DNA from: Chryseobacterium gleum
GTDB lineage: Bacteria > Bacteroidota > Bacteroidia > Flavobacteriales > Weeksellaceae
DNA: 64,000 nt
Direction of reading: 5' to 3'
NCBI RefSeq assembly: GCF_900636535.1
Contig: NZ_LR134289.1
Span: 3,224,001-3,288,000, forward strand
Below, one piece after another: positions 1 to 64,000 of the stretch. The notes under the pieces were generated by a model, which was not told the origin of the DNA, did not search any database, and saw nothing but the letters and a program-made list of their open reading frames with translations. Position 1 is the first letter of the stretch. Each line of letters begins with the position of its first letter. The translations under genes and the position numbers were made by a program.

Positions 1-704
1 GGACTGAACCCTTTGTTCATTCCTACCATATCATGATATACCAGAACCTGTCCGTCACAATGTGATCCGGCACCAATTCCGATCGTTGGAATGGAAATAC
101 TGTCTGTCACTTTTTTTGCTAAATCTGCCGGAATCTTTTCTAATACAATAGAAAAACATCCAAGTTCTTCCAAAAGCTGTGCATCAGCAATCAGTTTTTC
201 AGCTTCTGCCTCTTCCTTAGCTCTTACTTTATAGGTACCGAATTTATAGATAGACTGTGGTGTTAATCCCAAATGTCCCATTACCGGAATTCCGGCATTG
301 ATAATTTTTTTAATTGATTTGGAAATTTCTTTCCCTCCTTCAATTTTAACGGCATGTGCACCGCCTTCCTTCATCATTCTTACCGCAGATTCCAATGCTT
401 TTTCAGGGTTACTCTGATAAGTTCCGAAAGGTAAATCTGCTACCACCAAAGCTCTGTCGGTTCCTCTCACCACACTTTGGGCATGGTAGATCATCTGATC
501 CAGCGTAATAGGTAATGTAGTTTCAAAACCAGCCATTACATTCGCTGCAGAGTCTCCAATCAAAATAGCATCTACTCCGCCGGCATCTACCATCTTTGCG
601 GTAGTAAAATCATAGGCTGTAAGCATTGTTATTTTTTCCTTGTCGAATTTCATTTTACGCAAGGTTTCAGTCGTAACTTTTTTAATTTCAGAGTGAACAG
701 ACAT
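1..704 (-). CDS. panB: 3-methyl-2-oxobutanoate hydroxymethyltransferase (PanB), 5' part
   Basis: PanB transfers a hydroxymethyl group from methylene-tetrahydrofolate to 2-oxoisovalerate to make ketopantoate, the first step of pantothenate and coenzyme A synthesis in the cytoplasm. About 234 residues are visible. The protein starts [19 protein letters not shown] at the ATG at 704 and contains the family signatures [33 protein letters not shown] and IPTIGIGAG. The reading frame runs off the left edge, so the last 30 or so residues and the stop are missing. It lies downstream of the Crp/Fnr gene on the same strand, separated by a clear terminator, so it is probably transcribed separately. Confidence 0.95.
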
Positions 705-726
705 AATTTATCTATTTTTAAAAGTT

Positions 727-750
727 AAAAAGTCGGCCCTGAGCCGACTT
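727..750 (-). terminator. Intrinsic terminator of the Crp/Fnr gene
   Basis: A perfect 7-bp stem (731-737 with 743-749, loop of 5 nt) is followed on the minus strand by a run of T residues. It lies just after the stop codon of the Crp/Fnr gene and before panB. Confidence 0.85.
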
Positions 751-766
751 AAGTTTTGTATGATTT

Positions 767-1480
767 TTATAAAACTACGTGACCGAGTTTCATGAGTTTG
801 TCGTGATTTAGAATCTTGATATTTCTCCCGTCAACTTCAATCAGATTATCCTGTTTGAATTCAGAGATCAGACGGATGGCGCTTTCTGTAGCAGTACCGA
901 TAATGTTGGCAATTTCTTCTCTCGTCAATGAGATCTTGATAAACCCTTCAGGGTCTACTCCCAGTTTCTGTTCCAGAAGCAAAAGAATTTCTGCCAGTCT
1001 TTCTCTTACCGTTTTCTGAGCAAGGAAAGTAATGGTATTGGATGATTCTCCCAATTCATAAGAAATTTTCTGAAGCATTACGAAAGAAAGCTGTGGATCT
1101 ACTTCCAGAAGATACATAAAGATATCTGCTGGCAAAAATACACATTCAATATCTGTCATGGCCTCTGCTTTAGCCTGGAAGTTTTCCCCGCAAAGCAAAG
1201 AACGATAGCCGATAATATCCCCTTCTTTGATAAATCTTAAAATCTGATCTTTTCCGAACGCTCCTGATTTTGAAAGTTTGGCCGCACCTTTTTCCAGGAC
1301 ATATACTCCTTTTGGAGTTTCCCCATCCTCGAAAATGGTTTCATGTTTCTGAAAACTCAGTTTCTTTTTGCCATTAATATATTTTTCAAAATCTGCGCTA
1401 GAAAGTCTTTCCTTAAATGATTTATCATTAAAAACTCTGGCGAACCTCTCTTCAATTGCTATCTGTTGTTCCTGCGGCAT
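767..1480 (-). CDS. Crp/Fnr family transcriptional regulator
   Basis: This is a 237-residue cytoplasmic regulator of the Crp/Fnr family. The N-terminal half (about residues 30-150) is a cyclic-nucleotide-binding-type beta-roll, with the run FEDGETPKGVYVLEKGAAKL and a later EGDIIGYRSL. The C-terminal part (about 160-235) is a winged helix with the recognition-helix region TREEIANIIGTATESAIRL. It lacks an obvious N-terminal cysteine cluster, so it does not look like a classical iron-sulfur FNR. It is divergent from the cbb3 oxidase operon, with only about 83 bp between starts. An oxygen or redox role in controlling that operon is plausible but inferred from position. The start at 1480 is supported by a matching promoter 18 bp upstream. 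Confidence 0.9.
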   Translation of the reverse strand: MPQEQQIAIEERFARVFNDKSFKERLSSADFEKYINGKKKLSFQKHETIFEDGETPKGVYVLEKGAAKLSKSGAFGKDQILRFIKEGDIIGYRSLLCGENFQAKAEAMTDIECVFLPADIFMYLLEVDPQLSFVMLQKISYELGESSNTITFLAQKTVRERLAEILLLLEQKLGVDPEGFIKISLTREEIANIIGTATESAIRLISEFKQDNLIEVDGRNIKILNHDKLMKLGHVVL

Positions 1481-1498
1481 TTTATATGATATTTATCA

Positions 1499-1530
1499 CA
1501 AAAATAGAACTTTTTAACGCGATAAACAAA
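1499..1530 (-). promoter_or_regulatory. Bacteroidota-type promoter of the Crp/Fnr gene
   Basis: On the minus strand TTTG (1530-1527) is followed after 20 nt by TATTTTTG (1506-1499). This fits the Flavobacteriia housekeeping consensus TTG, 17-23 nt, TAnnTTTG. The predicted transcription start is about 12 nt before the ATG at 1480. Confidence 0.6.
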
Positions 1531-1541
1531 AAAATTTGTTA

Positions 1542-1549
1542 TAATTTTG
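1542..1549 (+). promoter_or_regulatory. Possible -7 element of ccoI
   Basis: TAATTTTG matches the TAnnTTTG element and lies 14 bp before the chosen ccoI ATG at 1564. No TTG is found at the expected upstream distance, so the promoter may need an activator. The divergently encoded Crp/Fnr protein is an obvious candidate, by inference only. Confidence 0.4.
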
Positions 1550-1563
1550 TAGTTCAATATTTT

Positions 1564-3948
1564 ATGGTGGTGAGCGAGAACTGTTTTCATTGTGGTCAAG
1601 GTATAGAAAAAGAGAGAATTTTATTTGATGAAAAGACTTTCTGTTGCAATGGCTGCAAGTCTGTTTATGAAATTCTAAATACGAATAACTTAAGCAATTT
1701 TTATCAGCTTAACAAAGGGGCAGGAATTCGTCCGAGTGATGAAAATTCTACCCAGTTTGACTATTTGGACACTCCTGAGATTTTTGAAAAAGTAACAGAT
1801 TTCTCTGAAGGAAACACCAGCCTTGTTACATTTAAAATCCCTGTAATTCATTGTTCTTCCTGTATCTGGTTATTGGAAAGCCTCCATACTTTAAATCAGC
1901 ACATCAAATATTCCCAGGTTAATTTTACAAGGAAGACCTTACAGATTTCATTCAACCATAACGATTTGAAATTAAGCGAACTAGCTAATTTCTTAACCAA
2001 TCTGGGATACAAACCTGTTATCAGTCTTGAAACCGCTGAAAAAAACGTTGATCACCTTGATAAATCACTTCTGGTAAAATTTGCCATCGCCGGTTTTGCA
2101 TTTGGAAACGGAATGTTCCTGGCATTTCCTGAATATGTAGGAGGGGAAGATTACTGGATGGAGCATTACAAAGGTCTTTTCAGAACCCTGATGTTCCTGC
2201 TGGCCTGTCCGGTTGTCTTTTACTCGGCTTCTGATTATTATAAATCTGCTTGGTACGGATTAAAAAATAAGATTGTCAATATTGATGTCCCTATTGTACT
2301 GGGAATTTTTGTTCTCTTTGGCAGAAGTATCTATGAAGTGGTAACGGATTACGGTCCTGGATATTTTGATACGCTTTGTGGACTGCTTTTCTTCATGCTG
2401 ATGGGGAAAATTTTCCAGAAAAGAACGTACAGTGCCCTTTCTTATGATAGAGATTACAAATCATTCTATCCTATTGCGGTTACCAAAGTAGACTTTGAAG
2501 GAAAACAGGAGAACATCCTTCTTTCTGAGGTAAAAGTAGGAGACAGGATTTTAGTCAGAAATCAGGAAATCATTCCGGTAGATGCCATACTGATCAACGG
2601 AGAAGGAAATATTGACAACAGTTTTATTACCGGAGAAAGTGAAAGTATCAGCAAGCAACCCGGTGACAAGATTTTTGCCGGAGGTAAACAGATCGGGTCA
2701 TCACTGGAACTGGAAGTAATCAAAGACGTAGATCAGAGTTATCTAACCCAGCTTTGGAATAAAGAAGCTTTCAAAAAACACGAGACCGGCCTTGACACCC
2801 TGACAAACAACATCAGTAAATATTTCACGTTCATTATCTTAAGCATTGCTTTAATTTCGGGGATTTACTGGTCATTTATTGATTTGGAAAAAATGTTCCA
2901 GGTTATTTCAGCCATTCTTATCATTGCATGTCCATGTGCACTTGCATTGTCTGCACCGTTCACTTTCGGACACATTATGAGGATTTTAGGGCGAAACAAG
3001 TTTTATGTAAAAGATACATTAACGATTGAAAAAATCGCGAAGCTGGATACAATTGTTTTTGATAAAACCGGAACGATTACCCACAGAAAAAAATCAAACA
3101 TCAAATATGAAGGAGCTGATATTAATGAATTTGACTCCCTGAATATCAAAACATTATTAAAAAACTCCAACCACCCGCTTTCAAAATCACTGTATGAATT
3201 CATTGATGTAAATGATGATTATTTCCCTGTAGAAAATTTCGTTGAAATTTCAGGAAAAGGATATGAGGCCAACGTAAGAGGAAATCTTTATAAAATTGGT
3301 TCTGCCCGCTATAACAATCAGGAACCCAAGAATCTTGAGACCGCAGTTTATATCAGTAAAAACGGCGAATACCTTGGTAAATTCATCTTTAAAAATGAAT
3401 ACCGCCCGAAACTGAAAGAGCTTTTCACGAAATTAACCCAATACAAAATATTTATTCTGAGCGGAGATAATTCTTCAGAAGAAAATCAGCTTAAAGAACT
3501 CATTCCCAACTACAAAGGAATGGCCTTTAATCAGAGCCCGGAAGATAAGTTGAATTATATTAAAAATCTTCAGGACCAGCATATGAAGGTAGCAATGCTC
3601 GGAGACGGGCTTAATGATGCAGGAGCTTTAAAACAAAGTAATGTAGGAATTGCTATTGCTGATGATACAAACAGTTTTACGCCATCTTCTGATGTGATCA
3701 TGAATGGTGAAAAAGTGGTTACACTTGACAACTATCTGAACGTTTGTAAGGGCTCTATCACGATTGTGAAAATGACATTTATAATCAGTTTTTTATACAA
3801 TATCGTTGGTTTAAGTTACGCTGTTACAGGACATATGCATCCGCTTTTTGCCGCTATCATTATGCCAATCAGCTCGATCACAGTGGTTACCTTTACAACA
3901 CTTTCAACCTGGATTTTAGGTCGGAAATATTTCAAAAAACAGGCGTAA
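1564..3948 (+). CDS. ccoI: CcoI, copper-translocating P1B-type ATPase for cbb3 oxidase assembly
   Basis: CcoI (FixI) is an inner-membrane ATPase that exports copper for insertion into the binuclear centre of cbb3 oxidase. The protein has 794 residues. Visible features are an N-terminal cysteine cluster (CFHC at 7-10, CCNGC at 27-31), a heavy-metal domain with HCSSC near 96-100, a TGES actuator motif, the membrane CPC motif at about 456-458, the DKTGT phosphorylation site near 500, an HP motif (NHPLS) and GDGLNDAG near 680. Upstream in-frame codons to 1456 exist, but they overlap the divergent regulator and its promoter; the ATG at 1564 gives the standard MVVSENCFHCG start. It opens the cco locus. 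Confidence 0.93.
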   Translation: MVVSENCFHCGQGIEKERILFDEKTFCCNGCKSVYEILNTNNLSNFYQLNKGAGIRPSDENSTQFDYLDTPEIFEKVTDFSEGNTSLVTFKIPVIHCSSCIWLLESLHTLNQHIKYSQVNFTRKTLQISFNHNDLKLSELANFLTNLGYKPVISLETAEKNVDHLDKSLLVKFAIAGFAFGNGMFLAFPEYVGGEDYWMEHYKGLFRTLMFLLACPVVFYSASDYYKSAWYGLKNKIVNIDVPIVLGIFVLFGRSIYEVVTDYGPGYFDTLCGLLFFMLMGKIFQKRTYSALSYDRDYKSFYPIAVTKVDFEGKQENILLSEVKVGDRILVRNQEIIPVDAILINGEGNIDNSFITGESESISKQPGDKIFAGGKQIGSSLELEVIKDVDQSYLTQLWNKEAFKKHETGLDTLTNNISKYFTFIILSIALISGIYWSFIDLEKMFQVISAILIIACPCALALSAPFTFGHIMRILGRNKFYVKDTLTIEKIAKLDTIVFDKTGTITHRKKSNIKYEGADINEFDSLNIKTLLKNSNHPLSKSLYEFIDVNDDYFPVENFVEISGKGYEANVRGNLYKIGSARYNNQEPKNLETAVYISKNGEYLGKFIFKNEYRPKLKELFTKLTQYKIFILSGDNSSEENQLKELIPNYKGMAFNQSPEDKLNYIKNLQDQHMKVAMLGDGLNDAGALKQSNVGIAIADDTNSFTPSSDVIMNGEKVVTLDNYLNVCKGSITIVKMTFIISFLYNIVGLSYAVTGHMHPLFAAIIMPISSITVVTFTTLSTWILGRKYFKKQA

Positions 3949-4023
3949 AAGCCCTTATTTAGACTGATTTTAAATTAGCTGAAATCGGCATTTCGTGATG
4001 AATGTCATTATTTTTCACTAAAT

Positions 4024-4050
4024 TTGAACCCCGAAAATAGGTTAATTTTG
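4024..4050 (+). promoter_or_regulatory. Possible promoter of ccoS-ccoNOQP
   Basis: TTG (4024-4026) is followed after 16 nt by TAATTTTG (4043-4050), 8 nt before the ccoS ATG. The spacer is one base shorter than usual. If used, it would uncouple the oxidase genes from ccoI. Confidence 0.4.
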
Positions 4051-4057
4051 TTGTCCA

Positions 4058-4270
4058 ATGGATATTCTATATTTAATGATCCTCTGCAGTGTTTCTTTAG
4101 CTGCGATTTTCTTGGTCGTATTTATAGTGTATGCCCGAAAAGGACAGTTTGAGGATGATGAATCTCCTGCTGTCAGAATCCTTTTTGATGATGAAAAAGT
4201 CAAAGAAAATGATGAGACCGGCGACAAAAGTAAAGACGAGAAAGAAATAGGAGAAAATAATAAAAATTGA
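4058..4270 (+). CDS. ccoS: CcoS, cbb3 oxidase assembly protein
   Basis: CcoS is a small single-span membrane protein needed for cofactor insertion into cbb3 oxidase. This one has 70 residues. It starts MDILYLMILCSVSLAAIFLV, has one membrane helix at about residues 3-25, then the typical short motif ARKGQFEDDESPAVRILFDD. The C-terminal 20 residues are a charged, lysine- and glutamate-rich tail that is variable in the family. It lies between ccoI and ccoNO, its usual position. Confidence 0.92.
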   Translation: MDILYLMILCSVSLAAIFLVVFIVYARKGQFEDDESPAVRILFDDEKVKENDETGDKSKDEKEIGENNKN

Positions 4271-4291
4271 GAAAAATAGTGAATAGTTGAT

Positions 4292-6553
4292 ATGGAAACA
4301 CAAAAGTTTAGTTATGACAACAGTATTGTCCGTGCGTTCCTATATGCGACCATTGTCTTTGGTCTTATAGGTTTCACATTCGGGCTTACGGCGGCATTAA
4401 TGCTTTTCTACCCAGAGTTACCTGAATTCTTTTTCGGGACAGATGATACGACCATTAAAAGTTTGGCATCGGGTAATATTCAAGGGTTAATAAACACACA
4501 TGGTGCATTTGGTTTTGGTAGAATCAGAATGCTGCATACCAATACCGTAATCTTTGCATTCGTTTGTAACATTGTTTACACGGGTATTTATTACTCATTA
4601 CAAAGATTATTAAAAACAAGAATGTACAGTGATACATTGTCATGGCTACATTTCTGGACTTGGCAGTTTATGATCGTTGCTACGTTCATTACGTTCTTTA
4701 TGGGGATCAATACCTCTAAAGAATATGCTGAGCACGAGTGGCCGATCGACATATTGATCGCATTCTCATGGATCATTTTCGGTATCAATATGTTCCTGAC
4801 TATTTCGAAGAGAAGAGTGAGACACCTTTACGTAGCAATTTGGTTCTATATCGGTACCTGGATTGCAGTAGCAATGCTTCACATTTTCAACAATCTTGAA
4901 GTACCTTTATCTTTCACAGGCTGGAAATCTTATTCAGCATACGCAGGGGTAAAAGATGCTATTGTACAGTGGTGGTATGGACACAATGCGGTTGCATTCG
5001 TATTGACGACTCCGGTTTTAGGTTTAATGTATTACTTCCTTCCGAAGGCTGCAGACAGACCGGTATTCTCTTATAAACTGTCTATTATTCACTTCTGGTC
5101 ATTAATTTTCGTATATATCTGGGCTGGTCCTCACCACCTTCAGTATACAGCTCTTCCGGCTTGGGCTCAGGCGGTAGGAACAGGTTTCTCTATCATGCTT
5201 ATTGCACCATCATGGGGAGGTATGTTAAATGGTCTTCTTACGTTAAGAGGAGCTTGGGATAAGGTAAGAGAAAATCCTATCCTTAAGTTCTTTGTAGTTG
5301 CTGTTACTTGTTATGGTATGGCAACATTTGAAGGACCGCTTTTGGCAACTAAAAACATCAACAAAATTGGTCACTTTACAGACTGGGTTATCGGTCACGT
5401 ACACTTAGGAGCTCTTGGATGGAATGGTTTCATGGCATTCGGGGTTATCTATTACCTGGTACCAATTATGTGGAGAACAAAACTTTGGTCTGTAAAATTA
5501 GCTAACTGGCATTTCTGGTTAGGTACTTTAGGAATCATCTTCTATGCAGTACCAATGTATATTTCAGGATTTACACAAGGTTTAATGTGGAAACAATTCA
5601 ACCCGGACGGAACCCTATTATGGAAAAACTGGCTGGATACTGTAACTGCAATTATCCCTTACTTCAAAATGAGATTCTTAGGAGGTGCATTCTATATTTC
5701 AGGAGCCATCTTAATGATCGTAAACGTAGTTGCTACGGTAAGAAAAGGATCATTCCAGAAAGATGTTCCTGCTGAAGCTCCTGCGTTGGCAAACATCAGT
5801 AAGAACAGAAAAGAAGGAGAAGGTACTCACCTTTGGTTAGAAAGAACTCCTGTATTATTAGGAATTCTATCTTTCATCACAATATCTATCGGTAGTTCAA
5901 TTGAAATTATCCCTACACTATCTCTTAAGAAAAGTGTACCTACCATTTCTGCGGTGAAACCTTATTCACCACTGGAACTAGAAGGTAGAGATATCTATAT
6001 CCGTGAAGGATGTAACGCTTGTCACTCTCAGATGGTAAGACCGTTCAGAGATGAGATCGTTAGATTTAACGGTAAAAACGGACAATACTCCAAAGCCGGA
6101 GAATTCGTATACGACAGACCATTCCTATGGGGTTCTAAGAGAACAGGACCGGATTTACATAGAGAAGGTGGTAAAAACCCAAGTTCTTGGCACTACAAGC
6201 ACATGTATAACCCAAGATCTACTTCTGCAGGTTCCATCATGCCTCGTTACCCTTGGTTAATTGCTACTGACTTAGACAGAACCAAGATGGTAGACAAAAT
6301 GAAGCTGATGAAGAATGTATTCGATGTACCTTATACAAAGGCTGAAATCGACTCTGCAGACAAATGGGCTAACAACCAATCAGCAAAAATTGTAAAAGAT
6401 ATCTTCTCTGAAGCAAATGACCTTAAACAGGCTTATGCTAAGAGACCTCAGGGAGAATTAGAGAAAAAAGAAATTGTAGCTCTTATTTCTTATCTTCAGA
6501 GATTAGGTACAGATATCAAAACAACTGAAATCAAAACAGCAAGTAATAACTAA
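4292..6553 (+). CDS. ccoNO: Fused CcoN-CcoO, cbb3-type cytochrome c oxidase subunits I and II
   Basis: This 753-residue protein joins the catalytic heme-copper subunit CcoN (about residues 1-480) to the membrane-anchored monoheme cytochrome CcoO (about 525-753). The N part has some 12 membrane helices and histidine-rich segments such as WWYGHNAVAF and WAGPHHLQY that ligate hemes and CuB. The C part starts with another helix and carries the heme c motif CNACH at about 574-578. It reduces oxygen to water and pumps protons at the inner membrane. In Proteobacteria the two subunits are separate genes; the fusion is common in Bacteroidota. The frame is intact throughout, with no stop or shift at the junction. 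Confidence 0.95.
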   Translation: METQKFSYDNSIVRAFLYATIVFGLIGFTFGLTAALMLFYPELPEFFFGTDDTTIKSLASGNIQGLINTHGAFGFGRIRMLHTNTVIFAFVCNIVYTGIYYSLQRLLKTRMYSDTLSWLHFWTWQFMIVATFITFFMGINTSKEYAEHEWPIDILIAFSWIIFGINMFLTISKRRVRHLYVAIWFYIGTWIAVAMLHIFNNLEVPLSFTGWKSYSAYAGVKDAIVQWWYGHNAVAFVLTTPVLGLMYYFLPKAADRPVFSYKLSIIHFWSLIFVYIWAGPHHLQYTALPAWAQAVGTGFSIMLIAPSWGGMLNGLLTLRGAWDKVRENPILKFFVVAVTCYGMATFEGPLLATKNINKIGHFTDWVIGHVHLGALGWNGFMAFGVIYYLVPIMWRTKLWSVKLANWHFWLGTLGIIFYAVPMYISGFTQGLMWKQFNPDGTLLWKNWLDTVTAIIPYFKMRFLGGAFYISGAILMIVNVVATVRKGSFQKDVPAEAPALANISKNRKEGEGTHLWLERTPVLLGILSFITISIGSSIEIIPTLSLKKSVPTISAVKPYSPLELEGRDIYIREGCNACHSQMVRPFRDEIVRFNGKNGQYSKAGEFVYDRPFLWGSKRTGPDLHREGGKNPSSWHYKHMYNPRSTSAGSIMPRYPWLIATDLDRTKMVDKMKLMKNVFDVPYTKAEIDSADKWANNQSAKIVKDIFSEANDLKQAYAKRPQGELEKKEIVALISYLQRLGTDIKTTEIKTASNN

Positions 6554-6569
6554 ACATTAAAAGGTTCAT

Positions 6570-6770
6570 ATGATTCCTCAGAACTTTAAAGATATATTAT
6601 CCAATACAGAAAATGCTGGCTTCTACCAGACACTGGCTCTGATTTTCTTTATGCTGTTCTTCATCGCTTTGGTAATCTATGTTTTTAGCAGACCTAAAAA
6701 ATATTACAAAGAAGAAGAAGAGGCTCCTCTTGGGGATGATGAAGATGACGATTTTAATTTAAAAAATTAA
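6570..6770 (+). CDS. ccoQ: CcoQ-like small subunit of cbb3 oxidase
   Basis: A 66-residue protein between ccoNO and ccoP. It has one membrane helix (about residues 20-42, LALIFFMLFFIALVIYVF), then the motif SRPKKYYKEEEEAPLGDDED, an acidic tail like that of the CcoQ/FixQ family. CcoQ stabilises the assembled oxidase. The assignment rests mainly on size, topology and its place in the operon, because the family is poorly conserved. It starts 16 bp after the ccoNO stop and ends 10 bp before ccoP. Confidence 0.8.
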   Translation: MIPQNFKDILSNTENAGFYQTLALIFFMLFFIALVIYVFSRPKKYYKEEEEAPLGDDEDDDFNLKN

Positions 6771-6780
6771 ACTATTTTTT

Positions 6781-7662
6781 ATGAAACAAAGAACACCTGT
6801 TGTTATAAACATCTTAATAATAATCGGACTTTTAATAGTTTTTTATTATTTATTTGTACAGAGCTACGCGTTCCTTTCTTCACCTTACTTCTGGGGAACT
6901 GTTGTGATCGCTGGGATCCTTGCTTACATTCATGGAGCCATCGGGGACCTTATCGAGAACAACAAATTCAAGAAATTATCTCCTGAAGAAAAGGCAGCTT
7001 ATTTAGCTGAAAAGAAAGTTCCTTATTTCAAAAGATTGTACCAAAGTGCATTCAAAAAGCAATCTGCTTCTGAAGAAAAGGATATCCTTATCGATCACGG
7101 TTTCGACGGAATTATGGAGCTGGATAACCAATTACCAAAATGGTGGGTAGGTTTATTCTATTTTGGGACCGCTTTTTGTATTGTATATATTGCAGCATAC
7201 TCTTTTACAGACTTCGCTCACCCGTTAAGCGAATATGAAAAAGAATATAAAGAGCAGTTGGCAAGTATTGAAGAATATCAGAAATCTCAGCCTCCTGTAA
7301 CCATTGAAACAGCTAAGTATTCAGCGGATAATATCGCAGAAGGTAAAGAATTATTTAAAACAAACTGTGCATCTTGTCACAAGGAAGATGGTAGTGGAGG
7401 TATTGGACCAAACCTTACTGATAACTACTGGATCAACCAGCCTGAGAAGACATTATTCAAAAACGTATTCCATATGGACTGGAATGGTTCTCCTACCAAC
7501 CCTGCGATGAGACCTTTCGGTAAAAACGGAGAAGTTTCAGGTGCAGAGATTGAAAAGATTGCAGCCTATGTATATCACATCAATCAGGAACAACCACCAG
7601 TGACTCCGGCTCAGGGAGGAGCAGCTCCTCAGGGAACTGAAGCACATTGGGAAAAAGAATAA
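6781..7662 (+). CDS. ccoP: CcoP, membrane-bound cytochrome c subunit of cbb3 oxidase
   Basis: CcoP passes electrons from soluble cytochrome c or the bc1/ACIII complex to CcoO. This 293-residue protein has two N-terminal membrane helices (about 8-26 and 33-52), a cytoplasmic stretch with the family motif DGIMELDNQLPKWWVGLFY, a third helix near 125-145, and one periplasmic heme c domain with CASCH at about 196-200 and a methionine-bearing MRPFGKNG segment. Proteobacterial CcoP carries two hemes c; only one is present here. The C-terminal tail is rich in proline and glutamine. A long stem-loop follows the stop codon. Confidence 0.93.
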   Translation: MKQRTPVVINILIIIGLLIVFYYLFVQSYAFLSSPYFWGTVVIAGILAYIHGAIGDLIENNKFKKLSPEEKAAYLAEKKVPYFKRLYQSAFKKQSASEEKDILIDHGFDGIMELDNQLPKWWVGLFYFGTAFCIVYIAAYSFTDFAHPLSEYEKEYKEQLASIEEYQKSQPPVTIETAKYSADNIAEGKELFKTNCASCHKEDGSGGIGPNLTDNYWINQPEKTLFKNVFHMDWNGSPTNPAMRPFGKNGEVSGAEIEKIAAYVYHINQEQPPVTPAQGGAAPQGTEAHWEKE

Positions 7663-7685
7663 TTTAAAAAATTAGAAACATATGA

Positions 7686-7735
7686 AAAAAACATAATTTG
7701 TTATTAGATTAAAATAGTAACGAATTATGTTTTTT
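7686..7735 (+). terminator. Long stem-loop between ccoP and ccoG
   Basis: Two 21-nt arms (7686-7706 and 7715-7735) pair along their whole length with only two G-U pairs around an 8-nt loop. The right arm ends in six T residues followed by more T-rich sequence. It could be a terminator that is partly read through, or a stability element protecting the ccoNOQP message. Confidence 0.75.
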
Positions 7736-7756
7736 CTTTTTTAAAACCTATTACAT

Positions 7757-9211
7757 ATGTCAGACATAGAAGAAATAGAAGTACGAGGCGGACAGGGACA
7801 GGTTCTGGACCCTGAAACTTACAGAGATTCTATAGGGACAATGGAGCAATCCGGAAAAAGGAAATGGGTATTTCCAAGAAAACCTAAAGGGAAATATACC
7901 AACTATAGAAATATTGTAAGCTATTTACTATTAATTATTTATTTTACATTACCGTTCATCAAAATCAATGGTAACCCATTATTGATGTTCAATGTTATAG
8001 ACAGGGAGTTTTACATCTTCGGACAGCCTTTCTATCCACAGGACTTTTTTATCCTCACTTTAGGTGCTATCGCATCTTTAATCTTTATTATTGTTTTTAC
8101 GATTGCATTCGGAAGAATTTTCTGCGGGTGGATTTGCCCTCAGACAATTTTTATGGAATCTATCTTCCGTAAAATAGAATACCTGATTGAAGGTGACAGA
8201 AATAAGCAGATGAAGCTGGACAGACAGGAGTGGAACAGTGAGAAGATCTGGAAGAGAAGTTTAAAATGGACGGTATATATCATAATATCACTGATCATCA
8301 CCCACTTTATGTTCATGTACATTGTTGGATATGAAGAGGTATTTAAGATTGTTGGAGAAGGGCCATTTGCCCATCCTACCAATTTCATTGTAATGATCCT
8401 TCTTACTGCGGCATTCTACTTTGTATTTGCATGGTTCAGAGAACAGGTTTGTACATTGGTATGTCCTTATGGAAGACTTCAGGGAGTATTGATCGACAAA
8501 GATACGATCAACGTTTTCTACGATTTCAAAAGAGGAGAAAACAGAGCGAAATGGAGAAAAGGAGAAGACCGGAAAGCTGCCGGAAAGGGTGATTGTATTG
8601 ATTGCCATCAGTGTGTAGTGGTTTGCCCTACCGGAATTGACATCAGAGACGGACAGCAGCTGGAATGTATCAACTGTACAGCTTGTATCGATGCCTGTGA
8701 TGAAGTCATGGAGAAAGTAGGCCTTCCGAAAGGATTAATCAGATATGCTTCTGAAAACGAAATTGAAAAACAAACCCAGTTTAAGTTTACAGGCAGAATG
8801 AAAGGTTTCTCCATATTCTTACTCCTTCTTGTAGGATTCTTAGGATATCTTCTTTACAGTCGTGGTGAAATGGAAGCTAAATTCATTAAGCCGGCGGGAA
8901 GCACATTCTTTGTACGAGACGGTAAAATTACCAATACCTATAATTATACGTTCCTTAATAAAACGAATGACAAGAAAATAGTTACCATCAAAGTAATCGA
9001 TCCGGCGCATGGTGAAATTACTTACAGTGCATCCAGCAAGATTCAGGTTGACAGAGATAAAATTTCAAAAGGAACAATTAATATCAGCTTCCCGGAAAAT
9101 GAAATGAAACTTTCTAAACAGAATATCACGATTGGTGTGTATGATATGAAAGGTAAACTGATTGATTCTTATCAGACTTATTTTGAGGGGCCATTCAAAC
9201 TGCAATTTTAA
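7757..9211 (+). CDS. ccoG: CcoG (FixG/RdxA), cbb3 oxidase accessory ferredoxin-like membrane protein
   Basis: CcoG is a polyferredoxin in the inner membrane that reduces copper during cbb3 oxidase assembly. The protein has 484 residues. It shows several membrane helices (for example near 50-70, 90-115, 170-190 and 210-230), the NapH-like motif GRIFCGWICPQTIFME, and a ferredoxin domain with CIDCHQCVVVCPTGIDIR and CINCTACIDACD. A last helix near 350-365 is followed by an immunoglobulin-like periplasmic domain. It lies after the ccoP stem-loop and 12 bp before ccoH, probably forming an accessory sub-operon with the next two genes. Confidence 0.94.
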   Translation: MSDIEEIEVRGGQGQVLDPETYRDSIGTMEQSGKRKWVFPRKPKGKYTNYRNIVSYLLLIIYFTLPFIKINGNPLLMFNVIDREFYIFGQPFYPQDFFILTLGAIASLIFIIVFTIAFGRIFCGWICPQTIFMESIFRKIEYLIEGDRNKQMKLDRQEWNSEKIWKRSLKWTVYIIISLIITHFMFMYIVGYEEVFKIVGEGPFAHPTNFIVMILLTAAFYFVFAWFREQVCTLVCPYGRLQGVLIDKDTINVFYDFKRGENRAKWRKGEDRKAAGKGDCIDCHQCVVVCPTGIDIRDGQQLECINCTACIDACDEVMEKVGLPKGLIRYASENEIEKQTQFKFTGRMKGFSIFLLLLVGFLGYLLYSRGEMEAKFIKPAGSTFFVRDGKITNTYNYTFLNKTNDKKIVTIKVIDPAHGEITYSASSKIQVDRDKISKGTINISFPENEMKLSKQNITIGVYDMKGKLIDSYQTYFEGPFKLQF

Positions 9212-9223
9212 TTTTAGAAAAAA

Positions 9224-9676
9224 ATGAAGAACTTTAGTTGGGGACACGGTGTTGTAATTGCATTACTTGCATTCATAGTTTTTATATTATCCATGATGTT
9301 CCTGTTTCCGAACGGACAGAAGAATTCGGAAATGGTAACCGATAATTATTATGAAGAGGAATTAAAATACCAGGATGTAATTGATGCGAAGAAAAAAGCT
9401 GACGAATTACAGGAAAAACCTGTTTACAGCCAGGATACCAAAGGAATTAAAATTACTTTCCCAAAAGATTATAACAACTCTAATACTACGGTAAAATTTG
9501 TTTTAAACAGAACCGACGACCAGAATTTAGATATCAAAAAATCTGTACAGCTTGACGCCGCGCAGTCTTTCACAATTCCTGCACAGGTATTGAAAGTAGG
9601 AAATTATACATTAAGACTGAGCTGGACGAAAGAAAAAACAGACTACAGAATGGATTATGACGTGATATGGAAATAG
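9224..9676 (+). CDS. ccoH: CcoH (FixH), cbb3 oxidase assembly protein
   Basis: A 150-residue protein with one N-terminal membrane helix (about 8-28) and the FixH signature YYEEELKYQDVIDAKKKADE, followed by a periplasmic beta-sandwich-like region. FixH-type proteins act in late assembly of cbb3 oxidase. It follows ccoG by 12 bp. Its last codons overlap the next gene by 10 bp (ATGGAAATAG), which suggests translational coupling. Confidence 0.9.
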   Translation: MKNFSWGHGVVIALLAFIVFILSMMFLFPNGQKNSEMVTDNYYEEELKYQDVIDAKKKADELQEKPVYSQDTKGIKITFPKDYNNSNTTVKFVLNRTDDQNLDIKKSVQLDAAQSFTIPAQVLKVGNYTLRLSWTKEKTDYRMDYDVIWK

Positions 9677-10392
9677 GACTTATTGTGTCGGCTATTGCAT
9701 TAGGCTTTGCTTCCGGTTTTCATTGTATCGGAATGTGCGGACCTATTGCTTTATCGATGGGATTAACCAAAAAACAGGCTGCCAATTTCTACCTTCAGAA
9801 CCTTACCTATCAGTTCGGAAGAATTTTCACCTATTCATTATTAGGTGCGCTTCTGGGGATCATCGGACAAGGATTTGAAATGGCAGGCTTTCAGAAATAT
9901 CTGACCATTACTGCCGGAGTCCTTCTGATCATTATGGCTGTATTTTCATTTGGAGGAAAAGATTTTGCTTCAAAGATTCCTTTTCTTTCTAAATTCCTGT
10001 ACAGCGTAAAAATGAATCTGGGAAGACTTCTTCAGAAGGCAGATTACCGTTCGAGATTTACTACAGGGCTTCTTAATGGATTCTTACCGTGCGGAATGGT
10101 CTATATGGCCCTTACCGCCAGCCTTGCGGGAGGAGGAATATGGCAGGGAGCGTTATATATGGCTTTATTCGGATTAGGAACCCTTCCCTTTATGTTTGCC
10201 ATTGTTCTGGTCGGAAATCTTATGAATCAGGCCTTCAGGATAAAAGTTTTGAAAGCTGTTCCGGTAATTATGATTATTCTTGGAGGATTATTCATTCTGA
10301 GAGGTCTTGAACTGGGAATTCCTTACGTTTCTCCGAAAGCAGAAGCCATGACAATTGTTAAAGATCCCAACGGAACTGTTAACTGCCATTAA
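9667..10392 (+). CDS. SafE/TauE-type (UreH-like domain) membrane protein of the cco locus
   Basis: A 241-residue integral membrane protein with about six helices. It begins with the typical motif GFASGFHCIGMCGPIALSMG and has a second half-repeat GLLNGFLPCGMVYMALTAS. Each half carries a cysteine next to a glycine or proline, as in members that handle metals. Such proteins are often annotated as sulfite exporter or cytochrome biogenesis proteins and are regular partners of CcoG/CcoH in Bacteroidota. A role in copper delivery or cbb3 maturation is inferred from position. It overlaps ccoH. Confidence 0.85.
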   Translation: MEIGLIVSAIALGFASGFHCIGMCGPIALSMGLTKKQAANFYLQNLTYQFGRIFTYSLLGALLGIIGQGFEMAGFQKYLTITAGVLLIIMAVFSFGGKDFASKIPFLSKFLYSVKMNLGRLLQKADYRSRFTTGLLNGFLPCGMVYMALTASLAGGGIWQGALYMALFGLGTLPFMFAIVLVGNLMNQAFRIKVLKAVPVIMIILGGLFILRGLELGIPYVSPKAEAMTIVKDPNGTVNCH

Positions 10393-10411
10393 ATTTGTAT
10401 TTACATAAACC

Positions 10412-11149
10412 ATGAAGAAAACTGTTGTCTTATTTTTAATAAGCCTTTTTATGCTGCAATCCTGCAGTGTGAATTCTGAAATTGTCTATCATAGGGATGC
10501 CGCTTCTACTTCTGTTACTGATATCGATACGAGGGAGTTTATGGCAGAAATGATGGCTATGACGCCGGATTCGCTGAAACAAAAAGAATTTGAAGAAGTG
10601 GATAAACTTCCAACTGTCTGGACAAGTATGTATGATCTTGCCAAAAAAGAAGGAAAATTAAAAACTGAAAATCCGGATTCAGTGAGGATCATGAAAAAAA
10701 TCTTCATGAAATCTGCAAAAGAAAACAACAAACTGGCAGGATTTTCTTTTAAAATGGAACACTTTGCTCCGGACGATTATAAAGCACTGAAAAACTTTAC
10801 CAAAACTGAAAAAATTCCTCTGGATCAAAATATTTATAACAGCTGGGACGGAAAAACCCTCACCATTGATACTGAAAATTTAAATTTAAAAAGTATTGAA
10901 GAAGCTATCAAGACCAAAAGCTCAAAGGAAGAAGCTGAAAAAATAGCAGGTATGATGGTCATGTTTTTCAAAGAGATCGGTACTACCTTAAAATTTGAGA
11001 ATCCTATAAAATCAATTTCAGGAAAGCATGACTGGGTGAAGCAGATTGATGATCATTCCATAAGAATAGAATATGATCTGAAAGCCATTTATGATAAGAA
11101 TACAAAACTTAAAAACGCTGATAAAAAGATTATTATCGTTACAGAATAA
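10412..11149 (+). CDS. Hypothetical lipoprotein at the end of the cco locus
   Basis: A 245-residue predicted lipoprotein. The N-terminus MKKTVVLFLISLFMLQSCS has a clear lipobox with cysteine 18. The rest is a soluble, lysine- and glutamate-rich domain without a family I recognise. It starts 19 bp after the membrane-protein gene and is followed at once by a terminator, so it is probably the last gene of the operon. Nothing in the sequence ties it directly to respiration. Confidence 0.8.
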   Translation: MKKTVVLFLISLFMLQSCSVNSEIVYHRDAASTSVTDIDTREFMAEMMAMTPDSLKQKEFEEVDKLPTVWTSMYDLAKKEGKLKTENPDSVRIMKKIFMKSAKENNKLAGFSFKMEHFAPDDYKALKNFTKTEKIPLDQNIYNSWDGKTLTIDTENLNLKSIEEAIKTKSSKEEAEKIAGMMVMFFKEIGTTLKFENPIKSISGKHDWVKQIDDHSIRIEYDLKAIYDKNTKLKNADKKIIIVTE

Positions 11150-11152
11150 AGT

Positions 11153-11180
11153 AAAAACCACCGGATTCCGGTGGTTTTTT
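11153..11180. terminator. Bidirectional terminator between the cco locus and serS
   Basis: A perfect 12-bp stem (11153-11164 with 11168-11179, loop ATT) is flanked by A residues on the left and T residues on the right. It can end transcription from both converging sides. Confidence 0.92.
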
Positions 11181-11206
11181 ATTATATATTCAATCAGAAG
11201 ATTTGT

Positions 11207-12475
11207 TTAGTTAATCACATCAAATCTTGCATATTCAGCAATCTTCTTTGGAAGCTTAATTCCATCTGCTGTCTGGTTGTTTTCCAGCAATGCTGCCATA
11301 ATTCTTGGTAATGCCATTGCAGAACCGTTTAATGTATGTACCAATTGAGATTTACCATCAGCTTTGTAGCGGCACTTCAACCTGTTGGCCTGGAAGGTTT
11401 CAAAGTTAGACACAGAGCTTACTTCCAGCCACATTTCCTGAGCTGCACTCCATACTTCAAAGTCATACGTCATTGCAGAGGCAAAACCTGTATCACCACC
11501 ACAAAGTCTTAATACTCTGAACGGAAGCTCAAGATCTGTAAGAATTTCTTTGATGTGTTCTACCATTTCTTCCAGCACAGCATAAGAATTTTCCGGTTTC
11601 TCAATTCTTACAATTTCTACCTTTTCGAACTGGTGAAGACGGTTCAATCCTCTTACGTGGGCTCCGTAACTTCCCGCTTCTCTTCTATAGCATTGAGAGA
11701 ATGCTGTATTTTTAACCGGAAGATCTTTTTCATCAAAAAGAACATCACGGTAAAGGTTGGTTACCGGAACTTCAGCCGTAGGAATCAAATATAATTTATC
11801 TTCGTTGATATAATACATCTGTCCTTCTTTATCCGGCAGCTGTCCGGTTCCAAAACCTGAAGCCTCATTCACAACGTGAGGAGGATTCACTTCTGTATAG
11901 CCTTTCTCTACGTTTTTATCCAGGAAATACTGAACCAGAGCTCTCTGTAATCTTGCTCCTTTTCCTAAATAAACAGGGAAACCTGCTCCGGCAATTTTAA
12001 CTCCCAGTTCAAAATCGATAAGATTATATTTTTTTGCCAGTTCCCAGTGTGGAATTGCTCCTTCACCAAGCCCTTCTACAGGATGAGACTGGAAAATGAT
12101 TTCATTGTCATCAGCTGAAGCACCGCTTTTTACCAATGCATTTGGAATGTTTGGAAGCTGGTACAGGATATTCAGTAAGTCGTTTTCCTTTACTTCCAAC
12201 TGAGATTTCAATTCTGAGCTCGATTCTTTGTACTGTGCTGTTTTAGATTTTGCCGATTCCGCTTCTTCTTTTTTCCCTTCTTTCATCAAAAGTCCGATTT
12301 CTTTCGAAATTTTGTTGATTTCGGAAAGCTGGGAATCTAGTTCAAACTGGATTCTTTTTCTTTCGTCGTCGGCAGCGATAGCCTCGTCTACCAACTCAAG
12401 ATTTTTGAATTGTCTTTTCTTAAGACCTTCTAAAACGCGTTCCTTATTGTCGCGCAAAAAATTGACTTGTAACAT
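11207..12475 (-). CDS. serS: Seryl-tRNA synthetase
   Basis: SerS charges tRNA-Ser with serine in the cytoplasm. The protein has 422 residues, the usual length. The N-terminal 110 residues form the long antiparallel coiled coil that grips the tRNA long arm (ERKRIQFELDSQLSEINKIS). The class II catalytic core follows with motif 2 in AFSQCYRREAGSYG and motif 3 near the C-terminus (NGSAMALPRIMAALLENNQ). The start MLQVNFLRDNKERV is typical. A hairpin-forming leader lies upstream. Confidence 0.97.
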   Translation of the reverse strand: MLQVNFLRDNKERVLEGLKKRQFKNLELVDEAIAADDERKRIQFELDSQLSEINKISKEIGLLMKEGKKEEAESAKSKTAQYKESSSELKSQLEVKENDLLNILYQLPNIPNALVKSGASADDNEIIFQSHPVEGLGEGAIPHWELAKKYNLIDFELGVKIAGAGFPVYLGKGARLQRALVQYFLDKNVEKGYTEVNPPHVVNEASGFGTGQLPDKEGQMYYINEDKLYLIPTAEVPVTNLYRDVLFDEKDLPVKNTAFSQCYRREAGSYGAHVRGLNRLHQFEKVEIVRIEKPENSYAVLEEMVEHIKEILTDLELPFRVLRLCGGDTGFASAMTYDFEVWSAAQEMWLEVSSVSNFETFQANRLKCRYKADGKSQLVHTLNGSAMALPRIMAALLENNQTADGIKLPKKIAEYARFDVIN

Positions 12476-12501
12476 TTTATTTAGATGTTAAATATTAGAT
12501 G

Positions 12502-12537
12502 GTTAGCTTACAATCAGCTAACACTTGTACAAATTTA
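12502..12537 (-). promoter_or_regulatory. serS leader: -7 element and inverted repeat
   Basis: On the minus strand TAAATTTG (12537-12530) matches TAnnTTTG about 55 nt before the serS ATG. Downstream of it, GTTAGCT (12502-12508) pairs with AGCTAAC (12516-12522) around a 7-nt loop, so the serS message would start with a small hairpin. No TTG is seen at the -33 distance. Confidence 0.4.
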
Positions 12538-12541
12538 AAAA

Positions 12542-13060
12542 TTATTTTGTGATCGTAACGGTATTTATCGAAGTAGGAGCATCTGCATCTTTTGAAAACA
12601 CCACGTTTCCGTTATACAATACTTTTGAAACCTGAAATACGGTAGGTGTATTACGATATTGAACCTCCAGCGTGCCTATAACATTATCATTTACATTAGT
12701 ATTTTTTGTAAACGTCATCTGCATCCTGGAATAGTAAGAGGTACCTGTTCCCGGATTATCAGGGCTTATAGAGTCCAGACGTCTTCTTTTGGCACCTGCC
12801 AGATATTCCATATAAAACACTGAATCTGTAGTCATTTTCAATGGAATGCTTACCGGAGAATTATCTTTGGCCCCAAAAATATCATTGACGGAAAATCCTG
12901 TATAAGATCCTGCTTTCTTACTGTTCAGCAAATCCTGCCCGGCACTGTTCCTCATGTATATATTCAGTACCTGATCTATTCTCTGCAAAGAATCATCATC
13001 ACTTTTGCAACTTATGAGTGCAAAAACCGCAACAAGTATACTCCAAAAATATTTCATCAT
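12542..13060 (-). CDS. Hypothetical lipoprotein
   Basis: A 172-residue predicted lipoprotein. The N-terminus MMKYFWSILVAVFALISCKS ends in a lipobox with cysteine 18. The mature part is probably beta-rich, with alternating polar and hydrophobic stretches, and has no motif that I recognise. It lies downstream of asnB on the same strand, 38 bp away, and may be the last gene of the polysaccharide set, although nothing in it points to that role. Either of the two initial methionines could be the start. Confidence 0.75.
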   Translation of the reverse strand: MMKYFWSILVAVFALISCKSDDDSLQRIDQVLNIYMRNSAGQDLLNSKKAGSYTGFSVNDIFGAKDNSPVSIPLKMTTDSVFYMEYLAGAKRRRLDSISPDNPGTGTSYYSRMQMTFTKNTNVNDNVIGTLEVQYRNTPTVFQVSKVLYNGNVVFSKDADAPTSINTVTITK

Positions 13061-13098
13061 AGCTACAAAGGTAAAATATTAATCTTTAGGCACCTTCT

Positions 13099-14994
13099 TT
13101 ATTTTTCAAAATATTTCTGATACCATAGCTCAAAAGTAACCAGCTGCCATATTTTCACCCAATCATACTCATGTTCCTGGTGATTCCACCATTCGTCAAT
13201 CACTGCAGCATTAAAGAAATTTCTCCTTTTTAAGCTTTCAAGATTTTCAACGATAAAGTCTCTTACTTTTTTTTCGTTTTTAATGAAATAATTGACAGGA
13301 AATGAAAATCCTTTTTTAGGCATATTCAAAACTGATTCCGGAAGATATTTTTTTGCAGTTTTACGTAATAAAGGTTTATTCTGAGCTCCATTAAATCTGA
13401 TGTTCTCCGGCAGTGCCGCTACATAATCTATCAGGCTGTTGCTCAGATAAGGATAACGAAATTCAACACTGTATTTCATGGCACTCAGGTCATCACGGAA
13501 AACATGATGGGATGAAAGCGAGTATTTCATATCATATTCAAAATAACCGGAATAGTTTTTTGTTTCCGAAAGATGATATTTTGAAAGATCCGGATCAATT
13601 GTATTATAAATTTCCTGTTTTATGACACTTTTAACTTCTAAAGGCCTCATACTGATCTGGCTCTGCCTGAAAAAATCAAACATATTATCCTGAGAAAAAT
13701 AGTTTTTTAAGCGCTGTGAAAACTTGTCTTTTGTAAAAATGAAAGGGTTTATACAATTAAAATTTCTCATGAAAAGCCATCTGTTGAGCTTTAGTGTATG
13801 GGAATAGCCTGCAAAAAGCTCATCGGCACCATTTCCGCTCAGTAAGACCTTAAAATTTTTATCGTGTGCATATTTTGCCGCATTGATTAACACTTCAAAA
13901 CTGCTGTAGGGTTCTTCAAAATGCTGGATATTTTCTTTAAGATGTTCAAGCGCTTCTTCATCACTCACTTCTTTCACCTCATGTGAAACACCAAAGTGTT
14001 GAGCAGCTAAAGCCGCATTTTTCACTTCTTCTTCTGAAAACGGATATGATATGGTGTAGGCGTTAATATCGGCATTGTAAGATTTTGATTTATAGGCAAT
14101 TAATGTAGAATCTATTCCTCCACTCATCATCACGGCTACAGGAACATCTGCATATAATTGTTCTGATATGCTTTCGGAAAGAAGCTTATCTATCTTTTTT
14201 ACAGCTTCTTCTTCAGAAATATTCTCAGAAGGTAGAGGCAGATTCCAGAACTTCTCTTTGGTGATGTTCTGATTCTTTAAATCAACCGTCATAAAAGAAG
14301 CCGGTTCCAGAGAAAAAATATGCTGAAAACAGGTTTGCGGAGCTAACGTGGTCTGAAAAAGGAAATTGGTATATACTCCATTCCAGTTGATTTCTGGCTT
14401 TACAAACTCATTTTTGAGTAATGCTTTTATTTCCGATGCCCAAACCAGCCCCTTTTCACTCTGATGATAAAATAAAGGTTTCATTCCTACCCTGTCTCTT
14501 GCCAGGATAAGTTTTTGCGAGATAAGATCCACAATACAAACAGCAAACATACCATCCAGCTTTTCAAAAACTGTAGTTCCCCACTCTTCATATGCCTTGA
14601 GAATAACTTCAGTATCAGAAGTACTTCGAAAAACATGCCCGAAACTTTCAAGTTCTTTCCTTAACTTTTTAAAATTATAAATCTCACCATTAAACGTAAT
14701 GATAATCTGTTCATTTTCTGACAGCATGGGCTGATGACCTTTTTCAGAAAGATCAATAATGGATAATCTACGGAAACCTAGAGCAATATCAGAATTCTCC
14801 TCTTTTAAAACCGGAAACTGTTCTTTAATTTTTTGTGTGGAATCATTCCCTGAAAAAGAAACTCCCTCTCCGTTACTATACATCCAGAATCCTTCATCAT
14901 CCGGCCCGCGGTGTCTGATGGCCTGATTCATTTCCAGAATATTTGTAGAGGAAATACTTTTATGAAATGAATAATAACCGCTGATTCCGCACAT
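13099..14994 (-). CDS. asnB: Glutamine-hydrolysing asparagine synthase (AsnB family)
   Basis: AsnB makes asparagine from aspartate, ATP and glutamine-derived ammonia. The protein has 631 residues. It starts MCGISGYYSF, with Cys2 as the glutaminase nucleophile. The class II amidotransferase domain covers about residues 2-210 (RHRGPDDEG, FNGEIYNF). The synthetase domain has the pyrophosphate loop MSGGIDSTLIAY near residue 290 and LLSGNGADELFAGY. Because it sits behind a flippase and a glycosyltransferase, it may amidate a surface sugar or its precursor rather than supply free asparagine, as AsnB homologues often do in polysaccharide loci. This is inferred from context. Confidence 0.92.
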   Translation of the reverse strand: MCGISGYYSFHKSISSTNILEMNQAIRHRGPDDEGFWMYSNGEGVSFSGNDSTQKIKEQFPVLKEENSDIALGFRRLSIIDLSEKGHQPMLSENEQIIITFNGEIYNFKKLRKELESFGHVFRSTSDTEVILKAYEEWGTTVFEKLDGMFAVCIVDLISQKLILARDRVGMKPLFYHQSEKGLVWASEIKALLKNEFVKPEINWNGVYTNFLFQTTLAPQTCFQHIFSLEPASFMTVDLKNQNITKEKFWNLPLPSENISEEEAVKKIDKLLSESISEQLYADVPVAVMMSGGIDSTLIAYKSKSYNADINAYTISYPFSEEEVKNAALAAQHFGVSHEVKEVSDEEALEHLKENIQHFEEPYSSFEVLINAAKYAHDKNFKVLLSGNGADELFAGYSHTLKLNRWLFMRNFNCINPFIFTKDKFSQRLKNYFSQDNMFDFFRQSQISMRPLEVKSVIKQEIYNTIDPDLSKYHLSETKNYSGYFEYDMKYSLSSHHVFRDDLSAMKYSVEFRYPYLSNSLIDYVAALPENIRFNGAQNKPLLRKTAKKYLPESVLNMPKKGFSFPVNYFIKNEKKVRDFIVENLESLKRRNFFNAAVIDEWWNHQEHEYDWVKIWQLVTFELWYQKYFEK

Positions 14995-15060
14995 AGTAAA
15001 GAGTTAATAGATTTGTAAAAATAGGAAAATGACTTTATTTTATAGATGTGCCGGAAGTAA

Positions 15061-16314
15061 TTATTTCTTTAAAAATTTTTGCTTTAAAAGCTGTACTTCC
15101 TCTTTTGAAATCATATAGTCTTTCAAAATAAACGGAGTTGAACTATAAAATTTCATGAACAACAGCAAGGCTGAAACAAAATAGGATGATGTAGTTGCTA
15201 TACAGGCTCCCAAAATTCCCCATCTGGGTATCATTATGAAAGACAGTACAACGGTAACCGCCAGACCTGCAATCGATTTGATATTGAGAATCTTTAAATC
15301 TCTCATACCTGAAAAGTAATGTCCCACCATATCACTTACCGCAATGGCAAAAATTCCCGGTGATAAAAGAAGCATTATTTCTTTGGTATCTCTGAATTCT
15401 TTCCCGAAAATAAATTCGTAAACCTGAGACGGTATGATCATGATTCCCAGTACAAAACCTATCATCAGAAAAAAAGTCAGCTTTAAAGATTCTTTAGTCT
15501 TTCCTATAGATTCTTCCCTGCTTTTGCAATTGACTACATCTGAGTATAAAATCACAGCGATACTGCGGGTAATGGTCCATATAGCTTCTGAAAAAGTAAC
15601 TCCTATGGAAAAAATCCCTACGCTGGCAATGCCTTCAAAATGTTCAAGAAAATAAAATGAAAGTCTGTAATTGAGAAACTGAACAAAAGCGCTCAACTGG
15701 GTTTTCCAGCCATATTCAAACATATTCCTACCTACATCTTTACAGAATGTTATTTCGGAAATCTTACACTTTTTAATAATCTGAAAAAAACTGGTCAGGA
15801 AAAGAAGTGCCAGGCAACCCATCTGGGCGAGAAAATATACAGATACATCTTTCTTTCCGAACAGATAAACCAATATTCCAATAAATACAATATGTACAAG
15901 TTGCTGCAGAACAGTATACACATTGAACTTTTTAATATCCTGTGTGCCAATAAATAAACTGATATTCGTAGATAAAAGTGAAGAAAACACTGAAATCCCG
16001 ATAAGATAGAAAAGATATTCACCCTGAATAGAAGCCAGACTGAATAAAAAAGGGATTAAAAGTCCTGTCAGAACCGACCAGAGATAAGCATAGAGTAAAA
16101 CTTTTTCTATTTTAAATCTTGAAGCAAAATAAGAAGCACTGCTTCCTGAAAAAATATTACTGAAGAAACTCACTGCAGCTGCATTGGCAGTTACAATGGA
16201 AATAGTTCCCTTACCCTCACTTCCCCACATATTCGTAGAATAGATCACCAGTCCGAAACTGAGGATCAGAATAAGAAAACGTGAGACAAATGTTTTAATG
16301 ATAGTAAGCTGCAT
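15061..16314 (-). CDS. Polysaccharide flippase (Wzx-like, MOP superfamily)
   Basis: A 417-residue integral membrane protein with about 12 predicted helices, the length and hydrophobicity of Wzx/RfbX O-unit flippases. The N-terminus TIIKTFVSRFLILILSFGLV and the segment NMWGSEGKGTISIVTANAA resemble polysaccharide biosynthesis family transporters. It would turn lipid-linked sugar units across the inner membrane. The stop of the upstream glycosyltransferase is 5 bp from its start, so the two are cotranscribed. The substrate cannot be told from sequence. Confidence 0.85.
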   Translation of the reverse strand: MQLTIIKTFVSRFLILILSFGLVIYSTNMWGSEGKGTISIVTANAAAVSFFSNIFSGSSASYFASRFKIEKVLLYAYLWSVLTGLLIPFLFSLASIQGEYLFYLIGISVFSSLLSTNISLFIGTQDIKKFNVYTVLQQLVHIVFIGILVYLFGKKDVSVYFLAQMGCLALLFLTSFFQIIKKCKISEITFCKDVGRNMFEYGWKTQLSAFVQFLNYRLSFYFLEHFEGIASVGIFSIGVTFSEAIWTITRSIAVILYSDVVNCKSREESIGKTKESLKLTFFLMIGFVLGIMIIPSQVYEFIFGKEFRDTKEIMLLLSPGIFAIAVSDMVGHYFSGMRDLKILNIKSIAGLAVTVVLSFIMIPRWGILGACIATTSSYFVSALLLFMKFYSSTPFILKDYMISKEEVQLLKQKFLKK

Positions 16315-16319
16315 GATGA

Positions 16320-17453
16320 TTATTTATCAATGGATTTTTTCACAAAATCAACGAAGGAATCTTTTATCATCTCCCAATTATATTTTTCTTTAAATTCTTT
16401 TCCAGCATTGAGCGCATGAGCGTGATACAACTCAGGATTCATGATATAATTAATAATAATATCTGAAATCCCATCAGCATCATGAGGATTTACGAGACTT
16501 CCAAAAGAAAGCTCCCCCATATGTTTCCGTATCCCTTTCAGATTTGAATACATTACCGGTTTTCCCGCTCCCATAAAATAAAACAGCTTTATCGGCAGAG
16601 AATGGTTGTTTTCAAAGTTGATTTCCCGAAGATCAAAACAAATGTCTGCATCAGCCAATTCTTCTGTAAACTGTTCAAAAGCCGTTGGTTTTCTGATCTC
16701 AATATCATCGAAAGTATATTTCTTCAACAATGAGGAAAAATAAAGCTTATCATTTTCTTCTCCAGCGGACCCGATAATCAGGATTCTGATATGAAGTGAA
16801 GAAGCTTTCTGACGAAGTTTATTTACAGCCTTAAAAAAGTTATCAATCCCTTTATCTTTAGAAATCTGACCGGTATAGCAAAGGGTAATTCTACCCGATT
16901 CAAGTTGTTTAACACTTTCTCTGATGTAAAGAGCATCCGGGTAATAAGGAAGAATCATCTGTTTTTTAAATCCGAAAAAATAGGCTAAAGGGAATTTCTT
17001 GGTTGCTTCACCAAAAATAAAATGAGTACCTAAAAAACCTGCATACAACTGCACAAGAGAAAACTTTACAGCCTGAAAAATTTTAACAGGAAAACGGTAC
17101 TTTCTGAGCATAGACATGGAAGGATACCATTCTGTAACATCATAAATACAAACCGCTTTAAACTGTTTTACAAATTTCCTTACTGCTACCACTGCAAGGG
17201 GTTCGGAGCAAATGATGCATTGAGGCTGAAACGTATGGCAAACCTTCCTGAAAGTTTCCATTTTTTTTTCAATACTTTCTTCCAGCACATCGTAAGATTC
17301 TATGTCAATGCCATCAATAATACCGTTGTAACGCGTATATAAACTACATATTTTTACTTCAAACCCCTCATCTCTAAGAGCCTTTGCCTGATGATAGAAA
17401 ATACGGTCATCATTGTAATTATGGGATGTTGTTAAAAAAAGTACTTTAGGCAT
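16320..17453 (-). CDS. Glycosyltransferase, GT-B fold (GT4-like)
   Basis: A 377-residue cytoplasmic or membrane-associated glycosyltransferase. The N-terminal Rossmann domain begins MPKVLFLTTSHNYNDDRIFY. The C-terminal nucleotide-sugar domain has LCYTGQISKDKGIDNFFKAV near residue 200 and the segment SLPIKLFYFMGAGKPVMYSN, equivalent to the conserved glutamate-lysine region of GT4 enzymes. Donor and acceptor are unknown. It is the first gene of the set glycosyltransferase, flippase, asnB, and probably adds a sugar to a surface polysaccharide. A TATCTTTG element lies at 17482-17475, upstream of the start. Confidence 0.87.
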   Translation of the reverse strand: MPKVLFLTTSHNYNDDRIFYHQAKALRDEGFEVKICSLYTRYNGIIDGIDIESYDVLEESIEKKMETFRKVCHTFQPQCIICSEPLAVVAVRKFVKQFKAVCIYDVTEWYPSMSMLRKYRFPVKIFQAVKFSLVQLYAGFLGTHFIFGEATKKFPLAYFFGFKKQMILPYYPDALYIRESVKQLESGRITLCYTGQISKDKGIDNFFKAVNKLRQKASSLHIRILIIGSAGEENDKLYFSSLLKKYTFDDIEIRKPTAFEQFTEELADADICFDLREINFENNHSLPIKLFYFMGAGKPVMYSNLKGIRKHMGELSFGSLVNPHDADGISDIIINYIMNPELYHAHALNAGKEFKEKYNWEMIKDSFVDFVKKSIDK

Positions 17454-17491
17454 TAGTTTCTACTCGAATCTACACAAAGATACATTAAAAC

Positions 17492-17519
17492 AAAAAAGTG
17501 GAAATATATTTTCCACTTT
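17492..17519 (-). terminator. Terminator after the 162-residue conserved protein gene
   Basis: A 10-bp stem (17495-17504 with 17510-17519, loop TATAT) is followed on the minus strand by six T residues. It separates the conserved gene from the polysaccharide set. Confidence 0.85.
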
Positions 17520-17552
17520 ATGATGATTCTGCTGTATTAAGCTTACAGCGTT

Positions 17553-18041
17553 TTATTTTATAGAGGCTGCCCAGCTTTTCTCTAAAGGAAGAAGGAAGTG
17601 GCTTAAAAAATCCAGATAAGTGTTCTTGGAGAAGTCAAAAACCTGAATATCGTCTGAAAGTTCTCCGTTTCTCAGTTTTGTTTTGAAATCCATTAATTTT
17701 AAAGTTTTTACTTCACCATTCTCCACAAAACTTGCTTTCATTCTGTCGAAAAGACCCAGCTGATATTCTTCATCAATTTCTCTCATTACTTTTCCTAGGG
17801 CATCAATGCTGCAACCTGAAGCCATTTCTTTTTCTTCATCTACGCAAACGATGATAAATTGATTTTTTTCAATTTTAAATGAAGAAGAAAGTGGTTTTCC
17901 ATGAGCCGCCCATGTTGCAAGGAAATCAAATAATTTCTCAGTAATGGCTTTTGCTTCTTTGGTTTCAAAAGGTCTTGAAGCCGGATATATAATGACTCTG
18001 TAGTCGTTGGTTTCTACAATATTAGATTCTTCGATTTTCAT
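17553..18041 (-). CDS. Conserved Bacteroidota protein, often misnamed ABC transporter ATPase
   Basis: A 162-residue soluble protein. It starts MKIEESNIVETNDYRVIIYP and contains ATWAAHGKPLSSSFKI and LDFLSHFLLPLEKSW. From memory, close relatives in Flavobacteriia lie near the Hdr-like iron-sulfur genes and are annotated ABC transporter ATPase. No Walker A, Walker B or ABC signature is present here, so that name is not supported. The function is unknown. Its genomic link to the iron-sulfur pair upstream, interrupted here by a membrane-protein gene, is the only clue. Confidence 0.8.
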   Translation of the reverse strand: MKIEESNIVETNDYRVIIYPASRPFETKEAKAITEKLFDFLATWAAHGKPLSSSFKIEKNQFIIVCVDEEKEMASGCSIDALGKVMREIDEEYQLGLFDRMKASFVENGEVKTLKLMDFKTKLRNGELSDDIQVFDFSKNTYLDFLSHFLLPLEKSWAASIK

Positions 18042-18150
18042 AATGTAAATATTTATTTATCAGAATATTAAAATCAATTTCAAATGCTCATCACTGAGTA
18101 AGATATTGTTTTACTATTGATTTTAAATCCTTATTATCTTAAAGGCAAAA

Positions 18151-19287
18151 TTACGCAATTTTCCTGAGTTTAAGATCATTGTATTTCTTGCTCAGCACAT
18201 AGAGCATCATAATGAAAAGTGGAAAGATAAACGGGAAGAAAAATCTTAAGGCTGCCGACTGCGGAAAGAAGAAAAATTTGATATAAACATTGACAAGAAA
18301 CAGAACTGAAATCATTCTTACCCATGTGTCTTTAGAGCGCCAGAAGATAATTCCAATCATAACAGCTACTGATAAGGTAACTTTTTTAAAATAAATGATT
18401 TTGATGTAAATAATACTCAGATAATCTTTTAAGCTAACATCAATTGGATGCGTGGAAATAATAGGTCTTCTGTCAATAAACGTATCATAAAAAAGATCTT
18501 TCCAGCCCGGGTAATGGTAAAATTTAATAATTATCAGATACATCGCCAGAAGAACTGTTCCCTGTGCAATATAGGAAACATCAAATTTCTTCTTCTGAAA
18601 GTATTGAAAAAAGAAAACAGCGATAATATAAGTGAGCGTGAATGTAATATAATCCGGGCGGATAAAGGTAATGGCAAATAAAAGTACAAACATTCCCCAT
18701 TTATTCCATTGTTTGATCAAACCAATAATAAAGATCAGCATAAACTGAAAGATAAACATATCCGGTGTAGAAACTCTGGACATGTAAGTCATGGGTGGTA
18801 AAAGCATTGCAGCAACCGTTAATATTATTGCCAGCCAGTATTTCTCTGGGAATAGAAGCTTTAAAATATAAAAGAATAATAATCCTGAAAAAAAATAAGA
18901 AATAAGGCTGGTAAAAAGCACTGCCATTGGAGATGAAAATCCGAGCTTATAAAAAAGGGTTATGACAAGAATATACCCTACTTTAATCTGAAAATAGGGT
19001 AATTGTTCTGTAAAAGATTGTGTATTTTTTACGAAATACTGCCTGGGAATGTCCCATTGCTTTATTCCGATGATGTCTGTATAATGTTCTGCGGGCGCCT
19101 CTTTTTTTATTTCCTCATACGTAATGATCCGAACTTTATCCGGTGAATCCGGAAACTCGGAGGTGTACATACATCCCATGTACCCGGGCATGTCCCAGTC
19201 ATATACTCTGTTCTGATAGTTCCAGAATGTAAGAAGAGCAAGTATCGAAGTGATAAACAAAAAGGAGAGTCTCCATTTCATCTTCAT
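18151..19287 (-). CDS. Polytopic membrane protein, GT-C glycosyltransferase-like
   Basis: A 378-residue protein with about ten predicted membrane helices. After the first helix comes a large outside loop (about residues 25-100) containing YDWDMPGYMG, reminiscent of the acidic first loop of GT-C glycosyltransferases that use lipid-linked sugars. I do not recognise a precise family. It lies between the conserved 162-residue gene and the iron-sulfur protein gene, 20 bp after the latter. It may belong functionally with the nearby polysaccharide genes rather than with its immediate neighbours. Confidence 0.65.
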   Translation of the reverse strand: MKMKWRLSFLFITSILALLTFWNYQNRVYDWDMPGYMGCMYTSEFPDSPDKVRIITYEEIKKEAPAEHYTDIIGIKQWDIPRQYFVKNTQSFTEQLPYFQIKVGYILVITLFYKLGFSSPMAVLFTSLISYFFSGLLFFYILKLLFPEKYWLAIILTVAAMLLPPMTYMSRVSTPDMFIFQFMLIFIIGLIKQWNKWGMFVLLFAITFIRPDYITFTLTYIIAVFFFQYFQKKKFDVSYIAQGTVLLAMYLIIIKFYHYPGWKDLFYDTFIDRRPIISTHPIDVSLKDYLSIIYIKIIYFKKVTLSVAVMIGIIFWRSKDTWVRMISVLFLVNVYIKFFFFPQSAALRFFFPFIFPLFIMMLYVLSKKYNDLKLRKIA

Positions 19288-19307
19288 AAACCTGTATAGG
19301 ATTACAA

Positions 19308-20093
19308 TTATAAGTCTTCTGCTTCAGCAAGAAGTTCTACGATATCTTTTACGGCAACTTCAGTATTTTTATTAAAGTGTTTTACCCCGTCTGTCATCAT
19401 GGTGTTACAGAAAGGACATCCTGTAGCAATTACTTTAGGTTCAAAAGACAAAGCTTCTTCTGTTCTTTCAATATTGATGTCTTTATTTCCTTTTTCAGGT
19501 TCTTTAAACATCTGTGCACCTCCTGCTCCACAGCAAAGACCATTGGTTTTGCAGCGTTTCATTTCTACAAGCTCTGCATCCAGCTTTTCAAGAAGCATTC
19601 TCGGAGCTTCATATTCATCATTGGCACGGCCCAGATAGCATGGATCATGGAAGGTAATCTTTTTCCCTCTGAATGCACCTCCTTCAATTTTCAGTCTTCC
19701 CTCTTCCATCAGACTCTTCAGGAACTGTGTATGGTGAACCACTTCAAAGTGCCCGCCTAAGCTTGGATATTCGTTTTTAAGAGTATTAAAACAATGCGGA
19801 CAAGCCGTGACGATTTTTTTTACTTCGTAAGCATTCAATACTTCAATATTGGTAAGCGCCATCATCTGGAAAACGAATTCGTTTCCTGCTCTTTTCGCAG
19901 GATCTCCGGTACAGCTTTCTTCCTGTCCCAGAACAGCAAATTCAACTCCTATTTTATTTAATATCTTACAGAAGGCTTTTGTAATTTTCTTTGCACGGTC
20001 GTCAAAACTTCCCGCACATCCAACCCAAAATAAAACTTCAGGTGCTTTTCCTTCGGCAGCATATTCTGCCATTGTTTTTATATTGAAATCCAT
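19308..20093 (-). CDS. Cysteine-rich (CCG domain) iron-sulfur protein, HdrB/LutA-like
   Basis: A 261-residue cytoplasmic protein with two cysteine-rich CCG domains as in heterodisulfide reductase subunit B, GlpC and LutA. Visible clusters are FWVGCAGSFDDRAKK near 22-36, TACPHCFNTLKNEYP, then TFHDPCYLGRAND, CKTNGLCCGAGGAQMF and ATGCPFCNTMM. Such domains bind a non-cubane [4Fe-4S] cluster and take part in electron transfer. With the next gene upstream it forms a two-subunit membrane oxidoreductase of unknown substrate that is widespread in Bacteroidota. A 90-bp spacer with short repeats separates the two genes. Confidence 0.9.
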   Translation of the reverse strand: MDFNIKTMAEYAAEGKAPEVLFWVGCAGSFDDRAKKITKAFCKILNKIGVEFAVLGQEESCTGDPAKRAGNEFVFQMMALTNIEVLNAYEVKKIVTACPHCFNTLKNEYPSLGGHFEVVHHTQFLKSLMEEGRLKIEGGAFRGKKITFHDPCYLGRANDEYEAPRMLLEKLDAELVEMKRCKTNGLCCGAGGAQMFKEPEKGNKDINIERTEEALSFEPKVIATGCPFCNTMMTDGVKHFNKNTEVAVKDIVELLAEAEDL

Positions 20094-20104
20094 TTCTTTT
20101 TCAA

Positions 20105-20140
20105 TTTGAAAATGTGAGAATTTGAGAATTTGAAAATGAT
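20105..20140. repeat. Short degenerate repeats in the spacer between the iron-sulfur genes
   Basis: Several near-copies of AATTTGAAAATG and AATTTGAG lie head to tail in this spacer. They look like slippage-prone filler. Similar low-complexity spacers occur at 29484-29573 and 35256-35303. Confidence 0.5.
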
Positions 20141-20183
20141 ATCAACGGGCATCAATTTCCAAACTTTCAAATTGATTAATTAT

Positions 20184-21521
20184 TTAGTTTTCCGATGCCC
20201 AGTTCAGACGGTCTGCCTGATTGTATTGCCATGGAGCAGCATTGTTTTCCACGTTGGTCATCATCAGATTCAGTTCCTGTGGAGCAGCGGACTGTTCCAT
20301 CACAAGGAATCTTCTCATTTCAAAAATAATGGAAAGCGGATCAAGCAATACCGGACAGGCTTCTGTACATGCATTACATGTTGTACAGGCCCAAAGTTCT
20401 TCTTTGGTAATATAATCGTTTAACAGTTTTTTACCGTCGTCTACAAATTTTCCGTTTTTATCGATGTTTCTTCCTACTTCTTCCAATCGGTCTCTTGTTT
20501 TCATCAGGATCAATCTCGGAGAAAGTTTTTTACCGGTAATATTGGCCGGACACACCGAAGTACAACGTCCGCATTCTGTACATGAATAAGCATTAAGCAA
20601 TTGTACCTGATTCAGATCAAAAACATCTTCAGCTCCGAATTTTGAAGGGACATCAGCTTCTGCACCTTCAGCCGGTGCAGCGTAAGGATCTGCATTCGGA
20701 TCCATCATTAATTTGATCTCTTTTGTTACAGAGTCAAGATTGTTGAATTTCCCTTTTTTCTCAAGATTGGCATACCATGTACTCGGAAACGCAAGAATAA
20801 TGTGTAAATGCTTTGAGTAATACAGATAGTTCATGAAGAAAAGAATCCCTACAAAGTGGAACCACCAGGCAGCTTTCTCTGTGAACATCAAAAATCCGTT
20901 ATCAAAATTGAAGATTTCCAAAAACGGAACAAATGTCATTTCACTGATCGGGAAGCTTCCATGTACTGGTAAAACACCTCTCGACTGTAAAATAAAATCT
21001 GAAGCATTCATTTTAAAGAAAGCCATCATCAGGGCAAACTCGATGATAAGAATCCAGTTGGCATCTTCTTTCGGCCATCCGAAAAGTTCCTTCATTGTTA
21101 ATCTTTTAACCCCGTAAAAGTTTCTTCTGATGAAAAATATTACGACCCCAATTACAACCAGAAGTGCCAGGACTTCTAATGTAGCTGTAAAGAAGCTGTA
21201 AAATCCGTGTCCCAAAACCGAGGCCAGAAACCGGTGAGTCCCAAACAGTCCATCAACAATTATTTCAATGAGTTCTATATTAATGATAATAAAACCAACA
21301 TAGACAAAAATGTGTAAAATTCCTGCAACAGGACGTTTTACCATCTTACTCTGTCCCATAGCCACATTGGCCATGGTGCTCCAGCGTTCAGATTTTCTGT
21401 CACTTCTATTGATTTCACGACCCAGCCTGATATTTCTGTAGATCTTCTGCAGGCTTTTGGCAAACAGCCCAAATCCGGCTACTAATAAAATCAGGAAAAT
21501 AATGTTATCGATGTACTGCAT
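20184..21521 (-). CDS. Membrane-bound 4Fe-4S ferredoxin protein, HdrD/E-like
   Basis: A 445-residue protein combining an N-terminal membrane domain with five or six helices (residues 1-270, nitrate reductase gamma/HdrE-like) and a C-terminal ferredoxin domain. The ferredoxin part has CTECGRCTSVCP near 315 and CTTCNACTEACP near 375, each able to bind a [4Fe-4S] cluster. It probably passes electrons between the membrane quinone pool and the CCG protein encoded downstream. Substrate unknown. Its start lies 8 bp after the stop of the MCE gene, so the set is probably cotranscribed. Confidence 0.88.
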   Translation of the reverse strand: MQYIDNIIFLILLVAGFGLFAKSLQKIYRNIRLGREINRSDRKSERWSTMANVAMGQSKMVKRPVAGILHIFVYVGFIIINIELIEIIVDGLFGTHRFLASVLGHGFYSFFTATLEVLALLVVIGVVIFFIRRNFYGVKRLTMKELFGWPKEDANWILIIEFALMMAFFKMNASDFILQSRGVLPVHGSFPISEMTFVPFLEIFNFDNGFLMFTEKAAWWFHFVGILFFMNYLYYSKHLHIILAFPSTWYANLEKKGKFNNLDSVTKEIKLMMDPNADPYAAPAEGAEADVPSKFGAEDVFDLNQVQLLNAYSCTECGRCTSVCPANITGKKLSPRLILMKTRDRLEEVGRNIDKNGKFVDDGKKLLNDYITKEELWACTTCNACTEACPVLLDPLSIIFEMRRFLVMEQSAAPQELNLMMTNVENNAAPWQYNQADRLNWASEN

Positions 21522-21529
21522 AAGGCGTA

Positions 21530-22480
21530 TTAGTCTTTGTTATTTTTACCGAAAACCGAGAAGTTGATATATCTCTTCGGATTCGCTTTCATATCTTCGA
21601 TTAATGTGTTCAGATTGGAAGAAGCTGAATTCAGGTTATTGTAAAGCTGGTCATCCTTCATCAGTTTACCTAAACTTCCTTCTCCTTTATCAATACCTCC
21701 AATCACCTGATTCAATTTTCCTACTGTAGCATCTAAACTTGCAATGGTAGCATTCAACTGTTTAGTGTCAATACTTTCTGCAAGATGCCCGTATTTATCT
21801 AATGTTACTTTTCCGCTCTGCATGGTAAGGCTTGCATCATCCAGCACTTTTTGCAGTTTTGGATCATTATGTCCTACCAGATTGTTTACACTTCCTGCTG
21901 TAGCCTGTAATGCACCAACCGTTTTATTAAGGTTCGCTAACAAAGCTTTAATTTCAGCTCTGTTCTGAGCATCGAAAACCTGATTTGCATTAGCCATCAG
22001 GGAGTCTACTCTATGAAGAACCACCTGTAACTGATCTTTTACAGGACCTACCTGAGAAGAAAGGCTTCCCAGCGTTCCCAGTTTGAAAGCTCCTTTCAAT
22101 GTATCGCCGTCTTTTGCAGTCGGTCCTCCATACATAAGGTTTACTCTCATTTCTTTACCGGACATTAATCCCGGCTCAAAGATCTCCAGTGATGAGTTTT
22201 TTGAAAATTCAAATTTATTGTCGACAGTAACTTTTACAACAAAATTAATTTTTCCATCTTTTGAGGTGATAGGAATAATCTTGTCTACCTGCCCTACTTT
22301 AAGACCATTGATAGAAACTGCCGCAGACTGCGCCAGACCTTCTACATTGTCATATTTTGCGTAAAATATATTGTCGGTAGTAAAAAGGCTTTTCCCTTTC
22401 ATAAACTGAAACAATACCACAAAGCCTACGATAGCTAGAAGTGCGATCACACCAGCTTTTAATTCTTTACTGAACTTCAC
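21530..22480 (-). CDS. MCE (MlaD) family lipid-transport protein
   Basis: A 316-residue protein with an N-terminal signal anchor (KAGVIALLAIVGFVVLFQF), an MCE domain at about 38-120 (YDNVEGLAQSAAVSINGLKVGQV) and a long C-terminal helical region with repeats of the type LNKTVGALQATAGSVNNLV. MCE proteins form hexameric rings in the periplasm that move phospholipids between membranes, together with an MlaE permease and an MlaF ATPase. Matching mlaE and mlaF genes lie at 38343-39910, on the opposite strand. Confidence 0.9.
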   Translation of the reverse strand: MKFSKELKAGVIALLAIVGFVVLFQFMKGKSLFTTDNIFYAKYDNVEGLAQSAAVSINGLKVGQVDKIIPITSKDGKINFVVKVTVDNKFEFSKNSSLEIFEPGLMSGKEMRVNLMYGGPTAKDGDTLKGAFKLGTLGSLSSQVGPVKDQLQVVLHRVDSLMANANQVFDAQNRAEIKALLANLNKTVGALQATAGSVNNLVGHNDPKLQKVLDDASLTMQSGKVTLDKYGHLAESIDTKQLNATIASLDATVGKLNQVIGGIDKGEGSLGKLMKDDQLYNNLNSASSNLNTLIEDMKANPKRYINFSVFGKNNKD

Positions 22481-22558
22481 TTGCTAATTTTTTTCTAATA
22501 AGCAAATATAATACATTTTAAATAAATCTTTTCCTTTATTATTCTGCGTTAAATACAA

Positions 22559-22588
22559 AAAAAGCGACAAAAAAATTTGTCGCTTTTT
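22559..22588. terminator. Terminator after the PpiD-like gene
   Basis: A long AT-flanked stem (AAAAAGCGACAAA with TTTGTCGCTTTTT, 4-nt loop) lies between the PpiD-like gene and the MCE gene. On the minus strand it is followed by T residues. Confidence 0.88.
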
Positions 22589-22608
22589 ATATCATTGAAA
22601 TGAATTTC

Positions 22609-24762
22609 TTATTGTTGCTGATTTCCCAGCTTGTTCCAGATCTCGATTCTGTAATCTTCGATATCTGCATTGTCCTGAAGGCTCTTCATCCAAGCCTGTC
22701 CGAACATTCCTGCACTTCTCTGTGTAAGAGATTCTGTAAACTGCTTAAGATCTCCAGGCTGCTTGTTCACTGTTTCTGATTTTTTGATCAGAACATAAAC
22801 TCCTGTCCCACCTTCAACCGGGTTAGAAAGTTTACCTTTTGCAACACCGAATGCTGCACCGGCAACTTTAGGTTCCATAGCACCAGCTACTGAAGGGTTC
22901 AACAAGTTCACCTGAGCTGATTGTTTTGGAGCCGCAAATAATTTAGCAATCTGATCTAAGTTTGAAGCTTTTGCTGCTGCAATTTTTTCAGAAATTTGTT
23001 TTGCTGCCAGTTTATTTTTAACGATAACTTCAATCTGATCTCTCACAGATTCAGGATCAGCAAGACCTGCCTCCTGTTTTCCGTTCAGATAAACTACAAT
23101 TTTATCACCTGTTCCGTCTACTGTAAATAATTCAGTATCTCCTTTTGATCTTTTCTTATCAAAAGCCCATGTAAGGATATCTGCATCTTTTTCGGTACCT
23201 AAGCCCTGAAGCTGACCTTCAAATCTTTTAGCCGCTTTCGGATTAGAGAACTGGTAATTATTTTTCTTGGCAATATTCACGAAATCGTTGAAAGATTTCC
23301 CCTGAACCTGCTGAATGAATTTTCTTGATTTTTTGTCTGTTTCAGCTTCAGTAGCATCTGAAGGTTTAATTGCTTTTACAAGGTTGGCAACTTTATACCC
23401 CATTGATCCTGATTTTTTATCTTCAATATTGATGATATGATAACCGAACTGAGTTTCTACCACCCCTGTTGCTCCTTTAGGATTGTTGGCAAGGTAAGCA
23501 AGGAATTCAGGAACGAAAGGTGTTTCCGGAGTTGTCCATCCAAGGCTACCACCTTGAGCTGCAGAATTCGGATCGCTGGAAAGCTTAAGAAATTCTGTAA
23601 ATTTAGCAGGAGTAGCTTTTACAATAGCACCGATGGAGTCTGCCAATTTCTTAGCTTGTTCTTTGGTTCTTGTTACCCCTTCCCCTGCAGGGCTTCCTTT
23701 GAATGCAATAAGGATATGTCTTGATAATGTAGAATCTGAAGGCCTTTTACCTACCAGTTTAGAGACTACATATACATCTTGTTCTTTATAAGGACCAAAA
23801 GTCTGACCTACTGCTGCTGAAGTGATCTGATCTTTGATCGTTGGAGGCAATTGAGCTGGGTTCAGATACTGAGGGTTGAATGGCGCATCAGAGTTTGCAG
23901 TTACAAACATTGAGTCGTTTTTAGTATTCTGGAAGTTTTCAGTACCTCCGCTTGCATCTGTACCTCCTGAATATAATTTTGTAATTTCTTTCAAGGCTGC
24001 TGCATCATCTGCTGCGCTAGGCTTGGAAGGGAAAAATACAATACCTATATTTCTGCTTGGCTCAGCTTTGAACATTACAGGATGCTTTTTGATGTAATCA
24101 GCAAGATCTTGTGTAGTCACATTGATCTTTGTTTTTTGAAGATATGCTGCATAATCCACTTTCACGAAGTCGATATCTGCAAGCTGATCTCTCTGCTTCA
24201 TCAGTTCCTCAGCTTCTTTCTTACCTGTAGTGATACCTGCTGAAAGATTAGTAAACACCTGTCTTGCCATCAGTCTGTACTCAATTGTTTTTCTGGTTTT
24301 CAGCCATTGAGCATATCCCTGAGGGTTGGTGTTTTGTAATGTTTCAATTTCTTTTTTAAGCTCTTGAGTTTTAAAGTTACCTTTCTCATCAAAGAACTGT
24401 TGATTCTGAGCGAACATCTGATCATACTGGATTTGGTTCCAGAAATAATCATCAGTCATTTCAAAGCCCAGCTTCTCAAACTGTTGTTTGATAAGTTTAG
24501 ATTGTACAAGTAACTGCCATGCCTGCTCTTCAAGACCGTTTTTCGGACGACCTTGCTGTTCAGCCTGCTGCTGCAACACGAAAAGCTGATCATTGAACTC
24601 TTCGCGGGTGATTTTCTCACCATTTACTTTTCCTAAAACATCAGGATTCTTACCAAAAACCTTGTCGATACTATCCGGGTTCACCAAAAACGCCAAAAGC
24701 GCTAAGGCTATTACTCCCATTAAAAGCCAAGGCTTACTCCTAATCTGTCCTAAAATTGCCAT
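22609..24762 (-). CDS. PpiD/SurA-type periplasmic peptidyl-prolyl isomerase
   Basis: A 717-residue membrane-anchored folding factor. One N-terminal helix (LLMGVIALALLAFLVNP, residues 13-29) anchors it in the inner membrane. A SurA-like N-terminal chaperone region follows (VNGEKITREEFNDQLFVLQQ). A parvulin domain lies at about 340-450 (SRHILIAFKG, QGGSLGWTTP, FGYHIINIEDKKSG). A second, degenerate domain follows. Its likely role is to help outer-membrane and secreted proteins fold after export. It is divergent from lon. Confidence 0.9.
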   Translation of the reverse strand: MAILGQIRSKPWLLMGVIALALLAFLVNPDSIDKVFGKNPDVLGKVNGEKITREEFNDQLFVLQQQAEQQGRPKNGLEEQAWQLLVQSKLIKQQFEKLGFEMTDDYFWNQIQYDQMFAQNQQFFDEKGNFKTQELKKEIETLQNTNPQGYAQWLKTRKTIEYRLMARQVFTNLSAGITTGKKEAEELMKQRDQLADIDFVKVDYAAYLQKTKINVTTQDLADYIKKHPVMFKAEPSRNIGIVFFPSKPSAADDAAALKEITKLYSGGTDASGGTENFQNTKNDSMFVTANSDAPFNPQYLNPAQLPPTIKDQITSAAVGQTFGPYKEQDVYVVSKLVGKRPSDSTLSRHILIAFKGSPAGEGVTRTKEQAKKLADSIGAIVKATPAKFTEFLKLSSDPNSAAQGGSLGWTTPETPFVPEFLAYLANNPKGATGVVETQFGYHIINIEDKKSGSMGYKVANLVKAIKPSDATEAETDKKSRKFIQQVQGKSFNDFVNIAKKNNYQFSNPKAAKRFEGQLQGLGTEKDADILTWAFDKKRSKGDTELFTVDGTGDKIVVYLNGKQEAGLADPESVRDQIEVIVKNKLAAKQISEKIAAAKASNLDQIAKLFAAPKQSAQVNLLNPSVAGAMEPKVAGAAFGVAKGKLSNPVEGGTGVYVLIKKSETVNKQPGDLKQFTESLTQRSAGMFGQAWMKSLQDNADIEDYRIEIWNKLGNQQQ

Positions 24763-24996
24763 TTTATAAATTATAGTTTTTTATCAGTTTGCGAAAATAC
24801 ACATTTTTAAGAAATTACAGAAACAGAACTGCTTTATTTTGATTTTTAATGCAAAGATTATCTAAAAAAGGAAATTTTGACCGTATTTTTAAGTAAAAAA
24901 CAAATGGCATAAGTATTGTGCATTTTTAGAATATTATAATATGCCACACATTTTCAGCGCGTATTGTAAAAATTCCCTTTAACGATAAAAAACGAA

Positions 24997-25013
24997 AATG
25001 ACAATTTGTCATT
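24997..25013 (+). promoter_or_regulatory. Palindrome just upstream of lon
   Basis: AATGACAA-T-TTGTCATT is a perfect palindrome with 8-bp arms ending 9 nt before the lon ATG at 25023. No consensus promoter is seen in the 200 bp upstream. It could be an operator or, in the message, a structure covering the ribosome start region. Confidence 0.5.
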
Positions 25014-25022
25014 CGATTGACT

Positions 25023-27428
25023 ATGACAGAATTTGAAGATATTAGTTTAGAAGAAATGATTAGTGACGGATTTGATATCGTGACTGAAGAAATCAATCTT
25101 TCAGATTTCGCAGAGACTGATAAAAATTCCGAACAAAAAATATTCCCTATCCTTCCTGTAAGAAATATGGTAATGTTCCCCAACGTGGTAATTCCCATTA
25201 CCGCAGGAAGAAAGACATCAATACAGCTGCTTGAGGAAGCGCAGAAGAACGGAGATTTCATTGGAATTGTAAGCCAGAAAAATTCGGATCTGGAGCAGCC
25301 TTCCGAAAAAGATATTTATACCGTCGGGACATTAGCGAAAATCATTAAGATTATTAAGCTTCCGGAAGGTAATATTACTGCTATCACCAAAGGTTTTCAC
25401 AGGTTTAAGATCAAAAAAATTGTTGACAACCAGCCTTATTTCAAAGCAGAAATATCAAAATTAAAGGATACCCGTCCTAAAGATCAGGAAGAGTATGAAG
25501 CATTACTGGAGAACATCAAGGACCTTGCTTTAAAAATCATTGAGCTGGATCCTAATATTCCTAATGCAGCTAACTTCGCGATCAAAAATATTAACAATAA
25601 TGATGATCTTCTGAATTTCATCTGTACCAATGCTAATTTCTCTTCAGTAGCGAAGCAAAAACTTCTTGAAGAGAAAAGTCTGATGACGAGGGCTAACCAG
25701 TGCTATGAAATGATGCATGAAGACTTCAGAAAGCTGGAACTGAGAAACCAGATTCACCAGAAAACTTCAAAAGACCTGGACAAGCAGCAAAGAGAATATT
25801 TTCTGAATCAGCAGATCAGAACCATTCAGGAAGAACTGGGTGGAGGACCTGAAAGTGATGTTGAAGATCTTATTGCAAAAGCTAAAACCAAAAAATGGAG
25901 CAAGGAAGTAGAAGAACATTTTCAGAAAGAAATCAGCAGACTTCAGCGTCAGAATCCTAATTCTCCGGACTATAACGTACAGAGAAACTACCTGGATTTC
26001 TTTACGGATCTTCCTTGGGAAACCTATACAAAAGATATTTTTGACATCGCAAAAGCTGAAAAAGTGCTTGATAAAGCGCATTTCGGACTGGAAGATATTA
26101 AGAAAAGAATCCTGGAGCACATGGCTGTTTTAAAATTGAAAAACAATATGAAGTCTCCTATTCTGTTATTGGTAGGTCCTCCGGGTGTTGGTAAGACTTC
26201 TTTAGGGAAATCTATTGCAGACGCTTTAGGAAGAAAATATGTAAGATTATCCTTAGGCGGTCTGCACGATGAGAGCGAAATCCGCGGACACAGAAAGACC
26301 TATATCGGAGCTATGGCGGGCAGAATTTTACAGTCTATCAAAAAATCCGGTACTTCAAATCCGGTTATTGTTCTTGATGAGATTGATAAGATCGGACAGG
26401 GACTTCATGGAGACCCTAGCTCAGCACTACTGGAAGTTCTTGATCCTGAACAGAATAAATCCTTCTACGACAACTTCCTGGAAATGGGTTACGATTTGTC
26501 AAAAGTAATGTTCATTGCTACAGCCAACTCACTTTCAACGATACAGACTCCTCTTCTGGACAGAACGGAGATCATTCAGATTGCCGGTTATACGCTGGAG
26601 GAAAAAATCGAGATTGCCAAAAGACATTTGATCAAAAAACAACAGGATGAAAATGGTCTGGATGCAAAATCATTTAAACTCGGAAATGCTGAGCTAAAAC
26701 ATATTATAGAAGCTCATACTTCGGAAAGCGGTGTAAGAACGCTCGAGAAGAGAATTGCTGCGGTTGCAAGATGGGTAGCACTACAGACCGCTCTGCTAAA
26801 AGAATATGATCCAAAAATTTCAGTTGAAAAAGTAGACGAAATTCTTGGGGTACCAAGACCGAAAAGCTTATCTGAAATCACCGGAGTTCCTGGTGTTGTA
26901 ACAGGTCTTGCATGGACAAGTGTAGGAGGAGATATCCTTTATATTGAAAGTATCCTAAGCAATGGTAAAGGAGCATTAACAATGACCGGAAATCTGGGAA
27001 CGGTAATGAAAGAATCAGCTACCATTGCCCTTGAATATATTAAAGCGAAGCATGACGAACTGGGAATTCCACAGGAAGACCTGGATAAAAAAAATATTCA
27101 CGTACACGTTCCTGAAGGTGCAACGCCTAAGGACGGGCCATCTGCAGGTATTGCCATGCTGACTTCAATGGTTTCTTCATTTAAAAACAAGAAAGTAAAA
27201 CCTCACCTGGCTATGACAGGAGAAATTACACTGAGAGGAAAAGTACTTCCTGTAGGCGGAATCAAAGAAAAACTTCTAGCAGCAACAAGAGCAGGAATCA
27301 AAGATGTTATTCTTTGTGAAGCCAACAGAAAAGATGTAGAAGAAATCAAAAAGGATTATCTGAAAAATCTGAGAGTGCATTACGTCAACAGAATGGAGGA
27401 AGTCATAGACATCGCTATCGAAGAATAA
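25023..27428 (+). CDS. lon: ATP-dependent protease Lon
   Basis: Lon degrades damaged and regulatory proteins in the cytoplasm. The protein has 801 residues from the ATG at 25023; a TTG two codons upstream is less likely. The N-terminal substrate-binding domain begins near residue 40 ([19 protein letters not shown]). The AAA+ domain has GPPGVGKTS at about 385-393 and [11 protein letters not shown]. The protease domain has the catalytic serine in [10 protein letters not shown] (about Ser707) and the partner lysine in [11 protein letters not shown]. The acidic extension at the very start ([17 protein letters not shown]) is a Bacteroidota trait. Confidence 0.97.
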
Positions 27429-27459
27429 AACAACTTATAACATATCAACTTCTCAATAT

Positions 27460-27495
27460 GAAACACGTTCTGAATATCAGAGCGTGTTTCTGTTT
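27460..27495 (+). terminator. Terminator of lon
   Basis: Thirteen-nucleotide arms (27460-27472 and 27478-27490) pair around the loop AATAT, with one G-U pair, and are followed by TGTTT. Confidence 0.82.
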
Positions 27496-27632
27496 GAACG
27501 TGAAAAGTACAATTTTTCCAGCCTGTGGAATACAATTTGCTTCAATACAAGAAAATCCTTTAGAATTGAATAAAAATTTTTATTCGCGCAGGTTTTTTCT
27601 TATTTTTATTCCACACTGCACATTTATAGATT

Positions 27633-28745
27633 ATGAATTTTCTTAGACTTCCTTTCCTTGTCAAGCTTACACTTGTGGTGGTTTCCATCATTGGACTTGG
27701 CTATCTTCTGGCATTAGGCCAGAGTATTTTAGCTCCGTTTTTCCTGGCATTCCTTATGGCTATGCTGTTTTTACCGGCAGCCACTTTCATGGAAAGAAAA
27801 TTAAGATTTCCAAGGTCAATGTCCACAATGACTTCCGTGTTCATTATGCTGATGATTTTGTGTGGTATTATCTATTTCTTTACCAACCAGCTATCTGATT
27901 TCAGTAAAGATCTTCCTCATCTTCAGGAGCAGTTTACTACTGTTTTTAACAGCCTTCAGCATTGGGTTTCCAAAACTTTCAATGTAAAAGTGGATGAGCA
28001 GGTGGATTATATCAACCAGGGCTTGAATAAACTGTTATCTTCTTCAGGGGTAATTTTAGGATTTACCTTCGGGATTTTTTCAACAGGATTTGGATTTATT
28101 ATATTTTTCACGCTGTTTTTTATCTTTATTTTAAATTACAGAAGACTTTTAAATAATTTCATTGTTACGGTTTTTAATGAAAGACATAAAGCAAGCGTGC
28201 AGGAAGCGGTGAATGAGATCCGTATCATGACCAAGAAATACATCTTCGGACTGTTCCTTCAGGTGATTATCGTTTCCGTTCTAACCTCTACTCTCCTTAC
28301 TGTTCTGGGAGTAAAATATGCCATTCTTTTAGGAGTTTTGACCGGTTTACTGAACGTCATTCCATATCTTGGAATTTTTATTTCTCTTTTAATTTCCTGC
28401 TTTATAGCGTTTGCCACTTCTACGCCTTCAACATGTATTTATGTTGCTTTGGGGTATATTGCTATTCACGCTGTAGACGGAAATATTGTTCTGCCATTTG
28501 TAGTGGGCTCAAAAGTAAAAATCAATGCTTTATTTTCCTTTATCGGTATTCTTCTGGGAGAGCATCTTTGGGGAATTGCAGGAATGTTCCTGTGTATTCC
28601 GGCCATTGCCATTATTAAAATTATCTGTGAAAGAGTAGATGATCTTAAACCTTGGGGAAGATTACTCGGTGAAGAACAGAAGCCTGATAAGAAAAAGAAA
28701 AGTTATAAGATTTCCAAGAATATTACGCTTAAGGAAATGGACTAA
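27633..28745 (+). CDS. AI-2E family (PerM-like) transporter
   Basis: A 370-residue integral membrane protein of the AI-2E exporter family (formerly UPF0118). It shows the usual seven to eight helices with paired helices at the N-terminus, a soluble middle part (FNSLQHWVSKTFNVKVDEQV) and the conserved C-terminal block LLTGLLNVIPYLGIFISLL, then DGNIVLPFVVGSKVKINAL. Family members export autoinducer-2 or, in some bacteria, act as sodium/proton antiporters; the substrate here is unknown. It lies alone between two terminators. Confidence 0.9.
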   Translation: MNFLRLPFLVKLTLVVVSIIGLGYLLALGQSILAPFFLAFLMAMLFLPAATFMERKLRFPRSMSTMTSVFIMLMILCGIIYFFTNQLSDFSKDLPHLQEQFTTVFNSLQHWVSKTFNVKVDEQVDYINQGLNKLLSSSGVILGFTFGIFSTGFGFIIFFTLFFIFILNYRRLLNNFIVTVFNERHKASVQEAVNEIRIMTKKYIFGLFLQVIIVSVLTSTLLTVLGVKYAILLGVLTGLLNVIPYLGIFISLLISCFIAFATSTPSTCIYVALGYIAIHAVDGNIVLPFVVGSKVKINALFSFIGILLGEHLWGIAGMFLCIPAIAIIKIICERVDDLKPWGRLLGEEQKPDKKKKSYKISKNITLKEMD

Positions 28746-28820
28746 AATATGAGTAATAAGTAATATGCAATAAGTAATAATTGCCATATTCCTGCTCATA
28801 AATTTAGGTTTTAAATAAGC

Positions 28821-28848
28821 AGACTGCCTTTTCTAGGCAGTCTTTTTT
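28821..28848 (+). terminator. Terminator after the AI-2E transporter gene
   Basis: A perfect 9-bp stem (28821-28829 with 28835-28843, 5-nt loop) is followed by six T residues on the plus strand. Confidence 0.9.
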
Positions 28849-28854
28849 ATTGTA

Positions 28855-29022
28855 TTATGGAAGAGGGCACAACGGGCTCGTTCCATTTGGACATGTTTCT
28901 GTACAGAGAATATAAGATGGGTTATCCGGGCAGTATCCATAAGTCGGGCCTTCGGGATTTCCTCCGGGACTTGCACTTAAGATACAGAATAAAATTACAC
29001 ATAACCCATTAACTAACGTACA
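28855..29022 (-). pseudogene. Remnant of a small cysteine-rich double-glycine peptide
   Basis: An open frame of 55 codons ends at 28855 and has no ATG, GTG or usable TTG start. Its C-terminal part contains SASPGGNPEG, then YCPDNPSYILCTETC, and ends SPLCPLP. This resembles the small cysteine-rich peptides with a GG leader site, often called bacteriocin-like, found in many copies in Chryseobacterium. The charged leader normally preceding GG is missing, so this is probably a decayed copy. It fills much of the 360-bp gap between the transporter and DoxX. The resemblance is from memory. Confidence 0.4.
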
Positions 29023-29033
29023 TCAACAAATGA

Positions 29034-29096
29034 TTTTACATTTTATGTTAAATAAATAACAAAATATTCTATTTTTATTTTACATTTGATGTAAAA
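29034..29096 (+). promoter_or_regulatory. Twin palindromic operators and -7 element upstream of the DoxX gene
   Basis: Two near-identical 19-bp sites lie in the same orientation: TTTTACATTTTATGTTAAA (29034-29052) and TTTTACATTTGATGTAAAA (29078-29096). The second is a perfect 8-bp inverted repeat with a 3-nt centre. They are 44 bp apart, about four helical turns. TACATTTG (29081-29088) inside the second site also matches TAnnTTTG, so a bound repressor would cover the promoter. Confidence 0.6.
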
Positions 29097-29105
29097 TCAT
29101 CAATC

Positions 29106-29483
29106 ATGAAAGTAATAAAATTTATCTTATGCTTACTTTTCGGGCTTATGTTTATTAATGCCGGATTAAACAAGTTCTTTAATTATATGCCAATGGAGAA
29201 ACCTACTCCTGAACAAATGAAACTTTTCGCTGCCTTTGGAGAAATCAGCTGGCTGATGCCACTGGTAGGTACTGTAGAAGTAATTGGCGGATTACTGTTT
29301 ATTTTCCCAAAAACCAGAGCGCTGGGTGCCATTGTTATTCTACCTGTTATGGTAGGAATTGTGGCTCACGTTTTCACTTTGGACAAATCTCCGATGGGAA
29401 TGGGTATTGCCGGAGTGATGTTCCTGATCAACCTTTGGATGATTATTGACAATAAAGAAAAATACAAACACCTAGTTTCATAA
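29106..29483 (+). CDS. DoxX family membrane protein
   Basis: A 125-residue protein with four predicted membrane helices. It starts MKVIKFILCLLFGLMFINAG, continues LNKFFNYMP and has the family block LVGTVEVIGGLLFIFPKTRALGA. DoxX-like proteins are inner-membrane proteins with varied and mostly unproved roles, including redox and stress functions. It is a single-gene unit with two striking palindromes in its promoter region, so it is probably controlled by a dedicated regulator not encoded here. Confidence 0.88.
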   Translation: MKVIKFILCLLFGLMFINAGLNKFFNYMPMEKPTPEQMKLFAAFGEISWLMPLVGTVEVIGGLLFIFPKTRALGAIVILPVMVGIVAHVFTLDKSPMGMGIAGVMFLINLWMIIDNKEKYKHLVS

Positions 29484-29573
29484 GATTGCAGGTAATAAGT
29501 TACATTACCAGTAAACTTCACATGGAGTCTATTAGTACCTGTAACCTATTATCTGTTATCTGCTACCTATTGC
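29484..29573. repeat. Repetitive spacer between convergent genes
   Basis: The spacer between the DoxX gene and the acyl-CoA dehydrogenase gene contains near-copies of GTAACCTATTATC and CTGTTATCTGCTACCTATT. No gene or clear terminator is seen. It looks like a degenerate short tandem repeat. Confidence 0.4.
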
Positions 29574-30932
29574 TTATACAAAAGCACTGAAACCTGTAAT
29601 CGATCGTCCAACGATGAGCGAATTGATTTCTTTTGTTCCTTCATAGGAATAAATAGCTTCTGCATCAGCAACAAATCTCGCGACATCATATTCAAGCAGA
29701 ATTCCGTTTCCGCCCATCACTTCTCTGGCTCGGGAAACAATATCTCTTGTTCTCAGTGTACAGAAGACTTTTGCCAGTGAAGCATGTTCATCTTTTAAAA
29801 TTCCTTCATCCTGCATTTCAGATAATCTGAATACCATGGTCTGCATGGCAGTAAGATTAGACAGCATTTCTACCAGATGCCCCTGAATCATCTGAAACGA
29901 AGCGATAGGTCTTCCAAACTGTTCTCTTTTTCTGGTATAATCGAGTGCACTTTCATAAGCCCCTCTTGCACAGCCCGTTGCCATCCATGCCACTCCGGCT
30001 CTCGTCATTCTCAGTACTTTTCCCGTATCTTTGAAGGAATTGGCATTCTGCAGACGGTTTTCTTCAGTGATCAAACAGTCTTTTAAGGTGATCAATCCGT
30101 TCTGGACAATCCTTAAAGCCATTTTCCCTTTGATTTTTTCCACAGAGTATCCGGGATTATCTTTTTCCACAATAAATCCTTTTACTTCTCCGCTATCCAA
30201 GTCTCTTGCCCAGATAATAACCAAATCAGCAAAAGTGGCGTTACCAATCCATTTTTTCTGACCGTTAAGCACCCAGCCTTCAGGTGTTTTTCTGCAGGTT
30301 ACCGTAAGTCCGCCTGCCGCCCCGGAACCTACTTCCGGCTCTGTAAGCCCGAAAGCTCCAATTTTTTCAAATTTCTGCATTTGCGGAAGCCATTTTTGCT
30401 TCTGTTCTTCTGACCCGCAGATATAGATAGAACCCATTGCCAACCCTGACTGTACTCCAAAAAAAGTAGCAATTGAAGCATCAATTCTGGCCATTTCCAT
30501 TGCTATGACACCTTCCATCAGGAAAGGCATTCCCGGGCAGCCATAACCCTGATAAGTAACTCCACAGATATCAAGTTTCTGGAACTTCGGGATCAGTTCA
30601 AAAGGAAATTCATCCCTGAGCCAGTAATGATTGACAAGAGGTTTGACTTCTTTTTCCATGAATGCTCTTACTTTCAGCTGAATTTCACGCTGTTCGGGAC
30701 TAAGAGTATGGTAGATATCATAAAAATCCCCGTCAATAGGAGGAAGTTCTTTCTTTTTCTTATCCGGATCAAGCATTTTCATCAACCCGGAAAGCTGTTT
30801 ATCGTCCAGTTTTGAAAAATTATGCATCAGTTTTGGCAGATCCACTTTTTGAGAAATGGCACTCAGCTGATCAAAATCTATGGATGTGAATAATCCTATT
30901 GCGTTTCTGATTTTGGAAAAAGTATTTGACAT
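29574..30932 (-). CDS. Acyl-CoA dehydrogenase, glutaryl-CoA dehydrogenase-like
   Basis: An FAD enzyme that oxidises an acyl-CoA thioester at the alpha-beta bond. The protein has 452 residues from MSNTFSKIRNAIGLF; in-frame codons further upstream are unlikely. About 75 N-terminal residues form a helical extension. The dehydrogenase core follows with FGLTEPEVGSGAAGG, WVLNGQKKWIGNATFADL, YTRKREQFGRPIASFQM and, near the end, EAIYSYEGTKEINSL, whose glutamate is the likely catalytic base. By eye it is nearest to glutaryl-CoA dehydrogenases of lysine and tryptophan breakdown, but substrate cannot be fixed from sequence alone. Confidence 0.88.
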   Translation of the reverse strand: MSNTFSKIRNAIGLFTSIDFDQLSAISQKVDLPKLMHNFSKLDDKQLSGLMKMLDPDKKKKELPPIDGDFYDIYHTLSPEQREIQLKVRAFMEKEVKPLVNHYWLRDEFPFELIPKFQKLDICGVTYQGYGCPGMPFLMEGVIAMEMARIDASIATFFGVQSGLAMGSIYICGSEEQKQKWLPQMQKFEKIGAFGLTEPEVGSGAAGGLTVTCRKTPEGWVLNGQKKWIGNATFADLVIIWARDLDSGEVKGFIVEKDNPGYSVEKIKGKMALRIVQNGLITLKDCLITEENRLQNANSFKDTGKVLRMTRAGVAWMATGCARGAYESALDYTRKREQFGRPIASFQMIQGHLVEMLSNLTAMQTMVFRLSEMQDEGILKDEHASLAKVFCTLRTRDIVSRAREVMGGNGILLEYDVARFVADAEAIYSYEGTKEINSLIVGRSITGFSAFV

Positions 30933-31139
30933 AGTGATAAATTGTAGTTTTGGTTTGTAAAAGATAAGCAAAAACTGCTCCGAAAGCAATGACTGAAGCC
31001 TAAGTCTATTTTACAAAATACTAAATTTCAATTCATTAAAACTGAAAATATTATTTACAACCTTTTTACTTTTGATTTTCAAGCGTTACAAAAGATCCTG
31101 ACTGAACTTTGACTCAAGCAAACATTTAAAATCAACGCT

Positions 31140-32051
31140 ATGAAAACCACTTACATTAAATTATCTCTGTCAGCCGTTCTTTTATTAGGAATTTATTCAT
31201 GTAAAAAAAGAGAAGCCACCACCACCGATCTTGATGCTTATGCCACTGCTGATTCAGCTGTCACTGTTGTTTCAGACAGTATATCATCTGCAGCCAGTAT
31301 GAAAATAAAAGACAAACAGTTTATCAAAACTGCGGATGTGAATATGGAAGTAAAAGATGTGTATAATGCAACAATTGCTATTGAAAAATCCGTACAGGAA
31401 CTTGGTGGTTTTGTTACTAAAAGCAATCTTCAGAGTAATGTGGTTTCTGAAAACACTTACAATACTTCCGACGAAGAAGCTATGCTGGTAAAAAAATACC
31501 AAACGGAAAACACAATGCAGGTTCGTATTCCCACAGAAAAACTGGGAGAGCTTTTAACAGCCATCAATACGAACAAATTATTCCTTAATTCAAGATCCAT
31601 TAATGCGGAGGATGTAACTGCCAACATCAAATATTCTGAACTGGAAGGGAAAAGAAATCAAAAGACCTCTGAAAATATCAGCAAGCTGAAAACAAATAAA
31701 GATAAAGTGAATATGGATGACGGGAATATGTCTGAAGGGAATGCCCAAAAGCTGGCAAGTATGAATATGGCAGACAATCTGAAATACAGCACTATTGATA
31801 TCTACATCAAAGAACCCCAGTTGCGTATTGCTGAAATAGCAGTAACCAACACCACAAGCATTGACAATAAATACAGATACAATTTTATCTATGACGCTAA
31901 AGATGGTTTTGTATACGGATTCTATCTGATTCAGAGAATCATAGTTGCTCTTATCAACATCTGGCCGATCTTATTAATTGCAGCTGCTATTATCTATTTT
32001 TTAAGAAAAAGAAAAGTTTCAAAACCGGAACATTCAAAAATACAGGAATAA
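31140..32051 (+). CDS. DUF4349 domain lipoprotein
   Basis: A 303-residue envelope protein. It starts MKTTYIKLSLSAVLLLGIYS, followed directly by a lipobox cysteine (residue 21). The DUF4349 region contains FIKTADVNMEVKDVYNATIA and VRIPTEKLGELLTAINTNK, with a helical stretch between. One C-terminal membrane helix (IIVALINIWPILLIAAAIIY, about 265-288) is followed by a basic tail. Function of the family is unknown. TACTTTTG at 31067-31074 could be its -7 element. A terminator follows. Confidence 0.85.
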   Translation: MKTTYIKLSLSAVLLLGIYSCKKREATTTDLDAYATADSAVTVVSDSISSAASMKIKDKQFIKTADVNMEVKDVYNATIAIEKSVQELGGFVTKSNLQSNVVSENTYNTSDEEAMLVKKYQTENTMQVRIPTEKLGELLTAINTNKLFLNSRSINAEDVTANIKYSELEGKRNQKTSENISKLKTNKDKVNMDDGNMSEGNAQKLASMNMADNLKYSTIDIYIKEPQLRIAEIAVTNTTSIDNKYRYNFIYDAKDGFVYGFYLIQRIIVALINIWPILLIAAAIIYFLRKRKVSKPEHSKIQE

Positions 32052-32100
32052 CAAAGCACTACTAACCAATTGGTTATCATCATAATTTTAGATTTTACAT

Positions 32101-32131
32101 CCTCCCTTTCCGGGAGGTTTTTATTTTTTTG
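32101..32131 (+). terminator. Terminator after the DUF4349 gene
   Basis: CCTCCC (32101-32106) pairs with GGGAGG (32112-32117) and is followed by a long T-rich run. Confidence 0.87.
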
Positions 32132-32304
32132 AAAAAAAACTGTAACGATTAACTTATTTGTTTTACCAACTTTTTAAAAGAACAGAAAATCAAAAAATTA
32201 ATACTATGAAAAATTTAATAATTTGGAAGTCTCAGCATTAGTCAAAAAATTACACTGTAAACCCTATATCAGACTTATAACAGTAACCCAACCGTGAATC
32301 CATT

Positions 32305-32814
32305 GTGAGTAACCCAACTGAAACTACTTTTTTAAAGCTTATTAACCGGCACAAAGGCATTGTATACAAAGCCTCACGGATCTATGCTGATTCTGTAGAA
32401 GACCAGGAAGACCTTCAGCAGGAAATCCTTATCCAGCTTTGGAAATCCTATCAGAACTTCAAAGGGAACAGTGAGTTTTCAACCTGGATGTACCGGGTGG
32501 CCATCAACACCGCTATTACTTATTTAAAAAAGGAAAAACAGAGATCCGGTAGCCATACGGAAGTTCCTCATCACTTTGAAGTACAACAGGAAGATTACAA
32601 CCCTGCCAAAGACAGGCAGCTGGAAATTTTCTACAGCGCTGTTCAGGAACTTAATCCTCTGGAAAAAGCCGTCATATTTTATTTCATGGAAGGAATGTCA
32701 CATAAAGAAATCGGAAACAATCTGGGACTCAGTGAAGGCAATGCCCGCGTGAAACTTAGCAGAACAAAAGAAAAAATACAGCAAATCATAAAAAAATCAG
32801 GCTATGAATTTTGA
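32305..32814 (+). CDS. ECF-type RNA polymerase sigma factor
   Basis: A 169-residue sigma-70 family factor of the extracytoplasmic-function type. Region 2 covers about residues 15-80 (VYKASRIYADSVEDQEDLQQ, NSEFSTWMYRVAINTAITYL). Region 4 covers about 108-165 (LNPLEKAVIFYFMEGMSHKE, LGLSEGNARVKLSRTKEKIQ). No ATG is available; the start is GTG at 32305. The last 11 bp overlap the membrane-protein gene downstream, a typical sigma and anti-sigma arrangement. The 250 bp upstream hold no other gene, apart from an 11-codon ATG frame near 32205 that I do not regard as real. Confidence 0.92.
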   Translation: MSNPTETTFLKLINRHKGIVYKASRIYADSVEDQEDLQQEILIQLWKSYQNFKGNSEFSTWMYRVAINTAITYLKKEKQRSGSHTEVPHHFEVQQEDYNPAKDRQLEIFYSAVQELNPLEKAVIFYFMEGMSHKEIGNNLGLSEGNARVKLSRTKEKIQQIIKKSGYEF

Positions 32815-33409
32815 TGAATTAAAAGAACAGTGGAATAAAGAAAACAGCGATGTCCATATTCCTGACAGCATAAAGCAATTAAAGGAAAGTAAACACCCGA
32901 TAGAAAAGATTCAGAAAAATATGAAAAGAGAATTTCCCATGCAGATTCTTGCCATCATTATCATTGGCTTGTTTCCTCTTCAATTTCAGTTTCCGTCTTC
33001 ACAGTACATTATTTATTATGTTTCCTATACGGTAATGGTTGTCATATCGTCTTACTATCTGTCTGGATTTTATAAATTTTACAGAGAGACAGAGCTTTAT
33101 ACAGGAAACACGAAAAACAGCCTCTGGAAAATATATCATGAGCTGCGCCTGAATATGGAACGATACCAGTCATTCGGATTTTTACTGCTCCCTCATTTTC
33201 TGGTAACGGCAGGCCTGATTATTTATAATGCGATGGAAAAACAGGGAAAATCATTGGCAGAGCTTACTTCTTCTCATCAGCAGGGGTTGATCATCTTAGT
33301 GCTGATCGGAACTTTGGCAATCATTACAAGCATTGTTCTGTGGACAAAATACATCTATGGTAGAAGCGCTAAACAGTTGGAAAATATTCTGAATGAAATG
33401 GATGAATAA
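32804..33409 (+). CDS. Membrane protein, probable anti-sigma partner of the ECF factor
   Basis: A 201-residue protein whose gene overlaps the sigma factor by 11 bp. The N-terminal 45 residues are soluble and charged (MNFDELKEQWNKENSDVHIP). Four membrane helices follow, near 48-65, 68-88, 125-142 and 162-180. It lacks a zinc-binding ZAS motif, so the assignment as anti-sigma factor rests on operon structure and topology only. A terminator follows the stop. Confidence 0.7.
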   Translation: MNFDELKEQWNKENSDVHIPDSIKQLKESKHPIEKIQKNMKREFPMQILAIIIIGLFPLQFQFPSSQYIIYYVSYTVMVVISSYYLSGFYKFYRETELYTGNTKNSLWKIYHELRLNMERYQSFGFLLLPHFLVTAGLIIYNAMEKQGKSLAELTSSHQQGLIILVLIGTLAIITSIVLWTKYIYGRSAKQLENILNEMDE

Positions 33410-33440
33410 TGCCCGGCGCCCATCATAAAAGACTTGCCAT

Positions 33441-33475
33441 AAGACCTCAGAGTATCTCCGGGGTTTTGTTTTTTT
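33441..33475 (+). terminator. Terminator after the ECF sigma operon
   Basis: AAGACCTCAGAG pairs with CTCCGGGGTTTT around TAT, with one mismatch and one wobble, and is followed by a run of seven T residues. Confidence 0.8.
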
Positions 33476-33614
33476 AAAAAATTGTTATTTATCATCTTCA
33501 AATTTATCTGAGGTTTTATTTTTCCGTAAATTTGCAAATCAGAAATAAATGATTATGGATTATTAGCAATTTTCATCCAATACATGATCTTCTGAATGAT
33601 AAAAATTCTGTAAT

Positions 33615-35255
33615 ATGCTATCAAAAATAAATCCAACACAAACCAACAGCTGGAAAGCACTTGACGAGCACTTCGGTGGAAATGACTTTGACCTTAGAAC
33701 TCTTTTCCAGTATAACCCGAACCGTTTTAATGAGTTTTCCCTGCAAAAGGACAACTACCTTTTTGATTATTCCAAAAATTTAATTGACTCAAGAACAAAA
33801 GATCTTTTATTACAATTGGCAGAAGAATGTCAGCTGAAAGATGCCATTTCCAAAATGTTCTCCGGAGATAAGATCAATGAAACAGAAGGAAGAGCGGTGT
33901 TGCACACAGCATTGAGAGATTTTTCTGACCGTGAAATCCTTGTGGATGGAGAAAACATCAAACCACAGATCAAACGAGTGCTTGAGCATATGAAATCTTT
34001 TTCTGAAAAAATTATTTCAGGAGAGCATAAAGGTTTCAGCGGCAAAGAGATCACAGATGTAGTCAACATCGGTATCGGAGGGTCAGATTTGGGTCCTGTG
34101 ATGGTTTGTTCAGCGTTAAAGCATTTTAAAACAAGACTAAACACTCACTTTGTTTCCAATGTGGATGGAAATCATATTGCAGAAGTGGTGAAAAATCTGA
34201 ATCCGGAGACCACTTTATTCATCATTGCTTCCAAGACCTTTACAACCCAGGAAACGATGACGAATGCGCATTCAGCGAAAGACTGGTTCCTGAAGGCGGG
34301 AAAACAGGAAGATGTGGCGAAGCATTTTGTTGCCTTATCTACCAATATTGAAGAAGTTAAGAAATTCGGAATTGCAGAAGAAAATATTTTTGAATTCTGG
34401 GATTGGGTTGGCGGAAGATATTCTCTTTGGAGTGCTATCGGATTAAGTATTGTTCTTTCTGTAGGATACGAAAACTTTGAACAGCTTTTGAGAGGTGCTT
34501 ATGATACTGACCAGCACTTCCAGACAGCAGAATTCTCTGAAAATATTCCTGTATTAATGGGTCTTTTAGGAATCTGGTATCGTAATTTCTATGCAGCAAC
34601 TACTTACGCAATTCTTCCTTATTCTCAATATCTTGACAGATTTGCAGCGTATTTTCAGCAGGGAGATATGGAAAGTAACGGAAAATGTGTTGACAGAAAC
34701 GGTGAATTTGTGGAATATGAAACGGGACCTATCATTTGGGGAGAGCCGGGAACAAACGGACAGCACGCATTTTATCAATTGATTCACCAGGGAACAGAAT
34801 TGATTCCGGCAGATTTTATTGCTTATGCTAAAAGCCCGAACCTTGTTTCTGATCATCAGGATAAATTATTGGCCAACTTTTTCGCTCAGACTGAAGCACT
34901 TGCCTTCGGAAAACTGGAAGAAGAAGTGGAGGAAGAACTTAGAAATGCAGGCAAATCTGATGAGGAAATAGACAGACTTATCAATTTTAAAGTCTTCCAC
35001 GGAAATACACCGACTAACTCTATATTATTCAAAGAATTAACTCCTTTTTCATTAGGACAACTGATTGCTTTATATGAGCATAAAATTTTTGTTCAGGGTG
35101 TAATCTGGAATATTTTCAGCTTTGACCAGTTTGGAGTGGAATTAGGAAAAGTATTAGCCAATAAAATTCTTCCTGAGCTTGAGAACAATGAAACAATTAG
35201 CTCTCACGACAGTTCTACCAACGGATTGATCAATTACTATAAGAAAAACAAATAG
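33615..35255 (+). CDS. pgi: Glucose-6-phosphate isomerase
   Basis: Pgi interconverts glucose 6-phosphate and fructose 6-phosphate in glycolysis and gluconeogenesis. The protein has 546 residues, a normal length. Visible signatures are [36 protein letters not shown], the PGI block [19 protein letters not shown], and near the C-terminus the block [28 protein letters not shown] at 33527-33534 may be the -7 element, giving a leader of about 75 nt. Only 48 bp separate it from folD, with no terminator. Confidence 0.97.
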
Positions 35256-35303
35256 TAAGTAAAAAAGAAAGTAAAAGTAAATCTATAAAGTAAAAAAGTA
35301 AAA

Positions 35304-36188
35304 ATGGCAGAAATTCTTGACGGACTTAAAGTATCCAAGGAAATTAAAGCGGAGATCAAGGTTGAAGTAGAAAAGATTCTGGAAAGCAAAAGAAGAGCAC
35401 CGCATCTGGTGGCTATTCTTGTAGGAAATAACGGAGCAAGCAAGGCTTATGTAAACTCCAAAGTGAAAGACTGTGAAGAAGTAGGATTTCAATCCAGCTT
35501 AATAAAATTTCCAAGCACAGTTTCTGAATCTGAACTATTGGAAAAGATTGACGAGCTTAACAAGTCTAAAGCAGTAGACGGATTTATCGTTCAGCTGCCT
35601 TTACCGGATCAGATTGACCAGGAGAAGATCATCAATGCAATTGATCCGAGAAAAGATGTGGATGGTTTCCATCCTGAAAATTTCGGGAAAATGGCCCTTG
35701 AGATGGATACTTTCTTACCGGCAACACCTTTCGGGATTTTAACATTATTGGAAAGATATAATATTGAAACGAAAGGGAAAGACTGTGTAATTATCGGAAG
35801 AAGTAAAATTGTAGGAAGACCGATGAGTATTCTTATGGGAAGAAAAGATTTCCCTGGGAACTCTACCGTTACCCTTACACACTCATATACAAAAGACATC
35901 GAAGAATACACCAAAAAAGCAGATATCGTTATTACCGCTTTAGGAGATCCTCACTTCTTAAAAGGAGATATGATCAAAGAAGGAGCCGTAATTATTGATG
36001 TGGGTATTACAAGAGTAGACAACGACTCTCCAAAAGGATATTACCTTGCAGGTGATGTGGATTTTGACAGCTGTGCAGCAAAAGCAAGCTGGATCACTCC
36101 GGTACCTGGAGGTGTAGGCCCAATGACGAGAGCAATGTTGATGAAAAATACCATCATTGCTTACAAAACTTCGGTCTATAACGACTAA
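35304..36188 (+). CDS. folD: Methylene-tetrahydrofolate dehydrogenase/cyclohydrolase (FolD)
   Basis: FolD is the bifunctional enzyme that converts 5,10-methylene-tetrahydrofolate to 10-formyl-tetrahydrofolate through NADP-dependent oxidation and hydrolysis. The protein has 294 residues. It shows the substrate-site segment GNNGASKAYVNSKVKDCEEV with the catalytic lysine, VDGFIVQLPLPDQID, DVDGFHPENFGKM, the Rossmann-type VIIGRSKIVGRPMSILM, and the C-terminal signature TPVPGGVGPMTRAML. The 48-bp gap after pgi is an A-rich run with repeated AGTAAAA. Confidence 0.97.
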   Translation: MAEILDGLKVSKEIKAEIKVEVEKILESKRRAPHLVAILVGNNGASKAYVNSKVKDCEEVGFQSSLIKFPSTVSESELLEKIDELNKSKAVDGFIVQLPLPDQIDQEKIINAIDPRKDVDGFHPENFGKMALEMDTFLPATPFGILTLLERYNIETKGKDCVIIGRSKIVGRPMSILMGRKDFPGNSTVTLTHSYTKDIEEYTKKADIVITALGDPHFLKGDMIKEGAVIIDVGITRVDNDSPKGYYLAGDVDFDSCAAKASWITPVPGGVGPMTRAMLMKNTIIAYKTSVYND

Positions 36189-36195
36189 TTTTAAA

Positions 36196-36825
36196 ATGAA
36201 TAAAGAAGAAGATATTTTATTAAAAGAAGGTAAAATGCTCCCTGTGATGGAGCATTTTTACACTTTACAGGGAGAAGGGGCACATACCGGAAAAGCCGCC
36301 TATTTTATCAGGCTGGGAGGTTGTGATGTAGGATGTCACTGGTGTGATGTAAAAGAAAGCTGGGACCCTGAGCTTCACCCTCTTATGAATGCAGAAGAAA
36401 TTGCAGAAACGGCTGCCAGACACTGTAAAACAATTGTGTTGACCGGCGGTGAGCCTTTAATGTGGAATCTGGACATCCTGACATCCAAACTGAAAGAATT
36501 GGGATGTACGATCCATATTGAGACTTCAGGAGCCTATCCTATGAGCGGACATCTGGATTGGATTACTCTTTCACCGAAGAAAACAGGTCTTCCGAAAGAA
36601 GAAATTTATCAAAAGGCCAATGAGCTTAAAGTAATTATTTTCAATCATCATGATTTTACGTTTGCTCAGGAGCAGGCAGCAAAAGTTTCTGAAAACTGTA
36701 AGCTTTATCTTCAGAGTGAATGGAGCAAGAGAAATGACATGTATCCGAAGATCACAGATTTCATCCTGGAACACCCTGAATGGCAGGCATCCGTTCAGAC
36801 TCATAAATATCTGAATATCCCGTAA
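36196..36825 (+). CDS. queE: 7-carboxy-7-deazaguanine synthase (QueE)
   Basis: QueE is a radical SAM enzyme that contracts the ring of carboxy-tetrahydropterin to make 7-carboxy-7-deazaguanine, a precursor of queuosine in tRNA. The protein has 209 residues from the ATG at 36196, 7 bp after folD. The radical SAM cysteines are C43, C47 and C50 (CDVGCHWC). Other signatures are FYTLQGEGAHTGKAAYFIRL, VLTGGEPLMWN and HIETSGAYP. It is probably cotranscribed with folD. Other queuosine genes are not in the window. Confidence 0.95.
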   Translation: MNKEEDILLKEGKMLPVMEHFYTLQGEGAHTGKAAYFIRLGGCDVGCHWCDVKESWDPELHPLMNAEEIAETAARHCKTIVLTGGEPLMWNLDILTSKLKELGCTIHIETSGAYPMSGHLDWITLSPKKTGLPKEEIYQKANELKVIIFNHHDFTFAQEQAAKVSENCKLYLQSEWSKRNDMYPKITDFILEHPEWQASVQTHKYLNIP

Positions 36826-36868
36826 AAAAGTGTAAATTAGCTGGTGTTATTCGCTATAATACCGATAG

Positions 36869-38239
36869 ATGCAGAGAATTCGATACTCTAGATACCTGAA
36901 ATCGATCATTATGTTGCTTGACCTCATGGTTATTGCATCTATCTTCATATTCTTTTTTATAACCAGAAACGAAAGTTTAAAATACCATAGAGAAACCTGG
37001 TATCAGAATATTTTTTCTCTGATTCTGTTGTTTTTATTCTGGGTGCTTCTCAGCGGCAGAACAAAAATATACAATATCCCGAGGAACCTTACCTATACCT
37101 TGTTTCTTGAACGTCTTTTAATTCATTTCCTTTTTTTTATACTTGGTGTTCTGCTTATAGGAAAGGTTAGTAAAAATGTATTTTTCAATTCGGATATTTA
37201 CTGGCTTTCACTTTACCTTTTTATTTTCATCTTTTTGGTGAAATCATTGATCTATTTCGCCATCAAGTATATACGATCCCTTGGAGCCAATTACAGGAAT
37301 GTCATGTTTTTGGGGGACAGCCATTCCACAGAAATTCTCAAGAATATTTTTACTGAGCGTAAAGATTATGGATACAGAATATTTGAATACGGACATGCTG
37401 AGCTTAACCTCAGTGAATTAATCGCTTTCTGGAAAAAGAACGGGATCCATACCTTGTTTTTATCAATGGAAAACTCGTATGATGAAAACATGGAAAACGA
37501 AATTTTTAAACTGGCAGAAGATAACAAGATTCATATTTCACTCATACCAAGTATTACACAAAGCGATTTCTTCCTTTATGATCTTGGATATATACAGACT
37601 CAGCCGGTACTTAACCAGGCCCGGTATCCGCTGGATTATTACTCTAATTATCTGATGAAAAGAACATTTGACATTGTCTTTTCTGTTATTATTTTGGTTT
37701 TTATCTGTTCATGGCTCTTCCCTATTATTGCCATTTTAATCAAAACTACTTCCAAAGGACCTGTTTTTTTCCTTCAGAAAAGATATGGCTTTCACGAAGA
37801 AGTTTTTAATTGTATCAAATTCAGAACAATGGTTGTCAATGATGAATCTACCACCAAAACCACATCTTTGAATGACTCCAGAATCACCAGAGTAGGGAAA
37901 TTTTTAAGAAAAACCAGTCTTGATGAACTTCCTCAGTTTATTAACGTTCTGAAAGGAGAAATGTCTGTGGTAGGTCCCCGCCCGCACATGTTGTCGGTTG
38001 ACAATTATTATAAACCAAAAATCGGAAGATACAGCTTAAGAAGTATGGTTAGTCCGGGTATTACAGGACTTGCACAGGTAAACGGACTGCGTGGTGACTT
38101 CGGGGATGTGGAAGTAGAGATGAAGAAAAGGGTTCTGGCCGATGCTTTTTATGTAAGAAACTGGAGTTTTGTACTTGATCTTGTTATTATTTTAAAAACT
38201 ACTTTTTTGGTCATCGGAGGAGATAAAAATGCAAAATAA
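36869..38239 (+). CDS. Polyprenyl-phosphate sugar-1-phosphate transferase
   Basis: A 456-residue membrane enzyme that starts assembly of a surface polysaccharide by putting a sugar phosphate on undecaprenyl phosphate. The N-terminal half has four or five membrane helices and a CoA-binding-like domain (NVMFLGDSHSTEILKNI). After a further helix near 270-295 comes the catalytic domain with PVFFLQKRYGFHEEVFNCIK, FRTM, RKTSLDELPQFINVLKGEMS, VVGPRPH and SPGITGLAQVNGLRG. It resembles WbaP/WcaJ-type priming enzymes. It may act with the asparagine synthase, flippase and glycosyltransferase genes at 13-17 kb, although it lies 20 kb away. Confidence 0.9.
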   Translation: MQRIRYSRYLKSIIMLLDLMVIASIFIFFFITRNESLKYHRETWYQNIFSLILLFLFWVLLSGRTKIYNIPRNLTYTLFLERLLIHFLFFILGVLLIGKVSKNVFFNSDIYWLSLYLFIFIFLVKSLIYFAIKYIRSLGANYRNVMFLGDSHSTEILKNIFTERKDYGYRIFEYGHAELNLSELIAFWKKNGIHTLFLSMENSYDENMENEIFKLAEDNKIHISLIPSITQSDFFLYDLGYIQTQPVLNQARYPLDYYSNYLMKRTFDIVFSVIILVFICSWLFPIIAILIKTTSKGPVFFLQKRYGFHEEVFNCIKFRTMVVNDESTTKTTSLNDSRITRVGKFLRKTSLDELPQFINVLKGEMSVVGPRPHMLSVDNYYKPKIGRYSLRSMVSPGITGLAQVNGLRGDFGDVEVEMKKRVLADAFYVRNWSFVLDLVIILKTTFLVIGGDKNAK

Positions 38240-38342
38240 GAAAACAGACCAGGTTACGGTAGAATAAATTTTAACACAAAACCAGGCTCTAGTCTTATCC
38301 CTGACTCTAGCCCAATTAAATAAAAAAGTCTAATTTAGCAGT

Positions 38343-39095
38343 ATGTTAAAAAAGTTTTTCACAGCGGTAGGGGAGTACATTATCCTCTTAGGAAAATCCC
38401 TGCAGAAACCTCAGAAAATGAGAGTTTTCTGGAAGCTGTTTATGAGAGAAATTAATGATTTGGGAGTAAATTCTTTCGGGCTTGTAGTCTTCACATCAAT
38501 ATTTGTGGGGGCTGTAGTGGCCATTCAAATGTTCAATAACTTTGATGCTTCATCATTTCCTATTCCTACTTCATTTGTAGGATATGCTACAAAAGCAGTA
38601 TTGGTTCTGGAGTTTTCGCCAACCATTATCAGTCTCATTCTGGCAGGTAAAGTAGGTTCCTATATTGCATCCAGTATTGGAACGATGAGGGTTTCCGAAC
38701 AGATTGATGCCCTGGACATCATGGGGGTCAACTCACCAAATTTTCTGATTTTCCCTAAAATTGTTGCCTGTGTTCTCTTTAACCCTCTTCTTATTGCCAT
38801 CAGTATTGTATTTGGTATCGGCGGAGGATATATTGCAGGAATTCTGACCGGTAACTGGACAGAGAACGACTATATTGTGGGAATTCAAATGTATATGCCC
38901 AATCTGTTCATCTATTATGCATTTATCAAAACAACTGTTTTTGCCTTCATCATTGCTACTGTACCTTCTTATTTCGGATACAATGTGAAAGGAGGATCGC
39001 TGGAAGTAGGTAGAGCCAGTACACAGGCGGTAGTGTGGACAATGGTATTCATTATCATTTCCGAATTAATTTTAACCCAATTAATATTAAGCTGA
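38343..39095 (+). CDS. mlaE: MlaE-type ABC transporter permease
   Basis: MlaE is the inner-membrane permease of MCE lipid transporters. The protein has 250 residues and about five helices. Family features are FTSIFVGAVVAIQMFNNF, LVLEFSPTIISLILAGKVGS, and the EQIDALDIMGVNSPNF elbow that contacts the ATPase. It would move phospholipids with MlaF and an MlaD-type ring. Its stop overlaps the mlaF start in TGATG, so the two are translationally coupled. Confidence 0.94.
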   Translation: MLKKFFTAVGEYIILLGKSLQKPQKMRVFWKLFMREINDLGVNSFGLVVFTSIFVGAVVAIQMFNNFDASSFPIPTSFVGYATKAVLVLEFSPTIISLILAGKVGSYIASSIGTMRVSEQIDALDIMGVNSPNFLIFPKIVACVLFNPLLIAISIVFGIGGGYIAGILTGNWTENDYIVGIQMYMPNLFIYYAFIKTTVFAFIIATVPSYFGYNVKGGSLEVGRASTQAVVWTMVFIIISELILTQLILS

Positions 39096-39910
39096 TGATT
39101 GAGGTAAAAGATCTTAAGAAAAGTTTTGGAGATGTTGAAGTACTTAAGGGAATTTCAACTTCATTTGATAAAGGAAAGGTAAACCTGATCATCGGACAGA
39201 GTGGCTCAGGAAAAACTGTTTTTCTTAAAAGTTTATTGAATGTATATATGCCTTCATCAGGGGAAATCCTGTTTGACGGAAAAGATATCAATACCATGAC
39301 AAGGGATGAAAAGCAGCATCTCCGCTCAGAAATCGGGACTGTATTCCAGGGGAGTGCATTATTTGACTCTTTAACTGTGGAAGAAAATATCATGTTCCCT
39401 CTTGACATGTTCACCAATCTTACCTACCGGGAGAAAAAGAAAAGGGTTTTTGAAGTAATAGGAAGAGTACATCTTGATAAAGCCGAAAAAAAATACCCTT
39501 CTGAAATTTCAGGAGGAATGCAGAAAAGGGTTGCTATTGCAAGAGCCATTGTGAATAATCCCAAATATCTGTTTTGTGATGAGCCCAATTCCGGACTTGA
39601 TCCTTATACCTCAAAGGTAATAGATGATCTTCTGTATGAAATCACAAAAGAATACAATACCACTACCATCGTCAATACCCACGATATGAACTCTGTAATG
39701 ACAATTGGCGAGAAAATTGTATACCTAAGACTGGGAATTAAAGAATGGGAAGGTAACAAAGACATTCTGATTACTGCAGGCAATAAAAACCTGATTGACT
39801 TCGTTTATTCTTCAGAACTGTTTAAGGAGCTGAGAGAATATTTACTTGAGAATAATAAGACGATTGAAACGACAAATACAAAAATAGACGATAATGAAAA
39901 AGGTACTTAG
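39095..39910 (+). CDS. mlaF: MlaF-type ABC transporter ATP-binding protein
   Basis: The ATPase partner of MlaE, 271 residues from the ATG at 39095, which overlaps the mlaE stop. It starts MIEVKDLKKSFGDVEVLKGI. Walker A is GQSGSGKTV near residue 36, the signature is EISGGMQKRVAIARAI near 138, and Walker B is YLFCDEPNSGLDPYTS. The C-terminal 40 residues extend past the ATPase core. Longer in-frame codons exist upstream inside mlaE but are not needed. Its last 17 bp overlap the next gene. Confidence 0.94.
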   Translation: MIEVKDLKKSFGDVEVLKGISTSFDKGKVNLIIGQSGSGKTVFLKSLLNVYMPSSGEILFDGKDINTMTRDEKQHLRSEIGTVFQGSALFDSLTVEENIMFPLDMFTNLTYREKKKRVFEVIGRVHLDKAEKKYPSEISGGMQKRVAIARAIVNNPKYLFCDEPNSGLDPYTSKVIDDLLYEITKEYNTTTIVNTHDMNSVMTIGEKIVYLRLGIKEWEGNKDILITAGNKNLIDFVYSSELFKELREYLLENNKTIETTNTKIDDNEKGT

Positions 39911-40505
39911 TATAGCGTTATTAGGATTTTCAATGTGGGCTTCTGCACAGATTTCACTGGCGGGTAAAGCTAACTTAATTTTTCCGACGGGCTCTCCTTC
40001 CTGGTCTAACATCAAAGGAACAGTGAATGATGCTATCCAGGGGACTGGTAAAAACAATGTAGGGTTCAATGTGGGACTTTCATTAAAAGTGGGCCTTCCT
40101 ACATCCCTGTTTGTGATGCCGGAAATCTACTATACTCATTTTAAAAATGAGTTTACTACAGAAAATACTACATTTGATGTAAAAAGCAACCGTATTGATG
40201 TGCCGGTTCTTTTAGGATATAACCTTCTGGGAAATATGCTGGGTGTTTTTGTAGGTCCTGTGGGAAGTTTTAACTTAAATAAAGACAATACTTACAACGA
40301 TTTTAAAGAAAATGCCAAAAATGATTTTACAGTAGGATACCAGTTTGGTGCTCAGCTTGAAATCAAAAAGCTTATTGTAAATGCTAAATATGAAGGCGCT
40401 TTCAGTAAAGATCAGAGAAATTTTATCAACAAGGTTTCCGGTTCGGAAATCAGATATGATAACAGACCTAACCTGTTTATGGTAGGTTTAGGATATAAAT
40501 TTTAA
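39894..40505 (+). CDS. Outer-membrane beta-barrel protein, PorT-like
   Basis: A 203-residue exported protein. The signal peptide MKKVLSIALLGFSMWASAQ has a cleavage site after ASA. The mature part alternates short beta-strand-like segments, for example VPVLLGYNLLGNMLGVFVGP, and ends in an aromatic residue (FMVGLGYKF), as outer-membrane barrels do. It belongs to the broad OmpW/PorT-like barrel type. The gene overlaps mlaF by 17 bp, so it may be an outer-membrane component of the same lipid transport route. That is an inference from position. Confidence 0.83.
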   Translation: MKKVLSIALLGFSMWASAQISLAGKANLIFPTGSPSWSNIKGTVNDAIQGTGKNNVGFNVGLSLKVGLPTSLFVMPEIYYTHFKNEFTTENTTFDVKSNRIDVPVLLGYNLLGNMLGVFVGPVGSFNLNKDNTYNDFKENAKNDFTVGYQFGAQLEIKKLIVNAKYEGAFSKDQRNFINKVSGSEIRYDNRPNLFMVGLGYKF

Positions 40506-40529
40506 TTTGATATCGAAAATAACAACTTT

Positions 40530-40560
40530 AAACCCTCAGATTTTATATTTGAGGGTTTTT
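40530..40560. terminator. Bidirectional terminator between convergent genes
   Basis: AAACCCTCA (40530-40538) pairs with TGAGGGTTT (40550-40558). The stem covers the stop codon of the minus-strand gene that ends at 40543 and serves both strands. Confidence 0.87.
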
Positions 40561-40854
40561 ATTTTGTTCTTCAAGTTCAGCCTGACGCTTTGCAATTTCT
40601 GCAGCCTTTTTTTCAAGCTCTTCTTTGTCTTTCTGCAGTTGCTTGAATTCTTTTTTCTTCTGTTCCGCTCTGATAGCGCTTCCTTTACTTACATATCCAA
40701 CCATTCCTCCGATGATAAGCCCAATGCCGACACCAGCCATCATTCCCATAATGTGAGAAATTTTTATCTGCTCTACGGCAAAATCAGTTGTTAAATAGAA
40801 AAGTAATGCAGAAACAGCCAGAAGTATAAGTCCGGTAATTGATAAACTCTTCAT
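40543..40854 (-). CDS. Small membrane protein with coiled-coil tail
   Basis: A 103-residue protein from the ATG at 40854. It has two membrane helices (about 5-22 and 36-58, the second glycine-rich: GMMAGVGIGLIIGGMVGYV) and a C-terminal coiled coil of about 40 residues (EFKQLQKDKEELEKKAAEIA). No named family is recognised. It lies between the convergent mlaEF operon and an M48 protease gene on its own strand, about 85 bp downstream of the latter. Confidence 0.75.
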   Translation of the reverse strand: MKSLSITGLILLAVSALLFYLTTDFAVEQIKISHIMGMMAGVGIGLIIGGMVGYVSKGSAIRAEQKKKEFKQLQKDKEELEKKAAEIAKRQAELEEQNKNPQI

Positions 40855-40939
40855 AATATTGTGTTTAGTGGTTATATAAAAAAGCCTTACCAAATTTACT
40901 AAAAATTTAATAAGGCCTTACTCAAGATTAAAATTCTAA

Positions 40940-41746
40940 TTATAATTTTCCTCCCGCAGCCTTATAATATTCCAAAGCTTTCGGAAGATCTTTATTGATA
41001 TCTGAAATTCTTGTTTCCGGGCTTGGGTGGGTAGATAAGAATTCAGGCTGTCTTGCTCCTGAAGAAGCGGCTTCCATTCTGTTCCAGAAAGGAATGGCGG
41101 CTCTCGGATCATATCCGGCCATAGACATCAGGTAAAGTCCCATTTCATCTGCCTCAGATTCCTGCCCTCTTCCATATTTCAGTAAAGCCACCTGTGACCC
41201 GATAGGATATACCTTCTGGAAAACGCTGGCCCATTGTGCATTGGAGATGGTTCCTCCCAGGATAGCACCTCCGTACTGAGCTACCATTGCCTGAGAAATT
41301 CTTTCGTTTCCGTGACCTGCCAGTGCATGGGAGACCTCATGTCCCATTACTACTGCAAGACCGTTATCGTCTTTTGTTATCGGTAATATTCCGGTATAAA
41401 CCGCTACTTTACCGCCAGGCATACACCAGGCGTTCAGCTCGTTGCTCTGCAACAGATTAAATTCCCAGCTGTAGTTGGCAAGATCTGCTGATCTTCCAAT
41501 ACTCTGATAATATCTTTCTGCTGCATTTTTAATTCTGTTTCCTACATTTACCACTCTCTTTGCATCTGCCGTACCGGTAATTACTTTACCTTTAGACAAT
41601 GTCGTTCTGTATTCCTGCGAAGACATTGTTAAAATTTCCGAATTGTTGGCCAGCTGTAAAGAAGACCTTCCTGTAATCGGGTTTGTAGTACAGGCAACAG
41701 CCGACAGAGCAATAGCTCCTATTCCAAATAGATGTGTAACTTTCAT
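40940..41746 (-). CDS. M48 family metallopeptidase, lipoprotein
   Basis: A 268-residue zinc protease of the BepA/Oma1-like M48 family. The N-terminus has a lipobox with cysteine 19 (IALSAVAC). The active site is HEVSH at 136-140, with the third zinc ligand in ESEADEMGLYLM. The block LNAWCMPGGKVAVYTGI precedes the active site as usual. Periplasmic or outer-membrane-attached members degrade misfolded outer-membrane proteins. It is a single gene, divergent from the DUF4251 gene. Confidence 0.92.
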   Translation of the reverse strand: MKVTHLFGIGAIALSAVACTTNPITGRSSLQLANNSEILTMSSQEYRTTLSKGKVITGTADAKRVVNVGNRIKNAAERYYQSIGRSADLANYSWEFNLLQSNELNAWCMPGGKVAVYTGILPITKDDNGLAVVMGHEVSHALAGHGNERISQAMVAQYGGAILGGTISNAQWASVFQKVYPIGSQVALLKYGRGQESEADEMGLYLMSMAGYDPRAAIPFWNRMEAASSGARQPEFLSTHPSPETRISDINKDLPKALEYYKAAGGKL

Positions 41747-41851
41747 AGTTTGAGTGTTAATAATTCAACCTTAACAATTTTTATTCCAAAATATTCCGGA
41801 AAGAATATATTTGCATACATTTTGCTGTTTAAATTTAATAATTATCTCATT

Positions 41852-42400
41852 ATGAAAAAGTATATTTCTTTACTGATGATTTTTGGATTCCTGTTTCTCT
41901 TTCAGAGCTGTGCGTCACAGGGGGCTTCAGATCCGAAAATGGTGAGTGCTTTGGTTGATTCACAGGAGTTTACCTTCTATGCACAAAGAGCCAATCCTAC
42001 GAATTATGATGTTATTAATGTCATGAATTCAATGCCTAATGCCACTGCAACGAGAATGCTTAATCTGAATGGAGATTATACCATTGATGTCAGTAAAAAT
42101 ACGCTTGATGTAGTTCTACCTTATTTCGGAAGGCTGTTCAACCCAACTTATGGAAATACAAGTGATAATAGCTACCGATTTACTTCAAAAGATTTTACAG
42201 TAACTAAAACTCAGAATAAAAAGGGAAAATGGACTTTAAAGTTCAAGCCAAAAGATGTAAGAACTGTTGATGAAATCAATATTGAGATCTTTAAAAATGG
42301 CAAAGCTTTCGTTTCTATGAGAAGTAATGACAGGCAACCTATTTCTTATGATGGTTATATCTCTAAAACTGAGGTTAAACAGGAAAAGGACAAACCTTAG
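41852..42400 (+). CDS. DUF4251 lipoprotein
   Basis: A 182-residue predicted lipoprotein. The N-terminus MKKYISLLMIFGFLFLFQSC has its lipobox cysteine at residue 20. The mature part matches the DUF4251 pattern: VDSQEFTFYAQRANP, LNGDYTIDVSKNTLDVVLPY, FGRLF, and DFTVTKTQNKKGKWTLKF. Function is unknown. The ATG at 41852 places the signal correctly; the frame is open further upstream but lacks a better start. Its stop codon overlaps the convergent meaB by 4 bp, so the two genes share no terminator. Confidence 0.85.
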   Translation: MKKYISLLMIFGFLFLFQSCASQGASDPKMVSALVDSQEFTFYAQRANPTNYDVINVMNSMPNATATRMLNLNGDYTIDVSKNTLDVVLPYFGRLFNPTYGNTSDNSYRFTSKDFTVTKTQNKKGKWTLKFKPKDVRTVDEINIEIFKNGKAFVSMRSNDRQPISYDGYISKTEVKQEKDKP

Positions 42401-43389
42401 TCTCTGTTTTCATTAGATAAAAATTTTTCAACAAATAATTTTGCTTCAGTACTTGGATTGGAAACCATCGCTGAAGCATTTTTTTTGTGCATATGATAAG
42501 CTTCTTCTACAGCATTGCTCTTTTTCATGAGTGACAAAATATATTCCTGCACCCAGTACTCGAAGCGTTTTTCAGCCTGCTGAACACGGATTTCGTCAAA
42601 ACGGCCGCTCTTCTTTTTCAGATCAATAAACTCATAAATTTTATCATAAACTTCCTGCAATCCCTCATTGTGAAGGGCTGAGCCTAATAAAACAGGGATT
42701 TTCCATCCTTTTTCTTTTGGAGGAATAAAGTCTAAAGCTCTTTTTAATTCAAGCCTTGTATTTTTTGCTTTCTGAAGATTGTCTTTGTCTACCTTATTGA
42801 TGAAAATAACGTCTACCATTTCCATGATGCCACGCTTTATGCCCTGAAGCTCGTCTCCTCCTCCAATGATTTTAAGGAATAAGAAAACATCGGTAATATC
42901 GGCAACCAGTACTTCTGATTGTCCTACTCCAACGGTTTCTATTAAAATATAATCATACCCTGCGGCCTCACAGATCATCATGGTTTCAAAAGTAGTATTG
43001 GCTACTCCGCCCAAAAAGCCTGAACTTGGGGAAGGACGTATAAAGGCATTTTCTTCTTTGGCAAGCTCTTCCATTCTGGTCTTATCCCCTAGAATACTTC
43101 CTTTGTTGATTGCCGAGCTGGGATCAATAGCCAAAACAGCTACTTTTTTTCCTTGAGCAATAGCCAACCTTCCAAAATTTTCTATAAAAGTGGATTTTCC
43201 AGCTCCCGGAACTCCGGTGACTCCTACCCTCACAGAGTTTCCGGTAAGGGGCATAATCTTCTTCAGAAGCTCCTCTGCCTGTACTCTGTGTTCTGCTTTT
43301 TTACTTTCAACCAATGTAATAGCTTTTGCAATCAGGCGTTTGTTTCCTGACTGTATTCCGTCTATTAGCTCTTCTGTAGAAAATTTCAT
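42397..43389 (-). CDS. meaB: MeaB-type GTPase, methylmalonyl-CoA mutase chaperone
   Basis: MeaB (ArgK) is a G3E GTPase that loads and protects the cobalamin of methylmalonyl-CoA mutase. The protein has 330 residues from the ATG at 43389. The P-loop is GVPGAGKST at about 59-67. Other motifs are AIDPSSAINKGSILGDKTRM, the switch region ETVGVGQSEV, and NKVDKDN for guanine recognition. The mutase gene is at 49218-51335 on the same strand, about 6 kb away with the repair operon in between. Confidence 0.94.
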   Translation of the reverse strand: MKFSTEELIDGIQSGNKRLIAKAITLVESKKAEHRVQAEELLKKIMPLTGNSVRVGVTGVPGAGKSTFIENFGRLAIAQGKKVAVLAIDPSSAINKGSILGDKTRMEELAKEENAFIRPSPSSGFLGGVANTTFETMMICEAAGYDYILIETVGVGQSEVLVADITDVFLFLKIIGGGDELQGIKRGIMEMVDVIFINKVDKDNLQKAKNTRLELKRALDFIPPKEKGWKIPVLLGSALHNEGLQEVYDKIYEFIDLKKKSGRFDEIRVQQAEKRFEYWVQEYILSLMKKSNAVEEAYHMHKKNASAMVSNPSTEAKLFVEKFLSNENRD

Positions 43390-43585
43390 TGTTTCAAAAT
43401 TAATAATTAAAATGGGAATGATCAATAGCTGCCTCATAATGACAGGACAAAAGGCATAAATTGCCTGATCTGATACTGACGATTCTTCATCAGTTCAATT
43501 TTTATTTCTTCTAAATTAAAACTACAACACCCTGTATCAACGGCTTAAGGAATTTATTACATTTGTTATATATCAAAAAAGAAAC

Positions 43586-43879
43586 ATGAAAAAACTTATT
43601 GCTGCGGCTTCGTTAACTGCTATTCTGCTGGTTTCCTGTACGCCGAAAGCTGCTACATCCACTGCTACTGCAGGCGCTGCAACGTCTACTGCAGAACAGA
43701 TTGCTCAGGGGAAAACCATTTTTGAAAATTCCTGCGGAAGATGCCATAAATTACCGGATCCTGCTTCACATAATCCTGTGCAATGGGTAGGAATCATGAA
43801 TTCGATGGCGCCAAAAGCTAAACTGACGGATGAACAGCATCAATGGGTTTATGACTATATTGTTTCTGTGAAGAAGTAA
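43586..43879 (+). CDS. Small cytochrome c lipoprotein 1
   Basis: A 97-residue predicted lipoprotein with a single heme c domain. The lipobox cysteine is residue 18 (AILLVSC). An alanine- and threonine-rich linker follows. The heme site is CGRCH at 50-54, and the likely axial methionine is in MAPKAKLTD. It is among the smallest class I cytochromes c and would be anchored to a membrane facing the periplasm, as an electron carrier. A close paralogue lies 18 bp downstream. Confidence 0.88.
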   Translation: MKKLIAAASLTAILLVSCTPKAATSTATAGAATSTAEQIAQGKTIFENSCGRCHKLPDPASHNPVQWVGIMNSMAPKAKLTDEQHQWVYDYIVSVKK

Positions 43880-43897
43880 TCAACAAACAAAAATAGT

Positions 43898-44185
43898 ATG
43901 AAAAAAATCATCTTAGCCGGTTTCGCAACATCAGCATTTCTGGTATCATGCGGACCAAAAAGTGTGGCTGTAACAGGGCCAAAGTATACCTCATCTGAGC
44001 AATTGGCGCAAGGAAAAACGATCTTCGAAAATTCCTGTGCAAAATGTCATAAACTGCCGGAACCTACGAAGCATGATGACAAAGGATGGATCAATACGTT
44101 AAGCAGAATGGCTCCAAAAGCCAAGCTGACGGATGACCAACATCAAATGGTGTACGATTATCTGATTTCTGTAAATAAAAAATAA
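43898..44185 (+). CDS. Small cytochrome c lipoprotein 2
   Basis: A 95-residue paralogue of the preceding gene. The lipobox cysteine is residue 18 (AFLVSC) and the heme site is CAKCH at 47-51. Both proteins share the runs QGKTIFENSC and MAPKAKLTD, which shows a tandem duplication. The linkers before the heme domains differ, as does the loop after the heme motif. A terminator hairpin starts at the stop codon. Confidence 0.88.
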   Translation: MKKIILAGFATSAFLVSCGPKSVAVTGPKYTSSEQLAQGKTIFENSCAKCHKLPEPTKHDDKGWINTLSRMAPKAKLTDDQHQMVYDYLISVNKK

Positions 44186-44209
44186 GCTTTCAATAGAAAG
44201 CTTATTTTC
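44181..44209. terminator. Terminator shared by the cytochrome pair and the repair operon
   Basis: A perfect 11-bp stem (44181-44191 with 44196-44206, loop AATA) begins at the stop codon of the second cytochrome gene and continues into T residues. It is also the only candidate terminator for the convergent operon ending at 44234. Confidence 0.82.
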
Positions 44210-44233
44210 TTAATTATACCATGGTAAAACAGA

Positions 44234-44740
44234 TTATTCTGCCTTTTTTACAGTTCTTGTTCTGGTTGCCTTTCCTTTGACTAATTTTTCTCTTTCTTCA
44301 AGTATATCCAGCGCTGCTCTGCTGTAAGCAAATCTTTTGGCTTCTTTAAGCGTTGCTAAAGCCTGTTTATACTCAAAGTTTCTTTCCTGCATAAGAGACC
44401 GGCAATTCAGAATTTCTGATTTGTCAATTCCTTTTAGTTTCAGGGCAAATTCAATTAATTTTCCGGCTTCGTCATAATCTTCATTATTCAGGAGACATTC
44501 AATATAATACTTGGGAGTATTGACATTTCCAATATTATTCTGCATCGCTTCATCGAAATATTTCTTTGCCGTTTCATAATCTTTTAATTCTTCGGAATAT
44601 ACTCTTCCCATCAGACAGAGGCTGTCTGCGTCTTCTGGTTCGTAAGATAACGCATAGTTCAGCGCATCAATACATTCGGAAAGGTTGAAAGGAAAGTAGT
44701 CTAATGCTTCAAAATAATATTTACTTTTAGTTAAGGTCAT
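44234..44740 (-). CDS. TPR-like protein, last gene of the RtcB/PrfH operon
   Basis: A 168-residue soluble, helical protein. Residues 20-145 read as tetratricopeptide-like repeats, for example YEPEDADSLCLMGRVYSEEL followed by DYETAKKYFDEAM, then ALATLKEAKRFAYSR. The C-terminal 15 residues are basic (KGKATRTRTVKK). TPR units usually serve protein contacts. The start at 44740 overlaps the prfH stop by 14 bp, so translation is probably coupled. Nothing else shows a function; a scaffold for the PrfH or RtcB step is a guess from position. Confidence 0.75.
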   Translation of the reverse strand: MTLTKSKYYFEALDYFPFNLSECIDALNYALSYEPEDADSLCLMGRVYSEELKDYETAKKYFDEAMQNNIGNVNTPKYYIECLLNNEDYDEAGKLIEFALKLKGIDKSEILNCRSLMQERNFEYKQALATLKEAKRFAYSRAALDILEEREKLVKGKATRTRTVKKAE

Positions 44741-45425
44741 TTCTATAGTTTTTAAGTTCGTTTTTCAAGGCATTCCTTTGTTTTTTGAATGTCCTGTCTT
44801 TATAATTCTTTTTAAAATCCGTCCCGGAAAATGTACGGACCGGATTTCCGCGTTCTACCTGCATCTGAAGGGACCATGTATCTTTCATCTTTCTTTCCAG
44901 CTGTTGGATATAAACGGCCATTACCTTTTCTTTAAGTCTGATAACGGATCGCTTTTTATTCTCCAGCTGTGAACGGGAATCCTGTACAAAGACCGTTTCA
45001 TTAGTGGGAATGTGGGTAGCCCGCACAGCGGTATTCACCTTGTTTACATTTTGCCCTCCACTACCCTGGCTTCTCGCTGTCTGAAACCTGATATCTTTTT
45101 CATTGAAATCAATCATTTTTACATTTTCCAGTTCAAAGATCCCGATAAACCAATTGCTTCTTTTATGCAGTTTTCTGAATGTACTTTTTCCTGTCCAGCA
45201 AACAGTTCCCAACCAGTTTTTTAAGAAAAGATTTATTTCTTTTCCTTTCAAAAGGATAGTCACAGATTTTAATGTCAGGTTTTCATCACCGTTTTCACGA
45301 TGAATGATTTCGTAGTCTATTGTATTTTGTTTGGCCTCTTCAAGAAAGGTCTTCAGAACTTTGGCGGCTACCCACTGGCATTCCAAAGGACCTCTTCCTG
45401 AAGTGATCTGTATAATTTTTTCCAT
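44727..45425 (-). CDS. prfH: PrfH, release-factor-like ribosome rescue protein
   Basis: PrfH is a class I release factor homologue that frees the peptide from ribosomes whose decoding centre has been damaged. The protein has 232 residues from the ATG at 45425. The GGQ peptidyl-hydrolase motif is at about 123-125 ([19 protein letters not shown]). The N-terminal 110 residues are unlike RF1/RF2 domain 1, and no codon-reading PxT or SPF motif is visible. The C-terminus is very basic. This size and layout fit PrfH, not a broken RF1 or RF2. Its start is 2 bp after the nucleotidyltransferase stop, and rtcB lies one gene further upstream, the known pairing. Confidence 0.9.
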   Translation of the reverse strand: MEKIIQITSGRGPLECQWVAAKVLKTFLEEAKQNTIDYEIIHRENGDENLTLKSVTILLKGKEINLFLKNWLGTVCWTGKSTFRKLHKRSNWFIGIFELENVKMIDFNEKDIRFQTARSQGSGGQNVNKVNTAVRATHIPTNETVFVQDSRSQLENKKRSVIRLKEKVMAVYIQQLERKMKDTWSLQMQVERGNPVRTFSGTDFKKNYKDRTFKKQRNALKNELKNYRNDLN

Positions 45426-45427
45426 TT

Positions 45428-45973
45428 TTATATAGGCATTTTGCTTAATAAGGGGTGTCCAACTGGATTTATTCCCTTTTGTAATAAATCTTTTGCAGCC
45501 ATCACTGCCCAGCACTTATCACTGGAGTGAATATTTCTGTAAAATGAAAGTAAAATATCAGGTTTCACAATGGTAAAACCATTAGCGTTTATGGTTTCAA
45601 GATCATTTCTTTCAAAAAAATCTATGGTTATTCTGTGGAATTTATCATTTTCAAGCTCTACCGTTTTTTCATACCTGCGGAAGTTCTCTTCACTGGGCAG
45701 ATGATCATACCGGGTCCAGACTTTCTGAAAGCCTTCCTCCTGAAGAATAATAACAACATCTGCTACATTTTCTTTTTTTACAAAAACATCAATATCCTTA
45801 TGGTCATGAGCATGCTTATATTCTGTATGTCCTGTTTCAGACATAAAATGCCATGCCCAGCCGCCTGATATAATGACTTTATCTTTTAATTTATCTAAAA
45901 TTTCAAGTCCCAACCGGATTCTGAATTCCGGCCAGACTTCACCGTATCTTTTTATGTTATGTGGTGCTCCCAT
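45428..45973 (-). CDS. Nucleotidyltransferase-fold protein in the RtcB/PrfH operon
   Basis: A 181-residue protein. It has the marks of the polymerase-beta-type nucleotidyltransferase fold: SGGWAWHFM with the double glycine at 37-38, a DxD pair in HKDIDVFV (D60, D62), and a third acidic residue likely in RITIDFFER (D118). The helical C-terminus contains SSDKCWAVMAAKDLLQKG. I cannot name the exact family; it looks nearest to aminoglycoside- and MNT-type transferases. Between rtcB and prfH it may add nucleotides to, or otherwise modify, a broken RNA end. That is inferred from position. Confidence 0.72.
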   Translation of the reverse strand: MGAPHNIKRYGEVWPEFRIRLGLEILDKLKDKVIISGGWAWHFMSETGHTEYKHAHDHKDIDVFVKKENVADVVIILQEEGFQKVWTRYDHLPSEENFRRYEKTVELENDKFHRITIDFFERNDLETINANGFTIVKPDILLSFYRNIHSSDKCWAVMAAKDLLQKGINPVGHPLLSKMPI

Positions 45974-46001
45974 TTTTTTGTTTTTAAATATTTTATTTAT
46001 T

Positions 46002-46033
46002 CAACCTTACAGGTTTTGAAACCTGTAAAGTTG
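46002..46033. repeat. 32-nt palindrome in the rtcB to nucleotidyltransferase spacer
   Basis: Fifteen-nucleotide arms pair with one mismatch around TG; the core is TTACAGGTTT-TG-AAACCTGTAA. No T-run follows on the minus strand. It resembles the short REP-like palindromes scattered in Bacteroidota genomes, from memory. Confidence 0.65.
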
Positions 46034-46049
46034 TAAAATATCAGGTTGA

Positions 46050-47441
46050 CTACCTGTCCATTCTCACAATTCTCGGCTGGAAAGTTCCCAGGATATCTAC
46101 CAGTTCACTCTGCGCATTCATCACTTCATTAATGTCTTTGTAGGCCATTGGTGCTTCCTCTGCATTTCCGCCTATCAGGGTGACATTTTTCAGCTTCAGT
46201 TCTTTTTTGATATCATGCTGGGTAAAAAGGCTTCTGCATTCTCCTCTGGAATGTGCTCTTCCAGCTCCATGTGATGCTGAATTCAGGGATTCCGGATTTC
46301 CTTTTCCACGCACAATAAATCCTTTTGCTGTCATGGATCCCGGGATCATTCCCAGTTCATTTTCATTGGCAGGCGTTGCTCCTTTTCGGTGAACAATCAC
46401 TTCTTTTCCATTATGGATTTCTTTCCATGCAAAATTGTGATGGTTCTCAATTCTGGCTTTTACTCTTCCACCAACCGCTTTAACGAGCCTTCTGTGAATA
46501 TCATCATGACAGGCTGAAGCATAATCCCCGGCGAGATTCATTGCGGTCCAGTATTCCAGTCCCAGATGAGTACTCAGATCAAGCCATGCGAAGTTTTGTG
46601 CTTCTTTTGGTAACGGACATTGTTCTGTCGCCATTCTTGAATAATACTGTGCTATTTCTGCCCCCAGGCCTCTTGAGCCACTGTGAGAAAGTATTCCCAG
46701 ATATTTTCCTTTTGGCAGGCCAATTTGTTCGTCTTCTTCAGTGATTTCCACTTCTCCGAATTCTACAAAGTGATTTCCTCCGCCTGAGGATCCCATCTGT
46801 TTGATGGCTTTTCCCTTTAATCTTCTTAAGATCGGAATCATATCAAATGTATCCCTGTCGAAAATCTCATGATCTATGTGAGATTTATGCGTTTCATACA
46901 TCCCGAATTTTGTATGTTCAGCAAGAGCTTTTTCATACTTATCCCTTGCTCCTTCAAGATATGATACCGGTGTATCCAAAATACTGAGGCTCATTCTGCA
47001 GCCAATGTCCATTCCTACTCCGTAAGGAATTACTGCATTTTCTACCGCTAGAACTCCTCCTATCGGAAGACCGTACCCGCTGTGGGCATCCGGCATTAAT
47101 GCTCCCTGAGTAGAAACAGGCAGTTTTAATGCTGTGTATAGCTGATTTTTTGCCTCTTCCGAAATGTTGTTTCCAAAAATCTGAAACGGGGCACGCTGTG
47201 AATTCAGCATTCTCTTTTCTGTTTTTTTGGACGAAAGCAGGGTTTCTGCAATTTGCCCGAAGGTGAGATCTTTTTCAAAGCTCTCCGGATTCAGCAGAAT
47301 TTCCTTTAAGAGAGATCTTACATGGTGAATATTTTTGGTTGCAAAATTTCTTTTCATGACTTCCAATGCTACATTAACGCTTTGGTTATTTGGATAGCCC
47401 AGTTTTAATATATCTTTTCCTTTTAGTTTTAAATTTCCCAT
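46050..47441 (-). CDS. rtcB: RtcB family RNA ligase
   Basis: RtcB joins RNA ends with 2',3'-cyclic phosphate or 3'-phosphate to 5'-OH, using GTP and manganese. The protein has 463 residues from the ATG at 47441 (MGNLKLKGKDILKLGYP). About 85 N-terminal residues precede the catalytic core. Manganese and active-site motifs are GVGMDIGC (D145, C148), SSGGGNHFVEFGE near 218-230, LSHSGSRGLG, HHNFAWKE and HRKGATPA; the guanylated histidine is probably H391 in SASHGAGRAHSR. All key residues seem intact. The frame continues upstream to 47588 but overlaps the preceding gene. Its pairing with prfH marks it as the ribosome-repair type of RtcB. Confidence 0.93.
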   Translation of the reverse strand: MGNLKLKGKDILKLGYPNNQSVNVALEVMKRNFATKNIHHVRSLLKEILLNPESFEKDLTFGQIAETLLSSKKTEKRMLNSQRAPFQIFGNNISEEAKNQLYTALKLPVSTQGALMPDAHSGYGLPIGGVLAVENAVIPYGVGMDIGCRMSLSILDTPVSYLEGARDKYEKALAEHTKFGMYETHKSHIDHEIFDRDTFDMIPILRRLKGKAIKQMGSSGGGNHFVEFGEVEITEEDEQIGLPKGKYLGILSHSGSRGLGAEIAQYYSRMATEQCPLPKEAQNFAWLDLSTHLGLEYWTAMNLAGDYASACHDDIHRRLVKAVGGRVKARIENHHNFAWKEIHNGKEVIVHRKGATPANENELGMIPGSMTAKGFIVRGKGNPESLNSASHGAGRAHSRGECRSLFTQHDIKKELKLKNVTLIGGNAEEAPMAYKDINEVMNAQSELVDILGTFQPRIVRMDR

Positions 47442-47469
47442 TGTTTTTTGTTTTAAATAACAGTCGGAC

Positions 47470-48207
47470 TTATACGTCCTGTAAGCTTTCTGCAATCTCT
47501 GTTGCAGACATTGTGCAGGTAATATATTTCCTGCTTTTGATAAGTGAAATATCTTCTCTTTTTCTTTTCCCTGAAGATGACTTACCATACATTGTTTTGT
47601 TGATAATTCCTACAATTTTATGCTGCCATAAATAATCGTCCAGTTCTGCGCATTCTTTGTCCAATTCAAAATCTACAGGTTTATAATGGGTGATCATATT
47701 AGGTCTTATACGCAGGATAAATCTCCAGGGTTCAATAAATTCGTAATAAGGAACATAAGACTTCCGGGCCGGACAATATTCTTCCTGTCTCAAAAAATAC
47801 GGTCTTTCTCTTGCTGTAAGTCCCAGCTTCGGGTCATTCCAGGAATATGAAGAAATATGCTGGAGTTTCTGTACTCTTTCTACATATATTCTCCGCCCGA
47901 ATTTTCTTTTCTTTTTCAAAAACCGGCGGCTTTCCGAATACATGTAGGTATTAATTTTCTTCAATATTCCTTCAAAGAAATCTCCGTCTTTAGATCTCAT
48001 GACATCTTCCCTTACCACAAAGAATCGTACAAATCCTCTTTGATAAGGTTTATCCAAAGGAATCCATGGGATATTTCGTCTGATTTCCCAAAGTTCTTTA
48101 CTACGTCGATATTTTTTTCTTATCTGCTTTTCTACATCTTTTCTAATTGTTCTTTTTCTGCTTCTCACGCTTCTCAGGCGGGAAAACAGAAGATTATCAT
48201 TTTCCAT
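47470..48207 (-). CDS. Unrecognised basic protein, first gene of the RtcB/PrfH operon
   Basis: A 245-residue soluble protein that I do not recognise. The first 40 residues are extremely rich in arginine and lysine (RLRSVRSRKRTIRKDVEKQI). Basic and aromatic stretches alternate after that: YMYSESRRFLKKKRKFGRR, YYEFIEPWRFILRIRPN and MYGKSSSGKRKRED. Conserved-looking Trp-Pro and Tyr-Arg pairs suggest a real folded domain. There is no signal or membrane segment. The composition suggests RNA or ribosome binding. It ends 28 bp before rtcB and is the first gene after the operon promoter, so a role in recognising or controlling the repair substrate is an attractive guess. Confidence 0.75.
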   Translation of the reverse strand: MENDNLLFSRLRSVRSRKRTIRKDVEKQIRKKYRRSKELWEIRRNIPWIPLDKPYQRGFVRFFVVREDVMRSKDGDFFEGILKKINTYMYSESRRFLKKKRKFGRRIYVERVQKLQHISSYSWNDPKLGLTARERPYFLRQEEYCPARKSYVPYYEFIEPWRFILRIRPNMITHYKPVDFELDKECAELDDYLWQHKIVGIINKTMYGKSSSGKRKREDISLIKSRKYITCTMSATEIAESLQDV

Positions 48208-48232
48208 TGTTCACAGAAGTATGATGTGATAT

Positions 48233-48287
48233 AAAACTTATTTGTTTTTATCTCACACAACTTTTAATCAACTAAAGCATTAGTTGA
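48233..48287 (-). promoter_or_regulatory. Promoter and palindromic site of the RtcB/PrfH operon
   Basis: On the minus strand TTG (48260-48258), a 17-nt spacer and TAAGTTTT (48240-48233) form a near-consensus promoter, differing at the last base. The start of transcription would be about 19 nt before the ATG at 48207. Just upstream lies a perfect palindrome, TCAACTAA-AGCA-TTAGTTGA (48268-48287), centred near -52. This is a position used by activators. Confidence 0.55.
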
Positions 48288-48394
48288 ATGGATTAATAAT
48301 AGACGGTTACAGTGATACTATAATTCACCTGTTTCGTCTGTAATGACACTAAAAAAGATTTCGGGGAAACGTGAAGTTTTAAATATTGCGCAAT

Positions 48395-48427
48395 AAAAAA
48401 CCCGAAATCTCTACGACTTCGGGTTTT
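48395..48427 (-). terminator. Terminator of the orphan small transcript
   Basis: AAAACCCGAA (48397-48406) pairs with TTCGGGTTTT (48418-48427). On the minus strand it ends in six T residues. It stands about 20 nt after the small ORF and about 190 nt before the repair operon. Confidence 0.88.
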
Positions 48428-48449
48428 GATATTTCATTGTACTGTTATT

Positions 48450-48527
48450 CTAAGAATGTACCAAACCGCGAAGCCTTACCACCATAAGTGGCAATCCAAC
48501 TGTAGAATTCTGTTTAGTTCTGAACAT
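48450..48527 (-). CDS. Possible 25-residue peptide, or part of a small RNA
   Basis: An ATG at 48527 opens a 25-codon frame beginning MFRTKQN and ending RLRGLVHS. It has an A-rich upstream region typical of Bacteroidota starts. It lies inside a compact transcription unit: consensus promoter at 48598-48570, predicted RNA start near 48563, terminator at 48427-48395. The RNA could also fold, since CGAAGC before the ATG can pair with GCTTCG near the end of the frame and CCAC-TTAT-GGTGG forms an inner hairpin. It could therefore be a small regulatory RNA instead of, or as well as, a peptide gene. No known family is recognised. Confidence 0.4.
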   Translation of the reverse strand: MFRTKQNSTVGLPLMVVRLRGLVHS

Positions 48528-48569
48528 TGCTTCGTTGTTTTTTTATTGGTTAAACTTGATTTTCAGGTG

Positions 48570-48598
48570 CAAATATATAAATTTTTCTGATAATCAAA
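48570..48598 (-). promoter_or_regulatory. Consensus promoter of the orphan small transcript
   Basis: TTTG (48598-48595), 17 nt, then TATATTTG (48577-48570). Both elements match the Flavobacteriia consensus exactly. It lies directly after the terminator of the upstream gene, so the transcript is independent. Confidence 0.7.
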
Positions 48599-48611
48599 TT
48601 TTTTTTTCAGT

Positions 48612-48642
48612 AAAAAAGGCTGATTAAAAAATAATCAGCCTT
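48612..48642 (-). terminator. Terminator of the stress-protein-like gene
   Basis: AAGGCTGATTA pairs with TAATCAGCCTT around a short A-rich loop; a T-run follows on the minus strand. Confidence 0.88.
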
Positions 48643-48659
48643 ATAATTTATTGTAAAAA

Positions 48660-49160
48660 TTAATCTTTTGAGCCTAAACTATCCATTTCGTCATCCATTC
48701 CTTTTACCTGATTGGAATGATATACTCTTTCTGATCCCAGGAAGTAGATATTATGTCTGGCTTTGGCAATGATTCCATTATATTCATGCTCTGTCATGCC
48801 ATCCGGAATACTGTCTCTTTTTTCTGAAGGTCTGCGATAAACTTCAAGAGCTCCATATTCATTTAATACTTCTTTGGCAGTTTTTGCCCGTTCAAGATCA
48901 TCGGTATAAACAATAACATTGCTTCTGCCTACGCTGTGTTTGCGGTAAGCGTCCAACATTTCCGCATCGTTAGCGAAAACATAGTCAAAAAAATCCTGCG
49001 TCTGTTTATCTTCCTGATACTGATCAGCAGACATTCCACTTTCTACTCTTGACTTTGAAATAATGATGTTTGCTTCGTCAAAGCCTTTTTGTTTTAATCC
49101 TTTTTTAATTTCCTCTGTATCTACAGTCACCGGAAATACTGAAACTACTGTATAAGCCAT
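48660..49160 (-). CDS. Small soluble protein resembling general stress protein 17M (YflT-like)
   Basis: A 166-residue cytoplasmic protein. It starts MAYTVVSVFPVTVDTEEIKK and contains KGLKQKGFDEANIIISKS and GRSNVIVYTDDLERAKTAKE, so two short alpha-beta segments follow each other as in YflT/GsiB-type stress proteins. The C-terminal 50 residues are hydrophilic and acidic (KGMDDEMDSLGSKD). The family link is weak and made by eye. It is a single gene with its own terminator. Confidence 0.6.
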   Translation of the reverse strand: MAYTVVSVFPVTVDTEEIKKGLKQKGFDEANIIISKSRVESGMSADQYQEDKQTQDFFDYVFANDAEMLDAYRKHSVGRSNVIVYTDDLERAKTAKEVLNEYGALEVYRRPSEKRDSIPDGMTEHEYNGIIAKARHNIYFLGSERVYHSNQVKGMDDEMDSLGSKD

Positions 49161-49217
49161 AATGAAATTTTTTCATTAAACTATACAAAAGCCATGCAAT
49201 TTATTCTTTACTAAGAA

Positions 49218-51335
49218 TTAATTTAGAAATTTTTCCAGGATTTCCACAGCACATTTCGGAAGGTTGGTTCCGGGTCCGAAAATAAAATCTGCACCGTTGG
49301 CATACAGGAATTCATAATCCTGCTGAGGGATTACTCCTCCTACAACGATGGTGATATCATCCGCTCCCAGCTTAGCCAATTCTTCCACAACTTGTGGAAC
49401 TAATGTTTTGTGTCCTGCAGCCAATGAAGAAACTCCTAAAATGTGAATATCATTTTCCACAGCCTGTTTAGCGACTTCTTCCGGTGTCTGGAATAATGGA
49501 GCAACGTCTACGTCAAATCCCATATCGGCAAATGCTGTTGCTACTACTTTTGCACCTCTGTCGTGTCCATCCTGGCCCATTTTGGCAACCATCAGCCTTG
49601 GGCGACGTCCTTCTTCTTCTTCAAATTTCTGAGTCAGTTGAAGCGCTTTTTCAAAGTATTCGTTTTTACCGGCATTCATTGCGTATACACCAGAGATTGT
49701 TTTAATATTTGCTTTATATCTTCCAAAGGTTTCTTCCATGGCATCACTCATTTCGCCAAGGGTAACTCTTCTTCTCGCTGCTTCGATGCATAATGCCAGA
49801 AGGTTTCCTTTTCCTGTTTTGGCGCTTTCACGGATTTCATTCAGGATCTGCTCAACAGCTTCAGTATTTCTTTCTGCTTTAATCGTATTCAGTCTTTCAA
49901 TCTGTTTTCTTCGAACTTCGGTATTATCAATGTCTAAGATTTCTATCTGGTCCTGTTTTAATGAGGATTTGAATGAGTTCACTCCGATGATGAATTCTTC
50001 ACCACTGTCAATCTTAGCTTGTTTTTTGGCAGCTGCTTCTTCAATTCTCATTTTTGGAATTCCAGCTTCGATAGCTTTGGTCATTCCCCCTTCCTGCTCT
50101 ACCTCATCGATGTACCTCATGGCTTCTTCAATCATCTGCTGGGTAAGGCTTTCTACAAGATTGCTTCCTCCCATCGGATCTACCACATCACATATCCCGC
50201 TTTCCTGCTGAAGAATGATCTGTGTGTTTCTTGCAATTTTCGCTGAATAATCTGTAGGAAGAGCAATGGCTTCATCTAATGCATTGGTGTGGAGAGACTG
50301 CGTTCCTCCTAATGCTGAAGATAAAGCTTCAATGGCTGTTCTTGTGATATTATTGAAAGGCTCCTGTTCTGTCAGGGACCATCCGGATGTTTGAGAATGG
50401 GTTCTTAATGCCAGCGATTTCGGATTCTGAGGATTAAACTGTTTTAAAAGAGTTGCCCAGATGTATCTTGCGGCACGCATTTTAGCAATTTCCATAAAAT
50501 GGTTCATCCCGATGGCCCAGAAGAATGATAACCTTGGTGCGAAATCGTCAACATTCATTCCTGCTTTGATTCCTGTTCTTACATATTCAAGGCCGTCTGC
50601 CAGCGTGTAAGCCATTTCCAGTACGGGAGTGGCCCCTGCTTCCTGCATATGGTACCCAGAGATAGAGATAGAATTGAATTTTGGAATATTTTGCGAAGTA
50701 TATTCAAAGATATCTGCAATGATCTTCATGGAAGGTGCCGGCGGATAGATGTAGGTATTTCTTACCATGAATTCTTTCAGTATATCATTCTGAATGGTAC
50801 CTGAAAGCTGTTCCTGCTTTACACCCTGCTCTTCTGCGGCAACGATATAGAAAGACAAAATAGGAAGTACAGCACCATTCATGGTCATGGATACTGAAAT
50901 CTGATCTAACGGAATTTCATTGAAAAGGATTTTCATGTCTTCCACAGAATCAATGGCAACTCCTGCCTTTCCTACGTCTCCTACCACTCTTGAGTGATCA
51001 GAGTCATATCCTCTGTGCGTTGCCAGATCAAATGCCACTGAAAGTCCTTTCTGACCGGCAGCAAGATTTCTTCGGTAAAAAGCGTTGGATTCTTCAGCAG
51101 TAGAAAATCCTGCATACTGGCGGATTGTCCACGGTTTCTGTACATACATCGTAGAATACGGTCCTCTTAGGTAAGGTTCAATTCCCGGAGAAGTCTGTGT
51201 TAATGATTCATCTTTTACATCTTTTCTCTCATAGGATGATTTGAGTTCAAGTCCGTCTTTTTCAAAGTTGTAAATCTCTCTTGCCTGAGGTGATACACTA
51301 AAATCCGGTTTTTTCACAGAAATTGTCTTTCGCAT
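49218..51335 (-). CDS. scpA: Methylmalonyl-CoA mutase, large (catalytic) subunit
   Basis: This B12 enzyme interconverts methylmalonyl-CoA and succinyl-CoA. The protein has 705 residues. The substrate barrel contains [20 protein letters not shown] near 55-75, [13 protein letters not shown] and [19 protein letters not shown]. The C-terminal cobalamin domain has DGHDRG at about 589-594, whose histidine replaces the base of B12, and [12 protein letters not shown]. No small subunit gene is adjacent, although many Bacteroidota have a mutA gene directly upstream. The length fits a subunit that could work as a homodimer or with a distant partner. MeaB is encoded 6 kb away. Confidence 0.95.
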
Positions 51336-51425
51336 TCCAATTAATTTTGTCTCCGTAAAGTTAATTTTTTTGAACGAAACATGAAACTTCTGTTAATATC
51401 CTGTTTTTCTTGTATTTAGTGGAAT

Positions 51426-51457
51426 AAAAAAGGCCGGGCAAATGCCCGGCCTTTTTA
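51426..51457 (-). terminator. Terminator of the prolyl oligopeptidase gene
   Basis: A strong GC-rich stem (AAAAAGGCCGGGCA with GCCCGGCCTTTTT, 5-nt or shorter loop) is followed by T residues on the minus strand. Confidence 0.92.
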
Positions 51458-51476
51458 TTGGAATATTTTTAAATAT

Positions 51477-53579
51477 CTATTTCATTATTCCCATTTCATA
51501 CAAAGCGAATGATATAAGATCTGCATTTTCACTGATTACCTGATCTGTTGATCTTCCTGCTCCGTGACCTGCGTTCTTTTCAATTCTCAGCAAAATAGGG
51601 TTTTTACATGCCTGTTTTTCCTGAAGCTCAGCTCCGAATTTGAATGAATGTGCCGGCACTACCCTGTCGTCATGATCACTGGTGATAATCATTGTTGATG
51701 GATAACAAGTTCCTGCTTTTACATTGTGTACCGGAGAATATGATTTAAGGTATTCGAACATTTCTTTGCTGTCCTCTGCAGTACCATAATCGTAAGACCA
51801 GCCAGCACCAGCCGTAAATTTATTATACCTCAACATATCCAGAACTCCTACACCCGGAAAGGCTACTCTTGCCAGATCCGGACGCATCGTCATGGTTGCC
51901 CCTACCAGTAATCCTCCGTTTGATCTTCCTGAAAGTGCCATATATTGTTTTGAAGTATAGCCTTTATTCTGAAGGTATTCTCCAGCAGCGATAAAGTCTT
52001 CAAAAACATTTTTTTTCTGCTGCTTCGTTCCTGCATCATGCCATTTCTTACCATACTCACCTCCTCCTCGGATGTTTGGAACGGCATAGATACCCCCATT
52101 TTCCATCCAGATCGCATTGACTACAGAGAATGAAGGTTGTAAACTGATATTGAAACCTCCATAAGAATACAGGATAGTAGGATTTTTACCATCAAGTTTA
52201 GTTCCTTTCTTATAATTGATCATCATAGGAACTTTTGTGCCGTCCTTTGAGGTATAGAATACCTGCTCTGAAACATAATCGTCCGGATTAAATTTCACTT
52301 TAGGCTTCTGGTATACTTCAGACTTTCCTGAATCTACATTGAATTTATAAGTGGTACCTGGTGTAATATAATTGCTGAAAGAATAATAAATATCTTTCTC
52401 CTTTTCTTTTCCTCCGAATCCTGAAACGTTTCCTTTACCTGGAAGTGTAATTTCTCTGATCAGTTTTCCGGTTTTATCAAATTGCTTCACCTGGTCTATT
52501 GCATCAATCATGTATGTTGCAAAGAAATATCCTCCGCCGGAAGAAATTCCCAGTACATTTTCAGTCTGTGGAATCACATCTTTCCATGTTGAGGGAGCAG
52601 GATTGTTTATTGTTGTTTTTACCAGACGCATATTCGGAGCATCTTTATCGGTAAAAATAAAAAGATCATCGCCTTGTGTATCTACAATACTTGCATTGAT
52701 ATCAAATCCGCTTATAATCTGTACAAAATCTCCTCCTTTTTTCAGGTCTTTGATATACAGTTCATTACCATTGGTAGCATTCGCCGCAGAAATGATAAGA
52801 TATCTCTGATCTTCAGAAACTCCTGCGCTCAGATATCTTCTTGGCGTTTTATCACCTCCGAAGATCAATTGATCTTCAGACTGTTTTGTACCCAGCTTAT
52901 GAAAGTATACTTTATGCTTATCAGTCATTCCGGAAAGTACGGTTCCTTCTTTTGGCTTGTCATAACTTGAGTAGTAGAACCCTTCATCTCCCTTCCATGA
53001 AATCCCACTGAATTTCACATCCAGCAATGTTTCATCAATCTGTTTTCTGGTCACCGCATCAATGATGATTATCTTGTTCCAGTCACTGCCTCCTTCTGAA
53101 ATGGAATATGCCGCAAGATTTCCTTTTTTATTGAAAGAAAGATTGGAAAGAGAAGTGGTTCCTTTTTCTGAAAATTTATTGGGATCTAAAAATACTTCTG
53201 TAGCATTGGTTTTGTTATGGGTTCTGTACAATACAGACTGAGCCTGCAAACCATCATTTTTATAATAATAGGTATAATCTCCCTCTTTGAAAGGTGCTGA
53301 AATTTTTTCGTAGTTCCAGATATCTTTCAATTGGTTTTTAATTTTGTCTCTGAACGGAATTTTAGAAAGGTAATTCTGACTGTAAGCAACTTCTTCATCT
53401 ACCCATTTTTTAGTGGCTTCAGAATCATTTTCCAGATCTCTGAAAGGGTCCGAAACAGCGGTTCCGAAATAGGTATCTGTCTGGCTTCCTTTTAATGCTT
53501 TAGGATAATTCATTTTCTGAGAATAAAAAGATGCTGAAAACAATACTCCAGCAGTTAACAATATAGGTTTAAAATTCAT
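51477..53579 (-). CDS. Prolyl oligopeptidase family serine peptidase, exported
   Basis: A 700-residue S9A peptidase that cleaves short peptides after proline. The start at 53579 gives a signal peptide MNFKPILLTAGVLFSASFYS. A longer frame to 53672 would run through a terminator and is rejected. Residues 70-420 form a seven-bladed propeller. The catalytic domain has the nucleophile in ALSGRSNGGLLVGATM, an aspartate in ITSDHDDRVVPAHSFKF and the histidine in KNAGHGAGRST. It probably acts in the periplasm on imported peptides. Confidence 0.93.
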   Translation of the reverse strand: MNFKPILLTAGVLFSASFYSQKMNYPKALKGSQTDTYFGTAVSDPFRDLENDSEATKKWVDEEVAYSQNYLSKIPFRDKIKNQLKDIWNYEKISAPFKEGDYTYYYKNDGLQAQSVLYRTHNKTNATEVFLDPNKFSEKGTTSLSNLSFNKKGNLAAYSISEGGSDWNKIIIIDAVTRKQIDETLLDVKFSGISWKGDEGFYYSSYDKPKEGTVLSGMTDKHKVYFHKLGTKQSEDQLIFGGDKTPRRYLSAGVSEDQRYLIISAANATNGNELYIKDLKKGGDFVQIISGFDINASIVDTQGDDLFIFTDKDAPNMRLVKTTINNPAPSTWKDVIPQTENVLGISSGGGYFFATYMIDAIDQVKQFDKTGKLIREITLPGKGNVSGFGGKEKEKDIYYSFSNYITPGTTYKFNVDSGKSEVYQKPKVKFNPDDYVSEQVFYTSKDGTKVPMMINYKKGTKLDGKNPTILYSYGGFNISLQPSFSVVNAIWMENGGIYAVPNIRGGGEYGKKWHDAGTKQQKKNVFEDFIAAGEYLQNKGYTSKQYMALSGRSNGGLLVGATMTMRPDLARVAFPGVGVLDMLRYNKFTAGAGWSYDYGTAEDSKEMFEYLKSYSPVHNVKAGTCYPSTMIITSDHDDRVVPAHSFKFGAELQEKQACKNPILLRIEKNAGHGAGRSTDQVISENADLISFALYEMGIMK

Positions 53580-53616
53580 ACTGATCGGTTTTCTCAAAAA
53601 TACGTAAAGTATGTGA

Positions 53617-53647
53617 AATAAAAAAAGTCCCTTTAAACGGGGACTTT
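53617..53647 (-). terminator. Terminator of the periplasmic protein gene
   Basis: AAAGTCCC (53624-53631) pairs with GGGACTTT (53640-53647); a T-rich run follows on the minus strand. CAAAAATA at 53595-53602, a TATTTTTG element on the minus strand, is the likely -7 box of the peptidase gene behind it. Confidence 0.83.
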
Positions 53648-53672
53648 CATTCTTTATAGGTGTATTTTCCAA

Positions 53673-54350
53673 CTATTCATTTGCTCCGAAACTTTCAAAA
53701 TAGAAATCGGTAAGATTGGTAACAATTTCATCCGGGCTGCCGTTCCAATAGTATATTTTTCCTCCTTCCTTCAATTCGTAAAGATTAAAATTCTGTTCAG
53801 TTGTAACAGTTTTATCTGCATTTTTGAAGTCCTGGGCAGCCTGAATCAAATATTTTTTCAGTTCTTCCGGTTTTATTTTATTGAGATCACCTTTTGGTCC
53901 GGGTGTTAATTTTGATGGGACAAGGAAACTCACAGAATAACTTATCTCTGCTATTTTTTCGTCCTTAAGATATTCATTCGGGACTACTTTTACATTTTTA
54001 ACCGTTAGCTTTCCGGTTTTAAAATTTCCAAGCATGGCAGTAAAATAATCTTCTGCTTCTTTTTTGCAAGCTGCAGCGGTAGCCTTGGGGAAAGCCGCAA
54101 GGAAATTTTCAACACTGCCATTCATCATTTCCTTGGAAGTTTCCTTGAAATCTACCTGATAAGCATTCTGTCCTTCAACGGTAGGTTTCAGGTACTCATT
54201 AAGCTTATTCAAAGCTGTTTCATCATTGTTGACAAAAGTTCCGAAGAACAATTCAAAAGCTTCTTTCGGTTTCTTTACTTCAGTCTGAGCAAATACGTTC
54301 TGCCCGATCATCGTAAGCAGCAATAACAAAATAATTTTGTAATTTTTCAT
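53673..54350 (-). CDS. Hypothetical exported protein
   Basis: A 225-residue periplasmic protein. The signal peptide MKNYKIILLLLLTMIGQNVF ends at AQ. The mature part is helical and lysine-rich, with FELFFGTFVNNDETALNKLN and YFTAMLGNFKTGKLTVKNVK. It ends in a short aromatic strand region (KIYYWNGSPDEIVTN). I do not recognise a family. It lies between prfA, which has its own terminator, and the peptidase gene, so it is probably transcribed alone. Confidence 0.75.
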   Translation of the reverse strand: MKNYKIILLLLLTMIGQNVFAQTEVKKPKEAFELFFGTFVNNDETALNKLNEYLKPTVEGQNAYQVDFKETSKEMMNGSVENFLAAFPKATAAACKKEAEDYFTAMLGNFKTGKLTVKNVKVVPNEYLKDEKIAEISYSVSFLVPSKLTPGPKGDLNKIKPEELKKYLIQAAQDFKNADKTVTTEQNFNLYELKEGGKIYYWNGSPDEIVTNLTDFYFESFGANE

Positions 54351-54381
54351 AGTTTATATTTTATGTTTTGGTATTAAAAAA

Positions 54382-54409
54382 CAAAGCCTCTGAAGGATCA
54401 GAGGCTTTG
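54382..54409 (-). terminator. Terminator of prfA
   Basis: A perfect 12-bp stem (54382-54393 with 54398-54409, loop AGGA). The following T-run on the minus strand is short, so termination may be moderate. Confidence 0.82.
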
Positions 54410-54426
54410 CTTATCTATTATAATTT

Positions 54427-55512
54427 TTAATAATTTTCTTCTTCCCCTTTCATTTTCTCTGCATTTTCTGCCATGATTACTGCATCAATCATTTCAGAAA
54501 TATCACCATTCATGTAAGCATCAAGATTGTACATAGACTTGTTGATTCTGTGGTCTGTCACTCTTCCCTGAGGATAGTTGTAAGTTTTAATTTTTGCAGA
54601 ACGGTCTCCTGTAGATACCATCGTTTTTCTCTGAGCAGCAATATCTCCCTGAACTTCCTGAAGTTTAATATCGTATAATTTGGCACGAAGCATTTCCATT
54701 GCCAATTCACGGTTAGCTAACTGGGAACGAGCCTGCTGGCACACTACCACAAGTCCTGAAGGCTTGTGGGTAAGCTGAACTTTTGTTTCAACCTTATTTA
54801 CGTTCTGACCTCCGGCACCTCCTGAACGTGAAGTCTGCATTTCGATATCAGCAGGGTTGATCTCTACGTCCACCTCTTCAGCTTCCGGTAAAACCGCTAC
54901 TGTAATTGCTGAAGTATGTACTCTTCCCTGGGATTCTGTTTCAGGGACACGCTGTACACGGTGAACTCCCGATTCGAATTTCATGATTCCGTAAACTCCT
55001 TCACCTTCCACTTTCATTATCAGTTCTTTGTATCCTTTTGCAGCTTCATTGGAATCTGTTACTTCATGTCTCCATCCCTTGGCTTTGAAGTACATAGTGT
55101 ACATCCTGTAGATATCTTCTACGAAAATAGCCGCTTCATCACCTCCTGTTCCCGCACGTAATTCCACGATAACGTTTTTATCATCGGCAGGATCTTTGGG
55201 GATCAATAATACTTTCAGCTCTTCTTCCAGTCCAGGAATTTTAGCCTGAGCTTCCAGCTTTTCTTCTTTAGCCAAATCTACCAAGTCTCTGTCTGAACCA
55301 TCTGCAATGATTTCTTCAGATTCTGCAATACTGTCCAATGCCCCTTTATACTGATCGTAAACTCTTACAATTTTCCCCAAATCACTGTATTCTTTGTTCA
55401 AAGAAGAATATCTTTTTTGGTCTGAAATGACATCAGGCTGTATAATAAGGTCTGCAACCTCATTATATCTTTGTTTTATAGCTTCTAATTTTGGAATTAA
55501 TGATTTAGACAT
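54427..55512 (-). CDS. prfA: Peptide chain release factor 1
   Basis: RF1 ends translation at UAA and UAG. The protein has 361 residues, the usual length. The codon-recognition tripeptide region reads [14 protein letters not shown] (PET at 190-192 in place of the common PxT form). The GGQ motif is at about 234-236 ([20 protein letters not shown]). The N-terminal domain is helical. It gives a useful contrast with prfH in the same window, which keeps GGQ but has no codon-reading domain. TATCTTTG at 55539-55532 is a likely -7 element. Confidence 0.97.
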
Positions 55513-55659
55513 TGTAGAAATTTTGTGGGTGCAAAGATAAGAATTATTAATTCAAAATTAAAATTCCGGATCAGCATAAATTTTTGAGCTTTAGGGGAAA
55601 AGGAGACAAAACTGCAAAAAGGCCGAATAGCCAATTTGTTAATTCGTCTTTCCCTATGA

Positions 55660-56970
55660 TTAAGACTGAGCCTGAGATTCTTTAGAAAGCCTTCTGTCAA
55701 TAAGATATAAAACAATTCCTACAGCGATAATTCCCAGTCCTATAAGACTTTCTTTAGGATTATGAATAAATGTAAAATAGAGAATATACATACTGAACAA
55801 AAGAAAAACTGTCGGGAAAATGTAAAAAGCATTTGATTTAAAGATTTTCCTGTCCTTTTTCTTCAGGAAGAATACGGTAGAAATTGCCAGACTTGCAAAA
55901 AGCTGTAAAATAAAAGCAGTGTAAACAAAAATCTCTTTAAAACTTCCTGTTAAAATAATAATAGCCGCAATCACAGCATGAGCAAAAATGGCTCTTACCG
56001 GAATTCCTTTTGCATTTCCAACTGATAATGGTTTCCAGATATGGGTATGTTTTGCAAAAGCCTGGGTTAATCTTGAACCCACCCATAAATATCCGCTAAT
56101 TGTTGCAATCAGCTGCAAAGCAATGAAAATATTAACGATTTTTCCAAAAGCAGGACCAAGCATATTGATAGCCGCCTCTCCCATGACATCCTCTTTTCCT
56201 GCCAACTGACTCACGGGAGCATGTTTCAGCATAATATAATTCACCAGAATATAACTTACCGTCACGAAAACAGTTCCTATAATGAGTGATTTCGGAAGAT
56301 TTTTCTGGACATCTTTAATTTCTCCTGCAATATAAGAAGCAGAGTTCCAGCCTGTATAAGAATAGGTTACAAATACCAGCGATGTAGCAAAAGCCGGAAG
56401 CATGATCTCATTCTGCCAGCTGTCACTGAAATTTAAACTGCTGCCAATCTGTGGTGAATCTGAAAGCCAGACGCCCAGGATAATGAGTACAACAATAAAC
56501 GCTATCTTAATGAAAGTGAAAAAGTTATGAAACCGGCTGGATGTTTTCAAACTGAATGACAAAGTAACTGCAATCAGAAAAATAGCAGCAATAGCAAAGC
56601 CGTTTCCGAAAGAATAGTTGAATACAGAAAGATATTTCGACATAGCCAATGCAGCCAAAGCTACAGGAGAAGAAAATCCGATAATCAGCGAAATCCAGCT
56701 TATGAGATACCCGAATAAAGGATGATAGGTTTCTTTCAGATAAATAAAGTCGCCTCCGTTTCCTTTAAAATGTGATCCTAATTCCGCATAGCAAAAAGCA
56801 CCAAACAGAGCCAGGATGCCTCCAATGATCCACAGCAGGAAAATACTGTAGGTATTGGTAATATCGGATAGCTGAAATCCGAGAGTGGTAAAAATCCCTG
56901 TTCCGATCATATTGGAAACAACAATTGCGGCAGCTGTTTTCCAGCCAATCTGATGTGAGGTAGTACTCAT
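55660..56970 (-). CDS. APC family amino acid permease under SAM riboswitch control
   Basis: A 436-residue inner-membrane transporter of the amino acid-polyamine-organocation superfamily, with about 12 helices. It starts MSTTSHQIGWKTAAAIVVSN, followed by MIGTGIFTTLGF, the typical first-helix substrate loop. Later segments include YSYTGWNSASYIAGEIKDVQ. The gene starts 7 bp after the TonB-dependent receptor stop and so lies behind the SAM-I riboswitch. This suggests methionine or a related compound as substrate. The specificity is not visible in the protein itself. Confidence 0.88.
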   Translation of the reverse strand: MSTTSHQIGWKTAAAIVVSNMIGTGIFTTLGFQLSDITNTYSIFLLWIIGGILALFGAFCYAELGSHFKGNGGDFIYLKETYHPLFGYLISWISLIIGFSSPVALAALAMSKYLSVFNYSFGNGFAIAAIFLIAVTLSFSLKTSSRFHNFFTFIKIAFIVVLIILGVWLSDSPQIGSSLNFSDSWQNEIMLPAFATSLVFVTYSYTGWNSASYIAGEIKDVQKNLPKSLIIGTVFVTVSYILVNYIMLKHAPVSQLAGKEDVMGEAAINMLGPAFGKIVNIFIALQLIATISGYLWVGSRLTQAFAKHTHIWKPLSVGNAKGIPVRAIFAHAVIAAIIILTGSFKEIFVYTAFILQLFASLAISTVFFLKKKDRKIFKSNAFYIFPTVFLLFSMYILYFTFIHNPKESLIGLGIIAVGIVLYLIDRRLSKESQAQS

Positions 56971-56977
56971 TTAATGA

Positions 56978-59422
56978 TTAAAAGTTAAAATTAAGTCTTC
57001 CGAAGAAATAATTTCCCAGCGTTCCCATCTGCACCGGAGCATACTTGAATACCCCATAGTATGAATTTCTGTAAATCTGGCGATCCGGGAAAACATCAAA
57101 AATATTATTGGCTCCTACCGTAAAGTTGATACTTTTTGTAATATCATACCCAACACTGATGTCAGTAACGACTTTTGGAGAGAACTCCTGTACTTCTCCA
57201 AACGGATAGCCATCTCTTATGACTTTGCCAAAATAGGTATTTCTTACGAGAAAATTAAACTTCCCGATTCCATAATTTAATCCTAATGAAGCTTTTGTTT
57301 TAGGAGACAGCGTTTCAATGATATTGATCTGATCCGGGCCAAAAAACTGTTCCTGAGGCGTTCCTAAATTTTCCGGAAAATGAAAGTCTGTGATTTTTGT
57401 TTCTGTATAGTTTCCTGCAAGATTCATATTCAATTTTCCGTTACCAAGAATCCAGTCATATGTGACCACTACATCTACACCTTTAGTTTCTGTATCAATG
57501 GCATTGGCGAAAAATCTTCCGCTTTCAACCTCATTTCCATTGCCTACTACAGCAGGGTCAGATAATCTTGAATCTGTTATATTTCCTGTAATAACAATTC
57601 TATCTTTCACTTTGATCCAGTATCCATCTATAGTGATGGTCAGATTGTTTAAAGGTTTCAGGGTAAATCCGGCACTTGCATTGACTGAAGTTTCCTGCTT
57701 GAGCTTATCAAATCCAAGAATTTCTGCAGCTTTGCTATCATTACTAAAGATTCCTTTGGTAACAATCTTCTCGCCGGAAGTAGAAATATCTGCATAAGAA
57801 TTATTAAAATACTGCTGCTGAAGAGAAGGAGCCCTGAATCCTGTTCCCACAGCTGCTCTTACTGCATAATTTTTTACAAATTCATATCGTACAGCAAGCT
57901 TTCCATTCAAGGTATTTCCGAAATCTGAATAGTTTTCAAATCTTGCAGCAGCATCAATGTTCAACTTTTTGTCCAGATCATAGGAAACATCTGCATATAC
58001 GGCTGTGGAATGTCTGTCTTTCCTGAGTGCATTATCCGGGGAAAATCCGATAAAGGACTGGGATCCGCCTGCACCGAGCACTGTAGAACCTTCGGTGGCA
58101 ATGTTCCCGTTGATATCATACTGGGCATAAGAAGCCTCATCACCCGCTTTGATCTGATACTGTTCAAATCTGAATTCTCCCCCGAAGGCGATATTGAAAC
58201 GATTTATGTTTCTGGAAACGTCAAGATTAATGGTGTTTTGAAGGAAGCTGTGTGCTCCGGCGTAAAAACTCGTTGGAGATTTTGCTCCCAATGAAGCATT
58301 ATTCGTATTGTTTACATTGTAATTGAAAGTGTTGCTTCCAAATGTATTGCTAAGATCAAGAAGCCAGTCATTGATATTATATTTTGCCCCAACAGCATAA
58401 GATACATCGTATATCTGGGATGCCAGCGTTGCCTGAAAACCGTTCGGGTAAATGGACGAAACTACATTGGATTTTTCGCTCGGAAGCCTTCTGAAACCAA
58501 AACCTTTTCCTTCCTTGATGCTGAATCCTCCGAAAGAATACAGTTTAAAATGGTCATTAAAAGGATATTCTGCATTGAAAAATAGCTGTCCCTGTCTGAT
58601 CTGTGCATCCCCGATCTGAAAATTAAAATCATCACGCGTCAATCCTCTTTTTTGAATTTCTGCATCATCTTCTGCTCTTGCTATCTCAGGATTATCTGCA
58701 AATTCATAGGCAAAATTATCCCCGAAAATATCCAGATCATGATTTTGTGTTCTTGTTGTTTTTCCTCTGTGGCTTAACTGCATTGAAAGATTGATGTAGC
58801 CGTCTTTCTTTCCTAATGAAGCTCCGTAGTTTGCTCCTGCCTGATACGTATCGCCATCATTTCTGCCGCTTACACCGTAGGTAAGGCTTGCTGATGCCCC
58901 GGCATTCTTTTTAAGAATAATATTGATGACTCCTGCAATGGCATCAGATCCGTACTGTGCAGCTGCTCCGTCTCTGAGAACTTCAATTCTGTCAATGGCA
59001 ATCACCGGGATGGTACTCAGGTCTGTTCCCACAGAACCATTCCCGACTGTGTTCTGATAATTGACCAAAGATGTTGTATGTCTTCTTTTTCCGTTCAGCA
59101 ATACCAAAACCTGATCCGGCCCCATTCCTCTTAAGGTAACGGGGTCAATATGCTCTGTACCATCTGAAGCGGACTGTCTTACTGCATTAAATGACGGAAT
59201 CACATAGTTCAGCAGATCCTGAGCAGTCATTTGCGGAGCACTCCTCTGAATTTTGTCGATATTAATAACATCTACCGGAACCGGTGTCTCCAGCTTTGTT
59301 CTTTTGACATTACGGTTTCCAACGATGATAATATCTTCAATTTCTTTTTCTTTATTCCCGCTCTCCTGAGCAGCAACCCAGATTGCTCCAAGCAATAATA
59401 CAGCTGTACTTATTTTTTTCAT
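56978..59422 (-). CDS. TonB-dependent receptor under SAM riboswitch control
   Basis: An 814-residue outer-membrane receptor with signal peptide (MKKISTAVLLLGAIWVAAQ), a plug domain at about 40-170 (PVPVDVINIDKIQRSAPQMT, RGMGPDQVLVLLNGKRRHTT, GSDAIAGVINIILKK) and a large beta barrel ending in the aromatic residue of FGRLNFNF. No SusD partner gene and no carboxypeptidase-like N-terminal domain are present. It takes up a scarce compound using TonB energy. The SAM-I leader 92 nt upstream and the permease downstream point to methionine or another sulfur compound; the ligand is inferred. Confidence 0.9.
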   Translation of the reverse strand: MKKISTAVLLLGAIWVAAQESGNKEKEIEDIIIVGNRNVKRTKLETPVPVDVINIDKIQRSAPQMTAQDLLNYVIPSFNAVRQSASDGTEHIDPVTLRGMGPDQVLVLLNGKRRHTTSLVNYQNTVGNGSVGTDLSTIPVIAIDRIEVLRDGAAAQYGSDAIAGVINIILKKNAGASASLTYGVSGRNDGDTYQAGANYGASLGKKDGYINLSMQLSHRGKTTRTQNHDLDIFGDNFAYEFADNPEIARAEDDAEIQKRGLTRDDFNFQIGDAQIRQGQLFFNAEYPFNDHFKLYSFGGFSIKEGKGFGFRRLPSEKSNVVSSIYPNGFQATLASQIYDVSYAVGAKYNINDWLLDLSNTFGSNTFNYNVNNTNNASLGAKSPTSFYAGAHSFLQNTINLDVSRNINRFNIAFGGEFRFEQYQIKAGDEASYAQYDINGNIATEGSTVLGAGGSQSFIGFSPDNALRKDRHSTAVYADVSYDLDKKLNIDAAARFENYSDFGNTLNGKLAVRYEFVKNYAVRAAVGTGFRAPSLQQQYFNNSYADISTSGEKIVTKGIFSNDSKAAEILGFDKLKQETSVNASAGFTLKPLNNLTITIDGYWIKVKDRIVITGNITDSRLSDPAVVGNGNEVESGRFFANAIDTETKGVDVVVTYDWILGNGKLNMNLAGNYTETKITDFHFPENLGTPQEQFFGPDQINIIETLSPKTKASLGLNYGIGKFNFLVRNTYFGKVIRDGYPFGEVQEFSPKVVTDISVGYDITKSINFTVGANNIFDVFPDRQIYRNSYYGVFKYAPVQMGTLGNYFFGRLNFNF

Positions 59423-59514
59423 TTTGTTCTTCCCAATTGATCATAATTTATCCGGCGGTCTTTTCCGCAGATACATAAGACTTCAAGAAACGGGATTCAT
59501 ATAGAGTATTCATT

Positions 59515-59620
59515 TCACTTATCTTCCCCTCGGGTTGGAATTAGCACCTTCGCACTTCCGGAACCGTGCAGGTTGCTAAGGTTTCACCGGGCCAAATCCC
59601 TCCACCTTTCTTGATAAATC
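59515..59620 (-). promoter_or_regulatory. SAM-I (S-box) riboswitch
   Basis: Read on the minus strand, the element has all conserved S-box blocks: TTATCAAGAAAGGTGGAGGG, then GGCCCGGTGAAACCTTAGCAACC, AAGGTGCTAATTCC and GAAGATAA. TTATC (59617-59613) pairs with GATAA (59523-59519) as P1. SAM binding should switch off the receptor and permease genes. No T-run terminator is seen between it and the ATG at 59422, so the mode of control (translation or another terminator) is open. Confidence 0.95.
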
Positions 59621-59625
59621 TACTG

Positions 59626-59655
59626 CAAAAGTAGACTATTTTTTTAAATGGACAA
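59626..59655 (-). promoter_or_regulatory. Promoter of the SAM riboswitch operon
   Basis: TTG (59655-59653), 19 nt, TACTTTTG (59633-59626): an exact consensus match. The -33 box lies in the T-tract of the preceding terminator. Transcription would begin almost at the riboswitch. Confidence 0.7.
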
Positions 59656-59690
59656 AAAAGGCAGATCTGCTGTCTGCAAATCTGCCTTTT
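59654..59690 (-). terminator. Terminator of the secreted amylase gene
   Basis: AAAAGGCAGAT (59657-59667) pairs with ATCTGCCTTTT (59680-59690). On the minus strand it is followed by T residues. Confidence 0.88.
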
Positions 59691-59693
59691 AGT

Positions 59694-62531
59694 TTACTTA
59701 ACAATCATTTTTTGAGTTGCTATTCCTGTGTCTGATTTCAGATGTACCAGGTAGGTCCCGGCTGGATAGTTCACTTTGACCTCATATGTGCCGTTTTCTT
59801 TATCCAGTTTGAATGAACTCAACCTTTTACCGGTCATATCAAAAATGGAAATTTCTCCGTTTTTCACTTTATTAAAAATTAATTTTGCCGTACCGTTTTG
59901 TACCGGATTATCCGCAATCTGAAGTGATAATTTGTTGCCTGCATTTATATCTGCTGCAGACAAAGCACCTGCATAATTTCCAAAGATTCTGAATTCTCCC
60001 GGCTGCAAAGTGATGGGAGCCGTTGTAGAAACCACATCCGAAATACTGTCATCCATCAGGTTCTGCCATTGGCCTGTATAAGGGAAATAAGGAACCACGT
60101 TTTGTGCGGAAGTTGTATAATTGGCCAATACCACAACATTTTTTATTCCTGTAGTAATAGATGTATCGTACAGGTAAATTCTGGTGATCAGCCCGTTGGG
60201 GTCATTCGTAAGGTTATTGGATTCTATGCTGTATGTTTTGGTTTTAAAAATCTGATGGGCATTTCTGATGGTAATGATTTTAGCCCAGGTATCATATACT
60301 GCTTTTCTGCTGGCATTGGTATCATATCCCAGCGTAAATGCAACAGGTTTCTCATCGGTTCTGCAGCCACTGCTGATACTACCGTCTGCACATCTGTTGA
60401 TACTGAATTCATAGCCTAATTCTCCAAACTGCCAGATCATTTTCGGGCCGGGAATAGTAAAGAAAGTTGCACCGAAAGTTTTCATTCTGTCAAGAGCAGT
60501 ATTCAGATTTTTAACATCATAACTTCCGTTTACTGCACCATAGGCAAGGTTTTTAAACATCAGCCTTTCTTCATCATGACTTTCTCCATAGCCTACAGCA
60601 CTCATGTTGGTAAAACCGTGAAGGCTGTGGTTCATACGGTCATAATTACTGTTTTCCTTATATCCCATCGTATTCTGATTATAAGGATCTGTCTGTTTAT
60701 TCCAAAGCAAAACGCCTTTTCCTTCGGCTATTCTGTAGTTGGCCCACTGCTGCTCTTCCGCATCTGTTCCCAAATGTTCAAAAATCATGTAGGAATTCGG
60801 ATCGATTGCCCATTGCCTGTCTGCATAGTGTTTCATAATATCCACTCTGTCCTGCTGATAGGCATTGGTACAGGCTTCATCATTTTCAGAACAGCTCTGA
60901 GTGAATCCTTTGGTTAGATCCCAGCGGAATCCGTCTATGTGATATTCTGTCAGCCATTGCTGAAGGCATCTTTCAACGTAATATTGCGTTGAAGGACTTG
61001 TATGGTTAAAGTCATTGAATACATTATATGAATGTTTCGGAACCTGATTAAAGTAAGGATTGTCCGGAGCTACATTTCCATAACCGTCGCCATCCGGATC
61101 TATATTCCAAAGCCTTACCAAAGGGGAACGTCCCGTAGCGTGATTAAATGCAACATCAAGAATAACAGCAATTCCGTTCTGATGGCACAGGTCTACAAAT
61201 TCTTTGAATTTTTCAGGAGTTCCATAAGCTTTGTCCAATGCATAATGGAAGGAAGTATTGTATCCCCATGAAAGGTTTCCGTCAAATTCCATGATGGGAA
61301 GCAATTCAATAGCATTGATTTTTAAATTCTTCAGATAAGAAATTTTATTGATCAATGACTGCCAGTTCTTTTCCTGTGTAAAGTCTCTTAATAATAATTC
61401 ATAGACTACCAGGTTTTCTTTTGCCGGCCTTTGAAAGTTGGTCACCTGCCAGTTATAAGCTGTCTGCCCGGTTTTAAATGTTGAAACTTCAAAACCCTGC
61501 CCTGCCGGAAATGCAGGTAAGTTCGGGTAAGTGGCAGTTGAAATCCACTGATCATCATAAGAAGACAAGATTTGTGGTGAATAAGGGTCTGCTACTTTTC
61601 TCAGATCATTTGTCCTGTATTGAAAGGTATAAAGCTGCTGAGGAGTCAAACCAATCAATTCAATCCAGTACAGATCAGGATTGGTGGTATCTCTTTTCAT
61701 TAAATAATTATCATTGACCATCCAGTTATTGAAACTTCCGATAACATGGACAAAACTTTTTCCTGGAGCATATAAGGCAAGCCCTGCTTTGGTCTGATCT
61801 GTCGGGTGATAATTGATTCCTTGTTTTATCCAGTTCGGTATTGCTTCAGAAACCACATTTCTCGGAACCTGGAGAATAAATGCGACACTTTTTGAACTGG
61901 ATCCCTGTGTTGCTGTAAGCTCCATGCTTGCATCCTGAGTAACGGTATAACTGTAAGAATAGGATTGAGATGGTGTTGTGGTAGAGTTTACAACAGTTCC
62001 GTTGGCTTTTAACTGAAATGTTGCGTTGACATTGGTTGTAGCAGTAATATTGATGGAATTACCTGCCGGAACAGAGGTCAGGCTGTTTGCCAGAGGATTG
62101 GTAAGACTTAAGCTTAAAATCCCCACATTGACAAAAATGTCCGGCGAGGTCTGATGTGATCCTGTTTTATCTTTTAATAAAAACCCGAACCTGCCGATTC
62201 CTGTTCTACCAAAGAAGGCAGTTGGAGTAAAGGTAAGCGAATAGCTGTCCGTTGCTGCATTATAATTCAGCTTATTTAAATCATTGGAGTTGTTCCAGCT
62301 TCCATTGGTTGGACAATCCTGGCTGTTCTGATAATTGGTATCCAAAGACCAGGTCCATATGTAAATGGCATTATTGGAAACGCCCCAGGCAGATTCGTCA
62401 ATCTGGTCTCCGGGAACTGTAAGCGTAATAGCATCTGTTTCATTAAACGGATTGGGTGAAATTGTATAACTGATCTGTCCAAAAACACACATGGCAATCA
62501 GCAGAAAAGCAACGGAATAAAATTTTCTCAT
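59694..62531 (-). CDS. Secreted alpha-amylase family glycosidase with T9SS sorting domain
   Basis: A 945-residue exported GH13-type enzyme acting on alpha-glucans. A signal peptide (MRKFYSVAFLLIAMCVFG) is followed by two beta-sandwich or E-set modules (to about 350) and a TIM-barrel catalytic domain (370-780). The predicted catalytic residues are D538 in GFRWDLTKG, E585 in MIFEHLGTD and D653 in SHDEERL; DVAFNHATG is region I. The last 75 residues form a type A sorting domain of the type IX secretion system (ISIFDMTGKRLSSF, PAGTYLVHLKSD). The enzyme should be released to or held at the cell surface. It is a single-gene unit. Confidence 0.92.
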   Translation of the reverse strand: MRKFYSVAFLLIAMCVFGQISYTISPNPFNETDAITLTVPGDQIDESAWGVSNNAIYIWTWSLDTNYQNSQDCPTNGSWNNSNDLNKLNYNAATDSYSLTFTPTAFFGRTGIGRFGFLLKDKTGSHQTSPDIFVNVGILSLSLTNPLANSLTSVPAGNSINITATTNVNATFQLKANGTVVNSTTTPSQSYSYSYTVTQDASMELTATQGSSSKSVAFILQVPRNVVSEAIPNWIKQGINYHPTDQTKAGLALYAPGKSFVHVIGSFNNWMVNDNYLMKRDTTNPDLYWIELIGLTPQQLYTFQYRTNDLRKVADPYSPQILSSYDDQWISTATYPNLPAFPAGQGFEVSTFKTGQTAYNWQVTNFQRPAKENLVVYELLLRDFTQEKNWQSLINKISYLKNLKINAIELLPIMEFDGNLSWGYNTSFHYALDKAYGTPEKFKEFVDLCHQNGIAVILDVAFNHATGRSPLVRLWNIDPDGDGYGNVAPDNPYFNQVPKHSYNVFNDFNHTSPSTQYYVERCLQQWLTEYHIDGFRWDLTKGFTQSCSENDEACTNAYQQDRVDIMKHYADRQWAIDPNSYMIFEHLGTDAEEQQWANYRIAEGKGVLLWNKQTDPYNQNTMGYKENSNYDRMNHSLHGFTNMSAVGYGESHDEERLMFKNLAYGAVNGSYDVKNLNTALDRMKTFGATFFTIPGPKMIWQFGELGYEFSINRCADGSISSGCRTDEKPVAFTLGYDTNASRKAVYDTWAKIITIRNAHQIFKTKTYSIESNNLTNDPNGLITRIYLYDTSITTGIKNVVVLANYTTSAQNVVPYFPYTGQWQNLMDDSISDVVSTTAPITLQPGEFRIFGNYAGALSAADINAGNKLSLQIADNPVQNGTAKLIFNKVKNGEISIFDMTGKRLSSFKLDKENGTYEVKVNYPAGTYLVHLKSDTGIATQKMIVK

Positions 62532-62666
62532 GTCCTATTTTTTTATCGAATATAGGATTAATTTTTATTCATATTGCCTGTTTTTATTCAGTCGCTGGTA
62601 AATATTTCAGTTTTCGGGGAAAATAATCCAGAAAAATTCATGAGAAGCCTGGGAAATATCAAATAG

Positions 62667-62692
62667 AAAAACCGCTTAAAAATTAAGCGGTT
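62667..62692 (-). terminator. Terminator of the small membrane protein gene
   Basis: AACCGCTTA (62670-62678) pairs with TAAGCGGTT (62684-62692); five T residues follow on the minus strand. The rest of the 226-bp gap holds no recognisable gene. Confidence 0.88.
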
Positions 62693-62757
62693 CATATATG
62701 TTGTTTTGCTTTGATATTACTTTTTCAGAATTCAGGTGAAAAAGCAATGACAATCAA

Positions 62758-63042
62758 TTAATGATGATGTCCGTGATCGTGAATGAAAGGTCCGTTCCCT
62801 TTAGGCTCGTTATAAATAACCTCTACACCTTCCTGCTCAGTAATAAGCTTTCTTCTGATGTCTTCAGGATCGAAAGGTTTTACTTTTCCGAAATACTCTT
62901 TCAAACCTTCAGTTAGCCACATTGGGATTACTAATCCGAAGAACATAAAAATACACCAGAATCCTACTAAGAACATAGTAATGAAGAAAACAGTCCATAG
63001 GAACTGGTAGAACGGCCAAAATGCTGATAAAATCGTTATCAT
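62758..63042 (-). CDS. Small membrane protein with histidine-rich tail
   Basis: A 94-residue protein from the ATG at 63042; a TTG seven codons upstream lies inside the promoter and is rejected. It has one long or two short membrane helices at about 6-48, rich in Trp and Phe (FWPFYQFLWTVFFITMFLVG). A soluble part follows (PFDPEDIRRKLITEQEGVEV), and the protein ends in HDHGHHH. The tail could bind a metal. No family is recognised. It lies downstream of the fumarase gene but has its own promoter. Confidence 0.78.
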   Translation of the reverse strand: MITILSAFWPFYQFLWTVFFITMFLVGFWCIFMFFGLVIPMWLTEGLKEYFGKVKPFDPEDIRRKLITEQEGVEVIYNEPKGNGPFIHDHGHHH

Positions 63043-63060
63043 TCTCTTAAAGATTTTAGG

Positions 63061-63091
63061 CAAAAATAGAACTTTTTTCCTTTTTACACAA
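63061..63091 (-). promoter_or_regulatory. Promoter of the small membrane protein gene
   Basis: TTG (63091-63089), 20 nt, TATTTTTG (63068-63061): an exact consensus match, giving a leader of about 12 nt before the ATG at 63042. Confidence 0.68.
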
Positions 63092-63135
63092 AAGATCAGC
63101 GTTCTATTTTGTTATTTATTTTAATTTTAAACTAA

Positions 63136-64000
63136 TTAATGGGCAAGATCTGCGAAGAAATCGTTGCCTTTATCATCAGTAATGATGAATGCTGGGAAGT
63201 CTTTTACTTCAATTTTTCTTACGGCTTCCATTCCTAATTCAGGGAAGTCTACAACATCTACAGATACAATATTGTCTTTGGCAAGGATGGCAGCTGGTCC
63301 TCCGATAGATCCAAGATAGAAACCTCCGTATTTGTTACATGCATTGGTAACATCTTTACTTCTGTTTCCTTTTGCCAGCATAATCATACTTCCGCCATGG
63401 CTCTGGAATTCATCTACATAAACATCCATTCTTCCTGCAGTTGTAGGTCCGAAGCTTCCTGAAGCCATTCCTTCCGGAGTTTTTGCAGGTCCTGCATAAT
63501 AGATCGGGTGATTTTTGAAATAATCAGGCATTGGCTTACCATTGTCAATAATTTCTTTGATTTTTGCGTGAGCGATGTCTCTGGCCACGATCAATGTTCC
63601 GTTCAGCTTCAGTCTCGTTTTGATCGGGTATTTGGAAAGCTCTGCAAGAATTTCCGGCATTGGCTTATTCAGATTGATCTCAACAGCTTCTTCCAGATGC
63701 GGAGGTGTATCAGGCAAGAATCTTTTCGGATCCTGCTCCAATTGCTCAAGGAAAATTCCTTCTTTTGTTATTTTTCCTTTGATATTTCTGTCTGCAGAAC
63801 ATGAAACTCCCATTCCTACAGGACAAGATGCAGCGTGTCTCGGAAGTCTGATCACTCTTACGTCGTGAGTAAGGTATTTTCCTCCAAACTGAGCTCCGAT
63901 GGCACTTTCCTGGCAGATTTTCTGAACTCTGGCTTCCCATTCAAGGTCTCTGAACGCCTGTCCGGCCTCGTTTCCTTCTGTCGGAAGATTATCGTAATAT
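63136..64000 (-). CDS. fumA: Class I fumarate hydratase, 3' part
   Basis: Class I fumarase is an iron-sulfur enzyme that interconverts fumarate and malate in the TCA cycle. About 288 C-terminal residues are visible; the frame is open through the right edge, so the start is missing. Signatures include [39 protein letters not shown] with a cluster cysteine, [32 protein letters not shown] and [15 protein letters not shown] of the C-terminal beta domain. The protein ends FFADLAH. It belongs to the fused alpha-beta type. The GTG at 63855 is internal, not a start. Confidence 0.93.

Follow-up and report, generated by a model that had tools for sequence, protein, structure and literature searches.

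What is a ligase gene, rtcB, doing next to a release factor gene, prfH, in a row with three further genes on the same strand? This is the arrangement found in the window, by which we mean the whole analyzed stretch of 64,000 nucleotides of the Chryseobacterium gleum genome. A sequence-only reading of this DNA had proposed an expanded repair machine that recognizes damage, trims or extends the RNA end, releases the peptide and religates. The question is whether the three additional genes belong with the pair, and if they do, whether all five have to act as one machine.

The operon and its parts

The five genes are all on the minus strand, and their open reading frames agree with the coordinates given here, together with those of three non-coding features:

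47470..48207, minus strand: BAS, basic protein, 245 aa, pI 10.0, of a family tied to rtcB
46050..47441, minus strand: rtcB, RNA ligase RtcB, 463 aa, with its ATG at 47441
45428..45973, minus strand: NT, nucleotidyltransferase of the Pol-beta fold, 181 aa
44727..45425, minus strand: prfH, peptide chain release factor H, 232 aa
44234..44740, minus strand: TPR protein, 168 aa, with a 14-bp overlap with prfH
48268..48287, unstranded: palindrome TCAACTA-N6-TAGTTGA, candidate operator, 60 bp ahead of the BAS start codon
45988..46041, minus strand: strong hairpin in the rtcB-NT gap, z -6.06, lacking a T-run
44179..44208, unstranded: hairpin resembling a terminator, lying between TPR and the upstream gene that converges on it

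The gene order, the shared strand, the gaps of 28 bp (BAS-rtcB), 76 bp (rtcB-NT) and 2 bp (NT-prfH), and the 14-bp overlap of prfH and TPR had been read correctly to the base. The 512-aa frame listed for rtcB is an upstream extension that runs into BAS. The single promoter that had been assigned to all five genes is not supported: none could be identified here, and the strong hairpin without a T-run sits in the 76-bp gap. As a control for this hairpin, we note that hairpins are frequent in the intergenic regions of these loci. The anti-phage models of PADLOC-DB give 0 matches to the five proteins at E 0.01.

The core pair

The claim that the catalytic motifs of RtcB are intact is borne out. 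The protein scores 269.4 bits against PF01139 (cut-off 27), and in an alignment with a solved RtcB all the aligned motif residues are kept (D145, C148, N223, H224, E227, H253, H335 and H391), which we take to be the metal and GMP residues. PrfH scores 200.7 bits against the equivalog model TIGR03072, above its curated cut-off of 166.65, and the GGQ motif is present at residues 123-125. The core pair is of the known rtcB-prfH kind. On the other hand, RtcB reaches 142.4 bits against the E. coli-type model TIGR03073, under the curated cut-off of 271.8, and therefore its substrate may differ from that of the E. coli-type RtcB2. (Our RtcB tree uses 97 of 146 sequences, with Chryseobacterium thinned, and a quick method.) The RtcA cyclase, whose presence in the genome would characterize an rtcBA/RtcR operon, was not found: PF01137 has 0 matches in this genome, and the control search matched in 5 of 14 genomes.

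The nucleotidyltransferase

NT has both the fold and the D-D-D active site of a Pol-beta-superfamily nucleotidyltransferase. Residues D60, D62 and D118 are invariant across 57 aligned rows, in an alignment drawing 54 sequences out of the 120 relatives listed among 665. But what does it modify? Its best fold matches are antibiotic-modifying enzymes, and the fold is common to ANT/Lnu and to MenT1/MenT3, toxins of a kind that attaches nucleotides to tRNA. An alternative is that NT, perhaps along with further extra genes, modifies small molecules or antibiotics and is lodged in a translation-stress operon with no part in RNA repair. We consider this unlikely. Structural alignments of NT with ANT(2'')-Ia, LnuA and MenT have only 9-16% identity, its scores against the NCBIfam models LnuC/D/P (16-19.4 bits) are far under the curated cut-offs of 300-325 bits, and unlike any of those enzymes it sits at rtcB-prfH loci. 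In a survey of 346 genomes of the order Flavobacteriales, NT occurs in 28, every one of which has prfH; in 27 it is 14-586 bp upstream of prfH on the same strand, and in one it is on another contig.

Within RNA repair, NT had been assigned the lengthening of an RNA end that RtcB would then seal. RtcB requires a 3'-phosphate or a 2',3'-cyclic phosphate, the product of NT should be a 3'-OH end, and RtcA was not found; extension followed by religation is thus chemically awkward, and it is not supported. The trimming step has no gene in the window. Of the 145 prfH loci examined, 9 contain a DEDDh exonuclease and 2 contain KptA (identified by PF01885, 162.7 bits), an enzyme acting on RNA 2'-phosphates; both are absent from the C. 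gleum operon. Most likely NT would work on RNA 3'-OH ends, of rRNA or tRNA, after further trimming, in a step placed beside that of RtcB and not ahead of it.

Another reading is that the operon chiefly serves tRNA or mRNA that has been cut within the ribosome, instead of 16S rRNA. NT would in that case repair the 3' ends of tRNA, and the whole operon would be a system for tRNA repair. Burroughs & Aravind 2019 (PMC6514570), in the part of the paper available to us, propose tRNA end repair for this nucleotidyltransferase, and the few loci with KptA or the exonuclease fit. Still, the operon in the window has neither, and the E. coli rtcB2-prfH operon, according to the available part of PMC9223846, did not protect against colicins E5 and D, which cut tRNA. 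We doubt that tRNA or mRNA is the main target.

Conservation of the five-gene set

The TPR protein (29.7 bits against PF14559, over the gathering cut-off of 25) is found directly downstream of prfH in 68 of the 71 order genomes that have prfH, on the same strand and at 9-286 bp between model ends, whereas a TPR copy occurs in 10 of the 275 genomes without prfH (Fisher p 4e-57, with shared ancestry uncorrected). From those 71 order-level loci we read 18 outside the family and 2 inside the genus. Within the family it is present in 38 of 44 prfH loci, including one copy 4 kb off. Fifteen copies lie away from an intact prfH; 9 of these are near rtcB or a slipin gene, and 6 have neither within 8 kb (L158, L165, L168-L171).

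BAS is a strongly basic protein (median pI 9.94, n=84). It has no match in Pfam, NCBIfam or PADLOC, and its AlphaFold model (pLDDT 84.5, pTM 0.65) has no usable structural match in PDB or in a viral library. Its alignment comprises 24 sequences out of 120 relatives listed among 398. In a phylum sample of 345 genomes BAS adjoins rtcB in all 12 genomes that have it, and among the named loci selected by BAS (the best 80 of 83) rtcB is within 8 kb in 79, of which 3 have no prfH within 8 kb (L154-L156). BAS goes with RtcB, even where prfH is absent within that distance.

The idea of an expanded system had been made to depend on the extra genes not being absent from most related rtcB-prfH loci. That dependence holds up for TPR, at both order and family level, and gives way in part for BAS and NT, which are present in only 9 and 8 of the 44 family loci. 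Co-occurrence above chance, which had been suggested as a check, is found for each: TPR after prfH, NT only with prfH, BAS adjoining rtcB. TPR is a near-core partner of prfH loci. BAS and NT are optional dedicated modules, so called because where they are present, in the family, order and phylum surveys, they are sited at the rtcB-prfH locus. All five genes are together in 3 of 44 family prfH loci, and therefore a single five-part machine is not required.

An evolutionary tie of the extra genes to the rtcB-prfH pair, as opposed to chance neighborhood, is supported. That they are nonetheless conserved bystanders, an island inherited with rtcB-prfH and having no joint function, is very unlikely: much of the sample consists of related genera whose ancestry the Fisher test ignores, BAS and NT are patchy, and one decaying locus (L157) retains rtcB, a 64-aa prfH remnant and TPR, but gene order is kept while the flanks vary (in Weeksellaceae, Flavobacteriaceae, Capnocytophaga and one order outside that of the window), BAS stays with rtcB when prfH is not nearby, NT recurs at this locus in different genera, with identities of 60-70%, and most TPR orphans are still near rtcB or slipin.

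The upstream palindrome

Among 146 cassette upstreams, in which species are partly repeated and most loci were picked by BAS, the palindrome is exact in 42, has one mismatch in 24 and two in 3, and is missing from 77. All 69 upstreams that bear it are within Weeksellaceae, the family of the window; it is absent from the non-Chryseobacterium loci among L138-L156 and from the Flavobacteriaceae loci among L172-L191. The exact copy at this operon is the only site in the genome with 0 or 1 mismatch. This uniqueness proves little, because a reversed control pattern also has one genome site at ≤1 mismatch; with up to 3 mismatches, the window has 2 matches versus 4.7 expected. What weighs against chance is the conservation of the palindrome upstream of the relatives' cassettes, and we regard it as a candidate operator.

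The leader, from the palindrome to the start codon, also has a marked tendency to fold (mean z -2.54, n=60). A stretch of equal length upstream of the palindrome equals it (mean z -2.63, n=60), the reverse strand nearly does (-2.26), and no consensus fold was obtained from the 60-row leader alignment, so we rejected the leader hairpin as a specific element.

A proposed mechanism

On balance, we favor a chromosomal operon for ribosome rescue and rRNA repair, probably directed against nucleases that cut decoding-center rRNA, with the extra genes as dedicated modules. PrfH would move into the A site of a ribosome that is nicked and stalled, releasing the peptide, and RtcB would then reseal the break between 2',3'-cyclic phosphate and 5'-OH; both steps have been shown for E. 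coli RtcB2-PrfH and are carried over here by homology. BAS, given its tie to RtcB, would most likely be an rRNA- or subunit-binding adaptor that delivers RtcB to its substrate. For TPR, whose tie is to the prfH/rtcB locus, the likeliest role would be that of a protein scaffold.

A bolder version, which we find rather doubtful, would make BAS, for whose fold no match has been found so far, the missing substrate-delivery subunit for a whole clade of bacterial RtcB, docking the ligase on the small subunit; together with a TPR scaffold and a nucleotidyltransferase that resets 3' ends, it would form a modular rRNA repair machine under a dedicated operator and a regulator sensing ribosome or RNA damage.

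For a single two-gene system it is known how a nicked ribosome is recognized and how its RNA is resealed. Our counts supply partners that can be tested (a BAS dedicated to rtcB, a near-universal TPR, an optional nucleotidyltransferase), and with the palindrome they supply a defined candidate regulatory sequence through which the inducing signal could be approached. Should the partners prove necessary, these bacteria would repair RNA with a modular complex and not with a lone ligase.

Comparison with known systems

The E. coli ATCC25922 rtcB2-prfH operon guards against colicin E3 in vivo, and RtcB2 by itself is protective at high copy (PMC9223846, available part). The C. gleum operon has in common with it adjacent rtcB and prfH genes and a PrfH above the same curated model; the E. 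coli operon has two genes as described there, and the C. gleum operon five. The C. gleum PrfH, at 232 aa, has a longer C-terminus than the E. coli-type chain 7sa4 (204 aa). The PrfH of PDB 9mor/9mq4, for which the comparison covers the structure entry and not the gene neighborhood, has 231 aa and aligns over 2-225, including the C-terminal extension (9mor_A, E 1.1e-95).

The expanded assembly had been offered as a new inference. Such partners were published in 2019: the available part of PMC6514570 describes, beside RFH(PrfH)-RtcB, a TPR protein and a Pol-beta-superfamily nucleotidyltransferase, a zinc-ribbon protein that has a basic helical region, and a charged protein lacking homologs, with associated domains of unknown kind named RFR. 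With TPR and a nucleotidyltransferase beside rtcB and prfH, the C. gleum operon is an expanded RFH-RtcB system in that sense, and BAS, compared by description only, fits the wording for the charged RFR protein. Relative to that part of the paper, the present analysis contributes the counts, the association of BAS with rtcB even when no prfH is found within 8 kb, an examination of NT and BAS at the level of folds, the palindrome, and the KptA and exonuclease genes at some loci; some of these loci may be in its supplement.

The operon in the window

The sequence-only reading had proposed a five-gene set, and an ORF check finds all five minus-strand genes at exactly the coordinates proposed. The features of the operon, in window positions, are as follows.

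44179-44208: terminator-like hairpin, closing the operon
44234-44740, minus strand: TPR, a 168-aa TPR protein
44727-45425, minus strand: prfH, release factor H
45428-45973, minus strand: NT, a Pol-beta-fold nucleotidyltransferase
45988-46041: strong RNA hairpin without a T-run, in the rtcB-NT gap (z -6.06)
46050-47441, minus strand: rtcB, RNA ligase
47470-48207, minus strand: BAS, a basic 245-aa protein
48268-48287: palindrome TCAACTA-N6-TAGTTGA before the operon, a candidate operator

Judged on family score and motif, RtcB and PrfH are both intact, and the closest relatives of this RtcB in the RtcB tree are from Chryseobacterium. Pfam identifies TPR as a TPR protein; the Pfam matches of NT are weak, slightly below cut-offs. 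BAS has no match among Pfam or NCBIfam models, and none of the five proteins matches a PADLOC model. The hairpin in the rtcB-NT gap might divide the transcript, or stabilise it.

The host genome is a single contig of 5.6 Mb. The genes flanking the operon (42397-43437 and 49218-51335) look like a methylmalonyl-CoA mutase and its GTPase partner, and many Chryseobacterium loci have such genes at similar places. Convergent with the operon are two tandem, alike short proteins with a CxxCH motif (43586-43879 and 43898-44185), which by eye are like small c-type cytochromes. The host genome encodes another RtcB, only distantly related (L192, G000:C1:5303888-5321655), which adjoins a 585-aa protein without a Pfam match and a divergent WYL-domain regulator.

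TPR and NT accompany prfH

The PrfH equivalog model TIGR03072 scores above cut-off in 44 of 120 genomes of the family, and we read 44 prfH loci: 43 with 8 kb per side (some ending at contig ends) plus the window. We observe rtcB at 43 of them (it is absent at L071, and split at L070) and TPR at 38, directly after prfH in 37 cases and 4 kb off in one; the six loci without TPR are L034, L035, L036, L038, L044, and L040, which is at a contig end. BAS (9/44), NT (8/44) and a zinc-ribbon protein (7/44) are less frequent, and the full five-gene set of the window occurs at 3/44. When the same 120 genomes are searched whole, BAS appears in 9 and NT in 8, every one at a prfH locus. TPR (E-value 1e-10) appears in 46: 38 belong to the 44 prfH genomes, and 8 are among the 76 that lack prfH; these last eight matches comprise five strong (at least 194 bits), one partial and two weak.

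Among 346 genomes of the order, prfH is above cut-off in 71, TPR (E-value 1e-25) is found in 78, and both occur together in 68 (Fisher p 4e-57, not corrected for shared ancestry). In all 68, TPR lies downstream of prfH on the same strand, with 9-286 bp between model ends. Three prfH genomes lack a TPR match (G142, G297 and G292), and the G292 locus retains a 59-aa TPR remnant. NT (E-value 1e-15) is present in 28 of the 346, every one with prfH; it lies 14-586 bp upstream of prfH on the same strand in 27, and on another contig in one. In a further genus, 6 of 58 genomes have NT, always with rtcB upstream, and prfH comes directly next in five and two genes later in the sixth.

We also examined 15 loci where a TPR relative occurs without an intact prfH. 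L157, where rtcB is followed by a 64-aa prfH remnant and then TPR, is a decaying cassette. The pair rtcB-TPR occurs at L162 and L167; a slipin gene and/or RtcB is found at L159, L160, L161, L163, L164 and L166, and neither at L158, L165 and L168-L171. The TPR orphan L168, perhaps a remnant of the cassette, lies between ORFs sized like those flanking the window's operon. A slipin (Band_7) gene shares the locus with the TPR relatives at L160, L161, L163, L164, L166 and L182, in most cases with RtcB too. The gene order at L182 is rtcB, prfH, TPR, slipin, with an RtcB from a distant clade farther along. Slipin-RtcB pairs are known elsewhere. Because of this company at prfH-less loci and at L182, TPR looks linked to RtcB repair loci in general.

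BAS accompanies rtcB

Scanning 84,980 named genomes for BAS gave 83 loci, of which we analyzed the best 80, mostly from Chryseobacterium and also from Empedobacter, Algoriella, Capnocytophaga, Paenimyroides, Chitinophaga and Dawidia. Being selected by BAS, they are biased as a sample of rtcB. An rtcB gene is inside the 8-kb flanks at 79 of these 80 (the exception is L144), and prfH is missing from the flanks at four (L144, L154, L155 and L156). The window's order of the five labelled genes, ignoring unlabelled ORFs, recurs at 41/80. In an even sample of the phylum, BAS is present in 12 of 345 genomes and adjoins rtcB in all 12. One of these 12, a genome of another class-level family (G537), has BAS-rtcB-prfH without TPR. 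A divergent version of BAS is found upstream of rtcB at L182, L183 (two copies), L184, L186, L187 and L214; profile comparison relates it to BAS with probability 97.4 (E-value 9.5e-12, 170 columns).

BAS is strongly basic (median pI 9.94, n=84). Its AlphaFold model is confident at about residues 20-200 (overall pLDDT 84.5, pTM 0.65), and the predicted structure has no match in the PDB or a viral library, which is not proof of a new fold.

A candidate operator

Of 146 cassette upstreams, 42 have the palindrome exactly, 24 with one mismatch, 3 with two, and 77 are without it. In most cases 70-90 bp separate it from the cassette's first gene; it precedes BAS in 53 cassettes and rtcB in 16 where BAS is absent, and all its carriers are within the window's family. 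Allowing at most one mismatch, it is a single site in the host genome, as is a reversed control pattern. We consider it rather probable that the palindrome is a dedicated operator, bound by some regulator. An RNA-leader reading of this stretch failed its control and was rejected.

Relation to known systems

Two further modules are found at prfH loci. KptA/Tpt1 (PF01885, 162.7 bits) is present at two Capnocytophaga rtcB-prfH loci (L139 and L141). A DEDDh exonuclease (PF00929) is present at 9 of 145 prfH loci (L146-L149, L177, L183, L187, L214 and L216); these nine belong to Capnocytophaga, to the genus of G184 and to one genus of Flavobacteriaceae, and four of them also have NT. The 145 loci are a largely BAS-selected set with species repeated.

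Our literature search, which included passages of Burroughs & Aravind 2019 (PMC6514570), met no mention of the palindrome, of prfH-less BAS-rtcB loci or of KptA at rtcB-prfH loci, and none of KptA in the main text of that paper. This hints, weakly, that the three are new. Passages of the same paper describe genes for TPR, Pol-beta NTase, zinc-ribbon and charged proteins accreted around RFH-RtcB, and suggest for them a scaffold role, a role in RNA-end repair, and rRNA contact. Because such partners are described there, the expanded rescue and repair machine that the sequence-only reading built from these five genes is already in print; the observation itself is confirmed, and the interpretation is partly supported. 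For the two-gene system of E. coli, excerpts of PMC9223846 report in vivo protection against colicin E3 but none against the tRNA-cutting colicins E5 and D. The operon is a good member of this known, under-studied kind, and the most useful new leads it offers are a basic protein dedicated to rtcB and a candidate operator.
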